64,000 bases of DNA, from positions 4,293-68,292 of the forward strand of contig MU119433.1 of the NCBI GenBank assembly GCA_014904845.1. The letters run 5' to 3'. The stretch comes from Acephala macrosclerotiorum. Its lineage: Eukaryota > Ascomycota > Leotiomycetes > Helotiales > Mollisiaceae. A model generated the notes under the pieces. The model worked only from the letters and a program-made list of their open reading frames with translations, was not told the origin of the DNA and ran no database searches. Position numbers and translations under genes: made by a program. Each line of letters begins with the position of its first letter. Within the stretch, counting starts at the first letter, position 1. This document shows, in pieces, positions 1 through 64,000 of this stretch.

Positions 1-139
1 TTTTTTATAATCGTTTTATAAATATTAAATTTTTAAACTATAAAATTATTTATTAAATTTACAATTAAATAAAAAATTATATTAAAAAATAAATTGAATT
101 TTTATTATAAAAATACATCAGGAAAAAATTTTATATACT
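1..139. repeat. AT-rich, RIP-like block at window edge
   Basis: Almost pure A/T with no open frame, resembling the other AT-rich blocks of this window. It probably belongs to a mutated repeat that extends past the left edge, but no family can be recognised. Confidence 0.5.
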
Positions 140-884
140 AATTGGTTGCCAATGGTACCAGCGGCTTGCCAATGGCGCGCGCTACGCAGTTATTGCATGT
201 CTAAAACTTTGGCGCCCAATAATAGTCGATTGGCAAATAAATCTAGGCCAATAAGAACACCAAAACTCTCGGCTCTCGGCGGCTGCAGACGGCTGCGCGT
301 GGCCTTTAGACAAGTACTTATGCAGTCACACTTTAATCAATTAACCGCTCAACCTCTAAATATCTCAATCTAAGCTCTCAATATCGAGCAGCGTAGTGCA
401 ATGCAACTACTCGCATGTTTAGTCGGCATTTCTACGCGCGTAAACTTTGCTTGAATCGATCGATTCTACGATCAGATTTTAAATAGTATTAATATTTTCA
501 ATTTTCATTCTTATCCATTTGCATGATTTATAAGACAATAAAGATCTATTGGTCGGATAAAGCGCGGTCGCTAGTCTGCATATAAGTCTTAGCGAAGAAT
601 ACCAAAACTCAATAAATTCTAATTTTATAGTTTAATATCTCAATGCGCACTCAATAAATCTACTTAAAACTCTTATAGTAAACTAAATAAATACTATAAA
701 TTATAAGTTTCAAATATTTAAATATTTAGTCTTAAACTGGTACTATTAGTAATGTTTTGATACTATTGGTACCGAGTTGGCGCTATTGGCACTAGGCTAA
801 AATAACCGGTAGCGCTAGCAATCGACTAAATTGCCATTGGCTCACTAATAGCGCTACTAGCGCACGTGTCTTTCGGTAAAACGA
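140..884. other. Gene-free segment of mixed composition with recurrent short words
   Basis: This stretch lies between two AT-rich blocks and contains no convincing gene. Related words such as TTGCCAATGG, TTGGTACC, GCGCTA and TAGCGC recur at about 145-190 and 720-870, suggesting a decayed repeat. The 75-codon open frame at 146-373 matches nothing I recognise and is not called. Confidence 0.35.
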
Positions 885-1640
885 TTGACAAAAAATATTT
901 TTTTTGATATAAAAATTATTAATATCGAAATATATATACGTATTTATTACGTGTTTTAATTAAAAAAAAATTAATATAAAAATTAAAAATATATTAATAT
1001 TTTTAATTTTTAATTTAATTTTTTAAATTTTTTTTTTAATATAATTATTATATTTATAATTTTTTTATTATTATTTTCATTTAAATATATTATAATAATT
1101 TAATTTAAATAAATAAAAATTTTTTTTATAAAAAAATACGTAAATTTAAAATAAAATAAATTTTTTTAAATGAAATTATAATATATAAATTAAATATAAA
1201 AAAAATATTAAAATTAAAATTTAATATTTTATTTTAATTAAATTTATTTATTATTATATATTTTTATAAAAATATAAAAAATATTTATATAATTCAAATT
1301 TACGTTTTTAATAATTAATTTTTTTTAATATTTAAAAATTAAATATATAAAAAATTAAATAAAAAATAAAATAAAAAAATAAAATATAAAAATAATAAAA
1401 TAAATATATTATTATATATAATATTTTTATAATTTTTCGTATTTAAAAATAATAATACGTATAAATGCTAAAAAAAAAACCTTAAAAATAAATTTAATAA
1501 AAATTTTTACTAAATAATATTTTAATAATTATTAAAAATTAATTAAAAAAATTAAATTTTTATTTATTAAAATTTAAATATATTAATATATATAAAAATT
1601 TAATAAATTATAAACGATTATAGTATTTGTAGTATTTATA
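885..1640. repeat. AT-rich, RIP-like block
   Basis: This is about 750 bp of nearly pure A/T, and the few remaining G residues sit mostly in ACG or TCG. That matches the 39.5-49.4 kb block, so it is probably a repeat copy mutated by RIP. No terminal repeats or open frame can be made out. The following 1641-2486 is ordinary sequence without a recognisable gene and presumably includes the upstream region of the next gene. Confidence 0.55.
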
Positions 1641-2486
1641 GTCGCGAGTAATTTATAATGAGAATAAAAGCAAAAAATAAATAATAAACGTTGTAAAATA
1701 TACTATTAAAAGGATCTAACAGCAAAAACGACCTTTCGCATAGGCCTTAAAAGCTTGCGACGGTAAGCGATGCCTTAAGCATCGTAGAGTATGACATAAT
1801 CAAATCAAATCAAAATTCGTGGGTCTGATTGCTTCGCACTCTTCTTTTTCTTCTCATTCTTCTGTTCAACCACGCAGCATCATGGCTGGCGGCGGTCAAT
1901 GGGTGGTTGGCTCCTGTTTCTGGTTCCAGGTGGCTGACATCTCACAGAGACTCTTGCTCCAGACGAGGAATTTGTATATCTCACCTAAGTTCCCTAACAT
2001 TTACTACTCTATTTAGTCCCTCGCATCGACGCTACATCCTAGCCCCGATATATTGGCGGCTATTGAAGCTCTTCCGCAGGCGATGACGCGCAGATGCGAA
2101 AACGCGGATAGTGAAAAATCTGGGCAGCATCTGTGCTGCCAATCACCACCGGGTCTTGGAACCTGCATCCAGACCTTGGGGCAAACAATTCGACAATGAA
2201 AACGGTCGCTCATTAATAGTTCCGTCTGCGTCTGCTACCTGGATACAGGTTCAGATCGCTCTTTCAAGGTCATGTTTCCGCATTTGCATGTCCTTCTTTG
2301 TCGTTGAATTGACCTAGTCCTTTTTAAACTTTCCGACTTTCAGAGTTCAGAGCGCTCAAACTATATCGATAACCTCGATTGCACCAGCATCAGACCACGC
2401 TCCTTTCTTTCAGCAGGAACATCCTTCACCTTCTCTATACCTATATCCCATCTATTTCTCCCTCTACGTCATGAGATTGCTTCACG

Positions 2487-4040
2487 ATGCCTAGCATACC
2501 CATTAATCCTATACCTTTGCTTTCTACTGTAGAAGCACCTTCCCTATCAAACCGAAGTTTGTAGCCTCCCTTCCCAACAGCAAAGCACTCTGCTAACATT
2601 CTCCGGTCAACATCGCTACTCGTTCTCTACATACTCAACTTAATAGACTGATCCTACTACGACTGCCTTTGGCACTTCCTCCTACGAGCACGAACCCCTC
2701 CAAATACGTTTCTGGACTTCTATACATTGCTCCAATATATATTACATTCGAGTCACTATGGCAGTCCATCCTCGACGAGCCATACGAAGCCAAAGAAGCT
2801 CAGCCGAGCCTCCACAATATCTGGGCTGCTGAAAGGCCAAAATTGGAGCCCATATCGGACTCCGCCACAACCGATCCATTCTTTGTACGGAAAACATGCT
2901 CGAGAACACACTGCCTTCTCTCCGACCTCCAACTACCTGGCCTTCCTCGAGCCGAAAGACTGCGAACAGACATAAGGGGTTTGACAAGTACACCTGCGTG
3001 TAAAGTTCAGGAGCAGCTGGCGGCAGTCTCCCAACATGGCAAGCTCGCGGAGTTCCTAGCCCATACGAAGAAGTCTGTCGAAGCCAATCCCCACGTTCTG
3101 TTGGCATACGCATGGGTCATGTACATGGCATTGTTTTCTGGAGGACGACACCTACGAGCTGAGTTGAGGAAAGCCGGAGGAATAGGACCAAATTTCTGGG
3201 ACCGCGAACCATCACCAATACGACCCTACTCTATAACCCAACGGCGGCGTGGTTCGAGATCCTCTCCTACGGACTCTACGGCAGAGGATACTGTACGACA
3301 ACCACGATCAAGATCTCGTTCGGAAAGTAGTGCTTCCGGTATGGCACCGGGCATGCAATTCTTCAATTTCTTAGGAGACGAAGACGGCGAAGACATAAAA
3401 CGAGAATTCAAATCCCGCTTCGCAAAAGCAGAAACACACCTCCTCCCAACCGAAAAAGAAGATATCGTACAGGAAGCCCAGCACAGTACGTGAAATTCTG
3501 CCCTTCAATTGAGGAGACATTCAGAGCCGAGCTCCTCGCGAGTAATGCGAACTCGGCTCTTCTACTCCCAAACCATAGTCTAAATCTCATACTGATTTAT
3601 CTATAGTATTCTCCTTCATGCTCTCCCTGATCTCCGACCTCGACACTATCATGGGCACCAAAGACGAAGAACTCTCCACCGAACGCCTGTTAGAGAAATC
3701 CCGCCCTGTGTTTGCCTCTCGCGATTCCGTGGCTGTTACACATGAACGCCTATCTCGGACGCGGGAAGCTGAGAAAGAAGAGCATGGGTTGACGCGGCAG
3801 TCAAGCTATCTAGAAGTTCTAGTCAGCCAGCCGGCAAGACTCGTCCAATTCCGAGGCTGGGAAATGGTTACACGACCTCTTGGACGACGTTTTTCTCGAG
3901 ACGGTCCTGCAGGATCGGTTTCCTTCCACCCTGGCTTGGAGACGAAAGGACGAGCGTTTCTATTGGAGCATTATCTTGCGGTGTTGGTGGTTTTGGGTTC
4001 GGTTTGCATTGCAGTTGGGGTTTGGTATTTTGTGTTGTAA
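2487..4040 (+). CDS. Heme oxygenase-like protein, tail-anchored (HMX1-type)
   Basis: The protein resembles fungal heme-oxygenase-like proteins, which are helical; classical members degrade heme at the ER membrane. Seen here are an N-terminal helix with TRSLHTQLNRL (the position of the heme-ligand His in the family), the segment YVSGLLYIAPIYITFESLW, a mid helix LAYAWVMYMALFSGGRHLR, a Ser/Arg-rich linker, and a C-terminal hydrophobic tail (LAVLVVLGSVCIAVGVWYF) that should anchor it. The last two coding exons are 2606(or 2605)-3485 and 3607-4040, joined by a GTACGT..TAG intron. The 5' end is unresolved. A likely first exon starts at ATG 2487 (MPSIPINP) and ends near 2560. The frame entering the second exon has TAA at 2594-2596, and no AG lies between that stop and the conserved region, although a GCTAAC branch-point word sits at 2592-2597. 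The acceptor may be mutated, or a base may be missing from the assembly. Confidence 0.75.
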
Positions 4041-5113
4041 AGGGAATGGTGTTCATGATAGATGCGGAGCTTTGGAGTTGCCCACTAGATTTTCCGGATA
4101 GGTTGGGGCTGGAGAATGGAGAATATACTTACTGCACTGGGACTTTGGGTAGAATACGAAGATGAGAACGCAGATTGCGTTCATGATGTGCTCTGGATCT
4201 CTTGGTGCCTGTGACCATCTGAAGTCAAAACCCTACTTTTCTTGGGCGTTGGGAAGGGACATTTGCGGAGGTGAAAACTGTCAACCCTGGTTTGATTATT
4301 GCATCATCATAATACTACCTGGATTTAACGAACTGAGCATCCCCAGATATCCCAGGCATCTCATATTCAAAGCCCTAGGATCTAAGCATTTGATAGTTTC
4401 TAAGAATATATTTCTAAGTTACTGATTTTCACCGAATCAAGAATTCAAATATTCTGGACTAGAATCCTCGGGATTTTTAAACAATAGGAACTCAAACATT
4501 CTAGATTTGAAGTTTAAGGATTTATGATCGCACGGGTTTCAAACATCCTTGAATATAAATAGTACGGTTTGAGGGCATAGAGATTTCAAAGAATATAAGT
4601 CATTTCATTCAGGGATAGCAAATTCAAAATCTTAGATATTTTACGACCGAAATAAGAGGGCTGCAGGCATAAAAGATTCGAACATTCTAGAGTTGAAACG
4701 CAAGGAATTATAAATGGAAAGGATTCAAGTATTCTAGAATGTAATCGTACCGTAGTAAAGTTACAGGAATTCGGAGAATATACTTCCATGTTATAATAAT
4801 ATAACAAGTCCAGGATACTAGGCATTCTGAAATTAGAACATAAGAACTTGGAAACATAAAGCCTTTAAAATTAAAGAATTGAAACCCCAAGGCTAGAAAG
4901 CCGAGATTTTCAAATGAATCAAGTAGTATAAGTTTTGTAAGTTCGCGGGAAATTGACATCTAAGCATTCAAGCGTCTAAGCAGTCTTGAAAGGAACATTG
5001 GGCTCAGAAGCGGCCACATGCACGAAGATCACTGGGACATTGAAGATACTCTTAACGAACTTCTATTCATCCGGGCGTTTATGGTACTCGTTTCTCATAC
5101 TCTCATCCAATAT
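4041..5113. repeat. Gene-free spacer with degenerate ATTCTAGA-containing repeat
   Basis: No gene is recognised here. From about 4440 to 4750 a diverged unit recurs, built around TTCAAACATTCTAGA followed by TTGAAA or a similar tail. The clearest copies start near 4441, 4488, 4536, 4673 and 4720. Spacing is irregular, so this is an old decayed array. The ATTCTAGAAT core is palindromic. Confidence 0.45.
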
Positions 5114-6572
5114 CTAGACCATCTCCTTGTCCGAGACGGCAGACGCACCGCCAAACGACGCCATGCTTCGATTGTCCAAGGTCGCATAAGCCTGCATCTC
5201 ATAACTTTTATCATTGTCCAAAGCGGCCTCGATCTTCATCTCATCCAAGACATCCGAGTACTGGCCACACAGGGCCGAACTTTGACTGTGACGTAGAGAA
5301 TCCTGGTTCACGGTTCGGACTCTGGCGGGAGTAATGTCTGAGGTAGTAGGAACGGTCTTGCGACAGCGGAAAATGTCCTTGATCTTGGCAACAATCGGTC
5401 CCAATGTGGGGATACTGAGACAGACAAGTGAAGCTGTCATTTGATCCATGGTATAGACGAGAGGGACTACAGCGTTGTCTATAAACAGAATCAGTACTAT
5501 CGATAGGAAATTCTTGGTCTACGGACAACTTACAAGTAATGTCCTCACCAAATAACCCACCAAGATGAAGGAGTCGGACAATGCCAATTGCAAGTGCACT
5601 GAAACTGTCAGAATCTTCGAAAACACAGGCTGATGACCACCTACAGCAACTGAGAACCGAACAAACCCATCAGCGTGATCTTTCTTTCCAACTTCATCTG
5701 CATCCGAAAGAGGGAGTAGATGGGTATAGGGAAGAATGCGCAATCGATAGCAATCTTGGTCCAACCGGTACCCGTATAGAGGCTGCCAGGGGAGTAGAGC
5801 ACGACACGGGCTGTGGTGATTTCCCACGAGGCTCGTACTGGATTGGTTTCGAGGAAACCGAGGGTCGCGGTGACCACACAGTAGGTGATAGACAGGATCC
5901 CCAGGATGCAAATATATGCCCGAAGAAATCTGTTGTTGAATGCAAATATCGCAAGCATACTGCAGACCATGCTCAAGTTTGAGAGTGTGATAGATATCGT
6001 GTAGCAAGCGAAACAAGCGTACAGCAATAACATGTCGAGTCGGAAGCCTTGTGTGAAATCTTGCAGCGATGCTACCATGGTGTGGTTCAGGGTGTTGTTA
6101 TGGCTGTTCAGAAAGTCAATGAAGTATACCGGTGGATTCTGATGGGCGGCCAGGAGAGAGGTATCATTGACAAATTTGATCAGATTGTCATCAAAGCCTA
6201 GTTCGCACAAGTGTTGGCCGATACCGTTCGGGGCTGAGAACTCAAAGAGGACCATAGCAGCAAGAGCGAAAAGGACCGAGGCCCCATGGAGGTCTATTTC
6301 AAAAATCAAGTCAGTACGTAAATGAAATGTGAATAGAGAGAGGGATACTGACACTCCTCCCAGACCATGAAGACAGACAATGCTCGCTGACTCTTCTTGG
6401 CTTTGCGAATCAGTGGAAGTCTGCATGCCAAGCGGGCAACTGTGAAGAGCACGAGTAAAGCCATATCAATAGAAGTCCAGAGATACACGTCGTAGGTCTT
6501 CGAAGTGAACAGACCACAGGTAGAACCGTATTTCGTGGAAATTTCCTCTAGATAGCTGATGTTTGCAGCCAT
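5114..6572 (-). CDS. Seven-transmembrane receptor-like membrane protein (Pth11-like/fungal rhodopsin-type family)
   Basis: I read four exons on the minus strand: 6572-6353, 6293-5645, 5604-5534 and 5478-5114. All junctions are GT..AG and the 1305 nt give 434 residues. Hydrophobic segments suit seven membrane helices, for example DMALLVLFTVARLA, ASVLFALAAMVLFEF, MLLLYACFACYTISITLSNL, AYICILGILSITYCVVTATL and KIAIDCAFFPIPIYSLF. The last helix includes VVPLVYTMDQMTASLVCLSI, and a soluble cytosolic-type tail of about 85 residues follows. This layout fits the large fungal family of Pth11-like receptors that lack the CFEM domain; some members act in surface or host sensing. The ligand is unknown. 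The 40-nt intron at 5605-5644 is short but keeps the frame. No frame damage is seen. Confidence 0.75.
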
Positions 6573-7027
6573 TTTGCACGAGGGTCAGATGCTCGAGATT
6601 TCAGAATTTGAAAATGTCCCACGATATCAGGAGCAGTTAATTGGTTGCGAAGATGGATCTTGGTGTGTGCGTGCGATGCGTGTTGGATGGTGCAAATCGT
6701 GCGCGAGGCTTTCGAAGATTGAGGGGATTCGAAGGCTCCTTCCCCGCACGTCAACCAAACAGCAAAATCAACAAGCACGCTAATTCCTCCGAGAAGCCAC
6801 GGCACCGAGATGCAAGTATAAATCTCAATGTTCCTCCGAGCCCTAGTTCAATTTAACGGACCGTAAGTGGGTCCTCTCTCTTCGCTCTAATATTGAACTG
6901 CAGCTTCAATGGCCCATGGCTTACTGGCGATTCTAGGAAGAAGTCTCATCTAACGAACGCGCCGAGGACCTTCAGTGACGAGTTACATCCTGCGCCCGAT
7001 CTGGTGCCCGAGACCAGTGCGGTCTCC

Positions 7028-8641
7028 TCAAGCAGAAAAGACCGCTTCTTGCGGCCCATGAGACTCGCCGTCTTCTCGAGTTTCGTGGTTGATGAACAAA
7101 AAGGACGAGAGAACTATACCAGCTCCCACCCAATACATAGCGCTTGAATACTGGGCGCTCAACACCATCTGCCCGATCAAAGACAGAGGGATGGTCATGG
7201 ATATCCCGACTGTCACGACCAACGGCGTGGTCAGGAGGAGAGCGTATGCCCATGCAAAATCGCTAACAAGGGATATCACAGCGTTCACCTAAATTACGTT
7301 AGTTGATGGCGCAAATACCGGAGGGATGGACTCACGAGGACAATCGTCCAAACTCTGCCCGTTGAAGGTAATGCGAACGGCTCCACACCAGTCCAATGGA
7401 GGATGAACAATCCTGGCCACAGGAAAATAAGGTTGAAGAAACCCACCAGGCCAAAGAACAGAGGCATGTTCACACGGTCTTCATTGCCGACTCTCTTCTT
7501 CATGACAACAATGTACATGCCGTAGACCACGGCACTTCCGATGGCCACTTCAGATTGAACAGTGAATGTCAGCAGACATTCCATGAGGTCGGAATAGAGC
7601 ATGCTGGGACAGGAAGAACAAAAAAGCGGTAGTAGGGAGGGGGGCGACAGGGAACTTACTGGCATCCCCAAGAGCTATCTCTCCCTTGCTTTTGTGAGGG
7701 AAATTTCCTCTGTTCTCATCGTTGTCTTTGCCCGACAAATCCACAGTAGAAATCAGGATGATTCCGACCAAAGAAGCAAACACTCCGATGAGCTTCTTGA
7801 ACGAGAAGTGCTCCACTCGTGCAAAAGCTCCGAATATCAACGTCCAGATACTGCTTGTCGAAGTCAGGATCGTTGAGGAAGCTACGCTTGTATACTCTAA
7901 GCAGGCTGACACCAAGTAGTTGGCGACGAACCACAGGAGACAGAATTCCAAGCTGAGCTTGGCAGTCTCCTGCAGGTTCAACTTCTCTTGGACTCCAAGA
8001 TCTCCAGAGAGAGCGTCAATGGCTCCTGCTTCATCATCAACGAGCAGTCGAGTCTGACTAGCAGACATAGGATCTTCGGTTTCATCTTCTCTGTCTTCGG
8101 ACTTGGTCCCAATAGCTTGGTATTGGTTGACACTTCCTCGCCAGAACTCCACGCACGACGTTTGCACATGGTCAAATCCATGTTCATATGACATCCGGAT
8201 CATGATCGGCACCAAGGAAATTGCAAAGGTCGCCGTGTTCACATATGTAACGAAGTACGGCTTCGAGTACGTGTTGTCTGCGAATATGAACTACCAAGTG
8301 TTAGCAACTGGGATACAGAGAAGCAGGTGGGGGGGACTTACACTTTGAATGAAGTTGGAAGCTGTCCATAGTACAACCGTCGTCAAGAGCAGAATGATCC
8401 CCAAGGTTCGACGGGCAATATTCTCGAGGCCAGCGGAAGCTCGAAAGCCCTTCGGTTTGCTGCTGGAGAGCAGTGAGGGCGAGTGCCATTCATGGTTCTC
8501 TGATGGCCTCCGGCCAGCTGGTAGAATATTATCTGCCATTGGGTGGGGCAATGGTTGGTATCGCGACCTCTTTATGCGGTCCTCCCACTTTGCTTGTTGT
8601 CTTATCGGCGCTGGAGTGATGGCCTTGTCACTGAATTCCAA
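7028..8641 (-). CDS. SLC35F/EamA-type transporter (YML018C-like vacuolar membrane protein)
   Basis: Four exons on the minus strand, 8641-8342, 8290-7660, 7547-7336 and 7288-7028, give 1404 nt and 467 residues. After a polar N-terminus of about 80 residues come the paired drug/metabolite-transporter halves. Family landmarks include FADNTYSKPYFVTYVNTATF, the helix pair LEYTSVASSTILTSTSSIWT and FKKLIGVFASLVGIILIS, then GDAMAIGSAVVYGMYIVVMK, and near the end VVTVGISMTIPLSLIGQM. An acidic loop of about 80 residues, typical of the SLC35F5/YML018C group, separates the first and second blocks. Yeast YML018C is vacuolar; the substrate is unknown. The start at 8641 is the first in-frame ATG; a second Met about 34 codons later (MADNILP) could also serve. 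Confidence 0.8.
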
Positions 8642-9166
8642 CGTGAATGCGTTGCCCGAGTCAAGGGCTCGAGATGAGTAACACGCCAGGAGGAGAATAT
8701 TGCTGGGGATAGCTTTGCATACTGCTTCTGTCTTCCCAGCGAATGGCGGAGGGTTGTTTGAGGGGCCCAGGTGTTACAGGGTCAGATCGCGACTTTCTTC
8801 GGCGGGTTGATGTCTTTTAAACGCACCAAGATCTTATGGAAGGTTAAGTGGCTCGTGCCGCTATCGAGGTTATTCACACACGCCCTTGGCGATAAGGACC
8901 GGGAAGGCACATCCGAGCACCGACGCTGGTGCTCCTGCCTGCAGTCTTTGTCTTGGGCCTGAACAACACAAGACAAATAGCAGAACTGGGTGATAGTTCA
9001 ATGCAGTCCAGGGCAGTTGCATTGGCGGACTGATCAGCGCTTCAAAGTTGATGTGCTGCCAGCGAAGGCACCTGTCTTGTTTCTGTTTCACAACTCAGTC
9101 CAACGTTAACTGCCTCATCAGCTGTACCCGGGAAGGGGATACTCTCTAGAAAAACTTGCCTCAATC

Positions 9167-9206
9167 CTTGCTTGCTTGCTTACTTGCTTGCTTGCTTGCT
9201 TGCTTG
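9167..9206. repeat. TTGC tetranucleotide microsatellite
   Basis: About ten units of CTTG/TTGC, with one imperfect unit (TTAC) in the middle. Confidence 0.9.
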
Positions 9207-9289
9207 TATCGGCCTTTGATGCTACTGCCTTGCCTGGACTTCATCGGCCCGCTTTCTACAATCCAGGTAGCTCAAGTACAAGGTACAAT

Positions 9290-10180
9290 GGGCTAGTGGT
9301 TGAACCTAAGAGCCCTCAAGTGAAGACCGCTGGAAATGCTGTGTAGGATGCACGGTTTGGTTTGGAGCGAGATGGTCTTTAATATACCCACTATTGTGAG
9401 TGGTTGTGGTTCTTGTCTCCTAATTGGGAAGGAATGGTACTTTCGGTAGGTGACGCTTCCCGACTACGAAGGAATCTAGAGGGGAATAGGATGGCGTTGA
9501 AGCTAGACTTTCGCATTAGACAAAGGTTGAACTTGGAAGCGGGCCCAAGCCTCTGGTAATGATGGCTGAAAATGTTACGTAGGAGGGATGGTTTGATCTG
9601 GAGAGAGATTCTCTTGATATGCTCACTTCGTTGCCCTCACTTGCCAATCCGAGAAGGAACCTTGGACGCATCACAAAGCGGCAAGATGTTCCAACCGTTG
9701 CAGATTGTTGAGGTTGGTCTTCTTTCCGTGGAGCAGAAAGTTGATCCGAAGAAATGCTCGACCTCGAGTACAGAAGGTTTCACCTGCTGTGGTGTAGTGC
9801 ATTGTGTTGTAAAAGAGGGGTGGTTTAGTCTGGAGAGGGATCCTCTTGATATACTCACTAGCGTGCCTATTATAGTCCTCGCATAATAGTTAGGAGGGCA
9901 CGAAAGCGTCGTCATGATTCTCCCATCCATTTGGGGAAGAACGAAGTGTCATTGTGGTCTCATCTTCCATCCTGTGAACGACCAAGGAGGGAATGGATAA
10001 TAATGGAGTAGGAGTATTGCCTTGAGCAAAAGGCTGAGCTAAGAGGGCCCTTACATCGAGAAAGATGGCTTCAGTTGTTCTGCTGTGTGAGAGGAAAGGA
10101 TTCCTCGGGATAGAGATACTGTTGATATACCCTCTGCCCCAGCAGTTGTGGTTCTCGCCTACTAGCTGAGAAGGCTTGGA
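9290..10180. repeat. Decayed tandem repeat of about 220-270 bp, four recognisable copies
   Basis: Related blocks recur near 9340-9420, 9560-9650, 9785-9885 and 10065-10165. Each carries a GGATGGTTTGATCTGGAGAGAGAT-like core followed by TTGATATACTCACT or a variant and a TGTGGTTCTCGCCTA-like tail. The copies are heavily diverged and the spacing varies. They are non-coding in every frame I could relate to a family. Confidence 0.5.
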
Positions 10181-11505
10181 AACTTCCCAGGCCCTGTGTG
10201 CGCAGGCTCCAGGTGTGTAGAATGAGCGACAGAGAGCATGCGATTGCCCTACATGTTTTGGGCCTCGGGAAAGAACCATAATTGAACTTCGAGAGCGCTT
10301 CGATGAAAGTCTTAGGGGTTCATGCCACGGAACACACCTGGCTTCTCGTGGTTCTCAAGTCTTGACGATGGTACCTCATTTCGTGGTACTTTGGTATGCC
10401 GTATTCTTCCGAACATTGGGAAGCAAAATAGTTTGCGACGTCGTGGCTGTGTTTATGTATTTGGTAGAAAGTTCTTTGAGGCAATATCCGACCTTGAACC
10501 TTGCCTCTGAACCCATCCCGAGATGTCTGCACTTACTAAATTGATCAGTGGGTGTCCGGCTAAGGAAGCAAGCATGTTGCCTTTCATTCGGCCCCGACTC
10601 CTTGACGACCAGGGGCAAAGAGCATAACCGTTGACTTCCAAGGGGATGCTGAACAGTAAGGTAGGCTTACATAATGAACTGCAACGATTCCACGTCTACG
10701 AACTTGTCCACGCAGATGTCGCTCGAGGAAGTCCAAGTCGAAAGCCTACGAGTGTTTACAGCCTAAGTATAACCTAGCTTTCCTTCCTTAATGCAATATT
10801 AGGATAGTCTTTAACAGGTGTGATGTCTAAGTGCTGACAGAGAAGATTGGAGCATCACCTCACTCATCCTTGGCACAATGAAGTGAAAGCTCATGAATGG
10901 AACGGATTGAATAACACTTCAGCCAAGCTTTTAACATAGGTGAAGAGAGCTTGACTTTGGGTTGAGAGCCTGAAAGAAAAAGATTCCATGGAAGGTGTAA
11001 CAGAATGTCCTCAGCACTTTCCCATACAAACTTGTAGATCTTCCTACACCAGTATTCTCTTTTTTGTCTCACTAATACTCTGCCCAGTTATCTCTTGCAA
11101 GATTCCCAGGAACATCTTGTGTTGGAAAGCCCTATACCCCAACACTTATAGCGAGGAGCAGAATAGGAGAGCGCTCGCTTATGTGCTTCCTTTTCAGATC
11201 GGATTAGGAAATCATACTATGAACATTAGCAAGTTTGTGACAAACAGTTCCTACTTAAAGTCCTCGATGTATATATGAATCTAGCACATTTGTGCAGGTG
11301 GTCAAAAGCGTAACGGACCCAGTGACGAAGATTATGCATTCTGTATAGACAAGGAGAAGCAGACACCACAGCGCCATGAATGAATCCTTATGTACACGCG
11401 TACCCAGCTATGGCCATCCGAGACGCAAGATGACCTAGGGTATAGAAAAAGAATATGAAGGAACCAGCTTGATGAGTCGAACCAGAAATCTCCCCCACTT
11501 CTAAT
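10181..11505. other. Gene-free region upstream of the YPT7 3' end
   Basis: Short open frames occur on both strands but none shows a recognisable domain, splice structure or composition of a gene. The part nearest 11,505 is presumably the YPT7 3' untranslated region. The stretch 8642-9289 also holds no recognised gene and probably includes the upstream region of the transporter gene. Confidence 0.4.
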
Positions 11506-12619
11506 CTAGCAGGCACATCCATCTCTATCGTTCTCGATGTGAATGTTGATGGGATCTGAGAAGTCGCCGCTGAACTCTTCGGATTCTTCTTGTGCAAGTG
11601 CATTTCTTGCAATGACTAGATATAATGTTAGCTGTCTGCCTAGGCCACCTGCAGATTGAACAGTGCTATCAATCTCCCAGCCTTGCCCAGACTTTCTGGG
11701 TAGCTCCCTTCTCCTGCCAGGGGTTTGATTTATTGAGATACATATATTGCCCAGGCCCGCCCAAGAAAGTCTAGCCAAAGATGCGAATCTGAGATTGGCT
11801 GGAAGCGACTGACCTTCGAATGCCTGCTCTACGTTGATGGCCTCCTTTGCGCTGGTCTCGAAATATGGAATGCCGCCCTTGGATTGACAAAAAGTCATAG
11901 CTCTCTTTGATGAAATCTAAAACGGATAAGCAGGCGTCAAACTGCAGAGCAGCCTGGTGGCTTACCACTCTCTTGTTTTCTTCCACATCAATCTTGTTGC
12001 CCAAAACCACCTATTTCTACATCAGCACACCATCCGCAGATCCTGAAAGTCCGATCTGCTCACAAATGGGAAGCTATCTGGGTCTCGAGGGGAAGCCTGG
12101 ATCAAGAATTCGTCTCTCCAGCTATCGAGGGTATCAAAACTCTTGGAGTTATTGACATCATAGACCAGAACACAGCAGTCTGCTCCTCTGTAGAATGCAA
12201 CACCTAACGACTGGAACCTCTCTTGTCCAGCAGTATCCCAAAGCTATTCGCCATCAACGTCTCTCCTTGTATGCTCGTGGGTGTAACCTCGTACCTGCAT
12301 AGTCACTAAACGGTCGTCCACTAGAACCTCCTTCGTCAGGAAGTCTGCACCGATCGTTGCCTTGTAGCTTGCGCTGAACTTCTTGTTGACCTTCCCAGAT
12401 ATCAGTCATGATTTGGAGAGCGGGATGTAGTTTGTTAACCGCTGAAACAGGTGGGACGTACATATTGGTTCATCAAGGAGGTCTTGCCGACACCACTGTC
12501 CCCAAGGATAATGACCTACAGCAAGCTTGATCAGTACATCCTCAAGAGATACGTCCAGAGCCGTGCTCGGCTGAAAGGTGTTGGCAAACCTTAAGTAGAA
12601 CCTTCTTTCGGGAAGCCAT
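11506..12619 (-). CDS. YPT7: Rab7-type small GTPase Ypt7
   Basis: Ypt7/Rab7 drives homotypic vacuole fusion and the late-endosome and autophagosome fusion steps by recruiting HOPS. Seven exons on the minus strand, 12619-12590, 12515-12462, 12390-12295, 12243-12064, 12010-11966, 11916-11814 and 11615-11506, give 618 nt and 205 residues, the usual length. The first exon encodes only [11 protein letters not shown] motifs are complete: P-loop GDSGVGKTS, switch I with ATIGADF, WDTAGQE, GNKID and ETSAK. The protein ends in CAC, the double-cysteine geranylgeranylation signal. Every intron has GT..AG ends and conserved phase. The gene is divergent from ATG16, 383 bp away. The identification is firm. 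Confidence 0.96.
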
Positions 12620-13002
12620 CACGAGGGCTGCTTTGTAGATTGCGGGAGCGCGATGACGGCGACAAAGGCTGGCGGAGTCGATGTTCTACCGATGATCTTG
12701 AAGTCGAACCAGAGGACAATAAATAGTTTGTCCCTTGAAAGACAACCCCCTCGTCGTGAATCGTTGGGAAGTATGGAAGTGATATTATGTTGATGTCTAG
12801 GAACGGTCAGTGTTGATGCACCTAGAGCTTGGAGTTGACGGATGCCCGCCACGCTACAATAGTGTACCGAGCTTCAGCCTATCAGCTACTACTGCAGCCT
12901 TGAACATCGTCACAGTCGCAGCCTTTGCGACAACTGCCTACCTACCATTAACAGCCTCACCAGATATGCGGCAGTCCACGTCCAGCGTTTGCAGAGCAAA
13001 AA
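12620..13002. promoter_or_regulatory. Shared intergenic region between divergent YPT7 and ATG16
   Basis: The two start codons point away from each other and are 383 bp apart, so both promoters must lie in or overlap this interval. No specific operator was identified by eye. Confidence 0.55.
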
Positions 13003-13697
13003 ATGACTTCATGGCGTGATGAGTATACTCAAGCTTTACGAGAAAGAGATGAACGGGAGAGGGCCAGCTATCAAAGATTAGACGATGAGCTGATAGCTGC
13101 TTGTATGTGTATCTACATGCGCTTTCTAGTCTCCTGCTAACAATATCTAGTTACAAATCTCTTGGAACGCACGACTGCCCTTGAGGCAGAGAAAGCAGCC
13201 AATACTCCAACTCCCACCGATACCAAATCTAAAGATGCTCTGACTGTTTCGAATGATGGCTCAGCACAGATCAGAAAGGACCTCGCTGAAGCCTTGCGCT
13301 CTAATGGGCAACTACAATCACGGGTCAAGGTCGCAGAAGCAGAGCTTAGCAAGTTGAAGGCCAAGAGCAAGACAGACTCGAAGCTCATTGATGAACTCGG
13401 CAAGGACCGGACATATCTCAGCCAGAAGCTCAAGGATAGGGACGAGGAGCTGCGGGGCAAGACAAAGCTCCTGGATGTATGGTCCCCACCCCGCTATCTG
13501 GTTATGGAAGCTGACGTATGGCGAAGGATGTCCACGATGAAATTATCTCTCTTAATCTACAACTCAACATGTCCGAACAGAAAGCCAAAGAACTCAAAGC
13601 CGAAAACAAGGAATTGATCGACCGATGGATGGCTCGGAAAGGCCGCGAAGCGGAAGAGATGAATAGAACACTTCAAGATCAACACGACAGACGATAG
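13003..13697 (+). CDS. ATG16: Autophagy protein Atg16
   Basis: Atg16 binds the Atg12-Atg5 conjugate through its N-terminus and dimerises by a coiled coil, placing Atg8 lipidation at the autophagosome precursor. Three exons, 13003-13102, 13151-13476 and 13527-13697, give 597 nt and 198 residues, about the size of fungal Atg16. The N-terminus has [16 protein letters not shown], matching the Atg5-binding helix. From about residue 80 to 190 the sequence is coiled coil, ending with [19 protein letters not shown] and a basic [14 protein letters not shown] tail. The first intron ends in CTAAC..TAG. The acceptor of the second intron (AAG at 13,524-13,526) is the best choice for frame and conservation but is weak. 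Its 3' end faces that of DOT1, about 200 bp away. Confidence 0.9.
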
Positions 13698-13894
13698 AAC
13701 TCGGTCTCCGAAGGACTCCCGAAATCATCTCAAGTGTGCCAGGATCTTTGGTGCATTCGAGAATGCGTTAATGACTTCTCATTATAACGTAACAAGGATA
13801 ATACAGTACGGTACAGCAGCTGCCTTGTCGGCTTATACTCATGAATCCAACCAGGTCGCTATGCCAGGACATGTACACCAAACGAGAGAACGAA

Positions 13895-15634
13895 TCATTC
13901 TCGTTCCATCCATTTCCTCAGTCGTTTCTCGTCTTTGATCGCCAAGTAATAGCTTCCACCAACGTCTGTCCAGCTAACGCTCCCACTGAAATACTCCAAC
14001 TTCTTGACCTTTAGAAGGTTCACTGGATCGCCGAGGTTGCGACTGGTTATCTTATGGCCATCAGGGACGAAAGACCTCAGCGAAACAATCTTGCAGCCGT
14101 CCTTCAGATCCAGAAACAGTTGGATGAGTTTCTGATTCAACTCGGAAGTGAACGCTTGGTTGTTGACAAGGATAACGTCTGCTCTCTTCATCGCCTTTTG
14201 TATTGCCTGGTTCTCCAAGAAATCACCTCGCTCAAGATGCACATCACCAGGCTTTATACCCCACAGCCGACACCGAGCGTTGAACTCCTTTTCCTGGGCT
14301 TCGGCAAGATCACAAGCGTTGTCCATCATCTCACATCCCCAACTCTCGCAACCGAATTCCAAGGCAGCTTGCAAAACCACGTTTCCAACGCCAGAACCGA
14401 GATCCACGAAAACCTGGTCCGACTTGAGGCCCGTGTTGATCAAAGCCTCGGAAATGAACTTGCCTAGCAACTCTCCGTACACATTATCTGTGCCATTCTC
14501 GTATTGCTTCAGAGTATCGACTTTGGGCGAGACAGCGCGATCGTATACTTGCTGTAGGATGCGGAGGACCATGTGGAGGGGAAGATCGTGCCTGGCACCA
14601 AGGTTGTTGGTAATTGCTCCATCGTTGATTAGTCGAGCGAGGGACCTGTTGTATGTATCCACCGCCGACTTGAAGTTGTCCAGCTTCTCGGAATTTGTTA
14701 TGTCATTCGTCCATATATTTTTGGTCTTCTCCAGCTGCCGGATGATGCCTAAATTCGGCTCGTTGAACTCATCTGCCTGTTCGGGTGTCAGGTAGACCTC
14801 TGTGACAATCTTTGCGATCTCAAGGAACTCTGCGGGAGGATTGATTTCGTCGTTTCGTATTATTAGGTTATACCTGCCAAGATAGCGATCAGCTTTGCGC
14901 CAAAGACAACTCAGATCACTCCAAGCTATTGTCCTAGGATCGGAGGGACTTTTCAAGCTGGGACCTGGCTTCAAGTAGCATTTGATGAAAATACACTTGA
15001 TTCCCCGCTGCCGTGTACCCAAGTCCAGGTCCTGCTGAACTCTCCCGACTTTCTGGAACTTCGGTGGGTCGGTTTGCGGTGAGAAGAAAGATATAACTCA
15101 CCTCTCGCGCTGAGACGAACTTGGGTATTGCAACTCAACAGTGATATCCTCCGCGACCTGTTCAGCAGTTTTTGATTTCTTTTTTCCGATAGGAATGTCC
15201 GCTGCATGGATCATCTCAAACACCCCGCTATCCTCCCCAGAAAAGGCTTGCTTCTGTCGTAGTTGTCTTTTGGAGTCCACGGGTCGCTCCAGCTTCTGCT
15301 TCTTGCGTGAAGGCTCCTCATAATCCGTACTGTTATTTCCTCCATTCTCCTCGTCGTCACTTCCCCAGTCTATGCGCTGTTGTGCAGGCGATCTCGGCCG
15401 CGAATGTCCCTGCTTCGGGACTTTCAGTCGCGACGAATCGTCTGCAGACGCAGGACTCGATCTCGCAGTCGAAGGAGAGCCTCGAGCAGAAGCAGGAGAC
15501 CTGGTATCTGAATGTCTCTTCTGGGCTTGGACAGCTGAGGGTCGAGGAGGTGGCTTTTTCTCGGTCGGGACTGTGATCGTTCGCACAGTAGCCTTGATGG
15601 GCTTGATCTTCGACTTGCCCCCGAAGTTTAACAT
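13895..15634 (-). CDS. DOT1: Histone H3-K79 methyltransferase Dot1
   Basis: Dot1 methylates lysine 79 of histone H3 in nucleosomes and acts in silencing and DNA-damage signalling. Two exons, 15634-15102 and 14873-13895, give 1512 nt and 503 residues. The first exon encodes a basic, Ser/Pro-rich, low-complexity N-terminus. The second carries the catalytic DOT1 fold: YGELLGKFISEAL, the AdoMet motif VFVDLGSGVGNVVLQAA, SWGCEMMDN, and the NNQAF catalytic loop motif, ending in KKLEYFSGSVSWTDVGGSYY. The start chosen is MLNFGGKS at 15634; an upstream in-frame Met in the AT-rich leader is less likely. The 228-nt intron is long for this window. Its 3' part is open in frame with exon 2, but reading through from exon 1 meets TGA at once. 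Confidence 0.94.
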
Positions 15635-16554
15635 ACTGGCGAGGTTAAAGTCCCAAATTATAACATACAATCCAAACGCCGGATTTTGAACGCCTGATAT
15701 GCAAATATTTCGTGTAATGAGTGTGATGAGGCGAGAGAGACCTGGATGGTGGATTCTGCCTTGTTGATGGAAGGAAGAGAAGATAGCCTTGCTCCTGCAT
15801 CACTAGCGGCTTCTCGTAGCCGACGTTGCGGTACCCCAATGTTCCAGAAAGCTTGGAACATTGTGATCTCTTGGAGACCATATCAGCCAGAACTAGGTGG
15901 CATGGAACGAAGCTTCCTTCGAACGCTACTCGAGTCCAATTCCAAATGTCCCTCAAGTGTGGGAACAACCTGGAATCGCGTGGACGCTGTTCCTGGCGTT
16001 CTGAGTCGAATCACGTGAAATCTGCTGGAATACGTTTGACTTTCGTTAGGGAAACTTAATTTGCTTGCTAGGTTTCTTGAAGTCTTATTGATAAATTAAT
16101 ACCCCATCAATTTGGATCATGCAATCTATGCTCACACTGCTAGGTAACGCTCAAGCTTGGAAATCGTGGCCGGGAGGCCTCTCAAAAAGAATACACTCAC
16201 CTTCGACTGCGAACTACCTACACGACATTGACACGCTTTCTCTACCGGCTTCAGCTGATCTTTCATACTTGCACTTAAAATTTGGGGAAAGACTCAAATT
16301 AGACCAACGCTCGATCAATCTCAAGCCAGCGCCTTGGATCGATTCCTCTCTTCCATTCCAGCTTTTCAGCCGGCTGTCACCTACGACCTATTTCTTAAAT
16401 TTGTTTTCTACACTCACCTTCGCAAGCCTTGAACGTTCCTTTTCAAGTTCCCGAAACGTTGAGAAAGTCACGATCTACAGGAACGCTCGAGCATACTCAA
16501 ATCACCTCGAATCAAGTCCAAGCCTCTCTTCCACTTCCATCCACAACTCACCCC
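15635..16554. other. Intergenic region without a recognised gene
   Basis: This includes the upstream region of DOT1. Several frames of 70-158 codons are open by chance, the longest at 16119-16595 on the plus strand, but none shows a family motif. Confidence 0.35.
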
Positions 16555-17259
16555 ATGATGGATTCAACCAAGTCAAAGGTCCTTGCCGTGGATGAGTTCA
16601 AGAAACATACGCCAATGCAAGGAAGAACTTCACGAGCCATGGAAGAAGCCGGCACGATTGGATGAGATATAGATGGACAAGAGTCTATCGATGGAGCGCC
16701 CGAGTAGTCAAACGCGTGCACGAAAACTTAAGCAACAGAGACGACAACCGAGGGCTTCTCGGACTAACACTCTTTCAAGTCTTCCGAAGAAGCTCCTGTC
16801 AATGGGACAATCTTATCTCCGCAAACTTCCAAGCCAGCGACAACAGTCGGTTCCTCAAATGTTTCCCACGACAGCAAATCTCAGGGCACTGCATGGATGG
16901 AAACTCCGAAGCAGCTGATACCAATGTCACCCGAAGAGATATGCTTGGTACTCAGCGACAAGGCATATGAGTGAATGGCCAATATTACAAGACAAATGAA
17001 CAAGAGCAACAAATTCACTGCTAGAATGCTGGGGGAGGCGGACAAGGTTCAGGAAGAGGTGAAGCAGCCGGAGCAGGACGTCCGTCAGAATCTCTACCTC
17101 AGTCAGAATCGTCAAACGACGAGCACCGATGCCGAGGAAGCATATATTGTAGCCCGACAATTGAGGATGTTCGAGGCTGGCATGGGTGCCTACCCTGGAG
17201 GAGAAGCGGAAGCTGCGAAATACTTGAGAGGGGAGGCTGATGATGGCAAGCCGGTGTGA
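16555..17259 (+). pseudogene. Unknown protein frame broken by five in-frame stops
   Basis: A single reading frame from ATG 16555 to TGA 17257-17259 looks protein-like: an N-terminus with VDEFKKHTPMQGRTSRAM, a Ser/Thr-rich middle, then SPEEICLVLSDKAYE, and a charged end with RMFEAGMGAYPGGEAEAAKY. It is interrupted by TGA at 16663, TAG at 16705, TAA at 16729, TAA at 16765 and TGA at 16972. Each could come from CGA, CAG or CAA by one C-to-T change, which is the RIP signature. The family is not recognised. Instead of decay, some stops might lie in unspliced introns, or the last 94 codons (from ATG 16975) could be a small intact gene; I cannot decide by eye. Confidence 0.4.
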
Positions 17260-17774
17260 GAATATCAGGGATTTACAGATACTGTATTTATGCAACGGAA
17301 AAGCCCAGTTAGGAAAAGTCTCAGACACAACAGATGATGCAACGGGTTCGTGAGGGTCAAGAGACTTACCATAGCTGGCAGCATGCGGTCCCGTTGTGGG
17401 ATGGCAAATATGCGAAAGGACCACTAGGTAACAGGAAGCTTCCTGACTCCTATCTCCATTGATTTTAGGTACACAGTAGCGATAGATGCTTCTTTCTCAA
17501 ATTCGATGAGTGAAAATAGACATTATTATTATTTCACGTTACTACTTCGTTTTGCTTAATTATTTAGTTATTGTGTAAAGGTTGAAACATAACAAGATCT
17601 CCAAACTCACAATGGACTTCCAAAGAAGCTGAAGTTACAAGATGGGATGGCGATCAAGCATCTTCTCAAATTACTAAATTCTGATCCTATATGCATGTAA
17701 TCATAATCATTAAACTTCCAACCACCGAATTCACACAACCTCCTCCCCCTTCCCCGACTCCCCCCAATTTACCC

Positions 17775-20700
17775 CTAACCAGCAACATAACTACTCAACC
17801 TATTCCCCGCCCCACACCACTCATTCCCATTCCCGGGACATGCAAACGAACACTCACTATCACTGACATTCGTACTCCCCACACTCCACGAGAACCCACA
17901 ATAACACTCTCCTCCATACTCAACCCCAAAATACGTATAACCCTGACAATCCGCCGCACAGATTTCTAATGTCATGGTGTTGTAGTTTACTACCGTTGCA
18001 CCAGTGAGGGCCCGGGAACTGGTGGCTTCCGTGCGACAGCCGAGGTAGGTCCAGCCACCGCCGGGGGTGAGGGTTGGTTTAAGGGCTGGGCCGGTGGATG
18101 TTGGTGATACTGTGGAGGATGATGAAAGGGTGGAGGACGAAGAGGTGGTAGTGGTGGTCAGGGAGCGGGTAAAGGTTATAAGGGTTGAGGAGGGGTTTGA
18201 TGAGCTGCTTGCGGCGAGGGAGGAGGGTGAGATGGTGGTTGTTTTCGTGCTCGTGCTCGTGCTCGTGCTTGTGCTTGAAGGTATTGATGATGTGCTGGAG
18301 GATGATGAACTGGCGACGCTAGATCTGGGTTTTTGGTTAGCCGGATTCGATGTGTGTTGGGGAGGGCGGAGAGAAAGTACTGAAAGCTAGACGAACGGTC
18401 TGCATGAACGTGGAGGATGGCAAGCGTTCCAACCGAAGCAAGAACTTCGAACAAGTCAAAAGCTCTCATCTTGCTTCAGAACTTGAAACTCACTGCATTC
18501 TTGCATCAAAATTCCTTTCGCAGCAACACTGGGTTGTGCAACTTTGCTGTCAAAAGTCCTCAAAAAAATCGGACATCCTTAAAAGTACGATCCTTATTTT
18601 GCCGAAACCGCAGATAAGGCTGGAATAGACCGAAAGACTTACACTTTACTGGTAGTCGTGGTACTGCTAACTGAAGAGACCGTGCCGTTTCTGATATAGA
18701 CACTTAATCTGTCCCCGGCACCACAAAACTCGTATTGGTTACCAGCACACTGAAAAGAGATAGGGTATTAGAACGGCTCGAATGGAAGTTAGGGGTGTGA
18801 AACCTTACAGTCATAGAACAATCACTATCCGGAGCAAGGGTCGCTCCAGCACCGAACGAATCCGCACACCAACATTCTCGTCCGTATTCAGCACCAGCGT
18901 ATAGGTATGGAGAGCAAGCAGCAACACAGCTTTCGATCGTGTTGGCGTCGTTTGGATAAGATGCTGCGCCTAGGGCTCTGACGTTGGCTCCTTCGGTGTA
19001 GCAACCGAAATAGTTATAGAGGCCAGCAGACTTCACGATTTGCGGGGTAGGACTGGCTGAAGCACTGGTAGACGAAGAAGTCGAGGATAAGGAGCTGATG
19101 GCGACACTAGATGAAGACACAAGACTGCTGCTGCTCGAGGCAGAAGTAGAGAGCAGATACATCTCAAGACGATTACCCGCTCCACAGTACTCGTAGCTGT
19201 TACCGGGACAGATGAATGAACAGTCTGACAGAGCTGCAAGAGCCGAAGTCGATGCCAAAGTATTACCACAGTAGCATTCTCCGCCGTATTCGACGCCAAA
19301 GTAGGAGTATCCAGAGCAGTCGGACGCGCACATCTCGATCGTCATTGCGGTGTAGTTGTAGAAGGAAGCTGAGCCAAGGGCACGAACTCCAGTTCCTTCC
19401 GTGTAGCAACCTTGGAAGGTATAGCCTTCAACAGTCTGCTTATGGGCAAGGGTTGGAGTTGGCGTAGCTGCAGATGAGGTAGAGGTAATATACGAGGAGC
19501 TTGAAAGCGTCGAGGAAGGGCTGGATGATAGGACCGAGGTTGAGGAGGTCGAAATGACTGAGGTCGAAGTACTGCTAGGTGCAGAGGTTCCCAGTGGGGA
19601 GCATATAGCCCCAAGAGCAGAAACATCCTTGAAATCGTCCGCAGACGAACCGCTAACTGCGCCGAATTTTGCTCCAGTAACAGACGCCACCGAGGCACTG
19701 CCACTGTAAATGACATAAGGGCCAATGGTAGCACCCTTAACCATGGACAGAGTAGCAGTGCTCAAAGATGGCAGGGGAGAGACGATGGGACTGCCAGATG
19801 TACTCGCAACTTTCTGGGTGACGGTTACGTTGAGGGCAGTGGTGACACTGCTACGGACCTGCGAAATGTGAGCCGGGATCCAGATTGTGATATCAAAAAG
19901 CATTTTTCAATGAGCCAGAGAACCAAGGGTCAAGTGTTTTTTTTGTTTGGGGGGGGGGGGGGGGGGGGNNNNNNNNNNGGGGGGGGGGGGGGGGGGTGCA
20001 TCGAAGGCAATTTGAACTTACAGCAGTCACCACGGTAAGATTCCCATTGGCGTAGCAACTTTGAGGAGTCTGAACAAGGACCGAATCCTGGACAGGGAAT
20101 CCGGCACCATTGTTGCTGAAAGTCTGTGTTGAACCTCCAACAGTATTTACAACCACAATGAAGGAAGAGATAGAAGTTGTTGCTGGGATGTTCGTGCTGA
20201 AGCCATAAAACTGCCACCCGTTAGCTTTGGCCGAAACTATGCAAGCCAGATGGGATATACCGAGAAGCTGTCATCAAAGCCGTTGGCTGTGCCACTCAAA
20301 GTTGCGGAGATGGTCCCTCCGGCAGCACCGTTGCGATCGGTGTACACAACCTGCACGCTGGAAACGGTTCGGGATGTGGTCCTCACACGGATATCTCCAG
20401 AGAAGGTGAGTTGTGTACCACCAGATAGTAGGGTGAGCTGCAGTCCACTGGGCTTAACCTCATATGGAGAAATAATGGCCGAAAGATTCACAGTTGGGGG
20501 CACAGTCTCGATCATTCTCTGCAGGATCGAGATACACATACTGTTGAATGTTGCCGCGTTTGTCATGGCTTGAATAGTAACGTTCTTGTCGGCTGTGAAC
20601 ACAGCAAAATCGGAGTTTCTGCCAGAAGCTGTCGAGATCCCCACCGCCAATGCATCGGTATCATTTCCGCCGATATATCTCGTAGCGATCAGATTGTCGA

Positions 20701-21373
20701 ATTCGGGAGTTGTGTCAAACAATTGGAAGTCATCTGGCGCAGTTCCCGGAGCCACAATATTGCTGAAATCGCCAGCATGTACACCCCCTAGAGTATGCCC
20801 ACATGCCGTCATCTGAATCATGTCCGTCACGTTGAAGCCCATTCTCGCGAACTGATTTGTGAACGTGCCCTGTCCATTCTGGGGTTGAGGGACTCCAAGG
20901 GGGCCGGCAGCAATTGCATCTACTCTTCCTCCTCGCATTGGAATCACCGGTCCGTTGCATCCTCGCACAGAAGCGTACACACCCAGAGCGATGAGATCTG
21001 AGACAGGTAATCGGCTGTTGAAAAAGCCTGCATATGTATGCAGTGTGGTATTGAAGCCAGCACCGACATTCTCCCCATCATTCAACTCGTATGCAATCGA
21101 AGCATCAATCCCTCCATGTGGCTCGAAGAAGACGTTCGTGGTCGCCATGTCGTGGAACCCTATCCTCAGCCATTCCGCCGCGGTCTGTCGCCCTGCCCCG
21201 AATTCCGAGAACGCACATGGCGTAATATGTGCTGCAAATCCTCTGTTCTTGTAGCCTGTATTCAGGAACATAACATCTTCCAACTCGTCAATGGAAGATG
21301 GCCATGTTACCTGAGCCGATCCCAACCCTGAAAAGATGGCGATCAGGCCTAAAACTGTAGGACAGACTCTCAT
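17775..21373 (-). CDS. Secreted heme peroxidase (AA2-like) with three WSC domains
   Basis: Five exons, 21373-20261, 20210-20022, 19858-18809, 18749-18643 and 18318-17775, give 3003 nt and exactly 1000 residues. A signal peptide (about residues 1-20) precedes a class-II-type peroxidase domain with the distal LRIGFHD (Arg70, His74) and proximal TACGHTLGG (His193). After residue about 430 come Ser/Thr-rich linkers and three WSC domains, recognisable from GCYTEGTGVRALG, GCYTEGANVRALG and GCRTEATSSRALT. Each has cysteine-rich segments such as YFGVEYGGECYCG and CGAGNRL. WSC domains bind carbohydrate, so the enzyme is probably held on the cell wall or on plant polysaccharide. No GPI signal is seen. 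The intron between exons 2 and 3 contains a poly-G run with an assembly gap; the coding sequence is intact around it. Confidence 0.88.
19949..19996. other. Poly-G homopolymer with assembly gap
   Basis: Twenty G, ten N (19969-19978) and eighteen G lie inside an intron of the WSC peroxidase gene (19859-20021). The true tract length is unknown because the assembly broke here. Confidence 0.95.
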
Positions 21374-22664
21374 GATTAGATATAAAAATATTAATAGATG
21401 ACTGCGTACGCACAAACGAATGTGAGGCTGCACTTGACAGCACTGTAGCAAGCAACGCGGCGGAAAGCAGAAGAGAGAATGGAAACCAAAGGGTACACAA
21501 TTATACTTAATATTGAATTTTCCGCTGGGGTATCAGCCGCATAGTGGAAATTGTTGTCAGCGAGGCCAAAGATTCCGAAGATTGACAGGGAGAGCATGCA
21601 GGTCCCTTGATAAACAGCCTCGTATTTTAATTGTGGGGTGGAAACGGTGAGACCTGTCGACTCACATTGCGCCGATTTCGTGGGATCAGCCACATCGCCG
21701 GCGCATGCACGACAGGAGGTGAAGGCGGGATGTTCTGCATCGCAACGTTGCCGTCGAGGAGAGAGAACACCTAGGTGGAGGGATGGAAGGCCTCGAAACA
21801 GCAAAGGTGGGCTGAAAATGAACACAAAAAGGCGTCCGCGAAACTTCTTCTGGAAGACGTGGGATTGAGATGAACAAGAGTTGGTGGTGAGCAGTTGATG
21901 AAGCCAAGTCATCAAGAGCAAGAGTAGCGACCAGAATCTCCCCACACACAGACAGCAGACAGCACGAGTCCTTGGCCGAGATGTGATCCGAGTCGTGGAG
22001 GGATGCGATGATGGGTCGATGAAGAGGAGGCAGACCTGGAGATGAGTTGATTTTGAGTTAGAGTGCGGATGATCTGCCAATTATGATCTCTGCTTATCGA
22101 TACTCATTTAACCCTTTTGACCCTTTACGAAGTACAGGGCATTTTAATTATTAAGCGAGTCCAAATACTGTCGAAAATCCGACTAGTCTGCCCAATCACC
22201 TGGTCAGGATATCTCTTTTTGGCCTCCAATTGGTTAAATCCCGTGGCATCATTTATCATTTATTTGACCCTGTACTTCGTAGACCCTTCCGCTGCTTTGG
22301 GAAGTCCATCGCTGTCCCGATCGAACCCCAACCGAGATAGGGTGAGAACATGCATAAAATAAACTATTGGCTGAACTGCATTGCTGCACGTGAGACATAA
22401 TGCGGGGCAATAAAAGAAGCATTATCAGAAGCGAAGGTCAGACAGAATATTGAATGGGCATGCGTGAAGACTTGAGAGTTCGATTGTGATGTCGCTCGTG
22501 TTTGTGGACATTTCGTTGAGGGTAAAATCCTCGTAAAATCCTCGCTTCAATGTCCAATCTCACATAACAAGTCTAAGCGAGAAACCCTTAAAAAATCTCA
22601 TTATCAAAATCACCAGCCTCCCAAAAAGCCCGCACCTCCATCTCACTCACATGCCGTCCACCCG
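21374..22664. other. Intergenic region between divergent peroxidase and JmjC genes
   Basis: About 1.3 kb that must hold both promoters. A 229-codon minus-strand frame at 21391-22080 is Ser- and Cys-rich without a family match and is not called. The region also contains the inverted repeat at 22126-22281. Confidence 0.45.
22126..22281. repeat. 14-bp inverted repeat, possible short TIR element
   Basis: TACGAAGTACAGGG at 22126-22139 is repeated exactly as its complement CCCTGTACTTCGTA at 22268-22281, and GACCC/GGGTC flanks extend the match imperfectly. It may be the remains of a small MITE of about 160-190 bp or an unusual hairpin. No target duplication was confirmed. Confidence 0.5.
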
Positions 22665-23892
22665 ATGGACCCCACAACCCCGCCAGATCTCGACCCAATC
22701 ATCTCCCTGCTGACCACCTACAACGAGCTGAATTCATCCTTAGCCGATGAGTTCACCGAGTTACCTTCTGCGCTAGAGTTCATGCGATATGTGGCGAAGA
22801 GCCGACCTTTTGTTGTGAGAGGCGGTGCGAAGGATTGGGAGGCTACGAAGGCTTGGGATGCGGAGACGTTGAAGACGTTGTTGGAGGGGCAAAGTGTTAA
22901 TGTTGCTATTACGCCGAAAGGGTGAGTTTTGATAGAGGAGAGGGTCGGTCATGTAGATTGATTAGAGGCTTATGGTATGTAGAAATGCGGATTCTCCTAC
23001 GCTCAATGAAGAAGGGGAGCTCCTCTTCGTAAAACCACACGAAGAGCAACAGCCATTCAACGAATTCGTAGACTATGTCGCCAACCAAGAAAGGACCGGT
23101 GGCATGACCGACGAAGTCAGATATGCCCAAACACGTGAGACCACATCTTCAGTTCTATCATCACAGTCACAATCAATTGACATGCCCCAGAGAACGACAA
23201 CCTCCGAAACGAATACTCAACCTTATTCTCCCACGTCAACCAAGACATCCCCTGGGCACGAATAGCCCTTGAGCAAAACCCTGAAGCCATCAATTTATGG
23301 ATTGGTAATTCTCGCTCCGTGACAGCACTTCATAAGGACAATTATGAGAATATCTACGTCCAGATAATCGGAGCGAAGCACTTCGTCCTCCTCCCGCCAC
23401 TCTGCTACGCTTGTGTCGCCGAAGCCGAGCTCCCTGGTGCAACATACGTCCGCACTTCAAGTGGTTCGCTAGAGATCAGACTCGACGAGGGAGGAGAGAA
23501 AGTGCCGTTCGCAACTTGGGATCCGGACGGCGGTGAAGATGGGTACGGGACTAGGTATTCGAGGTATGCGGAGCCAGTGAGAGTTACGTTGGAGAAGGGG
23601 GATATGCTTTATTTGCCTGCTTTGTGGTGAGTTTTCCTTCCTGGATGAGATTGAGCAGGAGAAGAGGTGTTGATGTGTTGGTAGGTATCATAAAGTCTCT
23701 CAGAGCTGTTCGGAGGAGGGAATATGCTGTGCTGTTAATTATTGGTGAGTGAAGAGTGCCTGAATATGTGAGAGTGAAAATGAGGCTGATGCTAATTGGG
23801 ACAGGCATGATATGGAGTTCGGAGGGAGCTTGTACCCATTGTGTGATTTTGTGAGGAGTGTGGCAAAGGCTTCCAATGACGAAGAGGGTTGA
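22665..23892 (+). CDS. JmjC-domain (cupin-8) oxygenase, JMJD7-like
   Basis: Five exons, 22665-22921, 22983-23134, 23191-23626, 23685-23744 and 23805-23892, give 993 nt and 330 residues, close to JMJD7 length. JMJD7 is an Fe(II)/2-oxoglutarate lysyl hydroxylase of the GTPases DRG1/DRG2; related small JmjC proteins are general hydroxylases. Seen here are the N-terminal SRPFVVRGGAKDW, the iron-binding pair in VTALHKDNYEN (His and Asp near residues 184 and 186), IIGAKHFVLLPP with the probable 2OG-contacting Lys, and the second His in LPALWYHKVSQS. The end matches AVNYWHDMEFGGSLYPL. The upstream ATG at 22651 is out of frame, so 22665 is used. The gene is divergent from the peroxidase. Confidence 0.88.
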
Positions 23893-24633
23893 GGTGAAGT
23901 GGCTCTCGTAGCTGAAGGCATTAGGGACATGCGCTACTCACCAGGCTGGATGTCCAAGCTTCATTATTCAAGGGTATGCACCAGCTAGCATACCTGAGCA
24001 AGCTGGCTTAGATGTGGATCACGACAACGAAGCAAAGAAATGTCATCAAATCGCTGCATTGTGTACTGTCAAGAGTCTGATGCATCATGACGGAACCATT
24101 TAAAAGTACAAAGACACCGAGCACTTCATTCATCCATCCACCCACTTTCTATGCCATGCACGCGTGAAGCCATGTTATCCCACCGCAAAGGAAGAAGCAG
24201 AGACAAGCCATATCAAACATCGCATTGCCATCCTGCAAGAACCGATCAAAGAACTTTTGGGAGACAGCGTGATGAAAATTCATGAGTCAACGACGCAGAA
24301 CACCGCGAAAGACATCAGGACAACATGCTGAAACGAGCAGAGGAAAGGAGTTTGTGCAGAGGCCACCCTTATGCAATCTAAAGTGTGCAGGCGTCCATTT
24401 TGTTATATGCTCGGGAATCTCCAAGGTCAGTGGTGACTGAGGAGCCTGAGCATGAAATCTAGACACATAATTTGACAGGATCCAACGCCAAAGGAAAGTC
24501 GTCGAGAGCAGAGAATGAAGAAAGTATTAAACGAGCCGCAACTCCTTTTAGATGGAGCAGACGATCGCCACCACGAGACCATGCTTTTAAGACACCGAGA
24601 GCTCATTCGCAATTGTTACGCCTTGCCTTGTGT
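23893..24633. other. Convergent 3' intergenic region
   Basis: This lies between the 3' ends of the JmjC gene and the eIF4B gene and should hold both untranslated tails. No gene or repeat is recognised. Confidence 0.4.
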
Positions 24634-26710
24634 TCAAGAAGCAATGGCGCGGGAACCTTGGTTTCCACCACGGTTGTTCTTCTTTGGCTTTGAGACAGTG
24701 CTCCAGCCATCTTCCTCGATTGCTGCAGCCTCTGGCTCAGCAGTTGGTGATGCAGGTGCTGCTGGAGAAGCTCCATTCTGGTTGTAGTTTCGGGGTCTGT
24801 CATCGAAGTGTCTTGGGCCACCACGGCCCTCGCCACGACCACGGCCTCCTCGACCCCCTCTTGGGCCACGAGGAACATCATCTCTGGGTGGTGGTGGTCC
24901 CCCAGATGGCCTTCTCCATGCGCCAGTCTCTGATGGCTTTGGCTTCGTATCTCGAACGATCTCCTTTGGCTTCACAGCTTTGTCGTCGACGATATCTCCG
25001 TTAGCATTCTCCTTCTCCACAGTCTCCCCGGCTGCCTCGCCTTCAGCTTCCTTCTCGGCGGCCTGCTTCTCTGCTGCCTCCTTTGCAGCTTGTGCGGCGA
25101 GTCGCTTTTCCTCCTTGGCTTTCTCCTCGGCCTCTTTCTTCTCCTGGATAGCTGCTAACCTCTTTTCCTCAATTTCTCTTTCCTTTGCAGCAGTATCGAT
25201 AGGGCGTGCTGCACCAAATGGGCTGGCTTTGGCATCGCCAGAGGTTGAGGATGGAGATGCAAGAGGGGCTTCGGACACCGTTCTTTTCGCAAGGTTCAAC
25301 TTCGGTCGGCTAGCTGGTTGTGCGTGGGAAGGCGCTGGGGATGAAGGAGCTTCGCTACCATCGCGAGATGGAACTGGAGATTTGGCTGCTGGGGCATCGG
25401 GTCGCATCTTGGTGCGCCATTGGTTGTCTTGCTCTGCTGCTGTTGGAGTTCGCTCAACGACAGGACGTTCCTGGAACTCGCGTCTCGGTGGTCTTGAACC
25501 ATCTTGGGATCCTTGTGGGCGACCCTCACCCCATGCAGCTGGTGACGATCTGCGGTCCCGAAACCCTTCACCTCTTGGTCCGTCATTTGTCCTTGGTCGG
25601 CCACCCTCGCGTGGACCACCGCGGTCAGCACCTGGAATAGGCGACAATGGACCCTTGCGCTCCCAGTTACCAAAGTCTCGAATCTTGCCATCACCCTCCG
25701 GATATCTCTCCTTCCTCTCTCCACCACCAAAATCGGAACCAAAGCCACGGTCAGATTCGCGGCGAGGGCCTCCTCGAGTCGGCAAGTCAGGTAACGGTCC
25801 CTTTCTGCTCCAATCGTTTAGCTCTCGGGCCTCTGGGCGGTCTCCTCGGTCCTTTGCTGTATTGAAAAGAATGATTAGTGACTGTGTGCAGGTACGGCTG
25901 TGAATCATAACGTACGAGGATCTGCAACGCTGATTCTGATGTTGCGTCCTTGAAATTGGATGCCATTGAGAGTCAAGGCTTGCTTCAGTCCATCTCTAGT
26001 GGCAAACTCTGCATAACCGAACCCCTTGGGCTTCATCTCCATCTTGTCCTCAATGATTCGTACATTGGTGCATTCACAGCCAGCAAAGAAGTCGGTAACA
26101 TCTGCAACAGTTGCATCGAAAGAAAGATTTCCGAGATGCACCGTATAGGGAGGCTTATCTGGGAGGGGAAGCTCTTCGCGAACAGAGTAGCCTAAATCGC
26201 ATTAATAATTAGTCGTGATCAACTCTACTGAAAGAGCTCAAACTGACCACCTTGGCCGCTGCCGTATGTGCCTGTAGTGGAGCTATAGGTACGACGCTCA
26301 CCACCTCCGTAACCAGTTCGTGAGTCTGCACGGAGTTAGCATACTGTCCACCGCGGATATCTCGTAGGGTGTCGGTCCAAAGGAGAGATCGAGAAAATCG
26401 CATACCGGCTGCGGGATCCAAATTAGTATAGCACTCGTCAAAGGGTGGTTATAGAAGCTTACAAACTGGCATATCCTCCATCTCGTCGGCCCATGAGCCC
26501 ATTTCTATAGTGTGTTAGGACATTTGCTCATATGAGGCTGAGGCGGTCGAATCTTCTTACTCTCGTCAGTCAAGAAGGCCCCAAGGGACATCTTCTGCTG
26601 CTCTTTCTTCTTGGGCGCTACATGAAAGGCAAGTCAGCTAGATATACTAGGTATTGTGCGGCAGTGACGGTCGTTCTGCTGCCTTCTTGGAGAAGAGGTT
26701 GCGTACCCAT
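24634..26710 (-). CDS. TIF3: Translation initiation factor eIF4B (Tif3-like)
   Basis: eIF4B stimulates the eIF4A helicase during mRNA scanning. Exons read as 26710-26707, 26617-26561, 26504-26463, optionally 26408-26406, then 26325-26248, 26191-25916 and 25856-24634, giving 559 (or 560) residues. The first exon is only ATGG and joins CGCCC to encode MAPKKKEQQKMSLGAFLTDE, followed by MGSWADEMEDMP. The RRM carries YTVHLGNLSFDATVADV (RNP2) and KGFGYAEFATRDG (RNP1). The rest is the family's repetitive region rich in Arg, Gly, Asp and Trp, with DWSRKGPLPDL and NWERKGPLSPI repeats, an Ala/Glu/Lys helix, and an RGG-type stretch before the C-terminal EDGWSTVSKPKK. A 3-nt exon (CCG) is plausible between exons 3 and 5; both readings keep frame. 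Confidence 0.92.
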
Positions 26711-27137
26711 GATTGCGGTTTTTTTTTTTTTTTGAAGGACAGATGCGCGAGAACTACTGCTCTTGCGCGTTGTCCTGTAAGGTTGACCGAAGGATAGCAA
26801 TTCCTTCAGTATGAATGTTTGCGATTGTCGAAGTGTTGACCAAGTCCCGGGAACTTGATTGTGTCGGGGTTGTCGAATGCAGTCCTGGTTGGGACCTTCA
26901 CGAATTTGAGAGTGCGCTCGAAAAAGATCGTGCTAGAGGATGTTTCCTTGGATACGCTAGCCTCTTCGGGACTCGACCGAATCTAAACCGCATCAACATG
27001 TTCCTGAACCTGACAGACATTGACAACATGGTTTACAGCTTGTGGTATTATTCTCCTGACTCACTCTTTACAACAAGTCATTGAAAGAATCAATGATGCA
27101 GCCAAACGCATGCTCGATAAAGAAGATTAAAGACGAT

Positions 27138-28021
27138 ATGACACCAGCCCCACCATCAGGGACAGACAGAGAGAGTCCTCGACGACAAAATGATCTTCCA
27201 CCAGAAATCCTCGAGATCATTGGGCCTGCTCTAAAAGTTGGTGGTCTCTCGGGTATGCTTAAAGCTTTTTGTTGAACGGACTTCCCCTACTATGTCGCCT
27301 TTCTGGCTTTTGGACATATCAGCACGTGATATTACAAGGAAAATATTGACCGAAGTCGTTTCTTAGGTCTATCTGGACTTACCGTTGGCGCTTTTGCTGG
27401 AGTCATACGCTCAAGTACTCCTGCCCTCTTCGCTCTGGCAGCCGGTATTCAATGGTCCATTCTTGGCACTAGTTTCTGGGGTATGTTCAGTTCCAGAAGC
27501 CAGTTATGCTTAATACTTACAACTTTGTTTAGCATCGAGAGGGCTTGTCCTTCATGCATGGGGAAAGGACAAAGTAACTCCTAGAGACAGGATCTCTGCA
27601 AGTGCTATAGCAGGGGCCGTTGGGGGAACAGTTGGAGGTCTCATTCGTAAGAATTACAGTACCGTTTTGAAATCTATCTCTAATTTCACTTGCAGGTGGA
27701 CGAAAAAATGTGATACCAGGCGCACTCATGTTTGCTATATTTGGAACAACAGGACAGTACCTTTATAATGTTGCCGATGCTCGAAACTCTGCCATGGCCA
27801 GAACGCCAGAGAGCAAACAAAGTTCATGGCTGGACTCGAAATGGAGCCCCATGAAGGTCTTGTCAGATCAAGATTATGAGGGCATGCTACGAGAGAAGCT
27901 CCTACGAGTCAACGCTGAAATAGCACTCGTTGATGAGAGTATTGAGGCATTGAGAGCTCAAGGGCGAGAAACGACGTCAGCGGCGAACAGCGAAAAGCCA
28001 GACCCTGCCCAGAAGGCATGA
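27138..28021 (+). CDS. Conserved small membrane protein of unknown function
   Basis: Four exons, 27138-27252, 27367-27480, 27533-27646 and 27696-28021, all phase 1 with GT..AG introns, give 669 nt and 222 residues. The N-terminus is polar (TPAPPSGTDRESPRR), followed by LPPEILEIIGPALKVGGLSG. Glycine-rich hydrophobic stretches come next: LTVGAFAGVIRSSTPALFAL, then SASAIAGAVGGTVGGLIRG and PGALMFAIFGTTGQYLYN. The end is a charged coiled-coil-like segment (MLREKLLRVNAEIALVDES). The GxxxG-rich helices recall Tim17/22-type mitochondrial carriers, but I see no signature that proves it. The start at 27138 is preferred; an in-frame Met 15 codons upstream (27093) is possible. Confidence 0.72.
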
Positions 28022-28281
28022 CACTCGATCATCTAGCCTATATACCATCTACTTAAAGACATGAATGCTTATAGGATACGAATGCGACCCCCTCCTTTAC
28101 CAAGTCCATTGATAGGAACATGCTGACGTGAGAACTCTCATATTTACGAGCTTGGACTTCAAGAAGCTGCGGCGTCTCCTCATATAAGCATGAGTCTCCT
28201 CGATTAAGGATTCCTTCTCAACTTTCCCATCTATCTTGCGCGTCTGTATTCTCCAGATAGTCCACATAGGCCCCTGAAATC

Positions 28282-29728
28282 ATGGCGGCGACTCCGTCGC
28301 CCTTCACGCCCAAGCAGGCGTACCCCAAAACCGCCGCCCTCTTCGAAGAGATCATCGGCAACTCCTCCGAACAGATCTGCCGGCACATCTTCACCCTCCT
28401 CCCTCCCTTCACCCCTCATTCTCTCATCCACGACAACGGCTCAGGAACTGGTCAAGTGACCGCTGAAGTCATGGACACGAACCCTCCTCTCCCAATCAAG
28501 ATCATCGCCACAGATGCAAATGAATATCAAGTGTTAGCCTGTCGAGCAAAAGTAGAGGAAAACGGATGGCCAGTTGAGACGGAAGTTATGAGAGCGCAGG
28601 AGCTGACGTTTCCTGACGAGTATTTTACGCACAGTTTTACGAATTTTGTGGTGTCAAATTTGGACGAGCCGGAGGTTGCTGCCGGGCATATTTGGAGGAC
28701 GTTGAAGAAGGGAGGGGTGGCTGTTGTTTCTACGTGGGCTTTCATGCCGTAAGTGATGGATTCCATGGGGAACTGAATAAAGGCAACATGGCTTAACTTT
28801 GCATGTATTCGAACATCTTGGCCAAGCTTTGTTTGGCTATTTTGTTACAGAACCCGCAGAAGACCATAGCGGCTGGTTTTTTTGGTCATTCTAGCCACGA
28901 CTTTCCCATGAAGAAGGCGTCAGAAGTCACTCGAGGTTCAGAGGCAAAGTTTGCCTTGCATTGGGGAGGAGATTGGTAAGAGCTGGGGGCCACCAAACAC
29001 GGCCCACCCCACCATTTTACACCAAAACACTCCTTTTGCGTTTATTTATATCTCTACAACGCGTTAATTTAAGTTAATAAGAACTTCTTATATTCTTAAT
29101 CTTTACTAAATACATCTTTTGTACTATTCAGAAATTAAATTAAATGTAAAATGCAAAAGTTGTATGTAGTTAATTATGAAAGAGGAGTAAAATCGCTTAA
29201 TTTACATATAAATTTATGAAAATTTTAATATTTCTCACTTTACTTATATATAAAACTTGCAATTTAAAATATTAATTTTAGAATTTTTAATATAATTAAA
29301 TTTAAATAAATCTTAATCCAATTCTTCAATTTTATAAAATTTTATTAAGAATATGGCGAGTTATTAAGTTATAAAAAGTGTAACTTTCGGTGTAAAATGG
29401 GGGGTGGGCCGTGTTTGGTGGCCCCAGCTCTTACCTGCAATCTAAGCTAAAAGACTTTATGCTATCAGGAGGTTTCGAAGAGCGGAATATCAAAATCAGC
29501 ACATCTGATGTTTTCCTCGAGATCAAGGACTCGAAGCGTTGGGCAACCATCTTATGGAGCTACCTGGGAGCGAGGGATGGTGGCTGGTATCAAGAGGACG
29601 AGGACAAGTGGGATGAGGCAATTGAGATCACGGTCCAGGAGATCGAGAAGTCGCCTGCGTATCAGAAGAACAGTGATGGGACAGTGAGGGTGAGATTTAT
29701 AGCAAACGTATCTATCTCCACGAAATAG
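28282..29728 (+). CDS. Class I SAM-dependent methyltransferase with a TIR element in its second coding exon
   Basis: The first exon (28282-28748) encodes the Rossmann-fold half with motif I DNGSGTGQVT, then IIATDANEYQVLACR, NFVVSNLDEPEVAA and WRTLKKGGVAVVSTWAFMP. An intron (28749-28894, GTAAGT..CTAG) leads to an exon beginning HDFPMKKASEVTRG. That exon is split by the 453-bp TIR element. The C-terminal half resumes with YLQSKLKDFMLSGGFEERN and KRWATILWSYLGARDGGWY and ends RVRFIANVSISTK. If the element is removed as a 452-nt intron (28976-29427), the coding sequence is open: exons 28282-28748, 28895-28975 and 29428-29728, 849 nt, 282 residues. Unspliced, it stops at TAA 28977-28979. The substrate is unknown; relatives are often secondary-metabolism or general UbiE/COQ5-like enzymes. 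Confidence 0.78.
28979..29431. mobile_element. 453-bp TIR element (MITE, TA target duplication), possible introner
   Basis: The ends are near-perfect inverted repeats of about 44 bp (28979-29023 and 29389-29431), each starting AGAGCTGGGG then CCACCAAACACGGCCCACC. TA dinucleotides flank both ends (28977-28978 and 29432-29433), and deleting the element plus one TA restores a conserved methyltransferase frame, so the boundaries are firm. The interior is AT-rich, non-coding and RIP-like. TA duplication with short TIRs is the hallmark of Tc1/mariner-type MITEs. The junction makes GTAAGA and the right TIR offers CCCCAG, so it could be spliced out. Confidence 0.93.
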
Positions 29729-29914
29729 GACGGGATGGAACTCGCTATGAAGCCGAGTATGAAGCAAGCACAGTTTGAAGGCTCCAATTAGGTTTAAGTG
29801 TGCAAGGGTATGATCGACATTTTTCTATACAATCAAGGCAAGTAGACCCGCAATTTTTTTTTCTTTGATATCCATACGCCAATGCTATGCAGAAGAAACT
29901 CTTTTATCACCATT

Positions 29915-32900
29915 CTACCCATCATTACCTTCCGCCGCCCCCTTCTGCTGAGCTGCATTCGAGACCCATTCTGCAGCCTTGGCCTTCACCTTCTCCTGGC
30001 TCTTCTTGTCCCCGTTCTTTTCTTCCCACTCTGACCATCGCTTGAACCAAGCCTTCGCACCCTTCGGCTTCAGTCCCTTTGTCTTTACCACGCGTTCGAA
30101 CACACTACGAATGACATCCTGGTCGCCTTGTTGCATTTCCAGGTCAAGCAATTGGTTCCAGATATCGAGCCTCTTGGGAAACGTAGACAACAATCCTTCG
30201 AACATGGTTCGTCCCCGTTCTGCGGAACCAAATGGAGAATGAAATTCCAGAGCAGCAAATTTCAGGGTCAGGTTGAGGTGGGTATGGGGTGGCAATGACT
30301 GCGTTGCTCTAGGTAGAAGAGCTCGTGCACGATCTGGCGATGATAGAGTCGTGTGGAGGAAATGTGCGTAGTTATTCCAGACAGTTGGCGACTGGGAGAA
30401 CTTCTTGACGAGCACCTGGAAAATCTCATCGGCTTTCTATTCGAGTGTTAGTTCTAAACCATATAGACTGAATTGAGGGTACTTACGTTGTGCTTGCCAG
30501 ACTGTATGTAGGTACTGGCTAGCCTCTCGTGGATTTCCTGGGCGTCATTGTATTGGCATGCTCGCTTGAAAGCCTCCTCGACAGTCTCGTCGCTACCGTA
30601 TGCATTCTCGAGATTGAGTAATGCGATCCACACATTCATCTTCTCCGTCTCCTCTCTGATATTGATTGTCTTGATTGCACGCTCCGCTACCTCTCGTGCC
30701 TTGCTCAGCTCGCTAAGTTGCATCTGGAAAGCCATATAAGCGATCCAAAGCCGTGATGAGTCCGGCCGTCCAAGAAGTAGTCGTTCGAAGTCACTCGCGG
30801 TTTGCGGGCCGTTAGCATCCAGATCGCCTGTTCTGTCGACTTGGATTTCTGCCTTTCTTTTCTTCTTCTTTTTCGGTTGCTCTTTCGCACCACCATCATC
30901 CGAGCCCACGCTTGACTTATCATCTTGGTCGAGAACGTTGGCTGACCAGTCGAAACCACCAGCGCTGAGGCCGGCAACATTCCCATCTTCGAAGTCTGCC
31001 ATCGCTACATCGGAGTCAATGTCGTTTTGCTCATCAACACTGCTAATGCTTTGTACGTCATCAAGATCAACACCACCGGCCTCATCGTCGGATCCATTCT
31101 CCTTGTCAGAATCGCCTAGCTGCACGCCTTCCATAGCATCCGCTTCATCGTCGTCACTGTCTTCATCTAAATCTACAGCATCACCAAAGTATGACGCTTT
31201 GAGACCGAAGCTAATCTGCTTCTTGTCGGGGTTGATCTTCAGCACCTTCGCCTTGACAGCATCGCCTTCTTCATAGAGTTTCCTAACGTCCTCAACCCTC
31301 TTGTCTGCCATTTGACTCACATGACAGAGCCCACTGACATTTTTGGAGTCATCTACTACGATGAAAACACCGAAATCTTCTACCTTTCTAATCCTGCCAG
31401 TAACAATCTGGCCAACCTTCATATCCTCAAACATGAGTGGCGCAACGTAGTTTACGCCCATGATTGAAGCCTTCAACGACATCTGTATGTTATTGTTCTC
31501 TGAATCGACCTTGGTGATCTTGCCCTTGACTAGCTGATCGACCTCAAATTCCGATTTCCAGTCTTTGAGATATGAGTCGGAGAGATCTGATACTCGGACA
31601 TAGGCGGTAACATTGGCACCAACTGCAATGAATAAGCCCTTGTCGGAAACATTCTTGACGAATCCTCGCACAACATTGTTGACCTTCACATGAGACACGG
31701 ACATTATCTCCGGATCCTGTACTTCCAATGACGAATTGAGCACTCTCGAAGGTCGTGCAGATAAAGTGATTCGCTTGTTTGGGGTGTCAATTTCTGTGAC
31801 ACAGACACGAATAATATCGTTCTTTGAGTACTTGGTCGGATCTGCTTTAGAGAAGTCATCTGCTAGATCAGTCAAGTGCAAAGGAGCAGATATCCTGTCG
31901 CTAAGCTGGACCATAACCTGTCTCTCATTGACTCTTGTCACCTTTCCTGGTACAACCATGCCTTTGCTGAGATTCTTGAAGGTCAAAGGCTCCGAGCTCT
32001 GGCCCGAACGGGCCGAGAGGTCCAATCTGTTGCTCGCAACGTCCACATTTGTAACATGGACTCTGAGAGCTGAACCAACTGGGAAGTTGGACTCAAGGTC
32101 AGCCAGCAAGGACACATCGTCAGATACATCAAGTGCCTTTATCTTGCCACGGACATTAGGTGAAAGGTTCACCCACAAACCATCGTCGGCGACATTGTTG
32201 ACGAAAACAATGTGAGAAGAGCCGACCTTGACTTTGTCGAGCGTCAGTGGCTCCTGAGATGATTCTGTTTGATCGCTAGGTTTTGCTGAGAGCTCAAAGA
32301 CTGAAGTTTTGCCTCCTCTATGGGTGACGGGTAGGAAGCGATGGTTCTTGGCGTCATGAATTCCAAGCACGCGAACATCAACAATCTGCCTGGAAGAGAA
32401 GGATCGAAGAGGTCTTTTGCGGTCTTTGATCTGATCCCAAGAATCGAAAATTTGAGAGACGTCAATACGCCCTTGAACATTCTTAGCGAGTTGCACGTTG
32501 ATCTGAGTGTCCTTGATAGACGCGATTTTCGCCTTCGTCAACTTTCCCAACGTGAAGTCATCCATGCTGGTTATCGAGTCATCGACTGGGTCGATTATAG
32601 ACTGATTATTTGTAGCGACTGAAGAGTGTTCCTGGGAAACTTCCTTTCCGTGGCCGGCATCCACCATAGACAGTAGGAATCTCCGCTGCCCATGATCGAC
32701 GGATATCACCTTGGCCTCCAAGGACTGATACTTCTTCAGACCAAATTCGGGAAGGCAGATGGCGTTCTCAGGCAGCTTGTTTCTGGGCAGCAAACCTGTC
32801 AACCCGCCACCGAATTGGACGTAAACGCCTGTGAGGGTTACATTCTTGACAAATCCATGGACCGTCTTGTTTTCCTTAACATCATCGAAGCTTCTCAAGA

Positions 32901-35404
32901 GTACTCGATTCTTGGCATCTGCCACAAGGCTTGGTTTGTTGGTCAAAACAAGCAGGCGTTTCTTCTCGACCTTCTCAAGTACTGCCAGGTCTGTCAAGGT
33001 CTGTCCAACTCGAATTTTCTTTAGTGCAGATGCATTCTTGGAAGAAGACCCATCCGTCAGGTGTGCGACTGGAAGCACCGCACGAAGACCAAGTCCTTCA
33101 ACTTCAACGGATATGTCATCGTTCGATTTCTCTGTGACTGCAGCTGAGAGAACGTCACCAACTTTCAACTTTTGCAGCGCAACATGTTGAGCAGCTCCAA
33201 ACACAGATGGGTCTTTGCATGAAACTTTTAGCTTCTCTTCCTCGGGATCGACGGAAAGAACGTGAACATTCACAACTTGTCCAAGACGGAAATGCTGACT
33301 GGGATCTTGTATATATACTTCGCTCATTTCAGCCACAGGCAAAAATCCTCTTACTGTCCCATAGAATTGTACTACAGCACCAGTTGGGAGGATGTTGACA
33401 ATTGTTCCAGGACTCTGCATCCCAGCAGAAATATCATTGTAGTTGACAAATGGTGGTGCTTCGGAATTGACCAAGCTTTTCTTCAAGGTCAATCGGATCT
33501 GTCGCTTTCTAGGGTCCGTAGATAGTACTCGTGCAGTCACAGTCATTCCTTCCTTGAACTTCTTCTCCGGATGAAGGAGCCGAACGTCTGACACGTGAGT
33601 GTTTGGAACCAACCCGGAGATGCCATCGGCCAAGTTGACCAGCAAGCCACCAATTCCCGAGGCGTTGATGATAATTTTCTCAACTTTTCCCTTCAGTACC
33701 CCGGCTACCGTAAGGTCCTCAATTCGAAGAAACGGCTGTTCCAGAACACTAGTCTCCAACGACAAGAGATAGATTCCGTCAAAAGAATTGTATCCGATAA
33801 TTCTACCACGATGACTTGAGCCAATCTTGTAGGGTCCGCTCGATTCGAAAAGGGTTTCAATCTTGCCATCCTTGACGCGAGAGATATGCACAAATCCTGA
33901 AACGCCTTTTAATCCAATATCAACGAAGAGGCCAACTCCCGCTTCCACTTTCTGTACAGCAACTTCCTCGATAATAGTAGACAATGGCAATATTTCTAAA
34001 GGATTCTGTCTGTTACCATCTTTTGTTGCCTTCTGGGAGCTAAGTGTTATGACATGGTCAAGAAGCGATACTCCTAGCTTGGGTGGATCGGAAGTGGGGA
34101 AGGTACATATGATTCTGGCCTTTGTTTTGGACCCGATCTTGTACGTCTTCTCCAAGTCCTGGCCATCAATGGCAGCTCCGGAGTGCATTAAATCCGCCGT
34201 GACATCAACCATGCCCATAACCTTTCCTACCACTCCTCTGGAGGTCACATCTGTGACCAAAACTTCAACCGCGGTACCTGGTAGGAAGGCATCCACCGCT
34301 GGTGCTTCGGAAAGATAGTTTTGTTTCTTCACATCACCAATTTTTCGAATGTCTGTTGATAGCTTGACAATCTTAGAATTGGAGCTGAGACCAGTGACCA
34401 CACAGAGAAACACAGTGCCCTCCTCGATATCGGAGAGTTTGCTGCCGAAAGGGATTTCTTTGGCGCCCATGAAGCCACGCATTTCAGGGTCCTCGAGGCC
34501 GAGATCCATGACGAGACCATGATCCTCCACGCTCTTCACCGATGCCATGAGCGTACTGTTGATGATGACATTTCGCTGTGCGAGTGCGTTATTTGACTGC
34601 TCTGGTTTGAGAGATAGTTCTATCCGTCTCTTCGATTTTCCTGGTGTAGTTGACGATTCTTCACCCGTAGAGATAACATAGGCTCGAAGGTATTGACCAA
34701 TGGAGAATAATCCCGGCAATTCGACATCCTCAGATTCATCCTGCTCCTCATCCTCTTTTGAATCCTCCTTAGCTGCTATTGCCTCGATCCTCTCGGTGAT
34801 TCTGTCTGAAATCGATGTTATTGGCACATAACCAGTCAAATTGTTCGGCAAAGATAGGGCAATATCGTGATCATTAATTTGGGAGACCTGGCCTAGAACC
34901 AGAGATCCTGGAACAATTCGCTATGACCTGTTAGTAGTGATAGTAGTACAAGAGAATATTTGGTCGTACCTTGTAACTCAATCCCTCAATCTTCACACTT
35001 TCTTCTTCTGGCTCTGTCTGCTCCGTGGTCTTCTTGCCCTTTCCCTTTGACTTTGATTTGTGCCTCTTGCGATCGGTAGCCTCTCCAGTTGTGCCGTCTT
35101 CCTTCGATTTAGTGGACTTTGCGTTTTGTTCAAACAAGACCTCTTGTGTAGCTTCAATATTGATTTGCTTATGTTCTAGTGGAGTCAAAAGACTTGCTCC
35201 ACCTCTTGGAAATGCGACATCTTCCTCTCGAGCCTTTGTAATTTTCGGAACTAAAGAAGTCTTCGAAGTTGTGGTTTTGTTCTCGTGCTTGTCGTCTTGT
35301 CTTGGTCTTTTCGAAGGTCGATTCTCTTCTTCGACAGGTTTCCTGGAGCGCGCAAAGGATTCGTTCGTTGGGCCGCTCTTCCTCTTCTTGCCTATTGGCG
35401 CCAT
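29915..35404 (-). CDS. RRP5: rRNA biogenesis protein Rrp5 (S1-repeat U3 snoRNP-associated factor)
   Basis: Rrp5 is a nucleolar scaffold needed for both 18S and 5.8S/25S rRNA processing. Three exons, 35404-34970, 34920-30487 and 30436-29915, give 1797 codons and 1796 residues, the usual size. The N-terminus is basic and Lys-rich. A long array of S1 RNA-binding domains follows; clear units include GVGLFVDIGLKGVSGFVHIS, GAVVQFYGTVRGFLPVAEMS, GVYVQFGGGLTGLLPRNKL and the last, FGVFIVVDDSKNVSGLCHVS. An acidic linker then leads to C-terminal HAT/TPR repeats such as SSRLWIAYMAFQMQLSEL and TVWNNYAHFLHTTLSSPDRA, which bind snoRNP partners. Introns lie near each end only. It is divergent from the YML020W-like gene across 335 bp. 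Confidence 0.96.
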
Positions 35405-35739
35405 GGCTCAGTTTGTCCGGAATAGGCGCTCGATGTCAATTCTAGAAACTTGTTGCGAGCGCTCAAGTCTATCGTTTGAAGATTTAAAAATCCATCTCGA
35501 AAAATTATACGGTAGCCGAGATTTACCCCAAGCCTTACCGCTAGCGCAAAACACCGATAAAGGCTTTATCACCAGCCTCGTGGTCTACGGAAGCGTCATT
35601 GGTGGGGCGTGATCAGGGTTTATTGACCCAGGCAGAGATAGATTCACATCACACTCAGCAATCCAGCACATTCACTCAACCCGCCACGGATATTCAAATT
35701 ACTTCTCCCAACGAGAATTTGCCTGTGCCAGTCTATCCC
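35405..35739. promoter_or_regulatory. Shared intergenic region between RRP5 and the YML020W-like gene
   Basis: The start codons of the two divergent genes are 335 bp apart, so both promoters lie here. The plus-strand frame is open upstream of 35740 but lacks an ATG. Confidence 0.5.
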
Positions 35740-38357
35740 ATGGGACCTTTACGACAATCTAAACGAGCAAGAACAAAGCCGCCAGCGGAGGAAAAGTCGG
35801 CGAGTACGAGCTCGAATGCTGGGAACGAAGTAGCGGGGGAGGCAGGGCCATCAACGACTGCAGAACCAGCGACTCCCTCTGTGAATCCCTCTCCAAATGC
35901 TTCATGCTCGAAGGAAGACGCTGCTACACCTCTGAAGGCTAGTAAGGCCGAGTCAGGCACCAGCAAGCAGTTGAAATCAGAGAGCAGTTGGTATGGCACT
36001 TGGCCTCGAAAATCGACTGCTTCAGTGCAAGTCGCCAGAGAAAGCATCCTAGCAGACAAGCCTACAAACGCGTCATCCGCAGACTTGAGTCGGTTCGAAC
36101 CAAAGAAGGCTGCAACGACCACCGCTTCACGACCACCCTCGATGCACCTCGGCAAGTGCAAGGAAACAGTAGATATCACCATGGTTGGAACTCTCGAAGC
36201 TGAAAACGAGCCAGGCAAGGACAAATCTAATCCACCCATTGACGAGAACAAAGTGCAAGCTGAAACGAAGCCGGCTGAGGATGTGCCTGCTCCGTCCAAA
36301 TCAGAGTCGATAGCAGACATGATCCCACAACGACCTGCTACTTCCTCTGGATGGCTCGGAGGATGGTTGAGCAGGCCAGTCCCGCAGACTCACGCCGAAG
36401 ATGAGTGTGGCCAGATCTCTAGTGAACCACAGCCGACACAAAAACCGGAAGACCAGACGCCTCCAGATCAGGTAGAACAAGAAGTGGCCACGACACAGAC
36501 AATACCTACTGAACAAGCCACTGAGCAAGCCACAGTTCCAGCACAGTCTTCATCATCTTGGTTCGGGTTATGGTCAACTGTAGCACCCTCGACTGTGGCA
36601 GAAGCTCCGAAAGAGGAAATCCTCGTGAAAACAGGAGAGACTGGTGGAGATACTGTCATGGAAGACGCTCCAACTGCAGCAACAGAGACAACACCCCGAC
36701 CTGCAGCTGGGTCTTCTTGGGCATTTTGGTCCACAGACACATCTAAGAAGCCAGCTGATGCGTCGGGGAAAGTCGAGATATCTGGACAACTTGCAGTGGC
36801 TGGAGAGAATTCACAAAACCAGCCTGAGCCAGCCAAGACTGTGCCAGTGAAAGATACAAAGGCTAAAGACAAGAAGGCAAAATCAAGCAAGCGGAGCAGG
36901 CCACTCTCTACTGAAGTGGAGATTACCTCTCAAAACGCCACTGTGGAAGCGGGATCCAAAGCTACCTCGTCTCAAAGTCCAGCACCAGTAAAAGCTGCTC
37001 CTCCAAACTTGCTGCTTCCTTCAGTCAAAGGGACTTATCGTCTTGTTGAAAACCCCTCAATTTTACAACAGATCACTCGCCTCATCCTGTATGGGCAGCA
37101 AAAACCTGTTAAGCATGTATTCTTGGCCAAGGAACCACCAAAGATCAAGAAAGCTCTAGCAATAGGCATACACGGCCTTTTCCCGGCACCCTTACTTCGC
37201 ACTGTGATCGGGCAGCCTACTGGAACCTCTATCCGATTCGCAAATCATGCCGCCGATGCAATTCGACGTTGGGCAGACAAGAATGGATTGGTCGATTGCG
37301 AAATAGAGAAAGTCGCTCTCGAAGGAGAAGGGAAGATTGCTGAACGAGCTGACAATCTTTGGAAGCTTCTGCTAAATTGGATTGAGCATGTTCGAAAAGC
37401 CGACTTTATCCTGGTTGCGTGTCATTCACAAGGTGTTCCCGTGGCTTTGATGTTGGTTGCAAAACTCATCGAGTTTGGTGTGGTAACTCAGGGAAAGATA
37501 GGGGTTTGTGCAATGGGTAAGTTCTCTCCAGGAGAGGCATCTATTAAGCAATTAGACCTGCTAATATCGGTTTATAGCTGGTGTGTCGCTTGGACCATTC
37601 CCGGATTACAAGTCTAGGTTGTTCAGCGGGTCGGCTGGGGAGCTGTTCGAGTTCGCAAACCCAGAGAGTGTTGTGTCCAAAAGATATGAAGACTCCCTTC
37701 GTGTGGCTGTGAAATACGGAGTCAGAATCACCTATTGCGGGTCCATCGATGACCAGTTAGTATCAATGGAGGTATGTTTCACTCTTGTTGGTAGTTCGCA
37801 TCTGGAGCTAACAGCGCTAAGTCATCGACTTTCTCGCCTGTGAGCCACCCATACATTTACCGGGCTGTTTTTGTTGATGGCCGAATACATGCTCCTGACT
37901 TCCTTTCGCATCTCGTTGGGTTCGCCTTGAAACTTCGTAACCTCGGAGTCTCAGATCACGGTCTCATTCGAGAACTCTCTGCTCCTTTAGCAGGCTCTCT
38001 CTATACAGGCGAAGGTCACAGTCGCCTGTACGATGATGGTAGTGTTTACGAGTAAGTGACTGAACTCCCCTGCCAAGATCTCTGTTAATATTTTGCAGTC
38101 TCGCCATCGAATACGGCCTAGAAACCACATCAGTAGGAGATGTTCCACTAGATATCAAAAAATACGAAATACCAACGAATACAAATCCATACATTCTTCC
38201 ATGGATCATGCGTGGTCTTCTAGAAGAAGACTTTGTCAAGACGGAGCTGGATCAAGAGACGACAGAACTTCTGAAGCAATTTGACATTTGGAAACCATCT
38301 ACGAAAGTCTTGAAGGATGTAAAGTATAGACTTGAGGCCGTTAGGTCGAAATTATAG
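35740..38357 (+). CDS. YML020W-like alpha/beta-hydrolase-type protein
   Basis: Four exons, 35740-37516, 37578-37771, 37822-38051 and 38099-38357, give 2460 nt and 819 residues. The N-terminal half is low-complexity, rich in Ser/Thr/Pro/Glu, with repeated WYGTWP, GWLGGWLSRP, SSWFGLWS and SSWAFWS tryptophan motifs. From about residue 420 comes the conserved part: LLPSVKGTYRLVENPSILQ, KKALAIGIHGLFPAPLLR, a nucleophile-elbow-like VACHSQGVP, and GSIDDQLVSME, which may carry the acid residue, then HPYIYRAVFVDGR. This matches a fungal family of unknown function represented by yeast YML020W. Activity is inferred from the GxSxG-like motif only (H-S-Q-G with Cys at the first Gly position). The start is the first in-frame ATG. 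Confidence 0.82.
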
Positions 38358-39304
38358 GGTAAAGGAATTGGTAAAGGTACACTGGTTGGCGCTTGGGAGA
38401 TGAAACTCGGCTGGGTTACCTGGGCAAGGTAGACACTTCATTGTCTAGCGTTGAGAAATACATAGCGTTCATGACACAGAGAATGATATCCTCAATACAA
38501 TTCAACAGGGCTACACTTGGTAGATTGAAGCAGACTAATTTCCAAGTCAATTCGAACTCCACGTGATTTACACTTCGGATTAGAGGCACAGTGTTCCAAC
38601 TTCACATCCTTCGCCTCGCTTTTCAGCGTTCACTTGTTTCACTTTCAAAGTGGCTAATACGACAGCATGTATTTTGGCACCCAAGGGAGGGATTGGCTGA
38701 CATCTGTATCTCGTAAGATTGGCATTTCGACTTTCAAGATTTCTAGGCCAGCTGCCCCGCTCTGTCCCCCGAAACCTCAAAACCTACGACGTAATTCTCT
38801 TTCAAGGGCCGGAGCAAAGCTCCTGAGCTTCCCCACCCCAAAACCCCTCCTACTTACAGCCTACCAACGCACAATGTGGTCTCCATCAGAGCTCCAGAGC
38901 TAGCTGTCAACTACCTTGGCTCTGGACACCGGCAATTTTTGACGGAAACCACACTCCTTGCCGCTTCGTGCATCGGACGTCCTATCTGATTCAGGCCCAG
39001 AATAGTAATGACGTTTTAGCTATTGGCTAGATACCCTGAGCACTGCAGGACTTCTACCCCTCAGCCTCAGGAATGAAACTTCATCCAGATCTCGTCTGTT
39101 TGAGACATACGTCAACTGCAAACAGAATTCGACCGCAACGTCATTGTCGGACAGAAGATATGTCTCAATATATTAGGTATAGAATTCTACGGTAAGTTTT
39201 CTTTTCTGATTTTCTCGTGCTTAAGCTCTTCTTTACATTCAAACTTTCTTCTATAGTTGAACATTCGGTCCTTCTATATCACTCTTAAGGTTGAAATCAA
39301 GATC
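38358..39304. other. Intergenic region upstream of the catalase pseudogene
   Basis: No gene is recognised. Near 39,190-39,255 a GTAAGT-like donor and a CTATAG acceptor suggest a 5' leader intron of the former catalase gene. Confidence 0.4.
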
Positions 39305-40530
39305 ATGCAATCAGTAATGAAAGATACTGTCCAAAAGGTGGGAAACGCTATCAACACAGCTATGTCTCCCAATCAGAAGATGGCAGATATGAAACGCGAT
39401 GTGATCGAACCAAACTCTAAGGATGTCTTGGCGAGTGATTTTGGTAAGAGCTGGGACCACTACACATGGCCCACTTAACCGAGAATTATAAAATCAACCC
39501 TTTTAATTTTAAATTTTATAATTAATTCATTACTCAGTCTTTTGCTTTGAAATTAAAATTATATATTAATAAATAGTAATTAAATCTCGTATTATAATAA
39601 TATTTTTAATTTTATAAATTAATTATTTTATATAATATTTAAATTTACGTAAATTTATTCGATTTTATAATTTTTATAATTTTTTATATAAATTTTTTCT
39701 ATTTTTCGATATATAAAATTTTTTTTTTAATTTTTTATTTATTTATCGTTAAATTTTTTTAATTAAATTTAAATTAAACGAATAAAAAAATTAATTAAAT
39801 TCGTGAATTTTATATTATAATTTAAAAAATTAAATTTTTTTTTTATATATTTTTATTTCGTTTTCTATAAAAATATATTTCGAATTTATATTATCGAATA
39901 AAAAAAAAATTACAAATTAAAAAATTTATTAAAAATATATTTAAAAATAAATATTTTTATAATTTAAATTTTTTTTATAAATATTAATTTTAATTTATAA
40001 TTTTAATTAATAAATAAATCGTATATAATTTAAAAAATTTTTTATTTATTTTTCGTATTATTTAAATTTTTTAATTTTTTTTAAATTTTTAAATATAATT
40101 TTATTTAATTATATAATTGTTTATTAATTTTTTTATTATTTATTATTATTTTTATAAATAATATAATTTAATATTTTTTATTATTTATATTTTTTAATAA
40201 ATATTAATTTTTTTTTAAATTTATTATCGTAATATATAAAATCGAAAATATATAATATAATAATAATAATTTATATAATATAATTCGAATAAAAATTGAA
40301 AATTGTAATAAAATTTTAAAATTAATAAAAATTATTTTACGAGAAAATTAATTTTTTACGATTATACAAATATATTAATAAATGTTTTTTATAAATATAA
40401 TATATAATTTCGAGCGTTTTTTTTTTTAGTATTTAACGATTATATTTTTATTTAAAAATGTGTTTTATTATTTTTTTAAATATAAAAGTCTTTTTTTTTG
40501 AATTTTTATAAATTGTAAATAATTATACAA

Positions 40531-40660
40531 TATTATATAAAAAAACTCGAGATCAAATAATACAATTTAATTTAATATAATATAATTTATCGAGTTTAAT
40601 TTTTATATTGTAATTTTATAAAATAAATTATTTTTTACTATATATATTACTTTTTTAACA
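40531..40660. repeat. Left LTR core (heavily RIP-mutated)
   Basis: It aligns base for base with 49541-49670. Nearly all differences are T here for C there, or A here for G there. I counted one transversion in 130 positions. Confidence 0.8.
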
Positions 40661-41448
40661 AATAATAATAATAATAATTTATTCGTTTTAAGATTTTATA
40701 TTTGTTTTAAAACGCGATTTCAACGATTTCTATTTATTATTTTATTTTTTAATAATTAATATATTGATCGCACAAAATATCGTTCAAATCGTATATAATT
40801 TTCAAGAGTTTCAACGAATCAAATACAAATATACTAACGATTTCGAATTTTAAACTATTAAAATTATTTAATTTATTATTTAATATTTTTCGAATTCTCG
40901 TTTATTTTATTTTATTTTTATTTTTAAAATTGTTTCGATTTTACGAAATATAAAAACTTTAATAAAATTAAAAAATATTTTTATTTTGAACGTATAAATT
41001 TAAAGTAAAATTAATTTTAATACAATTCTCAAAAAATTTATTATAATTACTAAAATTATTATATGAAATCGAAAATTGAAATATATATTTAAAAATAAAA
41101 ATAAAAATTTAATTTTAAAAATTTTAAAAATTTTAATATTACGAAAAAAAAATATTTAATTTTTTTAAAATTTAAAACAAAATATTAATTTCGTACGATT
41201 TTTTCAAACGATATTACAAAAAAAATATACAATTTTAATTTTATATATCGAAAAAAAAATATTTAAAAAAATAATTAATTTATTACTCGAAATACTCGAA
41301 ATTAAAAATAATAATCAATGTAATAATCAATAAAATAATTTTATACTCGAAATATTAATATCAATACAAAATATTATTTTTATTATTTTTCAAATTTAAA
41401 TTCAAAATATAACGAATAATAATAAATATTATATTTTCAATTGTAATC

Positions 41449-41489
<41 letters not shown>
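41449..41489. repeat. AAT trinucleotide run in AT-rich block
   Basis: About thirteen AAT units inside the mutated retrotransposon interior. Confidence 0.85.
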
Positions 41490-44400
41490 CGAAATCTTAT
41501 TAATAAAAATTTTATTAATATAAAATAAAAATCAAAAAATATAAATTATTTTAATTTAAATTTAAAATTTTTTTATAATAAAAATAATTATATTATAATC
41601 GAACAAAATATTTATTAACGCGATATTTATTTCTTTATAAATTAAATTAAAAATAATATTATTAAATTACGCGTTTTAATCGTTAAATAAAATTTTTATA
41701 TTTATTTTCGTAATATAATTTTAATATAATACTTTAATAAATTATTTAAACTCGAAAAAAAAAAAATTTAAATTCGATTAAAATAACGTTTTTATATAAA
41801 TCGATATATTTATTTACAAATTTAAAATAATTCTAATTATAATTTTATACAAATTTTTAATAATATAAATTTAAAATTTTATATATTTTTTTCAATATTA
41901 ATTAAAATAATTTTAATTAAAAATTTTATAAAATAAAGAATAATAAAAATACAAATTTAAAAAAATAATTTAAAAAATTTTTTTTTTTTATTAAATTTAA
42001 TAATAATAATAATAAACGCGATTTCAAATTTAAAAAATTAAATAATTTCAATTTAATTTTTTATTAAAATTTAAAATAATTTAAATTACAATTTAAATTT
42101 TTTATATTTTATATAAATTTTTATTAGTTTTTTTTTTAATTAAATTTTTCAATAAAACAAATTAATTAATAATAAGAAATTACTATAAAAATTTATTTTA
42201 TTATTATTAAAATTTAAACTCGTATTATTAATATTAATAATAAAATTCGAAAAAATCGAAAATAATAAATTTGTTTACAAATTAAATTTTTATAAAAATC
42301 AATAAAAATTTAATAATAATAATTATAAATTCAAATAATATTATTAATATAATAACGTATATTAAATTAATAACAATTTTTACGATATTTTTATAGCAAT
42401 TAAAATTAATTATAATAAAAAACTAAAAAAATAAAAATAAAAAATTATTAAAAAATTAAATTTTAATTCAATATAATTTAAAATTTTAATCGAAAAAAAA
42501 ATTATTATTAATATAATTTATTTTATTAATATTATTAAAAAGATTTTTAATTATAAATACGAAAAAAAAAATTTATTGAAAATTTAATTATTTAAATATA
42601 TTTATAAAAACTTTTACAATATCAATTAATTTTATTAAAATTTTTTATTGAAAATCGAAAAATATTATTAAATTTCTTTATTAAAAATTGAAAAAATCGA
42701 TAAATATAATACTAATAATATACGAGAAATTAATAAATATAATAAACAAAAAATAATTTTTTCAATTTAATTATTTATAATAAACAATTTTTCGTTTTAA
42801 TAATTTATTAAAATAATTTTTACGAAAATTTCAAATAATTTTATAATAAAATATATATATGTAATAATAAAAATCAAATTAAAAATAAATAGTAAATTAT
42901 ATAAAATATATATTAATTTTAATTATTTTCGTTTTTTAATCGATAAAAAATAAATATAATTCGTATTGAATTTATTTATTAATAAATTCGAATTAATTAT
43001 AATTTCAAAAATCAATAAATTAATAAAATTCAATAAACGAATTATTTTTATAATATATATATTCAAAGTAATTAAAAAATAAAATATATTTAATAAAATT
43101 AAAATTCGTATATAAATAATTAAAAATTTCGATTTTAAATTTTTTTTAAATAACGAATTTTTATATTTATATCAAAAAAAATTAAATTATAAAAACTATA
43201 TATTTATTATTGATTTATATAAAAATTTGATTATATTGATTCGAATTTTTATAAAAAGTTTTTATATTAAAAAAAAAATTTTATACGTAAAAAATATTGT
43301 AATTTTATTTCAAAAAATCGTTATAATATTAATTATATATTTTTTATTATTTAAAAATTATTAATTTATATTTAATATTTAATATATACGTATTTACAAT
43401 ATTATTATAAATAAAATAAATTTTATTATTATTACAAATTCAAATTTTATTAATTTATTAATCAAATAAAAAATTAAATTAAAAATATATTAAAAATACG
43501 AAAAAAACAATTATTATATAATCGAATTAATTTCGAATAAAAACGAATAAAACTCGAATAAAATTATTAAATAATAATATTTATATATATATCGTAAATT
43601 TAAAATTCGTAATTTAATTCGAAATTTTAATCGACGAATTTACGATTTATTAAATTAATAAAAATTTTATCGATTTTTTATTTGAATTATATATATTTAT
43701 TTTATTAATCGAAAATTAATAAAAAATAAAAATCGTTAATAATAAATATTTTATTAATATAAAAAATTAAAAAATTATTAATAAAAGATTTAATATTATA
43801 TATAATAAAAATAAATTCAAATAAATAATTTAATTAATATTTTTTAATTATTTCGTATTTATAATTTAAAAAAATAATTAAAAAAAAATTTATTTTATTA
43901 TTAATATAAAATCTATTAATAAAATGATAATTTTCAATGTATATTTAATATTATATTAAAAAAAAATTATAAAAACTTTTAAAAATATAATTTATATTAC
44001 GATTATTAATAAATTAAAATTTTTTTATTAATTTTTAATTCGAGAAAATTATTAAAACAAATTTATTATTATTAATTATTGTAATTTAAAACGTTTTAAA
44101 GTAATTTTTTAAAATTTTAAAATTTTATTTATTTATATTCAATAAATTATAAATTTAAAACTTTAATTATATCATTATTTTATTAGAGTTTTTATTAATA
44201 ATATAATCGTTTTTTTAAAAACGCTAAAAATTTTTTTTTAATATTTATACGAAATATTTGTTTTATTTACAAAAATATATTTATATTTATTTTTATTAAA
44301 ATTTTTTTTAAAATATTCGTCGATTTACTTTTTTAATTATTATATAAACGAATTTAAAATATTTACAATCGAAAAACGAATAATAATAATTAAAAATTTT

Positions 44401-47400
44401 ATATTTTTCGAGATTTTAAAATCTTTAAAAATATATTTAAAAATAATAAATTAATTTCGATTTTATATATCGTTTTACGCGTAAATATCGAAATTATTAT
44501 AATAATATAAAATACAAATATTTATATAAAAAATAAAATTTTACAAAAAAAATAAAAAATAAAATTTTTTATGTATATATTATATAAAAATCTACGAATT
44601 AAAAAAAAAATATTATAAAAAAATTTTCAAATTTATAATTATTAAATAAACGTATATTAATTTATTAAAATTTAAATAAATCGTTTTTTTTTTAAAATCG
44701 ATATTTTTAAAAACGATTTTAAAATTATAATTTTTTATTTTAAAAAAAAATTATATTTTAATTTTAAATTTTTTTAATTTATTAATTTTTACGATTTAAT
44801 TTATATTATTTTTAAATAAATTAATTTTTTTCGTCGAAAAATATTATTATTTTATCAAATTCGAAATAATATATTTAATATATATTTATAAAAAATTTCG
44901 AATTATAATTTAAAATAATAAACGTTTTATTCAAATTTTAATAAATTATTTAATAATAAAAAATATTTATAATCAAATTTTTTTATTTATTTTCAATATT
45001 ATTAAAATTAATATAAAACTTATTACGATTTTTGAATATTTTTTTCAATTCAATTTCAAAATATAATACATTTTTAGAAAATCAAATATTATATTTAATA
45101 TTTTAAACAAATTTAAAATTATTTTTTCGAAAAATATTTTTAAAAACAATATTTTAAATAATTTTTACTCATTCTCAAAAATTATTATTAATTTAAAATA
45201 CAAATTATAATTTACAAAAAATTATATTAAAAATCGTTATTTTTATAAGATTTTAAAGTTTTTCAATTAAAAAAAACAAATTAATTTTTTAGAAAATTTA
45301 AATTAATAATATTTTTTTTTTTTTATAAAATAATTTATTATTTTATATTTTTTATAAAAATTTCAATCGTTTTTATATTTCGAAAATTATATTTTACGAT
45401 ATTCTTTTGAAAATTTATAATAAATATTATTTCGATCTCAAAAAAATAAAATAAAAATTATCGAATTTTACAATTCGTAAATTAATAAAAAAATTAATTA
45501 AATATTTAATCTATTATTCAAATTGTTTTTATAATAAAATTTTACGATTTTCAATATACGATTTTTTACAATTAATTCGTATTAAATTAAAATTTTTTAT
45601 AATAATTATAATTAATTTTATTTTTTATTTTTTAATTATAAAAATAATCGTTTTATAAAAAATTAAAAATTTCGATTTTTTCGATTATTTAATACTAATA
45701 TTTTATAAATTCTTTAAAAAAAAATATTTATTTTAAAATATATTATATATACAATTAAAAATTAAATTAAAATTTTAATTACAATATTTGTATTTTATAA
45801 TTAAAAAATATCGAATAATATTATTTTCAATCGAAATAAAAAATTCGATTTCGAATTTTAATAAATTATTTTTAAATCTATAAATACAAAACTACGAATA
45901 TTTATCGTTTAATATTTATAAACAAATAAATTATTAAAACAAATTATATAAAAAATCGAAATCGATTTTTATTATTTTATTATATTTTATTTCGATTAAT
46001 TATAAACGAATTATATTATTTTATATTAAACTTCTATTAATAATATATTTATAACAATTATTAACACTAATTCAAACGAAATTATTACCGATTATAAAAC
46101 GAATACAATTTTATTATTTTTATACAAATTAAATTCTTTTGATATTTTTAAAATTATTTGAAAATTTTATTAATAAAACATATAATTAATTATTGATTTT
46201 ATTATTATATTTATTAAAAAAACGATATAATTTTAAATATAAATCGTTTACAATAAATATCGATAATTTAATATATATTAAATTTTATAAAAATTACAAT
46301 TTTTTAAATTATTCAAATTTAAAATCAATAAAATAATAAATCGATTTTTTTTTATTAAAAAACGTATTAATCGTTTTATATATAAATTGTAATTATTTTT
46401 TTATTAAAAAATTTATTCAATTATTTTTATTATTTATTTATATTTTATATTAAAAAATAAAAATTCGTATAATAAATTAAAATTAAATATCGTAAAATTA
46501 ATCGATATTAATTCAAACGATAAATATAATAATAATTAAAAAATTTAAAAAATTTAAAAAAATTATTAATAAAAAATATATTTAATATAATAATAAAAAC
46601 AATTTCAAGTATTTAATCAAATGAAAAAATTATAATATATAAAATCAATAATATAAAATCGAATTACTTAAAAACGTAATTAAATTTATTTAAAAATATA
46701 AAACTCGTATATTAAAATTTTTAATTCGAATTCGTATACGTATTTATTTAAAAAATTAATTTCGAATTCAATAATAAAAAATTCAATAATTATATAAATC
46801 TTGAAATCGTTTTAAAAAAACAATCGATTTAAAAAAAATTTATATAATTTTAATCGATTAAAAAATTTTACTTTTAAATTTATTAAATTTTTTTTATTTA
46901 TTAATATAATTTTATTTGTTTATAATTTATTTATTTTAAATTTTTTTTATATAATTTTTTTTATTTTATTATTAATAATAATAATTTTTAAAATCGAAAT
47001 TATTTAATTTTATTATATATTTTATTTTTATAAAATAACGTATAACGTTTAATAATAACAATTTTAATATTTATAAATTTTTAATTTTTAATATAAATTT
47101 TATCGAATTTGAAATTTTTTTATTTATTTTCGATATATAAAAACGATATATTTTATTATTTTTATTAAATAACGAATTAAATAATATTATTTATTATTTA
47201 ATTTTTTTTTAATTCAATTTTAAATAAAAATAATAAATTCGTTTTCAATTATAAAATATTTTACGAATTTTATTACAAATACAAAATAAATTTTTTAAAA
47301 ATTTTATTATTATTTGTATTTAATTTTTCAATTTTTTTATTAAATTTCAAAAATATTTTATTAATTTCTCTAGTAATTTTATTAATTTTTTTATTCAAAT

Positions 47401-49540
47401 TTAATAATATTTTATTAAATTTTTTTACGATATATTAATTTTTTTAAATATATATAAAAATTTTTTTTTAAATTTTTTTAATAAAAAAATACAAATTTAA
47501 TATTTCAATTTTTCAAATTTTATAATTAAAAAACAATAAAAATTTTTAAAAAATTAATAAAACGAATTTTTTTTATATAAAAAAATATCAAATTATTTAT
47601 TGAAAGATTTTTAATAATAAATTATTTATTTAATTTCAAATCAATAAATTTTATATTAAATATAGTAATTTTTTTAATAATTTAAAACTTTTTATTAAAT
47701 AATTATTTATTGAATTAAATAAAAATAAATTTAAAAACGTTAAATTTATTTTGAATTTAAATAATTTTTATATTTATTTATTTGTTTAATAAATTAAAAA
47801 CGAATTCGAGTATTTAATTTTAATTTTATAATTATCGATATAAAATTTTATTTCAATTAAATTATAAAATATATTTAATAATAATTTAATTAATTAAAAT
47901 TAATAAACGCTTTAATAATAAAATTTTTAATATTTAAAAATACAAAATTAATTATTCAAATTAATATTAAAAATTATAATTTTTTATTGTAATTCGCGAA
48001 AAAATTATTTCATTTTATAAAACAATTTAAAATCGAATAATATTTATTGTTTAAAAACTCGATAAAATTAATTTTTTATTATTAATTTAATTATTTTCAA
48101 AAATTAAACGTTATAATAATTAATAATAATAAATTCGATATTTTAAAAAAAATTCAAAATTTTTTTAAAATTTATATACAAATTATATTAATTATTACAA
48201 TAAATTACACGATAATTAATTTGAATATTTTACGATTTTTATTAGTTTTTAATATTTTTATTAAAATAAAATAAAATTCATTAAAAATATTTAAAATAAA
48301 CGCAATAAATATCGATAAAAAAATCGAAAATAAAAATACAAAAATTGATAAAATTATTGTTTTTAAAAAATATAATTTATTTTTTAATATAAATATTATA
48401 AAAACTAATAATATAAATTAATTATATAAATATTATAAAATATTATAAAATTTATTAACGAATATTTTTAATATTAAAATTTAAAAAAAATAAAAATCGA
48501 TTATTAAATATATTAAAAAATTTATTTTAAAAATTTTAAAAAAATTTATTCGATTTTATTTCGAATAAAATACTAATTAAAATAAAAAATTTAATCGAAA
48601 TAATTAATAAAATTTTAAAAATATAATTTTATTATTTTTGAAATATAAAAAATTAATAAAAATCGTAATATAAAAAATATTTCAATTTTAAAATTTTAAA
48701 ATACGTCGAAAAAATTGTAAATATATTTGTATAAAATATTTTATTATTGAATTTATAAACGAATTACATTTTGTAAATATTTATTTTAAAATACAATAAA
48801 ATAAAAAATTTAATAATAAATAAAATTTTTTTTTATAAAACGATTATAATATCGTAAAATAATTTTTATTATTTATTTTAATATATAATAATATTATTTA
48901 TTATTAATATTACAATTATTTTAATTTTATTAATAATATATTTTTCGCGATTTTATATTTTATTAAAAATTTTTTAATTATTATTTAAATAATTTTTTAT
49001 AAAAATAATATTAATAAAATCGAAATTATAAATAATTTATTTAATTAATATTTATTTTCGTAAATTAATATAAAATTTTATTAAAATATTATATTAATTT
49101 ATAAAATTAATATTTTTATTTTTTAAATATATTAAATTTAATTATATTATATAAATATTAAATATATTTAACGTTAATACATTTTATAAATTTTATTATT
49201 ATATTAATATTAAAATTTATTAATAAATTAATATAAAAAAAATACGAAAATTATTAATAAAACGATAAAAAATCAATTAAAAAATAAAAATTTTACAATT
49301 ACGAAAATAAAAAACTAATATTAAAATTATTAAAAAATAAAAATTAAAATAGTATTTTTTAAATTTTTTTTTACGATATAAATTATATACGCGAAATATT
49401 TTTGATTTTTACAAAAAAATAAAAAATATAATTACAAATTTACAATTGTTTTAAATTTCAAATAAAGTAAAAAAAAAAAAAGTCTTGTAAAATCTTCTTA
49501 GTCTTACGAGAGCGTAAAAAATCTTCAAAGAGCGGCACTT

Positions 49541-49670
49541 TGTTACGTGAAGAGACTCGAGGTCAAGTGATACAGTCTAGTCTAGTTTAGCGTAGTCTAC
49601 CGAGCCTAACTCTCATGTCGTAGCCTTACAGAATAGATCATCCTTCATTACACACACTACTTTCCCAACA
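49541..49670. repeat. Right LTR core (little mutated)
   Basis: This copy keeps a mixed base composition, for example ACTCGAGGTCAAGTGATACA, and gives the best view of the original LTR. It ends in TTTCCCAACA. Confidence 0.8.
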
Positions 49671-52412
49671 CGCGAGTAAAAATAGACTATTTTTTTTTGT
49701 TTTTCTAAAGAAAAAACCAAGTATTATAAGTATTTCCATTTTAAATTACAGAGAAAAAGAGCTATTAATTAATAAATTATTAAAATTTAAAAAAAGAAAA
49801 CTGGAAATAAGAACACGTCGACGCGTTCGTTTAAATAGGCCATGTCTAGTGGCCCCAGCTCTTACCAAGCAGCCTGTCGGTAGTCACGACGTCTGGCTTC
49901 ATGCCTCGACAGGTGATCGCTAAGGTCCTGCTCTTCTAGAGGATAACTTTGGACGTGAGAAGGTATTGAAATTAAGCACTGGATGTTTAGAGAATAAGCT
50001 AATTTTCTCCTTCAGATTATGAAGTTTGACCACGAACGTATTCCCGAGCGAGTCGTTCACGCCAGAGGAGCTGGCGCCTTCGGAAACTTCAAGCTTTACG
50101 AGAATGCTGAAGATGTCACCAGCGCTAGTGTTCTCACCGATATCTCTCGCAACACGCCTGTCTTCCTTCGATTCTCAACAGTGTTAGGCTCTCGTGGAAG
50201 TGCAGATACCGTGAGAGATGTTCGAGGTTTTGCTGTCAAGTTCTATAGGAGGAAGGGAATTGGGGTATAGTTGGAAATGACATCCCAGTGTTCTTCATTC
50301 AGAATGCTGTCAAGTTTCCAGATGTTATCCATGCTGGGAGTAAGTCTAGGGACACATTCTTCTGTACCTCCTTGCTAACAAGGTACAGAGCCCGAACCCG
50401 CAAGCTCAATCTGCCCATAACAACTTCTGGGACTTCCAGTACTTGCACTCTGAAGCTACCCACATGTTCATGTGGGCGATGAGTGACAGAGGTATCCCTC
50501 GTTCGTACAGGATGATGCAAGGCTTTGGCGTCAATACTTATACCTTGACAAATTCCCAAGGCGTTCGTTCCTTTGTCAAGTTCCATTTTACTCCAGCCCT
50601 CGGGGTTCATTCACTCGTGTGGGACGAAGCATTGAAGATCTGTGGTCAAGACCCCGACTTCCACCGCAAGGATCTCAACTCCGCCATCGAGAATGGAGCC
50701 TACCCAGTCTGGAAATTTGGTATCCAGGTCGCCCGGAGAGCAAACAAGACGATTTCGACTTCGACATTCTCGATGCCACAAAACTCTGGCCGGGAGAGTT
50801 GCTCCCTATCAGATACATTGGAGAGCTGGAACTCAACAAGAATCCTGACGAATACTTCACCCAGGTTGAGCAAGCCGCTTTCTGCACAGCTCACGTCGTT
50901 CCCGGCATCGGATTTTCTGATGACCCTCTCCTTCAAGGCCGCAATTTCTCCTACTTCGATACACAACTCTCACGCCTGGGCGGTTAACAGGAAGGCACAC
51001 CATCAAGAAGGGCAAGATCAACTACTACCCTAACCGCTACGACCTGGTCCCCGCCGCCAAGTACTCCGAAGGAGCATACTACGAGTACCCTGAGAAAGTC
51101 GTAGCCATGAAGCAAAGACTTCACTCTGTGAAGTTCTCCGAACATTTTTCCCAAGCCCAAACATTCTGGAACTCTATGTCCCCACACGAGCAAGCACACA
51201 TCATTAACGCACTCGGCTTCGAACTCGATCACTGCGATGACCCGACCGTCTATGAAAGAATGATCGAGCGACTAACAGATATATCACTCGAGCTCGCCCA
51301 AACCGTTGCCGAAAAAGCAGGCGCACCTACACTAACCAAAGCAGGACGTCCCAACCACGGGAAGAAAATGAAGGGCCTCTCACAGACCGAATTCACTCCT
51401 GAAGCTCTTGGACTCCCCCTCACAATCGCCACAAGGATGATTGCTATCATCATCGCTGAGGGGTTTAACTTAGCTGAATACGAAGCTGTGAAGGGGGCTT
51501 TGAGCGCAGCTGGAGCTTTGGTGTTTACTATTGGACCGAAGAGACAGCCTGTTAAAAGCTCCGGTGGAAAATCGGTGTCTCCAGTTCATCATTTTGAGGG
51601 GATGAGAAGCACAATGTTTGATTCTCTTATATTCCCGGCGGAGAACATGTGTCTTCGCTCATGAAGCAAGGACGAGTTATTCATTGGGTACGAGAAGCAT
51701 TGGGACACTGCAAAGCTATCGGTGCTACCGGAGAGGCTGTCAAGCTTGTGAAGATGGCTTGTGAGGTGGAGGGAATGGTGTTTGGTGGGACGGATGTGGT
51801 GGATTCCTACGGAGTCGTTACGGCGAGTAGGGTGGGAGGGCCGGAAAGTGTTGTTGAGGGTGTTAAGATGGTTAAGGGGGCGAAGAAGTTCTTGGATGCT
51901 TATGCATGGAACATTTCGCAGCATAGAAACTTCCAGCGTGAGGTTGATGGGTTGACGAGTATGGTTGCTTTCTAAATGGTTCACTTAAACTTTACAGTTA
52001 CCAATTTATTCGAGGCAGTAGGCACAGGCGAACGGCAATTGGTTTTTTTGGTGCTCAACAGTCTTGATATTTTCTCTATATCCACACGATCATGAGACTT
52101 CCCCGTCTCCCTCCAAATATACCCCAGACCTCTTAAGCACATAGATATGTGTGCTGAGAATAAGATAACGCCAGCCTGAGGTCAATGTTTGTCCTCCACC
52201 TGCTTTTAGTGTTTTGCAATTGCTCTCGTACTCCGTGCAGAAGCGCCTTATTAGTAGTGCCTGCTCTGCTTAACTCAACGCAGTATGGTATTCGCAAACG
52301 CCTTGAAAATCCATGCAAGGAAGATCGACAAGTCTTCCCAAACGCTCGCTCGCTAAAAATCATCGCTTCATAATCAAAACACATGTGATCCAACACTGAA
52401 GTTATCCTTCAC

Positions 52413-54663
52413 CTAGCACTCCATATGGTCGTCATCGAAATCAGGCTCCACGTTGGCCCAACCGCAGTTCCATCGTCGACCATCAGTTTCACCTCCGGTT
52501 CTCAAGTCCTTCGCAGTCTCGTAGTCCTCTCTCCAGAGCCGAACAGTCAAGTCGTCACCAACAGTCGCCAGCTCACCGTCATGAGTCCAGGCCACAGATC
52601 CAACCTCGCGGTCGTGGCCTCTGATGAGGGGTGTACCAATGTCGTGGACTTGGATGGTAGGCATTGCGTAACAGTCGAATGGACTGTACGATTCTCGAAG
52701 GTGAGGCTTGGGGAAGTACCGCTCATCTGTTGGGAAGAGGACGGCACAGTCATCGGAACTTCCAACAGCTAACAACTCAGAGTGGCCATTTTGACTCTTG
52801 CGAAGAGCCGACTTGACATAGAAAGTGTTCGCATGGAACTTTGAGTTGCGGAGCCCGTAAAGGGGACCTTGTCCAAGCCGAGCCTCTCTCTGGTTGGGAC
52901 GTGAATTGGCAGAATCAAGTTCAGGTGCATAGCCGTACATGAGGTGACTAGTGGAGTAGGCGTAGACAATGTTATCCTTGCATAGGGCATAGAATCTGCT
53001 TCCATCAGAGCTGAGATTGAGGGACGTGATTCCAAAGTTTCTGTAATCGAAGTGGAATGGCGATACAGCAGTGGCTGAGAGAGGCAGGGTACGCTTCTTG
53101 CTTGATATGGCTCGAATATCCCACAGCTTGATCGAGGCATCGGCTTCGCAGGCCGAAAGTAGCAAATGGTCGAGACCTTCGGGGAGGAATTGCAAAGCAG
53201 TGACAGAAACATCTGACGAGCGACCAAGGGCCTCTGAACGGCTCGAAGATTCTCCACGACTGGCGATATCTGTCCAGCCAGCAGTAGAAGGTAGAGATTG
53301 GCCAGGAAGTGGTTTGTGTGCGTCCTCGATACTACAGAGAGCACGAGGATACTGAATAGGACTGTTGTTTACGAAACGTGCCCCGCTGGGTCTGTCAGGA
53401 GCAACTGGAGACCACATTCTACATTGAGGGCCATCATATCCGCTGCATCGCAAATCCCAGATATGAATACTGCCATCTCTTCCAGAGGTTGCAAGGACAT
53501 TCTTGCTGTTCGCACCCGGTTGAAATCGTACCTGCTTCAAGGATGCAGTATGAATGCCAAGAATAGCGGTGGTGGTTTGGGTGACCATGTCCACGACTCG
53601 AGCACTCTGATCACCAGAAGCTGTCGCCAGAAGGCTGTCATCGTCGGAGAAAGTCATATTGATAATGGCATTGGAATGGACACGGAAACCGACCACAGTC
53701 TGATCGAAGCCAGGCTTTCCATCTTCCGCAGATTCCAAGAGTCGAATTCGACCTTCTTCATCTCCAACGGCGAGCAATGAAGTAGCTGTGAGACGTTAGT
53801 TGGTGGTGCTTGCACCAAAAAAAATCTCAAACTCACTGTTTAGACCAACTGCAACGAATGGAATAGTGCGCTTCGGCTCGTCACCTAAGCTCATAGTCTC
53901 ATGAACGCCCTCAGGTTTGCTGTAGAATTTGCCGGTAAGATCACGCCAGTCTCAAATAGTCAGTACCGTTACATATAAATTTGGCAGAGCACATACCATT
54001 GACAAGATAGCTGTGGTTCAAGCGTCCAGGACGTCCGAGATTGCCTAACTCCATGTCGAATAGCTGCCCAGAGAGTCCTGAACGAGATTTCGAGGCCGCG
54101 ATCGGCTTTACTAGATCTTGTTGATTGACTCTGCCAGCACAATCCGCCTCTGCACCCTCATCATCAGAGCTTCCATCGGTACCAAAATAGACAGAAGATC
54201 CTTTGGGACATGGCGATGACATAAGGCGCTCAGGCTTGCCATATTCCACGATGGTGAATCCAGGATCCTTCACCTCGCTAATTGCACGTTCTGAACCTGC
54301 CTCGAGCGTATGTGATACCTTCTGTCTCTTGAACTCTCTTGGGAACTCGGGCAGATCATTCTCTTGACCCCAGCTGGTTGGTGGAGGTACCGGGCTCGAT
54401 TGTGCATGTCGGTTCAGGTCCTTGCCAGAGTGGACATCGAATAAGACTCGCCTAGCTCTATCACGTCGAGGAGGAGGTTGAATGCGCGGGGTGAAGAATC
54501 TTCTGAACTTTCGAGGAGTGATAGATGGGTTGCCTCTTGCCTTGCCGCTGTCAGATCTGGAGGGTCGTGGGGGTGATGAATTGAAGGTCTGAACCGGAAC
54601 AGGTGGGGGTCCTTCAGTCGTTCCCTCGCCTGGGATATCGCATATTAGGTCTTGCGAAGACAT
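52413..54663 (-). CDS. WD40-repeat protein, Cdt2/DTL-like
   Basis: Three exons, 54663-53997, 53950-53837 and 53785-52413, give 2154 nt and 717 residues. The first 220 residues are disordered, rich in Pro, Arg and Ser, with a basic patch (TPRKFRRFFTPRIQPPPRR). WD40 repeats follow, e.g. LLAVGDEEGRIRLLES, LLATASGDQSARVVDM, VLATSGRDGSIHIWDLR, LLSACEADASIKLWDIR and SVAWTHDGELATVGDDLTVR. The two WDxR-type endings match the DCAF class that docks on Cul4-Ddb1. Cdt2 in that ligase targets Cdt1 and Spd1 for destruction at PCNA in S phase, and the overall layout fits it. A different WD40 receptor is possible. It is divergent from SPB1, with starts 333 bp apart. Confidence 0.82.
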
Positions 54664-54996
54664 TGTAGTCTTTATTCGTGCTCTTCGTCAGTTGGGTTGC
54701 GTAAATACCGTTGTCCAACGTCGACGTTGGATTCTCGTTGAAGGTCGAGCTCGGAGCTTGTTCAATTAACACGAAACTTTGTCCATGGCGAAGGTCGCGA
54801 TTTCCAAACGCGACGTGAACCGTGCATAACGCCAGCGGCCGCATCGTGCTAACATTTTGGAGTAAGACGTTGTAAAATCCGATAACGATAAGGCGGCGAG
54901 GCGGTGGCAGGAAAAAATACTTCGAGTGGGTGAAGGAATTGAAGACAACCACGACGAGGTGCATTCCGACCGAAGACAACAATTACCGTCGCCATT
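54664..54996. promoter_or_regulatory. Shared intergenic region between the Cdt2-like gene and SPB1
   Basis: The divergent start codons enclose 333 bp that must serve both genes. No site was identified by eye. Confidence 0.5.
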
Positions 54997-57585
54997 ATGG
55001 CTATCCAAAAGAAGCATGGAAAGGGACGTCTTGACAAGTGGTATAAATTGGCCAAGGAGAAAGGATATCGTGCCAGAGCTGCGTTTAAGTTAATCCAATT
55101 GAACAAAAAATATGGATTTCTGGAGAAGAGCAAAGTGCTGTTGGATCTTTGCGCTGCGCCTGGAGTAAGTTTTACTTTACCGCTGTTACTGCGAGCACTA
55201 GGCTAACGAGATTGAAGTCATGGTGTCAAGTCGCTGCAGAGACTATGCCGGTAGGCAGTCTTATTGTTGGGGTTGATCTTGCTCCCATTAAAGCCATTCC
55301 ACGAGTTATCTCCTTCCAGAGCGATATTACCACCGACAAATGCCGAGCCACGATCCGCCAACATTTCAAGACCTGGAAGGCCGATACTGTCTTGCACGAT
55401 GGTGCGCCAAATGTCGGTACAGCCTGGGTGCAGGATTCTTTCAATCAGGCGGAATTGGCTCTACAGGCGATGAAGCTTGCTACAGAATTCTTGGTCGAAG
55501 GTGGAACATTCGTTACGAAAGTTTTTAGATCCAAGGATTACAACAGCTTGCTATGGGTATTCAATCAGCTTTTCACCAAGGTTGAGGCAACGAAACCACC
55601 CTCTTCACGAAATGTCTCTGCAGAAATTTTCGTCGTCTGCCGAGGATTCAAGGCACCCAAACGAATTGACCCCAAGTTCCTGGACCCTCGCTCTGTTTTC
55701 GCAGATCTCGCTGACCCAACACCGAACAATGAGGCAAAGGTCTTCAATCCTGAAGTTAAGAAGCGTAAGAGAGATGGTTATGAGGATGGCAACATGACAC
55801 AGTTCAAAGAGATTCCAGCTAGCGAGTTCATCCAAACCGCGGACCCGATTGCTATCTTGGGTGGAATGAATCGATTGAGCTTCGAGCAACCACCAAATGG
55901 CGATGTTGCTCTTGCTGCGCTCGATAAATTACCAGAGACCACGGATGATATTCGAGTGAGTTGTGCTGATCTGAGAGTTCTGGGGAGGAAGGAGTTTCGA
56001 GCTCTTCTTAGATGGCGACTGAAAGTCCGAGAGAAGTTCGGCTTCGCAACTAAGAAATCTAAAGATGCAGCGGAGGAAGAAGTCGCAGAGGTAGAGCCGA
56101 TGGATGAGGAGCTGAAGATTCAAGAGGAATTGCAGGCATTGAGCGAAAAGGAGGGCTCACGTAGGAAGCGAGAACGTCGAAGAGAGAACGAGAGGAAGCA
56201 GAGGGAAGTGATTCGTATGCAACTGCATATGACAGCACCTACAGAAATTGGTCTCGAGCAAGCAGGACCTAACGGCGAAGGATCGATGTTTGGGCTGAAG
56301 ACCCTCGACAAGTCTGGCGCCGTTGACAAGATTGCGAAGGGAAAGATGGCGATCTTGACCGAAGCGGATCGAAAAGCCCAGGATAGTGGTTTTGCATCAG
56401 GAGAATCAGACGAAGAAGAAGATGATGAGGAAGACCGACTCGATAGGGAACTCGACTCCATGTACGAGCAATATCAGGAACACAAATCTGCAGCTGACGC
56501 GAAATTTCGAGCCAAAAAAGCACGGAAAGAGCACGAGGATGGAGAATGGGAGGGCTTCTCAGCAGAGGAGAACGTCAGTGACAGTGATGAGCTTGAGGAA
56601 GATAGCAGTGACGAATCTGAAGCCGGAGATACTCCTTCGAAGAGATCTCTTTTGACCGACCTTAGTCGCAACGAGAAGAAGTCAAGTAATGGATTGTCAC
56701 GGCGAGCCGCTCAATTCTTTGACCAAGATCTCTTCAAAGATATAGGTGGATTACCAGAGGAATCTGAGCCCAAGGAAGAAGAAAGCGAGGAGGACATCAC
56801 CGCAGATCTCGACCAACTAGACGCCATGAGAGAAGAGCAAGCCGAGGACTCAGACGTCGAGATGGAAGAACCCGAAGAAGCCGAGCAGGTCTCTGAGAGC
56901 GAAGACGACGAAGGTGGATTTGAGGTAGTCAAGCGGTCGAAAGATGACAACCAGTGGGAAGACGAGCCTCGCAAGGACGGCAAACTTGGTATGTAATCCC
57001 GTTCATCCTAAAACATTTCTAACAAGACTAGATATCGACATCATTACCGCCGAAGCGATGACATTAGCCCAACAAATAGCATCGGGCCAAAAAACCAAAC
57101 AAGATCTCATCGACGAAGGCTTCAACAAATACGCCTTCAAAGACCGAGACGGCCTCCCAGAATGGTTCCTCGACGACGAAAGCCGCCACGACAAACCCCA
57201 CCGACCCATCAGTGCGTCCGCCGCAGCAGCCATCAAAGAGAAGCTCCGAGCACTAAATGCTCGACCCATCAAGAAAGTACGTGAAGCTAAGGATAGAAAG
57301 AAGTTCAAGGCTGCACAACGTCTAGAGAAGTTGAGAAAGAAGTCTGCATTGTTGCAGGATGAGGAGGGAATGACGGAGAAGGAGAAGGCGCAGAGTATTG
57401 TGAAGTTGATGAGTAAGGCGGCGAAGAAGAAGCCGAAGCAGCAGGTTAAGGTTGTTGTTGCTAGAGGTGGCAATAAAGGTATTGCTGGTAGGCCGAGAGG
57501 TGTTAAGGGCAAGTACAAGATTGTGGATGCGAGGTTGAAGAAGGATGTAAGAGGCGAGAAGAGAGCTGCGAAGAAGAGGAAATGA
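54997..57585 (+). CDS. SPB1: AdoMet-dependent rRNA 2'-O-methyltransferase Spb1
   Basis: Spb1 methylates the ribose of a conserved guanosine in the 25S rRNA A-loop and is needed for 60S maturation in the nucleolus. Three exons, 54997-55164, 55218-56988 and 57032-57585, give 831 codons and 830 residues. The N-terminus has [20 protein letters not shown] and motif [10 protein letters not shown], split by the first intron just before [18 protein letters not shown] and [13 protein letters not shown] supply FtsJ catalytic residues. Then come the DUF3381 region ([38 protein letters not shown]), acidic coiled coil, and the Spb1 C-terminal domain (KDGLPEW-like [27 protein letters not shown]) with a Lys/Arg tail. 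Confidence 0.97.
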
Positions 57586-59357
57586 GTGGTAGAATAGTGT
57601 AGGAAATGATACCATTATTGCCTCCCTAAGCTTCTTTACGTTTCATGCTAGTTTTGATCCTTCGTCTGTTTTTGTTGTCATTGCTTTGAGAGGTTGCGTT
57701 AAGTGACAGATACTCTCCATTGATTCATCGACTGGCAAGTTATTCTGCCAACTTTTATATTTGTGGAAGCTCATATGCCCATGCCTCTCCTCTTAACCTT
57801 CATAAACCTCATCCTCCCACGCAACTCCTGAACCCATCCATACCCAGCATTTAATTCAACATTTATCAAAAGACTCATGAAGAAGCTATACGCGTTGCTC
57901 CCTTGCTCGACAGCACGGGCACAGATCAACAGAACTCAGACAAAGATTCCTGGAAAGCGACCCCAAGTCCAGTTATTGACTAAAGATCCGAGAGCTTAGC
58001 ACAATTCCTCAGTTAAAGGTCAATTAAAGGGGAGAGGAGAACGGTCGAGATTCGTCAAATCTTGCATACATTCGAGGATGGTATGCTCTCGTCAAAGAAA
58101 CTCGTCCCTTGAAGGATGAGTCCCAACCTCTCTGAGCTGGAAAGTGGAGAGTCTGGAAAACTTCTTGATCTATCGCCTGGCAGGCTGGGCGGGAGCAAGC
58201 TGGGAAGTCCTGAGTTGAAACGCAATTCGGTGTCCGGCATGAGGGAGACAATAAGACCCAACCTGCTTGGGCATCAGTGTTGAGACTTGCGATGAGAAGG
58301 GACGTCCCACAGTAAGAGCTTGACCAGGAAATGGCGGTTGTACCTAAAGTTGCTGATCCTTCCTCGCAGATTAAGGGTCCTTTCCAAGCCATCGATGTTC
58401 TTTGCAGACTCGGTCAGGTTGCCTCGCGCAATCCGCAAGAAGTATCGAAGTTAGCGAGGTAAGGCGGCTTCTTTGAATAAGTATAGCCTTCGTCCTAGAG
58501 ACCAGATGGTGTCCTACCTCAAAGTTGACCAGCAACAGAATACTTCCAATCGTTGCATCATTCGTTCCAAGCCCGACATTCTCCGAACGGGTATTAATCC
58601 ATTTGATAGTTTCGACTTTGAAAGCAAAGTGCTAGCAGCTATTATGGATGAAAGGAAGGATGCGAGCACTCTTATGCATACATCCTCTTGGAACGTGCTA
58701 GTTTCGAGAAGGAATGTTTCTCGTTGGCATTCAGACAGAAAACTTCGGCGTCAACTTGCCAAGTGGTTCGGGAAATGACCAGCCATGAGATTTCATGCGG
58801 AGGACATGAGCTTCGTCAATTTAAAGCAGGGCATAGGGGGTGGCTACAAATCGAGGTGATGAGTGGGCAGATGTAAGAAAACGCAACGAAGGGTGTGGTA
58901 GGATGAACCTACTCGTTTCGAAGACCCAGCGGTCGAAGGAGTCGTACGCGAGATGATCACAACGTAAGTCGTTCGACTAAATAGTATCCCGATTCGGAAC
59001 ACGGACGGGTTGGACAGGATACCAACATAAGTTTCCGGGTAAGCTTGATTTGGGAAGGAAGTATATCAACCCGCTTCCCACCCCAACAAAAGTTGAACCT
59101 CTTCCACCCAAATGGAAAAATGAGATGGGTTTCCGACGAACTCAGAAGCAAACATCACGATGAAGCTGATGACAGTAGCTATAAGTTGATTTCTGCAAAT
59201 GTACATATGACCCACTTAAAGAAGCCTTCATTTCAGCTCCTTTTTCTCTACCGTCTTGAATTTGGTCATTGCTCCAATCGCAACGTCGAGTTCTCAGTAT
59301 CACCCGACAAGCCATAAGAGCTTGAACGAATCGAGAACGTTTTGCTGTCAAATATTT
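57586..59357. other. Gene-free region downstream of SPB1
   Basis: About 1.8 kb without a recognised gene. Short frames occur (58024-58392 minus, 58473-58778 plus) without family motifs. It may contain decayed sequence, but no repeats stood out. Confidence 0.35.
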
Positions 59358-59744
59358 CTACTTATACCCTCCGAATCGAAGCCACACCTCTTTGATGTCG
59401 TTGATATTGTCCAGTCGGTGGACATTTGAGGATATTTTTCTCGTGCTGACGGCGTCATTCCGCAACTGAACGACATTGGGCACGGTCCAGACATTAGAGA
59501 GTCCCGCTTTAATGCTTTTGACAAAAGCTCCTTGGCTTTCACGTTCCTCTTTTCGAAATTCAGCGATATAATGTTCAAGCATTGCAGATGTTGAATCATC
59601 AACAAGCTTTTCTTTCGCTTGGCACGTCGGAGGTGGCTTCCGCGAAAATCCCACTTTCACGCATTCGGAACATAAAGGGACCAGTCGCTTCCGTTGTCTC
59701 GCGCTCGCTTCGATTGGCAGATCCGCGATGACTTCCTTGTGCAT
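59358..59744 (-). CDS. Hypothetical 128-residue ORF
   Basis: An uninterrupted frame from ATG 59744 to TAG 59358-59360. It is basic at the N-terminus, with LCSECVKVGFSRKPPPTC (three Cys that might suggest a partial zinc-binding motif), then a charged helix-like MLEHYIAEFRKEERESQG. No family is recognised. It lies next to a Mutator-like MITE in a transposon-rich tail, so it may be a gene fragment or a chance frame. Confidence 0.3.
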   Translation of the reverse strand: MHKEVIADLPIEASARQRKRLVPLCSECVKVGFSRKPPPTCQAKEKLVDDSTSAMLEHYIAEFRKEERESQGAFVKSIKAGLSNVWTVPNVVQLRNDAVSTRKISSNVHRLDNINDIKEVWLRFGGYK

Positions 59745-59816
59745 ATGCGAGGTTCTCCCCACCTGCTTTGATCATCACCTCGAGATTTGTGTCGGTTGCG
59801 CCAAATCAGGAAAGAG

Positions 59817-60416
59817 GAGCCCCTACACAGGCACCCCGACTTGCTACGCAGGCACGGGTGCCTCTGTAGGCCCGAGACGTTTTAACCGAGGCGCTTTGAT
59901 TGGCTCTTTACATAGGCACCCCCCAATAAGCGAGATTTAGTCGCAAGCATTATATAGGCACCTTTAATAAGCGAGACTCAAACGCACCCAAAAGACTGCC
60001 GCGCTGAGAGTCAAATAATAAAATAAGGGATTAGTTTCGAGCTTATTATTTTTATAGTTTAATAGCTATTAAAATTAATATTAATATTAAAATTTATTAG
60101 CTATAGTAATGTGTACGCTCAATTTTTACCAGTTCACCGTACAATTTATATTCGCGCAAGCGTTGAGATTTGAATAACGACGAGATCTAACTTTATAATT
60201 TCCTATTTGGAAAGCGTTAGTAAGATCAAACCGGTCTTCGGGGACTAGTCTCGCTGATTAGGGGTGCCTGTATAAGACTAAGTCGAAGTCTCTCGAGGTC
60301 GCTTATTGGGGTGCCTGTGTAAAGAGCCAATTAAGGCACTTCGATTAAAACGTCTCGGGCCTACAGAGGCACCCGTGCCTGCGTAGGCAAGTCGGGGTGC
60401 CTGTGTAGGGGCTCTT
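59817..60416. mobile_element. 600-bp non-autonomous TIR element, Mutator-like
   Basis: The arms 59817-about 59985 and about 60245-60416 are long, well-matched inverted repeats starting GAGCCCCTACACAGGCACCC. An 11-bp direct repeat TCAGGAAAGAG flanks the element (59806-59816 and 60417-60427); two extra T's lie before the right copy. Long TIRs with a 9-11 bp duplication are typical of Mutator-like elements. Each arm repeats an AGGCACC motif followed by AATAAGCGA, like subterminal transposase-binding sites. The AT-rich centre has no open frame. Confidence 0.9.
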
Positions 60417-60629
60417 TCAGGAAAGAGACTTTGGCCCACCTATTAGCAGATTAAGCGAGGTGCTAAACCGGCGGAGACTTCACGATCCAAGAGGAGACCA
60501 AGGGTCGGGGGCCAAGGTATACGCGGTAGCTATTTGAATAACAGCTATTAAGTGCTGAGGATCTGTCCCTCATTCTCTTCAGAAGCAGATTTGGCTGCGA
60601 GTTCATACCTCGAGACGATCACCACGAAG

Positions 60630-62454
60630 AACGAGTCCTCTTTCCGAGAGGTTGACTCTACGATTTCTACATCTCAAGTAGACCTTGCTCTTCAATTTCT
60701 TCGCAATGGCGACCAAACTGAGGTCATTTATGGTCCACCGAGGATCAGGAGAAGCGATATGTGAGGAAGGTTGATTGGATGCTCATTCCCCTTATGGCAG
60801 CGACGTACAACCTCCAGTACTTGGACAAGACTATACGTATTCTATCACTTTCCTTGCGCTCTTGATCCAGGGACTTGCAGTAAGTAAAGCTCCCATCTCC
60901 TGAGTACTCATTCGCTGTCAGTTGTGCCTTGGGAGGTTTGCGTAGCCCTCAATTGTATCGGTACTAATTGCACAGCTCTAGTGGCGTTGAGAGTCTTGCT
61001 TGGGTGCTTTGAATCTGTCGTATCACCGAGTTATGGTAGTCCTGGCTCGTCGTTCACTTCATAGCTGAGATTTTGGCAGTAGTCTCATCCTGATTACCGC
61101 GATGTGGTACAAGAAGAAACGTGAGCATTTCACGCATTCTCTCCGAAGTGGGGAAGGAGCTCAAAATGCAGGTACGATGACTGACAGATGCAGAACAATC
61201 CATGCGGTTTGGGAATCTGGTTTGGAACAGGTGGTCTCGCGATCATCGTCGGCTCCTTGTCATCCTTCAAGCTCCAGTATTATGAGGGAAAGACTTTCAA
61301 ATCCTAGCAAGTAGTGCACACAATACCTCGAAACCTTCCTCGTGCTAACTCGCCAAGATCATGTACCTCATCTGCGGCGTGGTTACAATCGTCATTGTAT
61401 TCTGGTGATTCTCTTCCTACCAGACAATCCAATGAGCTCTCGTCTCAGCGAGGGAAAAGCATCATGCCATCGAACGAGTCCGGAGAAATAAGACAGGTAC
61501 AGAGAAAAAAGAGGTTAATCGCGCTCAAATGATGGAAGCTTCCCGAGATCCGCACGTTTGGCTTATCGTTATTCTGATGATCACAGCTAGTGAGATAAAT
61601 GATGCCTTGAGCAATTATTAGGCTGCTCTGATTAAATCGTAAGTATGCCTATCCTTTTCGTCGTTACTAAATTTACTCACAAAATCCCCAGATTTGGATT
61701 CACATCCAAAAAAGGTGCCCTTCTTTCCGTCTCGTCGAGCGTCATCGATGTTATTGTTAGCTTGAGCAGCTCTTGGATTGCAGGAAGCACGAACTGGAGA
61801 TTGATGACGCTGATGTGTTATTTCCCTTTCGGGATCACCAGTGCTTCGTTGATGGCGTTTTTGCCTCCTTCGCAGAAAGCAGGGAAGATGACTGGGCATT
61901 ACTTCACGAGTATGGTGCCGAGTATGTCCTCCTCTCAGGCAGACTCGAAAGCGGACATTGATGTCGATAGATACACCGCTCGTATATACGATTGCTGCTG
62001 CCAATTGTAAGCTCCGTCGACTTTCTCAAAGAACAGGAGTACTTATCAACTGACATCGTAGTCTCCGGACACACCAAAGGGATCACTGTCCACGCTCTGA
62101 TTCTTATGTGAGTTCCTCCCGGCATCCTGGTAATCGCACCTACCAATACCAGCTTTCAGATCGTTCTCAACAGATAACATTATAGGTAGATCCCTTACAT
62201 TTACTCTCTCAGCCCAACTAACTCCCGCAGTGCCTCTGACCTTCATAGGTGCCATAGCACCTGCCTACAAACTAGCAAAGATAGCGATGATAGCCTGTTT
62301 CAGCATGTCCCTCTGCCTGGTCATCCTGCGATGTATGTTCAAATGGGAGGATAAGAGACGAAACGAGAAAGGAGAGGTTGTGCATGTGAGAGACTCGGAA
62401 TTCATGAATTTGACGGATCGACAGAATGGAGAATACAGGGTCAGTGCTGTGTGA
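60630..62454 (+). pseudogene. Dal5-like MFS permease pseudogene (anion:cation symporter family)
   Basis: Pieces in shifting frames match the allantoate/nicotinate-type permeases: VDLALQFLRNGDQ at the N-terminus, then KRYVRKVDWMLIPLMAATYN and LQYLDK, LPDNPMSSRLSE, SKKGALLSVSSSVIDVIV, WRLMTLMCYFPFGITSASLM, and the C-terminal LRCMFKWEDKRRNEKGE plus MNLTDRQNGEYRVSAV. Frame changes, a missing central helix region and stops (for example TAG after ALSNYY near 61,620) show it is dead. Such permeases import allantoate, ureidosuccinate, vitamins or sugar acids; the specificity cannot be told. Confidence 0.88.
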
Positions 62455-63083
62455 AGTCAATAGATTGCGCTGATTGGTTGTGCTTTATAAAGTGTTCGTT
62501 TTGAAGAAAGCGGTTGGTAGGTGGGTGGAGGAGTATGAGTGATCGAATAAGACTGAGAGGAAAGACCGATGAAGGAGGGGCGGTGAAAGGAGAGACGTGC
62601 GACCACTCTCGCTTAATGTTCTAGCTCAAAACAGCTTTATTTATATCTTACAAAGCCCAATCACAAATCATCCTCGCAGCAATGTCACTCGAAGCGCTTG
62701 TCTTGAACATCACCATTCTCATACCCCTCCTCCTCTTCTATTTTTTTTTTTGAATCAAGATTCCAGTTAACCTAACCCTCTTGTTCCCGTGCGCTGTCTC
62801 ATGGCCCCTTCCGTCCAGCGTAGAACCGATTAGCGTCTGAGATCATCAATGGCACAGGTAAGACGTCATCATCTAAGTAGCTCGAAAGGTCTAGAAGTGC
62901 TGATCTGAGCAAGTTCTCATCTGGTATACTGTGGTCTTAGGGTAAATAAGTCCACCCCCTGAGGGTTGGGGTGATTCTAGTAGGTTCGGCACGACAGGGG
63001 TCTGACACCAATAAAACCAATGCTCCCTGACTACTGCTTTAACTCACTCTTGATTCCATTCTGTGAAGATATACTTATTAAAA
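62455..63083. other. Intergenic region and 5' end of a Tc1-like element
   Basis: The first half holds no recognised feature. From about 62,943 the sequence (TA then AATAAGTCCACCCCCTGAGG) looks like the start of the Tc1-like transposon whose transposase begins at 63084, but its partner TIR is outside the window, so the end is not proven. Confidence 0.4.
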
Positions 63084-64000
63084 ATGTCAGAATACTCGAT
63101 TCCAATCCTTAAAACACCAACAAAACACAAAAATCTTACTCGCGATGACCGATTGCGAATCTAGACCTTATTTTTCGACGCTGGGTGGACAAAGGACTAA
63201 ATTGCTTTACAATTACCCTATGTTTCGATTGATCAAATCAAATATACTTTCTCTCATCGCTTCACACTTCAAAAGACACGCTCCGGAAAGCGTCCATTCC
63301 TCGGTCCTACAGAAAGGAAACAATTGATTGAATGAGTGTATACCAGCAAAAAGAATAAAAGGACTTTTTGGTCGCAGATCCTTGGGATCTTTGGCTGGGA
63401 CTGCAAAGTTTATGCTATTGAGACAGCATTCAGAAAGGAAGGTTTTGGACGATACACTGCTCTTAAGAAGCCCAAGCTGACAGCTGAGCACGCTAGAATA
63501 CGGTTGCAATGGGTATATGAGCATTTGAATTGGACAGAAGAGCAGTGGTTTCGAGTGTTTTGGACAGATGAAACATGGGTAAAGCCTGGCAGACATAAAA
63601 AGATTAAAGTGATTAAAAGGAGAGGAGAGGCTCTGCACCCTGATTGTGTAGAGTCGAAGGTACAGAGGAAAATTGGGTGAATGTTTTGGGGAGGGATCTC
63701 AGGTCTTTGGGGGAAAGGACCTGACTTGTTTTGGGAGAAGAGCTGGGGCACAATTAAGTCAGAGAGCTATTGTGAGCATATTGTGCCTTTGGTGGCAAAG
63801 TATGTTAGCAATAAAGGGCTGGTTCTTATGCAGGACAATGCTGGAGGGCACGCAGCTAGAAATACTCTAGCATTTATAAGAGAAGGAGGCCTAATTCCTA
63901 TCTTTTGGCCTGCACTTTCACCTGATCTTAATCCTATTGAAACTCTTTAAAATAGGATCAAAAATATCATCGAAGCAAAAGACCCCGAGATCCATCGGTC
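63084..64000 (+). pseudogene. Tc1/mariner-type transposase with five nonsense codons, cut by window edge
   Basis: One frame runs from ATG 63084 to the window end, with an N-terminal helix-turn-helix region (LTRDDRLRI, LPYVSIDQIKYTFSHRF) and the DDE catalytic domain. The catalytic residues appear as the Asp in FWTDETWV, the Asp in VLMQDNAGGHAA, and the third acidic residue near LSPDLNPIETL. Stops interrupt at 63162 (TAG), 63198 (TAA), 63333 (TGA), 63678 (TGA) and 63948 (TAA). All fit CAG/CAA or TGG changed by C-to-T or G-to-A, as RIP does, and no frameshift is needed. The copy cannot make active transposase but is otherwise well preserved. Confidence 0.9.

Follow-up and report, generated by a model that had tools for sequence, protein, structure and literature searches.

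We found that a family of short transposable elements in the ascomycete Acephala macrosclerotiorum targets the motif WNGTACNW and duplicates its TA, and that insertion at GTAC produces the frame-neutral geometry of an intron, GTAAGAG...CCCCAG, in either orientation. This geometry is real and systematic, and it is built by target choice. One copy of the family lies in a methyltransferase gene of the window, that is, the whole stretch of 64,000 nucleotides analysed (contig MU119433.1, positions 4,293 to 68,292; features of the window are given below in its own numbering and lie on the forward strand). The explanation we favour, with moderate confidence, is that a non-autonomous Tc1/mariner MITE recently entered an exon of this gene, that its intron geometry is a by-product and that the element is spliced inefficiently or not at all.

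The element spans 453 bp (28979..29431) and has an AT-rich core (18% GC). It is bounded by terminal inverted repeats (TIRs) of 47-49 bp, the left one at 28979..29027 and the right one at 29385..29431, which were recovered as the inverted-repeat pairs I1 (91%), I2 (90%) and I4 (100%, its 14 complementary nt taking in the flanking GGTA). TA stands on both sides of the element. On the left, the would-be donor GTAAGAG begins with the target G and the TA duplication (28976..28978), and the right TA duplication, identified from the sequence and the paralogues, occupies 29432..29433. The right TIR contains CCCCAG with its AG at 29426-29427; the would-be intron thus extends from 28976 to 29427. In each frame that was followed through the MITE, stops occur.

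The product of the interrupted gene is methyltransferase-like, as determined with the joined empty-site protein (Methyltransf_11, E 6.2e-13). Following the frame, we reconstructed exon 1 (28282..28748), a putative intron 1 (GTAAGT...TCTAG, 28749..28894), exon 2 (28895..28975), which ends at the insertion, and exon 3 (29428..29728), whose first 4 bases would, in the case of splicing, be the final ones of the element and which closes with the stop TAG at 29726-29728. In the spliced form these exons add up to 849 nt and 282 amino acids without internal stops, compared with 281 amino acids for the empty-site version, and the Trp at the junction is replaced by Cys-Ser. With the element retained, translation meets a TAA directly after the Trp. 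The initial annotation had described a 453-bp TIR element in a coding exon, with a donor composed of the target G, the TA duplication and the TIR start, an acceptor in the right TIR and these same two outcomes for the frame, and our analysis bore out each of these points, coordinates included.

Two paralogues from the same genome (C26:230088 and C254:75248; a third one on C26 was left out) are continuous through the insertion site and have no intron there. Both carry the junction Trp, and the spacing from this Trp to the GGF/AGF motif is 16 residues in all three genes by hand count. Farther downstream, stops interrupt the frame of the C26 paralogue, perhaps reflecting introns or decay. Furthermore, the alignment with the solved relative 5jgj runs on across the site, with Ser where the Trp stands. 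Since the paralogues are uninterrupted, the empty site must have contained a single TA, as ...GGTACC..., and the element joined a previously unbroken exon there only recently. Intron 1 is missing from both paralogues, but the notion that it is a second mobile intron was rejected, as its sequence used as a genome query gave one match only.

A DNA search of the 69.7-Mb genome yielded 98 matches to the element on 40 contigs (contigs counted by hand), corresponding to about 40 places, and a TIR-end pattern identified 66 ends as opposed to 0 for the reversed-pattern controls, both more than chance would give. A version of the TIR pattern with five Gs matched the window copy only, most copies having four. 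For 35 copies the best match was 92-99% identical (100% for the window copy), and five others were diverged (C264, C160, C30, C747 and C539). Flanks were read for the 35 copies, 19 of them two-sided; a contig end interrupts the other 16, leaving the left flank in 9 and the right flank in 7, and separate insertions among the 35 may number as few as 33. The assembly breaks inside the MITE at many contig ends (16/35 copies), which makes copy and gene counts uncertain. When one copy was compared with another, 265 of 299 substitutions were C>T or G>A, as expected of repeat-induced point mutation; together with the presence of an NLR-type gene, this suggests a filamentous ascomycete.

The tip of the TIR (26-29 nt, 86-96%) is common to the MITE and to elements on C271, C4, C5, C161 and C74, each about 1347 bp long; a more diverged element of this type is present on C151. 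Pieces of protein encoded by the 1347-bp elements matched HTH_Tnp_Tc3_2 (E 1e-10) and DDE_3 (E 5.8e-9 and 1.1e-13), which assigns the family to Tc1/mariner. The 453-bp element is thus a non-autonomous, multicopy Tc1/mariner MITE, for which the 1347-bp relatives are the candidate source of a mobilising transposase; no partner bearing the complete MITE TIR turned up in the genome, only the 26-29-nt tip being common. As in fungal MITEs of the IS630-Tc1-mariner group, there are TIRs, a TA duplication, a short AT-rich core and related DDE_3 elements in the genome, whereas the extended target WNGTACNW and a TIR tip that by coincidence provides bases of both donor and acceptor set the present family apart.

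GTA precedes the element at 50 of the 53 ends counted (the degenerate left end of C60 was dropped and the five diverged copies were not included), and position -5 is A or T at 51 of them. Among the two-sided copies, 16 of 19 have GTA and TAC on both sides, the exceptions being C36, C417 and C60. Considering that GTA accounts for 21.8% and GTAC for 4.6% of 4132 TA sites in the flanks, the donor G at the methyltransferase is not a matter of luck: the family seeks WNGTACNW. Two of the diverged copies are flanked by GTA/TAC (C160) and ATA/TAT (C264). Because the TIR starts with AGAGCTGGGG, every insertion at GTAC reads GTAAGAG...CCCCAG|CTCTTAC, and does so both ways, as the initial annotation had deduced for the splice-site ends. 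Splicing would turn GTAC into CTCTTAC and so add one codon independently of element length, and in none of the 12,288 enumerated combinations of phase and neighbouring bases did the spliced product gain a stop. Without splicing, stops are encountered in C232, C446 and C103, the three copies checked. The literature matches listed include no mention of a GTAC target rule, which is not proof of its being unpublished, and no described case recognisable as this element; nor does the rule appear in the available portions of PMC4188875 (Sclerotinia) and PMC2836289 (Paracoccidioides).

In addition, we identified a second MITE subfamily on C193, C1, C90 and C290 (L073-L077), with the TIR AGAGTTGGGG (also given as TAAGAGTTGGGGCCAC), a length of 325-502 bp in three copies and the same target preference. 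The GTA donor base is present at 7 of its 8 ends read, but a CAG acceptor is absent from all four right ends that were read, two being CCCCAACTCT and the others CCCCAATTCT and CCCTAACTCT. Several copies of this subfamily exist despite the missing acceptor.

To score copies in genes, we applied a codon model built from 43 ORFs (50 kb) with thresholds of codon log-odds of at least 5 and an open frame of at least 60 aa (at least 45 aa for one-sided copies); a hexamer model from 29 kb looked overfitted and was dropped. A coding-like frame reaches the site in 9 of the 35 copies, in sense orientation in seven (C232, C446, C193, C15, C208, C166 and C691) and antisense in two (C69 and C153), a bias that is not significant (one-sided binomial p 0.09, by hand). 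Five of the 35 were judged coding by eye (C232, C446, C103, C123 and C691), all of them sense, although C103 and C123 remain below the threshold. Copies that look gene-internal, of the kind that the initial annotation proposed to search for, are present in the genome. For the NLR-type protein at C446, a weak match to DUF7069 (E 0.0072) spans the insertion site. Coding-like sites were not enriched, with 6/19 for the element and 31/77 for WNGTACNW control sites (Fisher p 0.60), a small sample with a local control drawn from limited DNA (123 kb). A long-ORF control with 125 GTAC sites of the window (68% with at least 100 aa) was discarded as biased to gene-rich DNA. Moreover, none of the five diverged copies reached the coding threshold (best 2.7), so that the older copies offered no example of an intron in an intact gene.

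The MITE inserted at GTAC in the formerly continuous methyltransferase exon, duplicating TA; according to our favoured explanation, the intron geometry would follow from target choice and TIR sequence, and the element would most likely inactivate the gene through the immediate TAA or else be spliced only partly. The TIR/TA anatomy, the DDE_3 relatives, the target rule and the uninterrupted paralogues agree with this, as do the unenriched coding-like sites, the acceptor-less sister subfamily and the diverged copies. Furthermore, the element is predicted to fold far more stably as RNA than 100 shuffled sequences (-156.6 versus -86.6 kcal/mol, z -12.2), with both splice sites inside the TIR stem, and contains no CTRAY branch motif on either strand. 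Pulling the other way are the donor GTAAGA, which we take to be strong by consensus, the sense orientation of all five copies judged coding by eye, and the lack of a clear shortage of coding-like copies, such as one might expect if insertions simply disrupted genes. A TAAC is also found 43 nt upstream of the AG in the sense orientation with no AG between, and intron 1 of the same gene likewise lacks CTRAY. Among 32 intron candidates chosen without regard to the branch motif, CTRAY occurred in 11 (shuffled rate 0.17); as this set is noisy and intron 1 itself has no CTRAY, we gave the branch-site argument little weight.

Precise splicing of the element is possible, but that the GTAC rule and the TIR together give a working intron, precisely removed from any transcribed exon at the cost of one codon, seems doubtful to us. 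Such an introner is what one would expect from a geometry that is neutral in all phases, from the GTA at nearly all ends, from copies inside genes such as the methyltransferase and the NLR-type protein with its weak DUF7069 match, and from the seven sense copies among nine; the indirect signs, however, lean against an efficient introner, namely coding-like sites without enrichment, the absent CTRAY, a hairpin over both splice sites, a sister subfamily without acceptor, and the loss upon splicing of a Trp kept in both paralogues read, even if 5jgj has Ser there. Slightly more doubtful still is the broader proposition that this Tc1/mariner family acts in a filamentous fungus as an orientation-independent, frame-neutral generator of introns, an introner with TIRs, target-site duplications (TSDs) and transposase relatives. 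Imprecise partial splicing with cryptic acceptors has been reported for C. elegans Tc1 and maize Ds, and an analogous partial removal here, from the strong donor to cryptic acceptors located either in the AT-rich core or in the exon downstream, would fit the widespread GTA donor base and the weak context of the 3' site; it is unlikely, as the element yielded no 3' site combining CTRAY with an AG. We consider it very improbable that the gene was a pseudogene before the insertion and that the frame agreement around the element is meaningless. The nearer intron-1 acceptor TTACAG (28850) does lead to stops, but the acceptor needed for an open frame, at 28893-28894, carries the frame through to 29726-29728 and is backed by equal spacing in the two paralogues, as judged by eye.

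Introners with TIRs and TSDs have been reported from algae and other protists (Gozashti 2022, PMC9860276). According to the available part of that source, in some of them the donor derives partly from the target or TSD and the acceptor is element-borne, some add codons, and median family lengths of 30-654 nt encompass our 453 bp. In contrast, the introns considered here are predicted from sequence alone and were not found through annotated introns, coding copies are few and coding-like sites are not enriched. The same text asks of introners that four or more similar introns occur across unrelated genes and gives enrichment in genes for 161 of 175 genomes, a typical but not obligatory feature that our family does not display among the coding-like sites scored. 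As far as the accessible text goes, ascomycete introners in this 2022 survey are without TIRs or TSDs (PMC9860276), although inverted repeats or stable structure had, according to PMC8469720 (in part), been noted before in introner-like elements of fungi. The elements of Capnodiales and other fungi thus resemble the present family as repeated elements in exons with such structures, but ours is clearly derived from a DNA transposon, with TIRs and a TA duplication. Similarly, the symmetrical sister (stw)introns of Hypoxylaceae have terminal inverted repeats of 45-55 nt, but in the portion of PMC8469720 at hand they show no target duplication, are nested, function on the coding strand only and had splicing confirmed in 31/36. 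Of the transposon-derived intron suggested by the initial annotation, the MITE and the intron geometry therefore hold, whereas the likeness to known fungal introners is not supported as proposed, given the missing enrichment, the non-significant orientation bias, the acceptor-less subfamily and the ascomycete introners described in PMC9860276.

The ascomycete introners surveyed in PMC9860276 bear, in the text available, no transposon marks. Target specificity alone would make nearly every exonic insertion of the present family a candidate intron with one added codon; RNA-seq over the copies is therefore a direct test of transposon-driven intron gain. If splicing proved true, this would be a TIR/TSD introner in an ascomycete, where the large survey, as far as its text is available, found none (PMC9860276), and if RNA were negative, an ordinary exonic MITE. 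Even unspliced, the family shows intron-like geometry arising from target choice without selection for splicing, which calls for caution in introner surveys resting on annotation.

Some further copies deserve mention. The contig ends of C123 (L028) and C20 (L060) appear to belong to two related genes with the common motif RGCSCHKVGDEY, by eye with the MITE in the N-terminal coding part of one and about 140 nt upstream of the motif in the other; a single insertion was ruled out by eye, as they look like two related genes. The copy on C29 (L002) probably lies in an intron, antisense to a gene with a stretch that we presume to be BNR/GH74-like; the 50-aa piece gave no Pfam match. The window also contains a second family member, a decayed 1347-type element with an AT-rich insert of about 9 kb (9% GC overall), at GTA...TAC in a catalase gene (39447..49862). 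Its ends are 72-78% identical to the C271 copy, an in-frame stop follows shortly after it, and the catalase match (PF00199, E 3.9e-37) lies just downstream.
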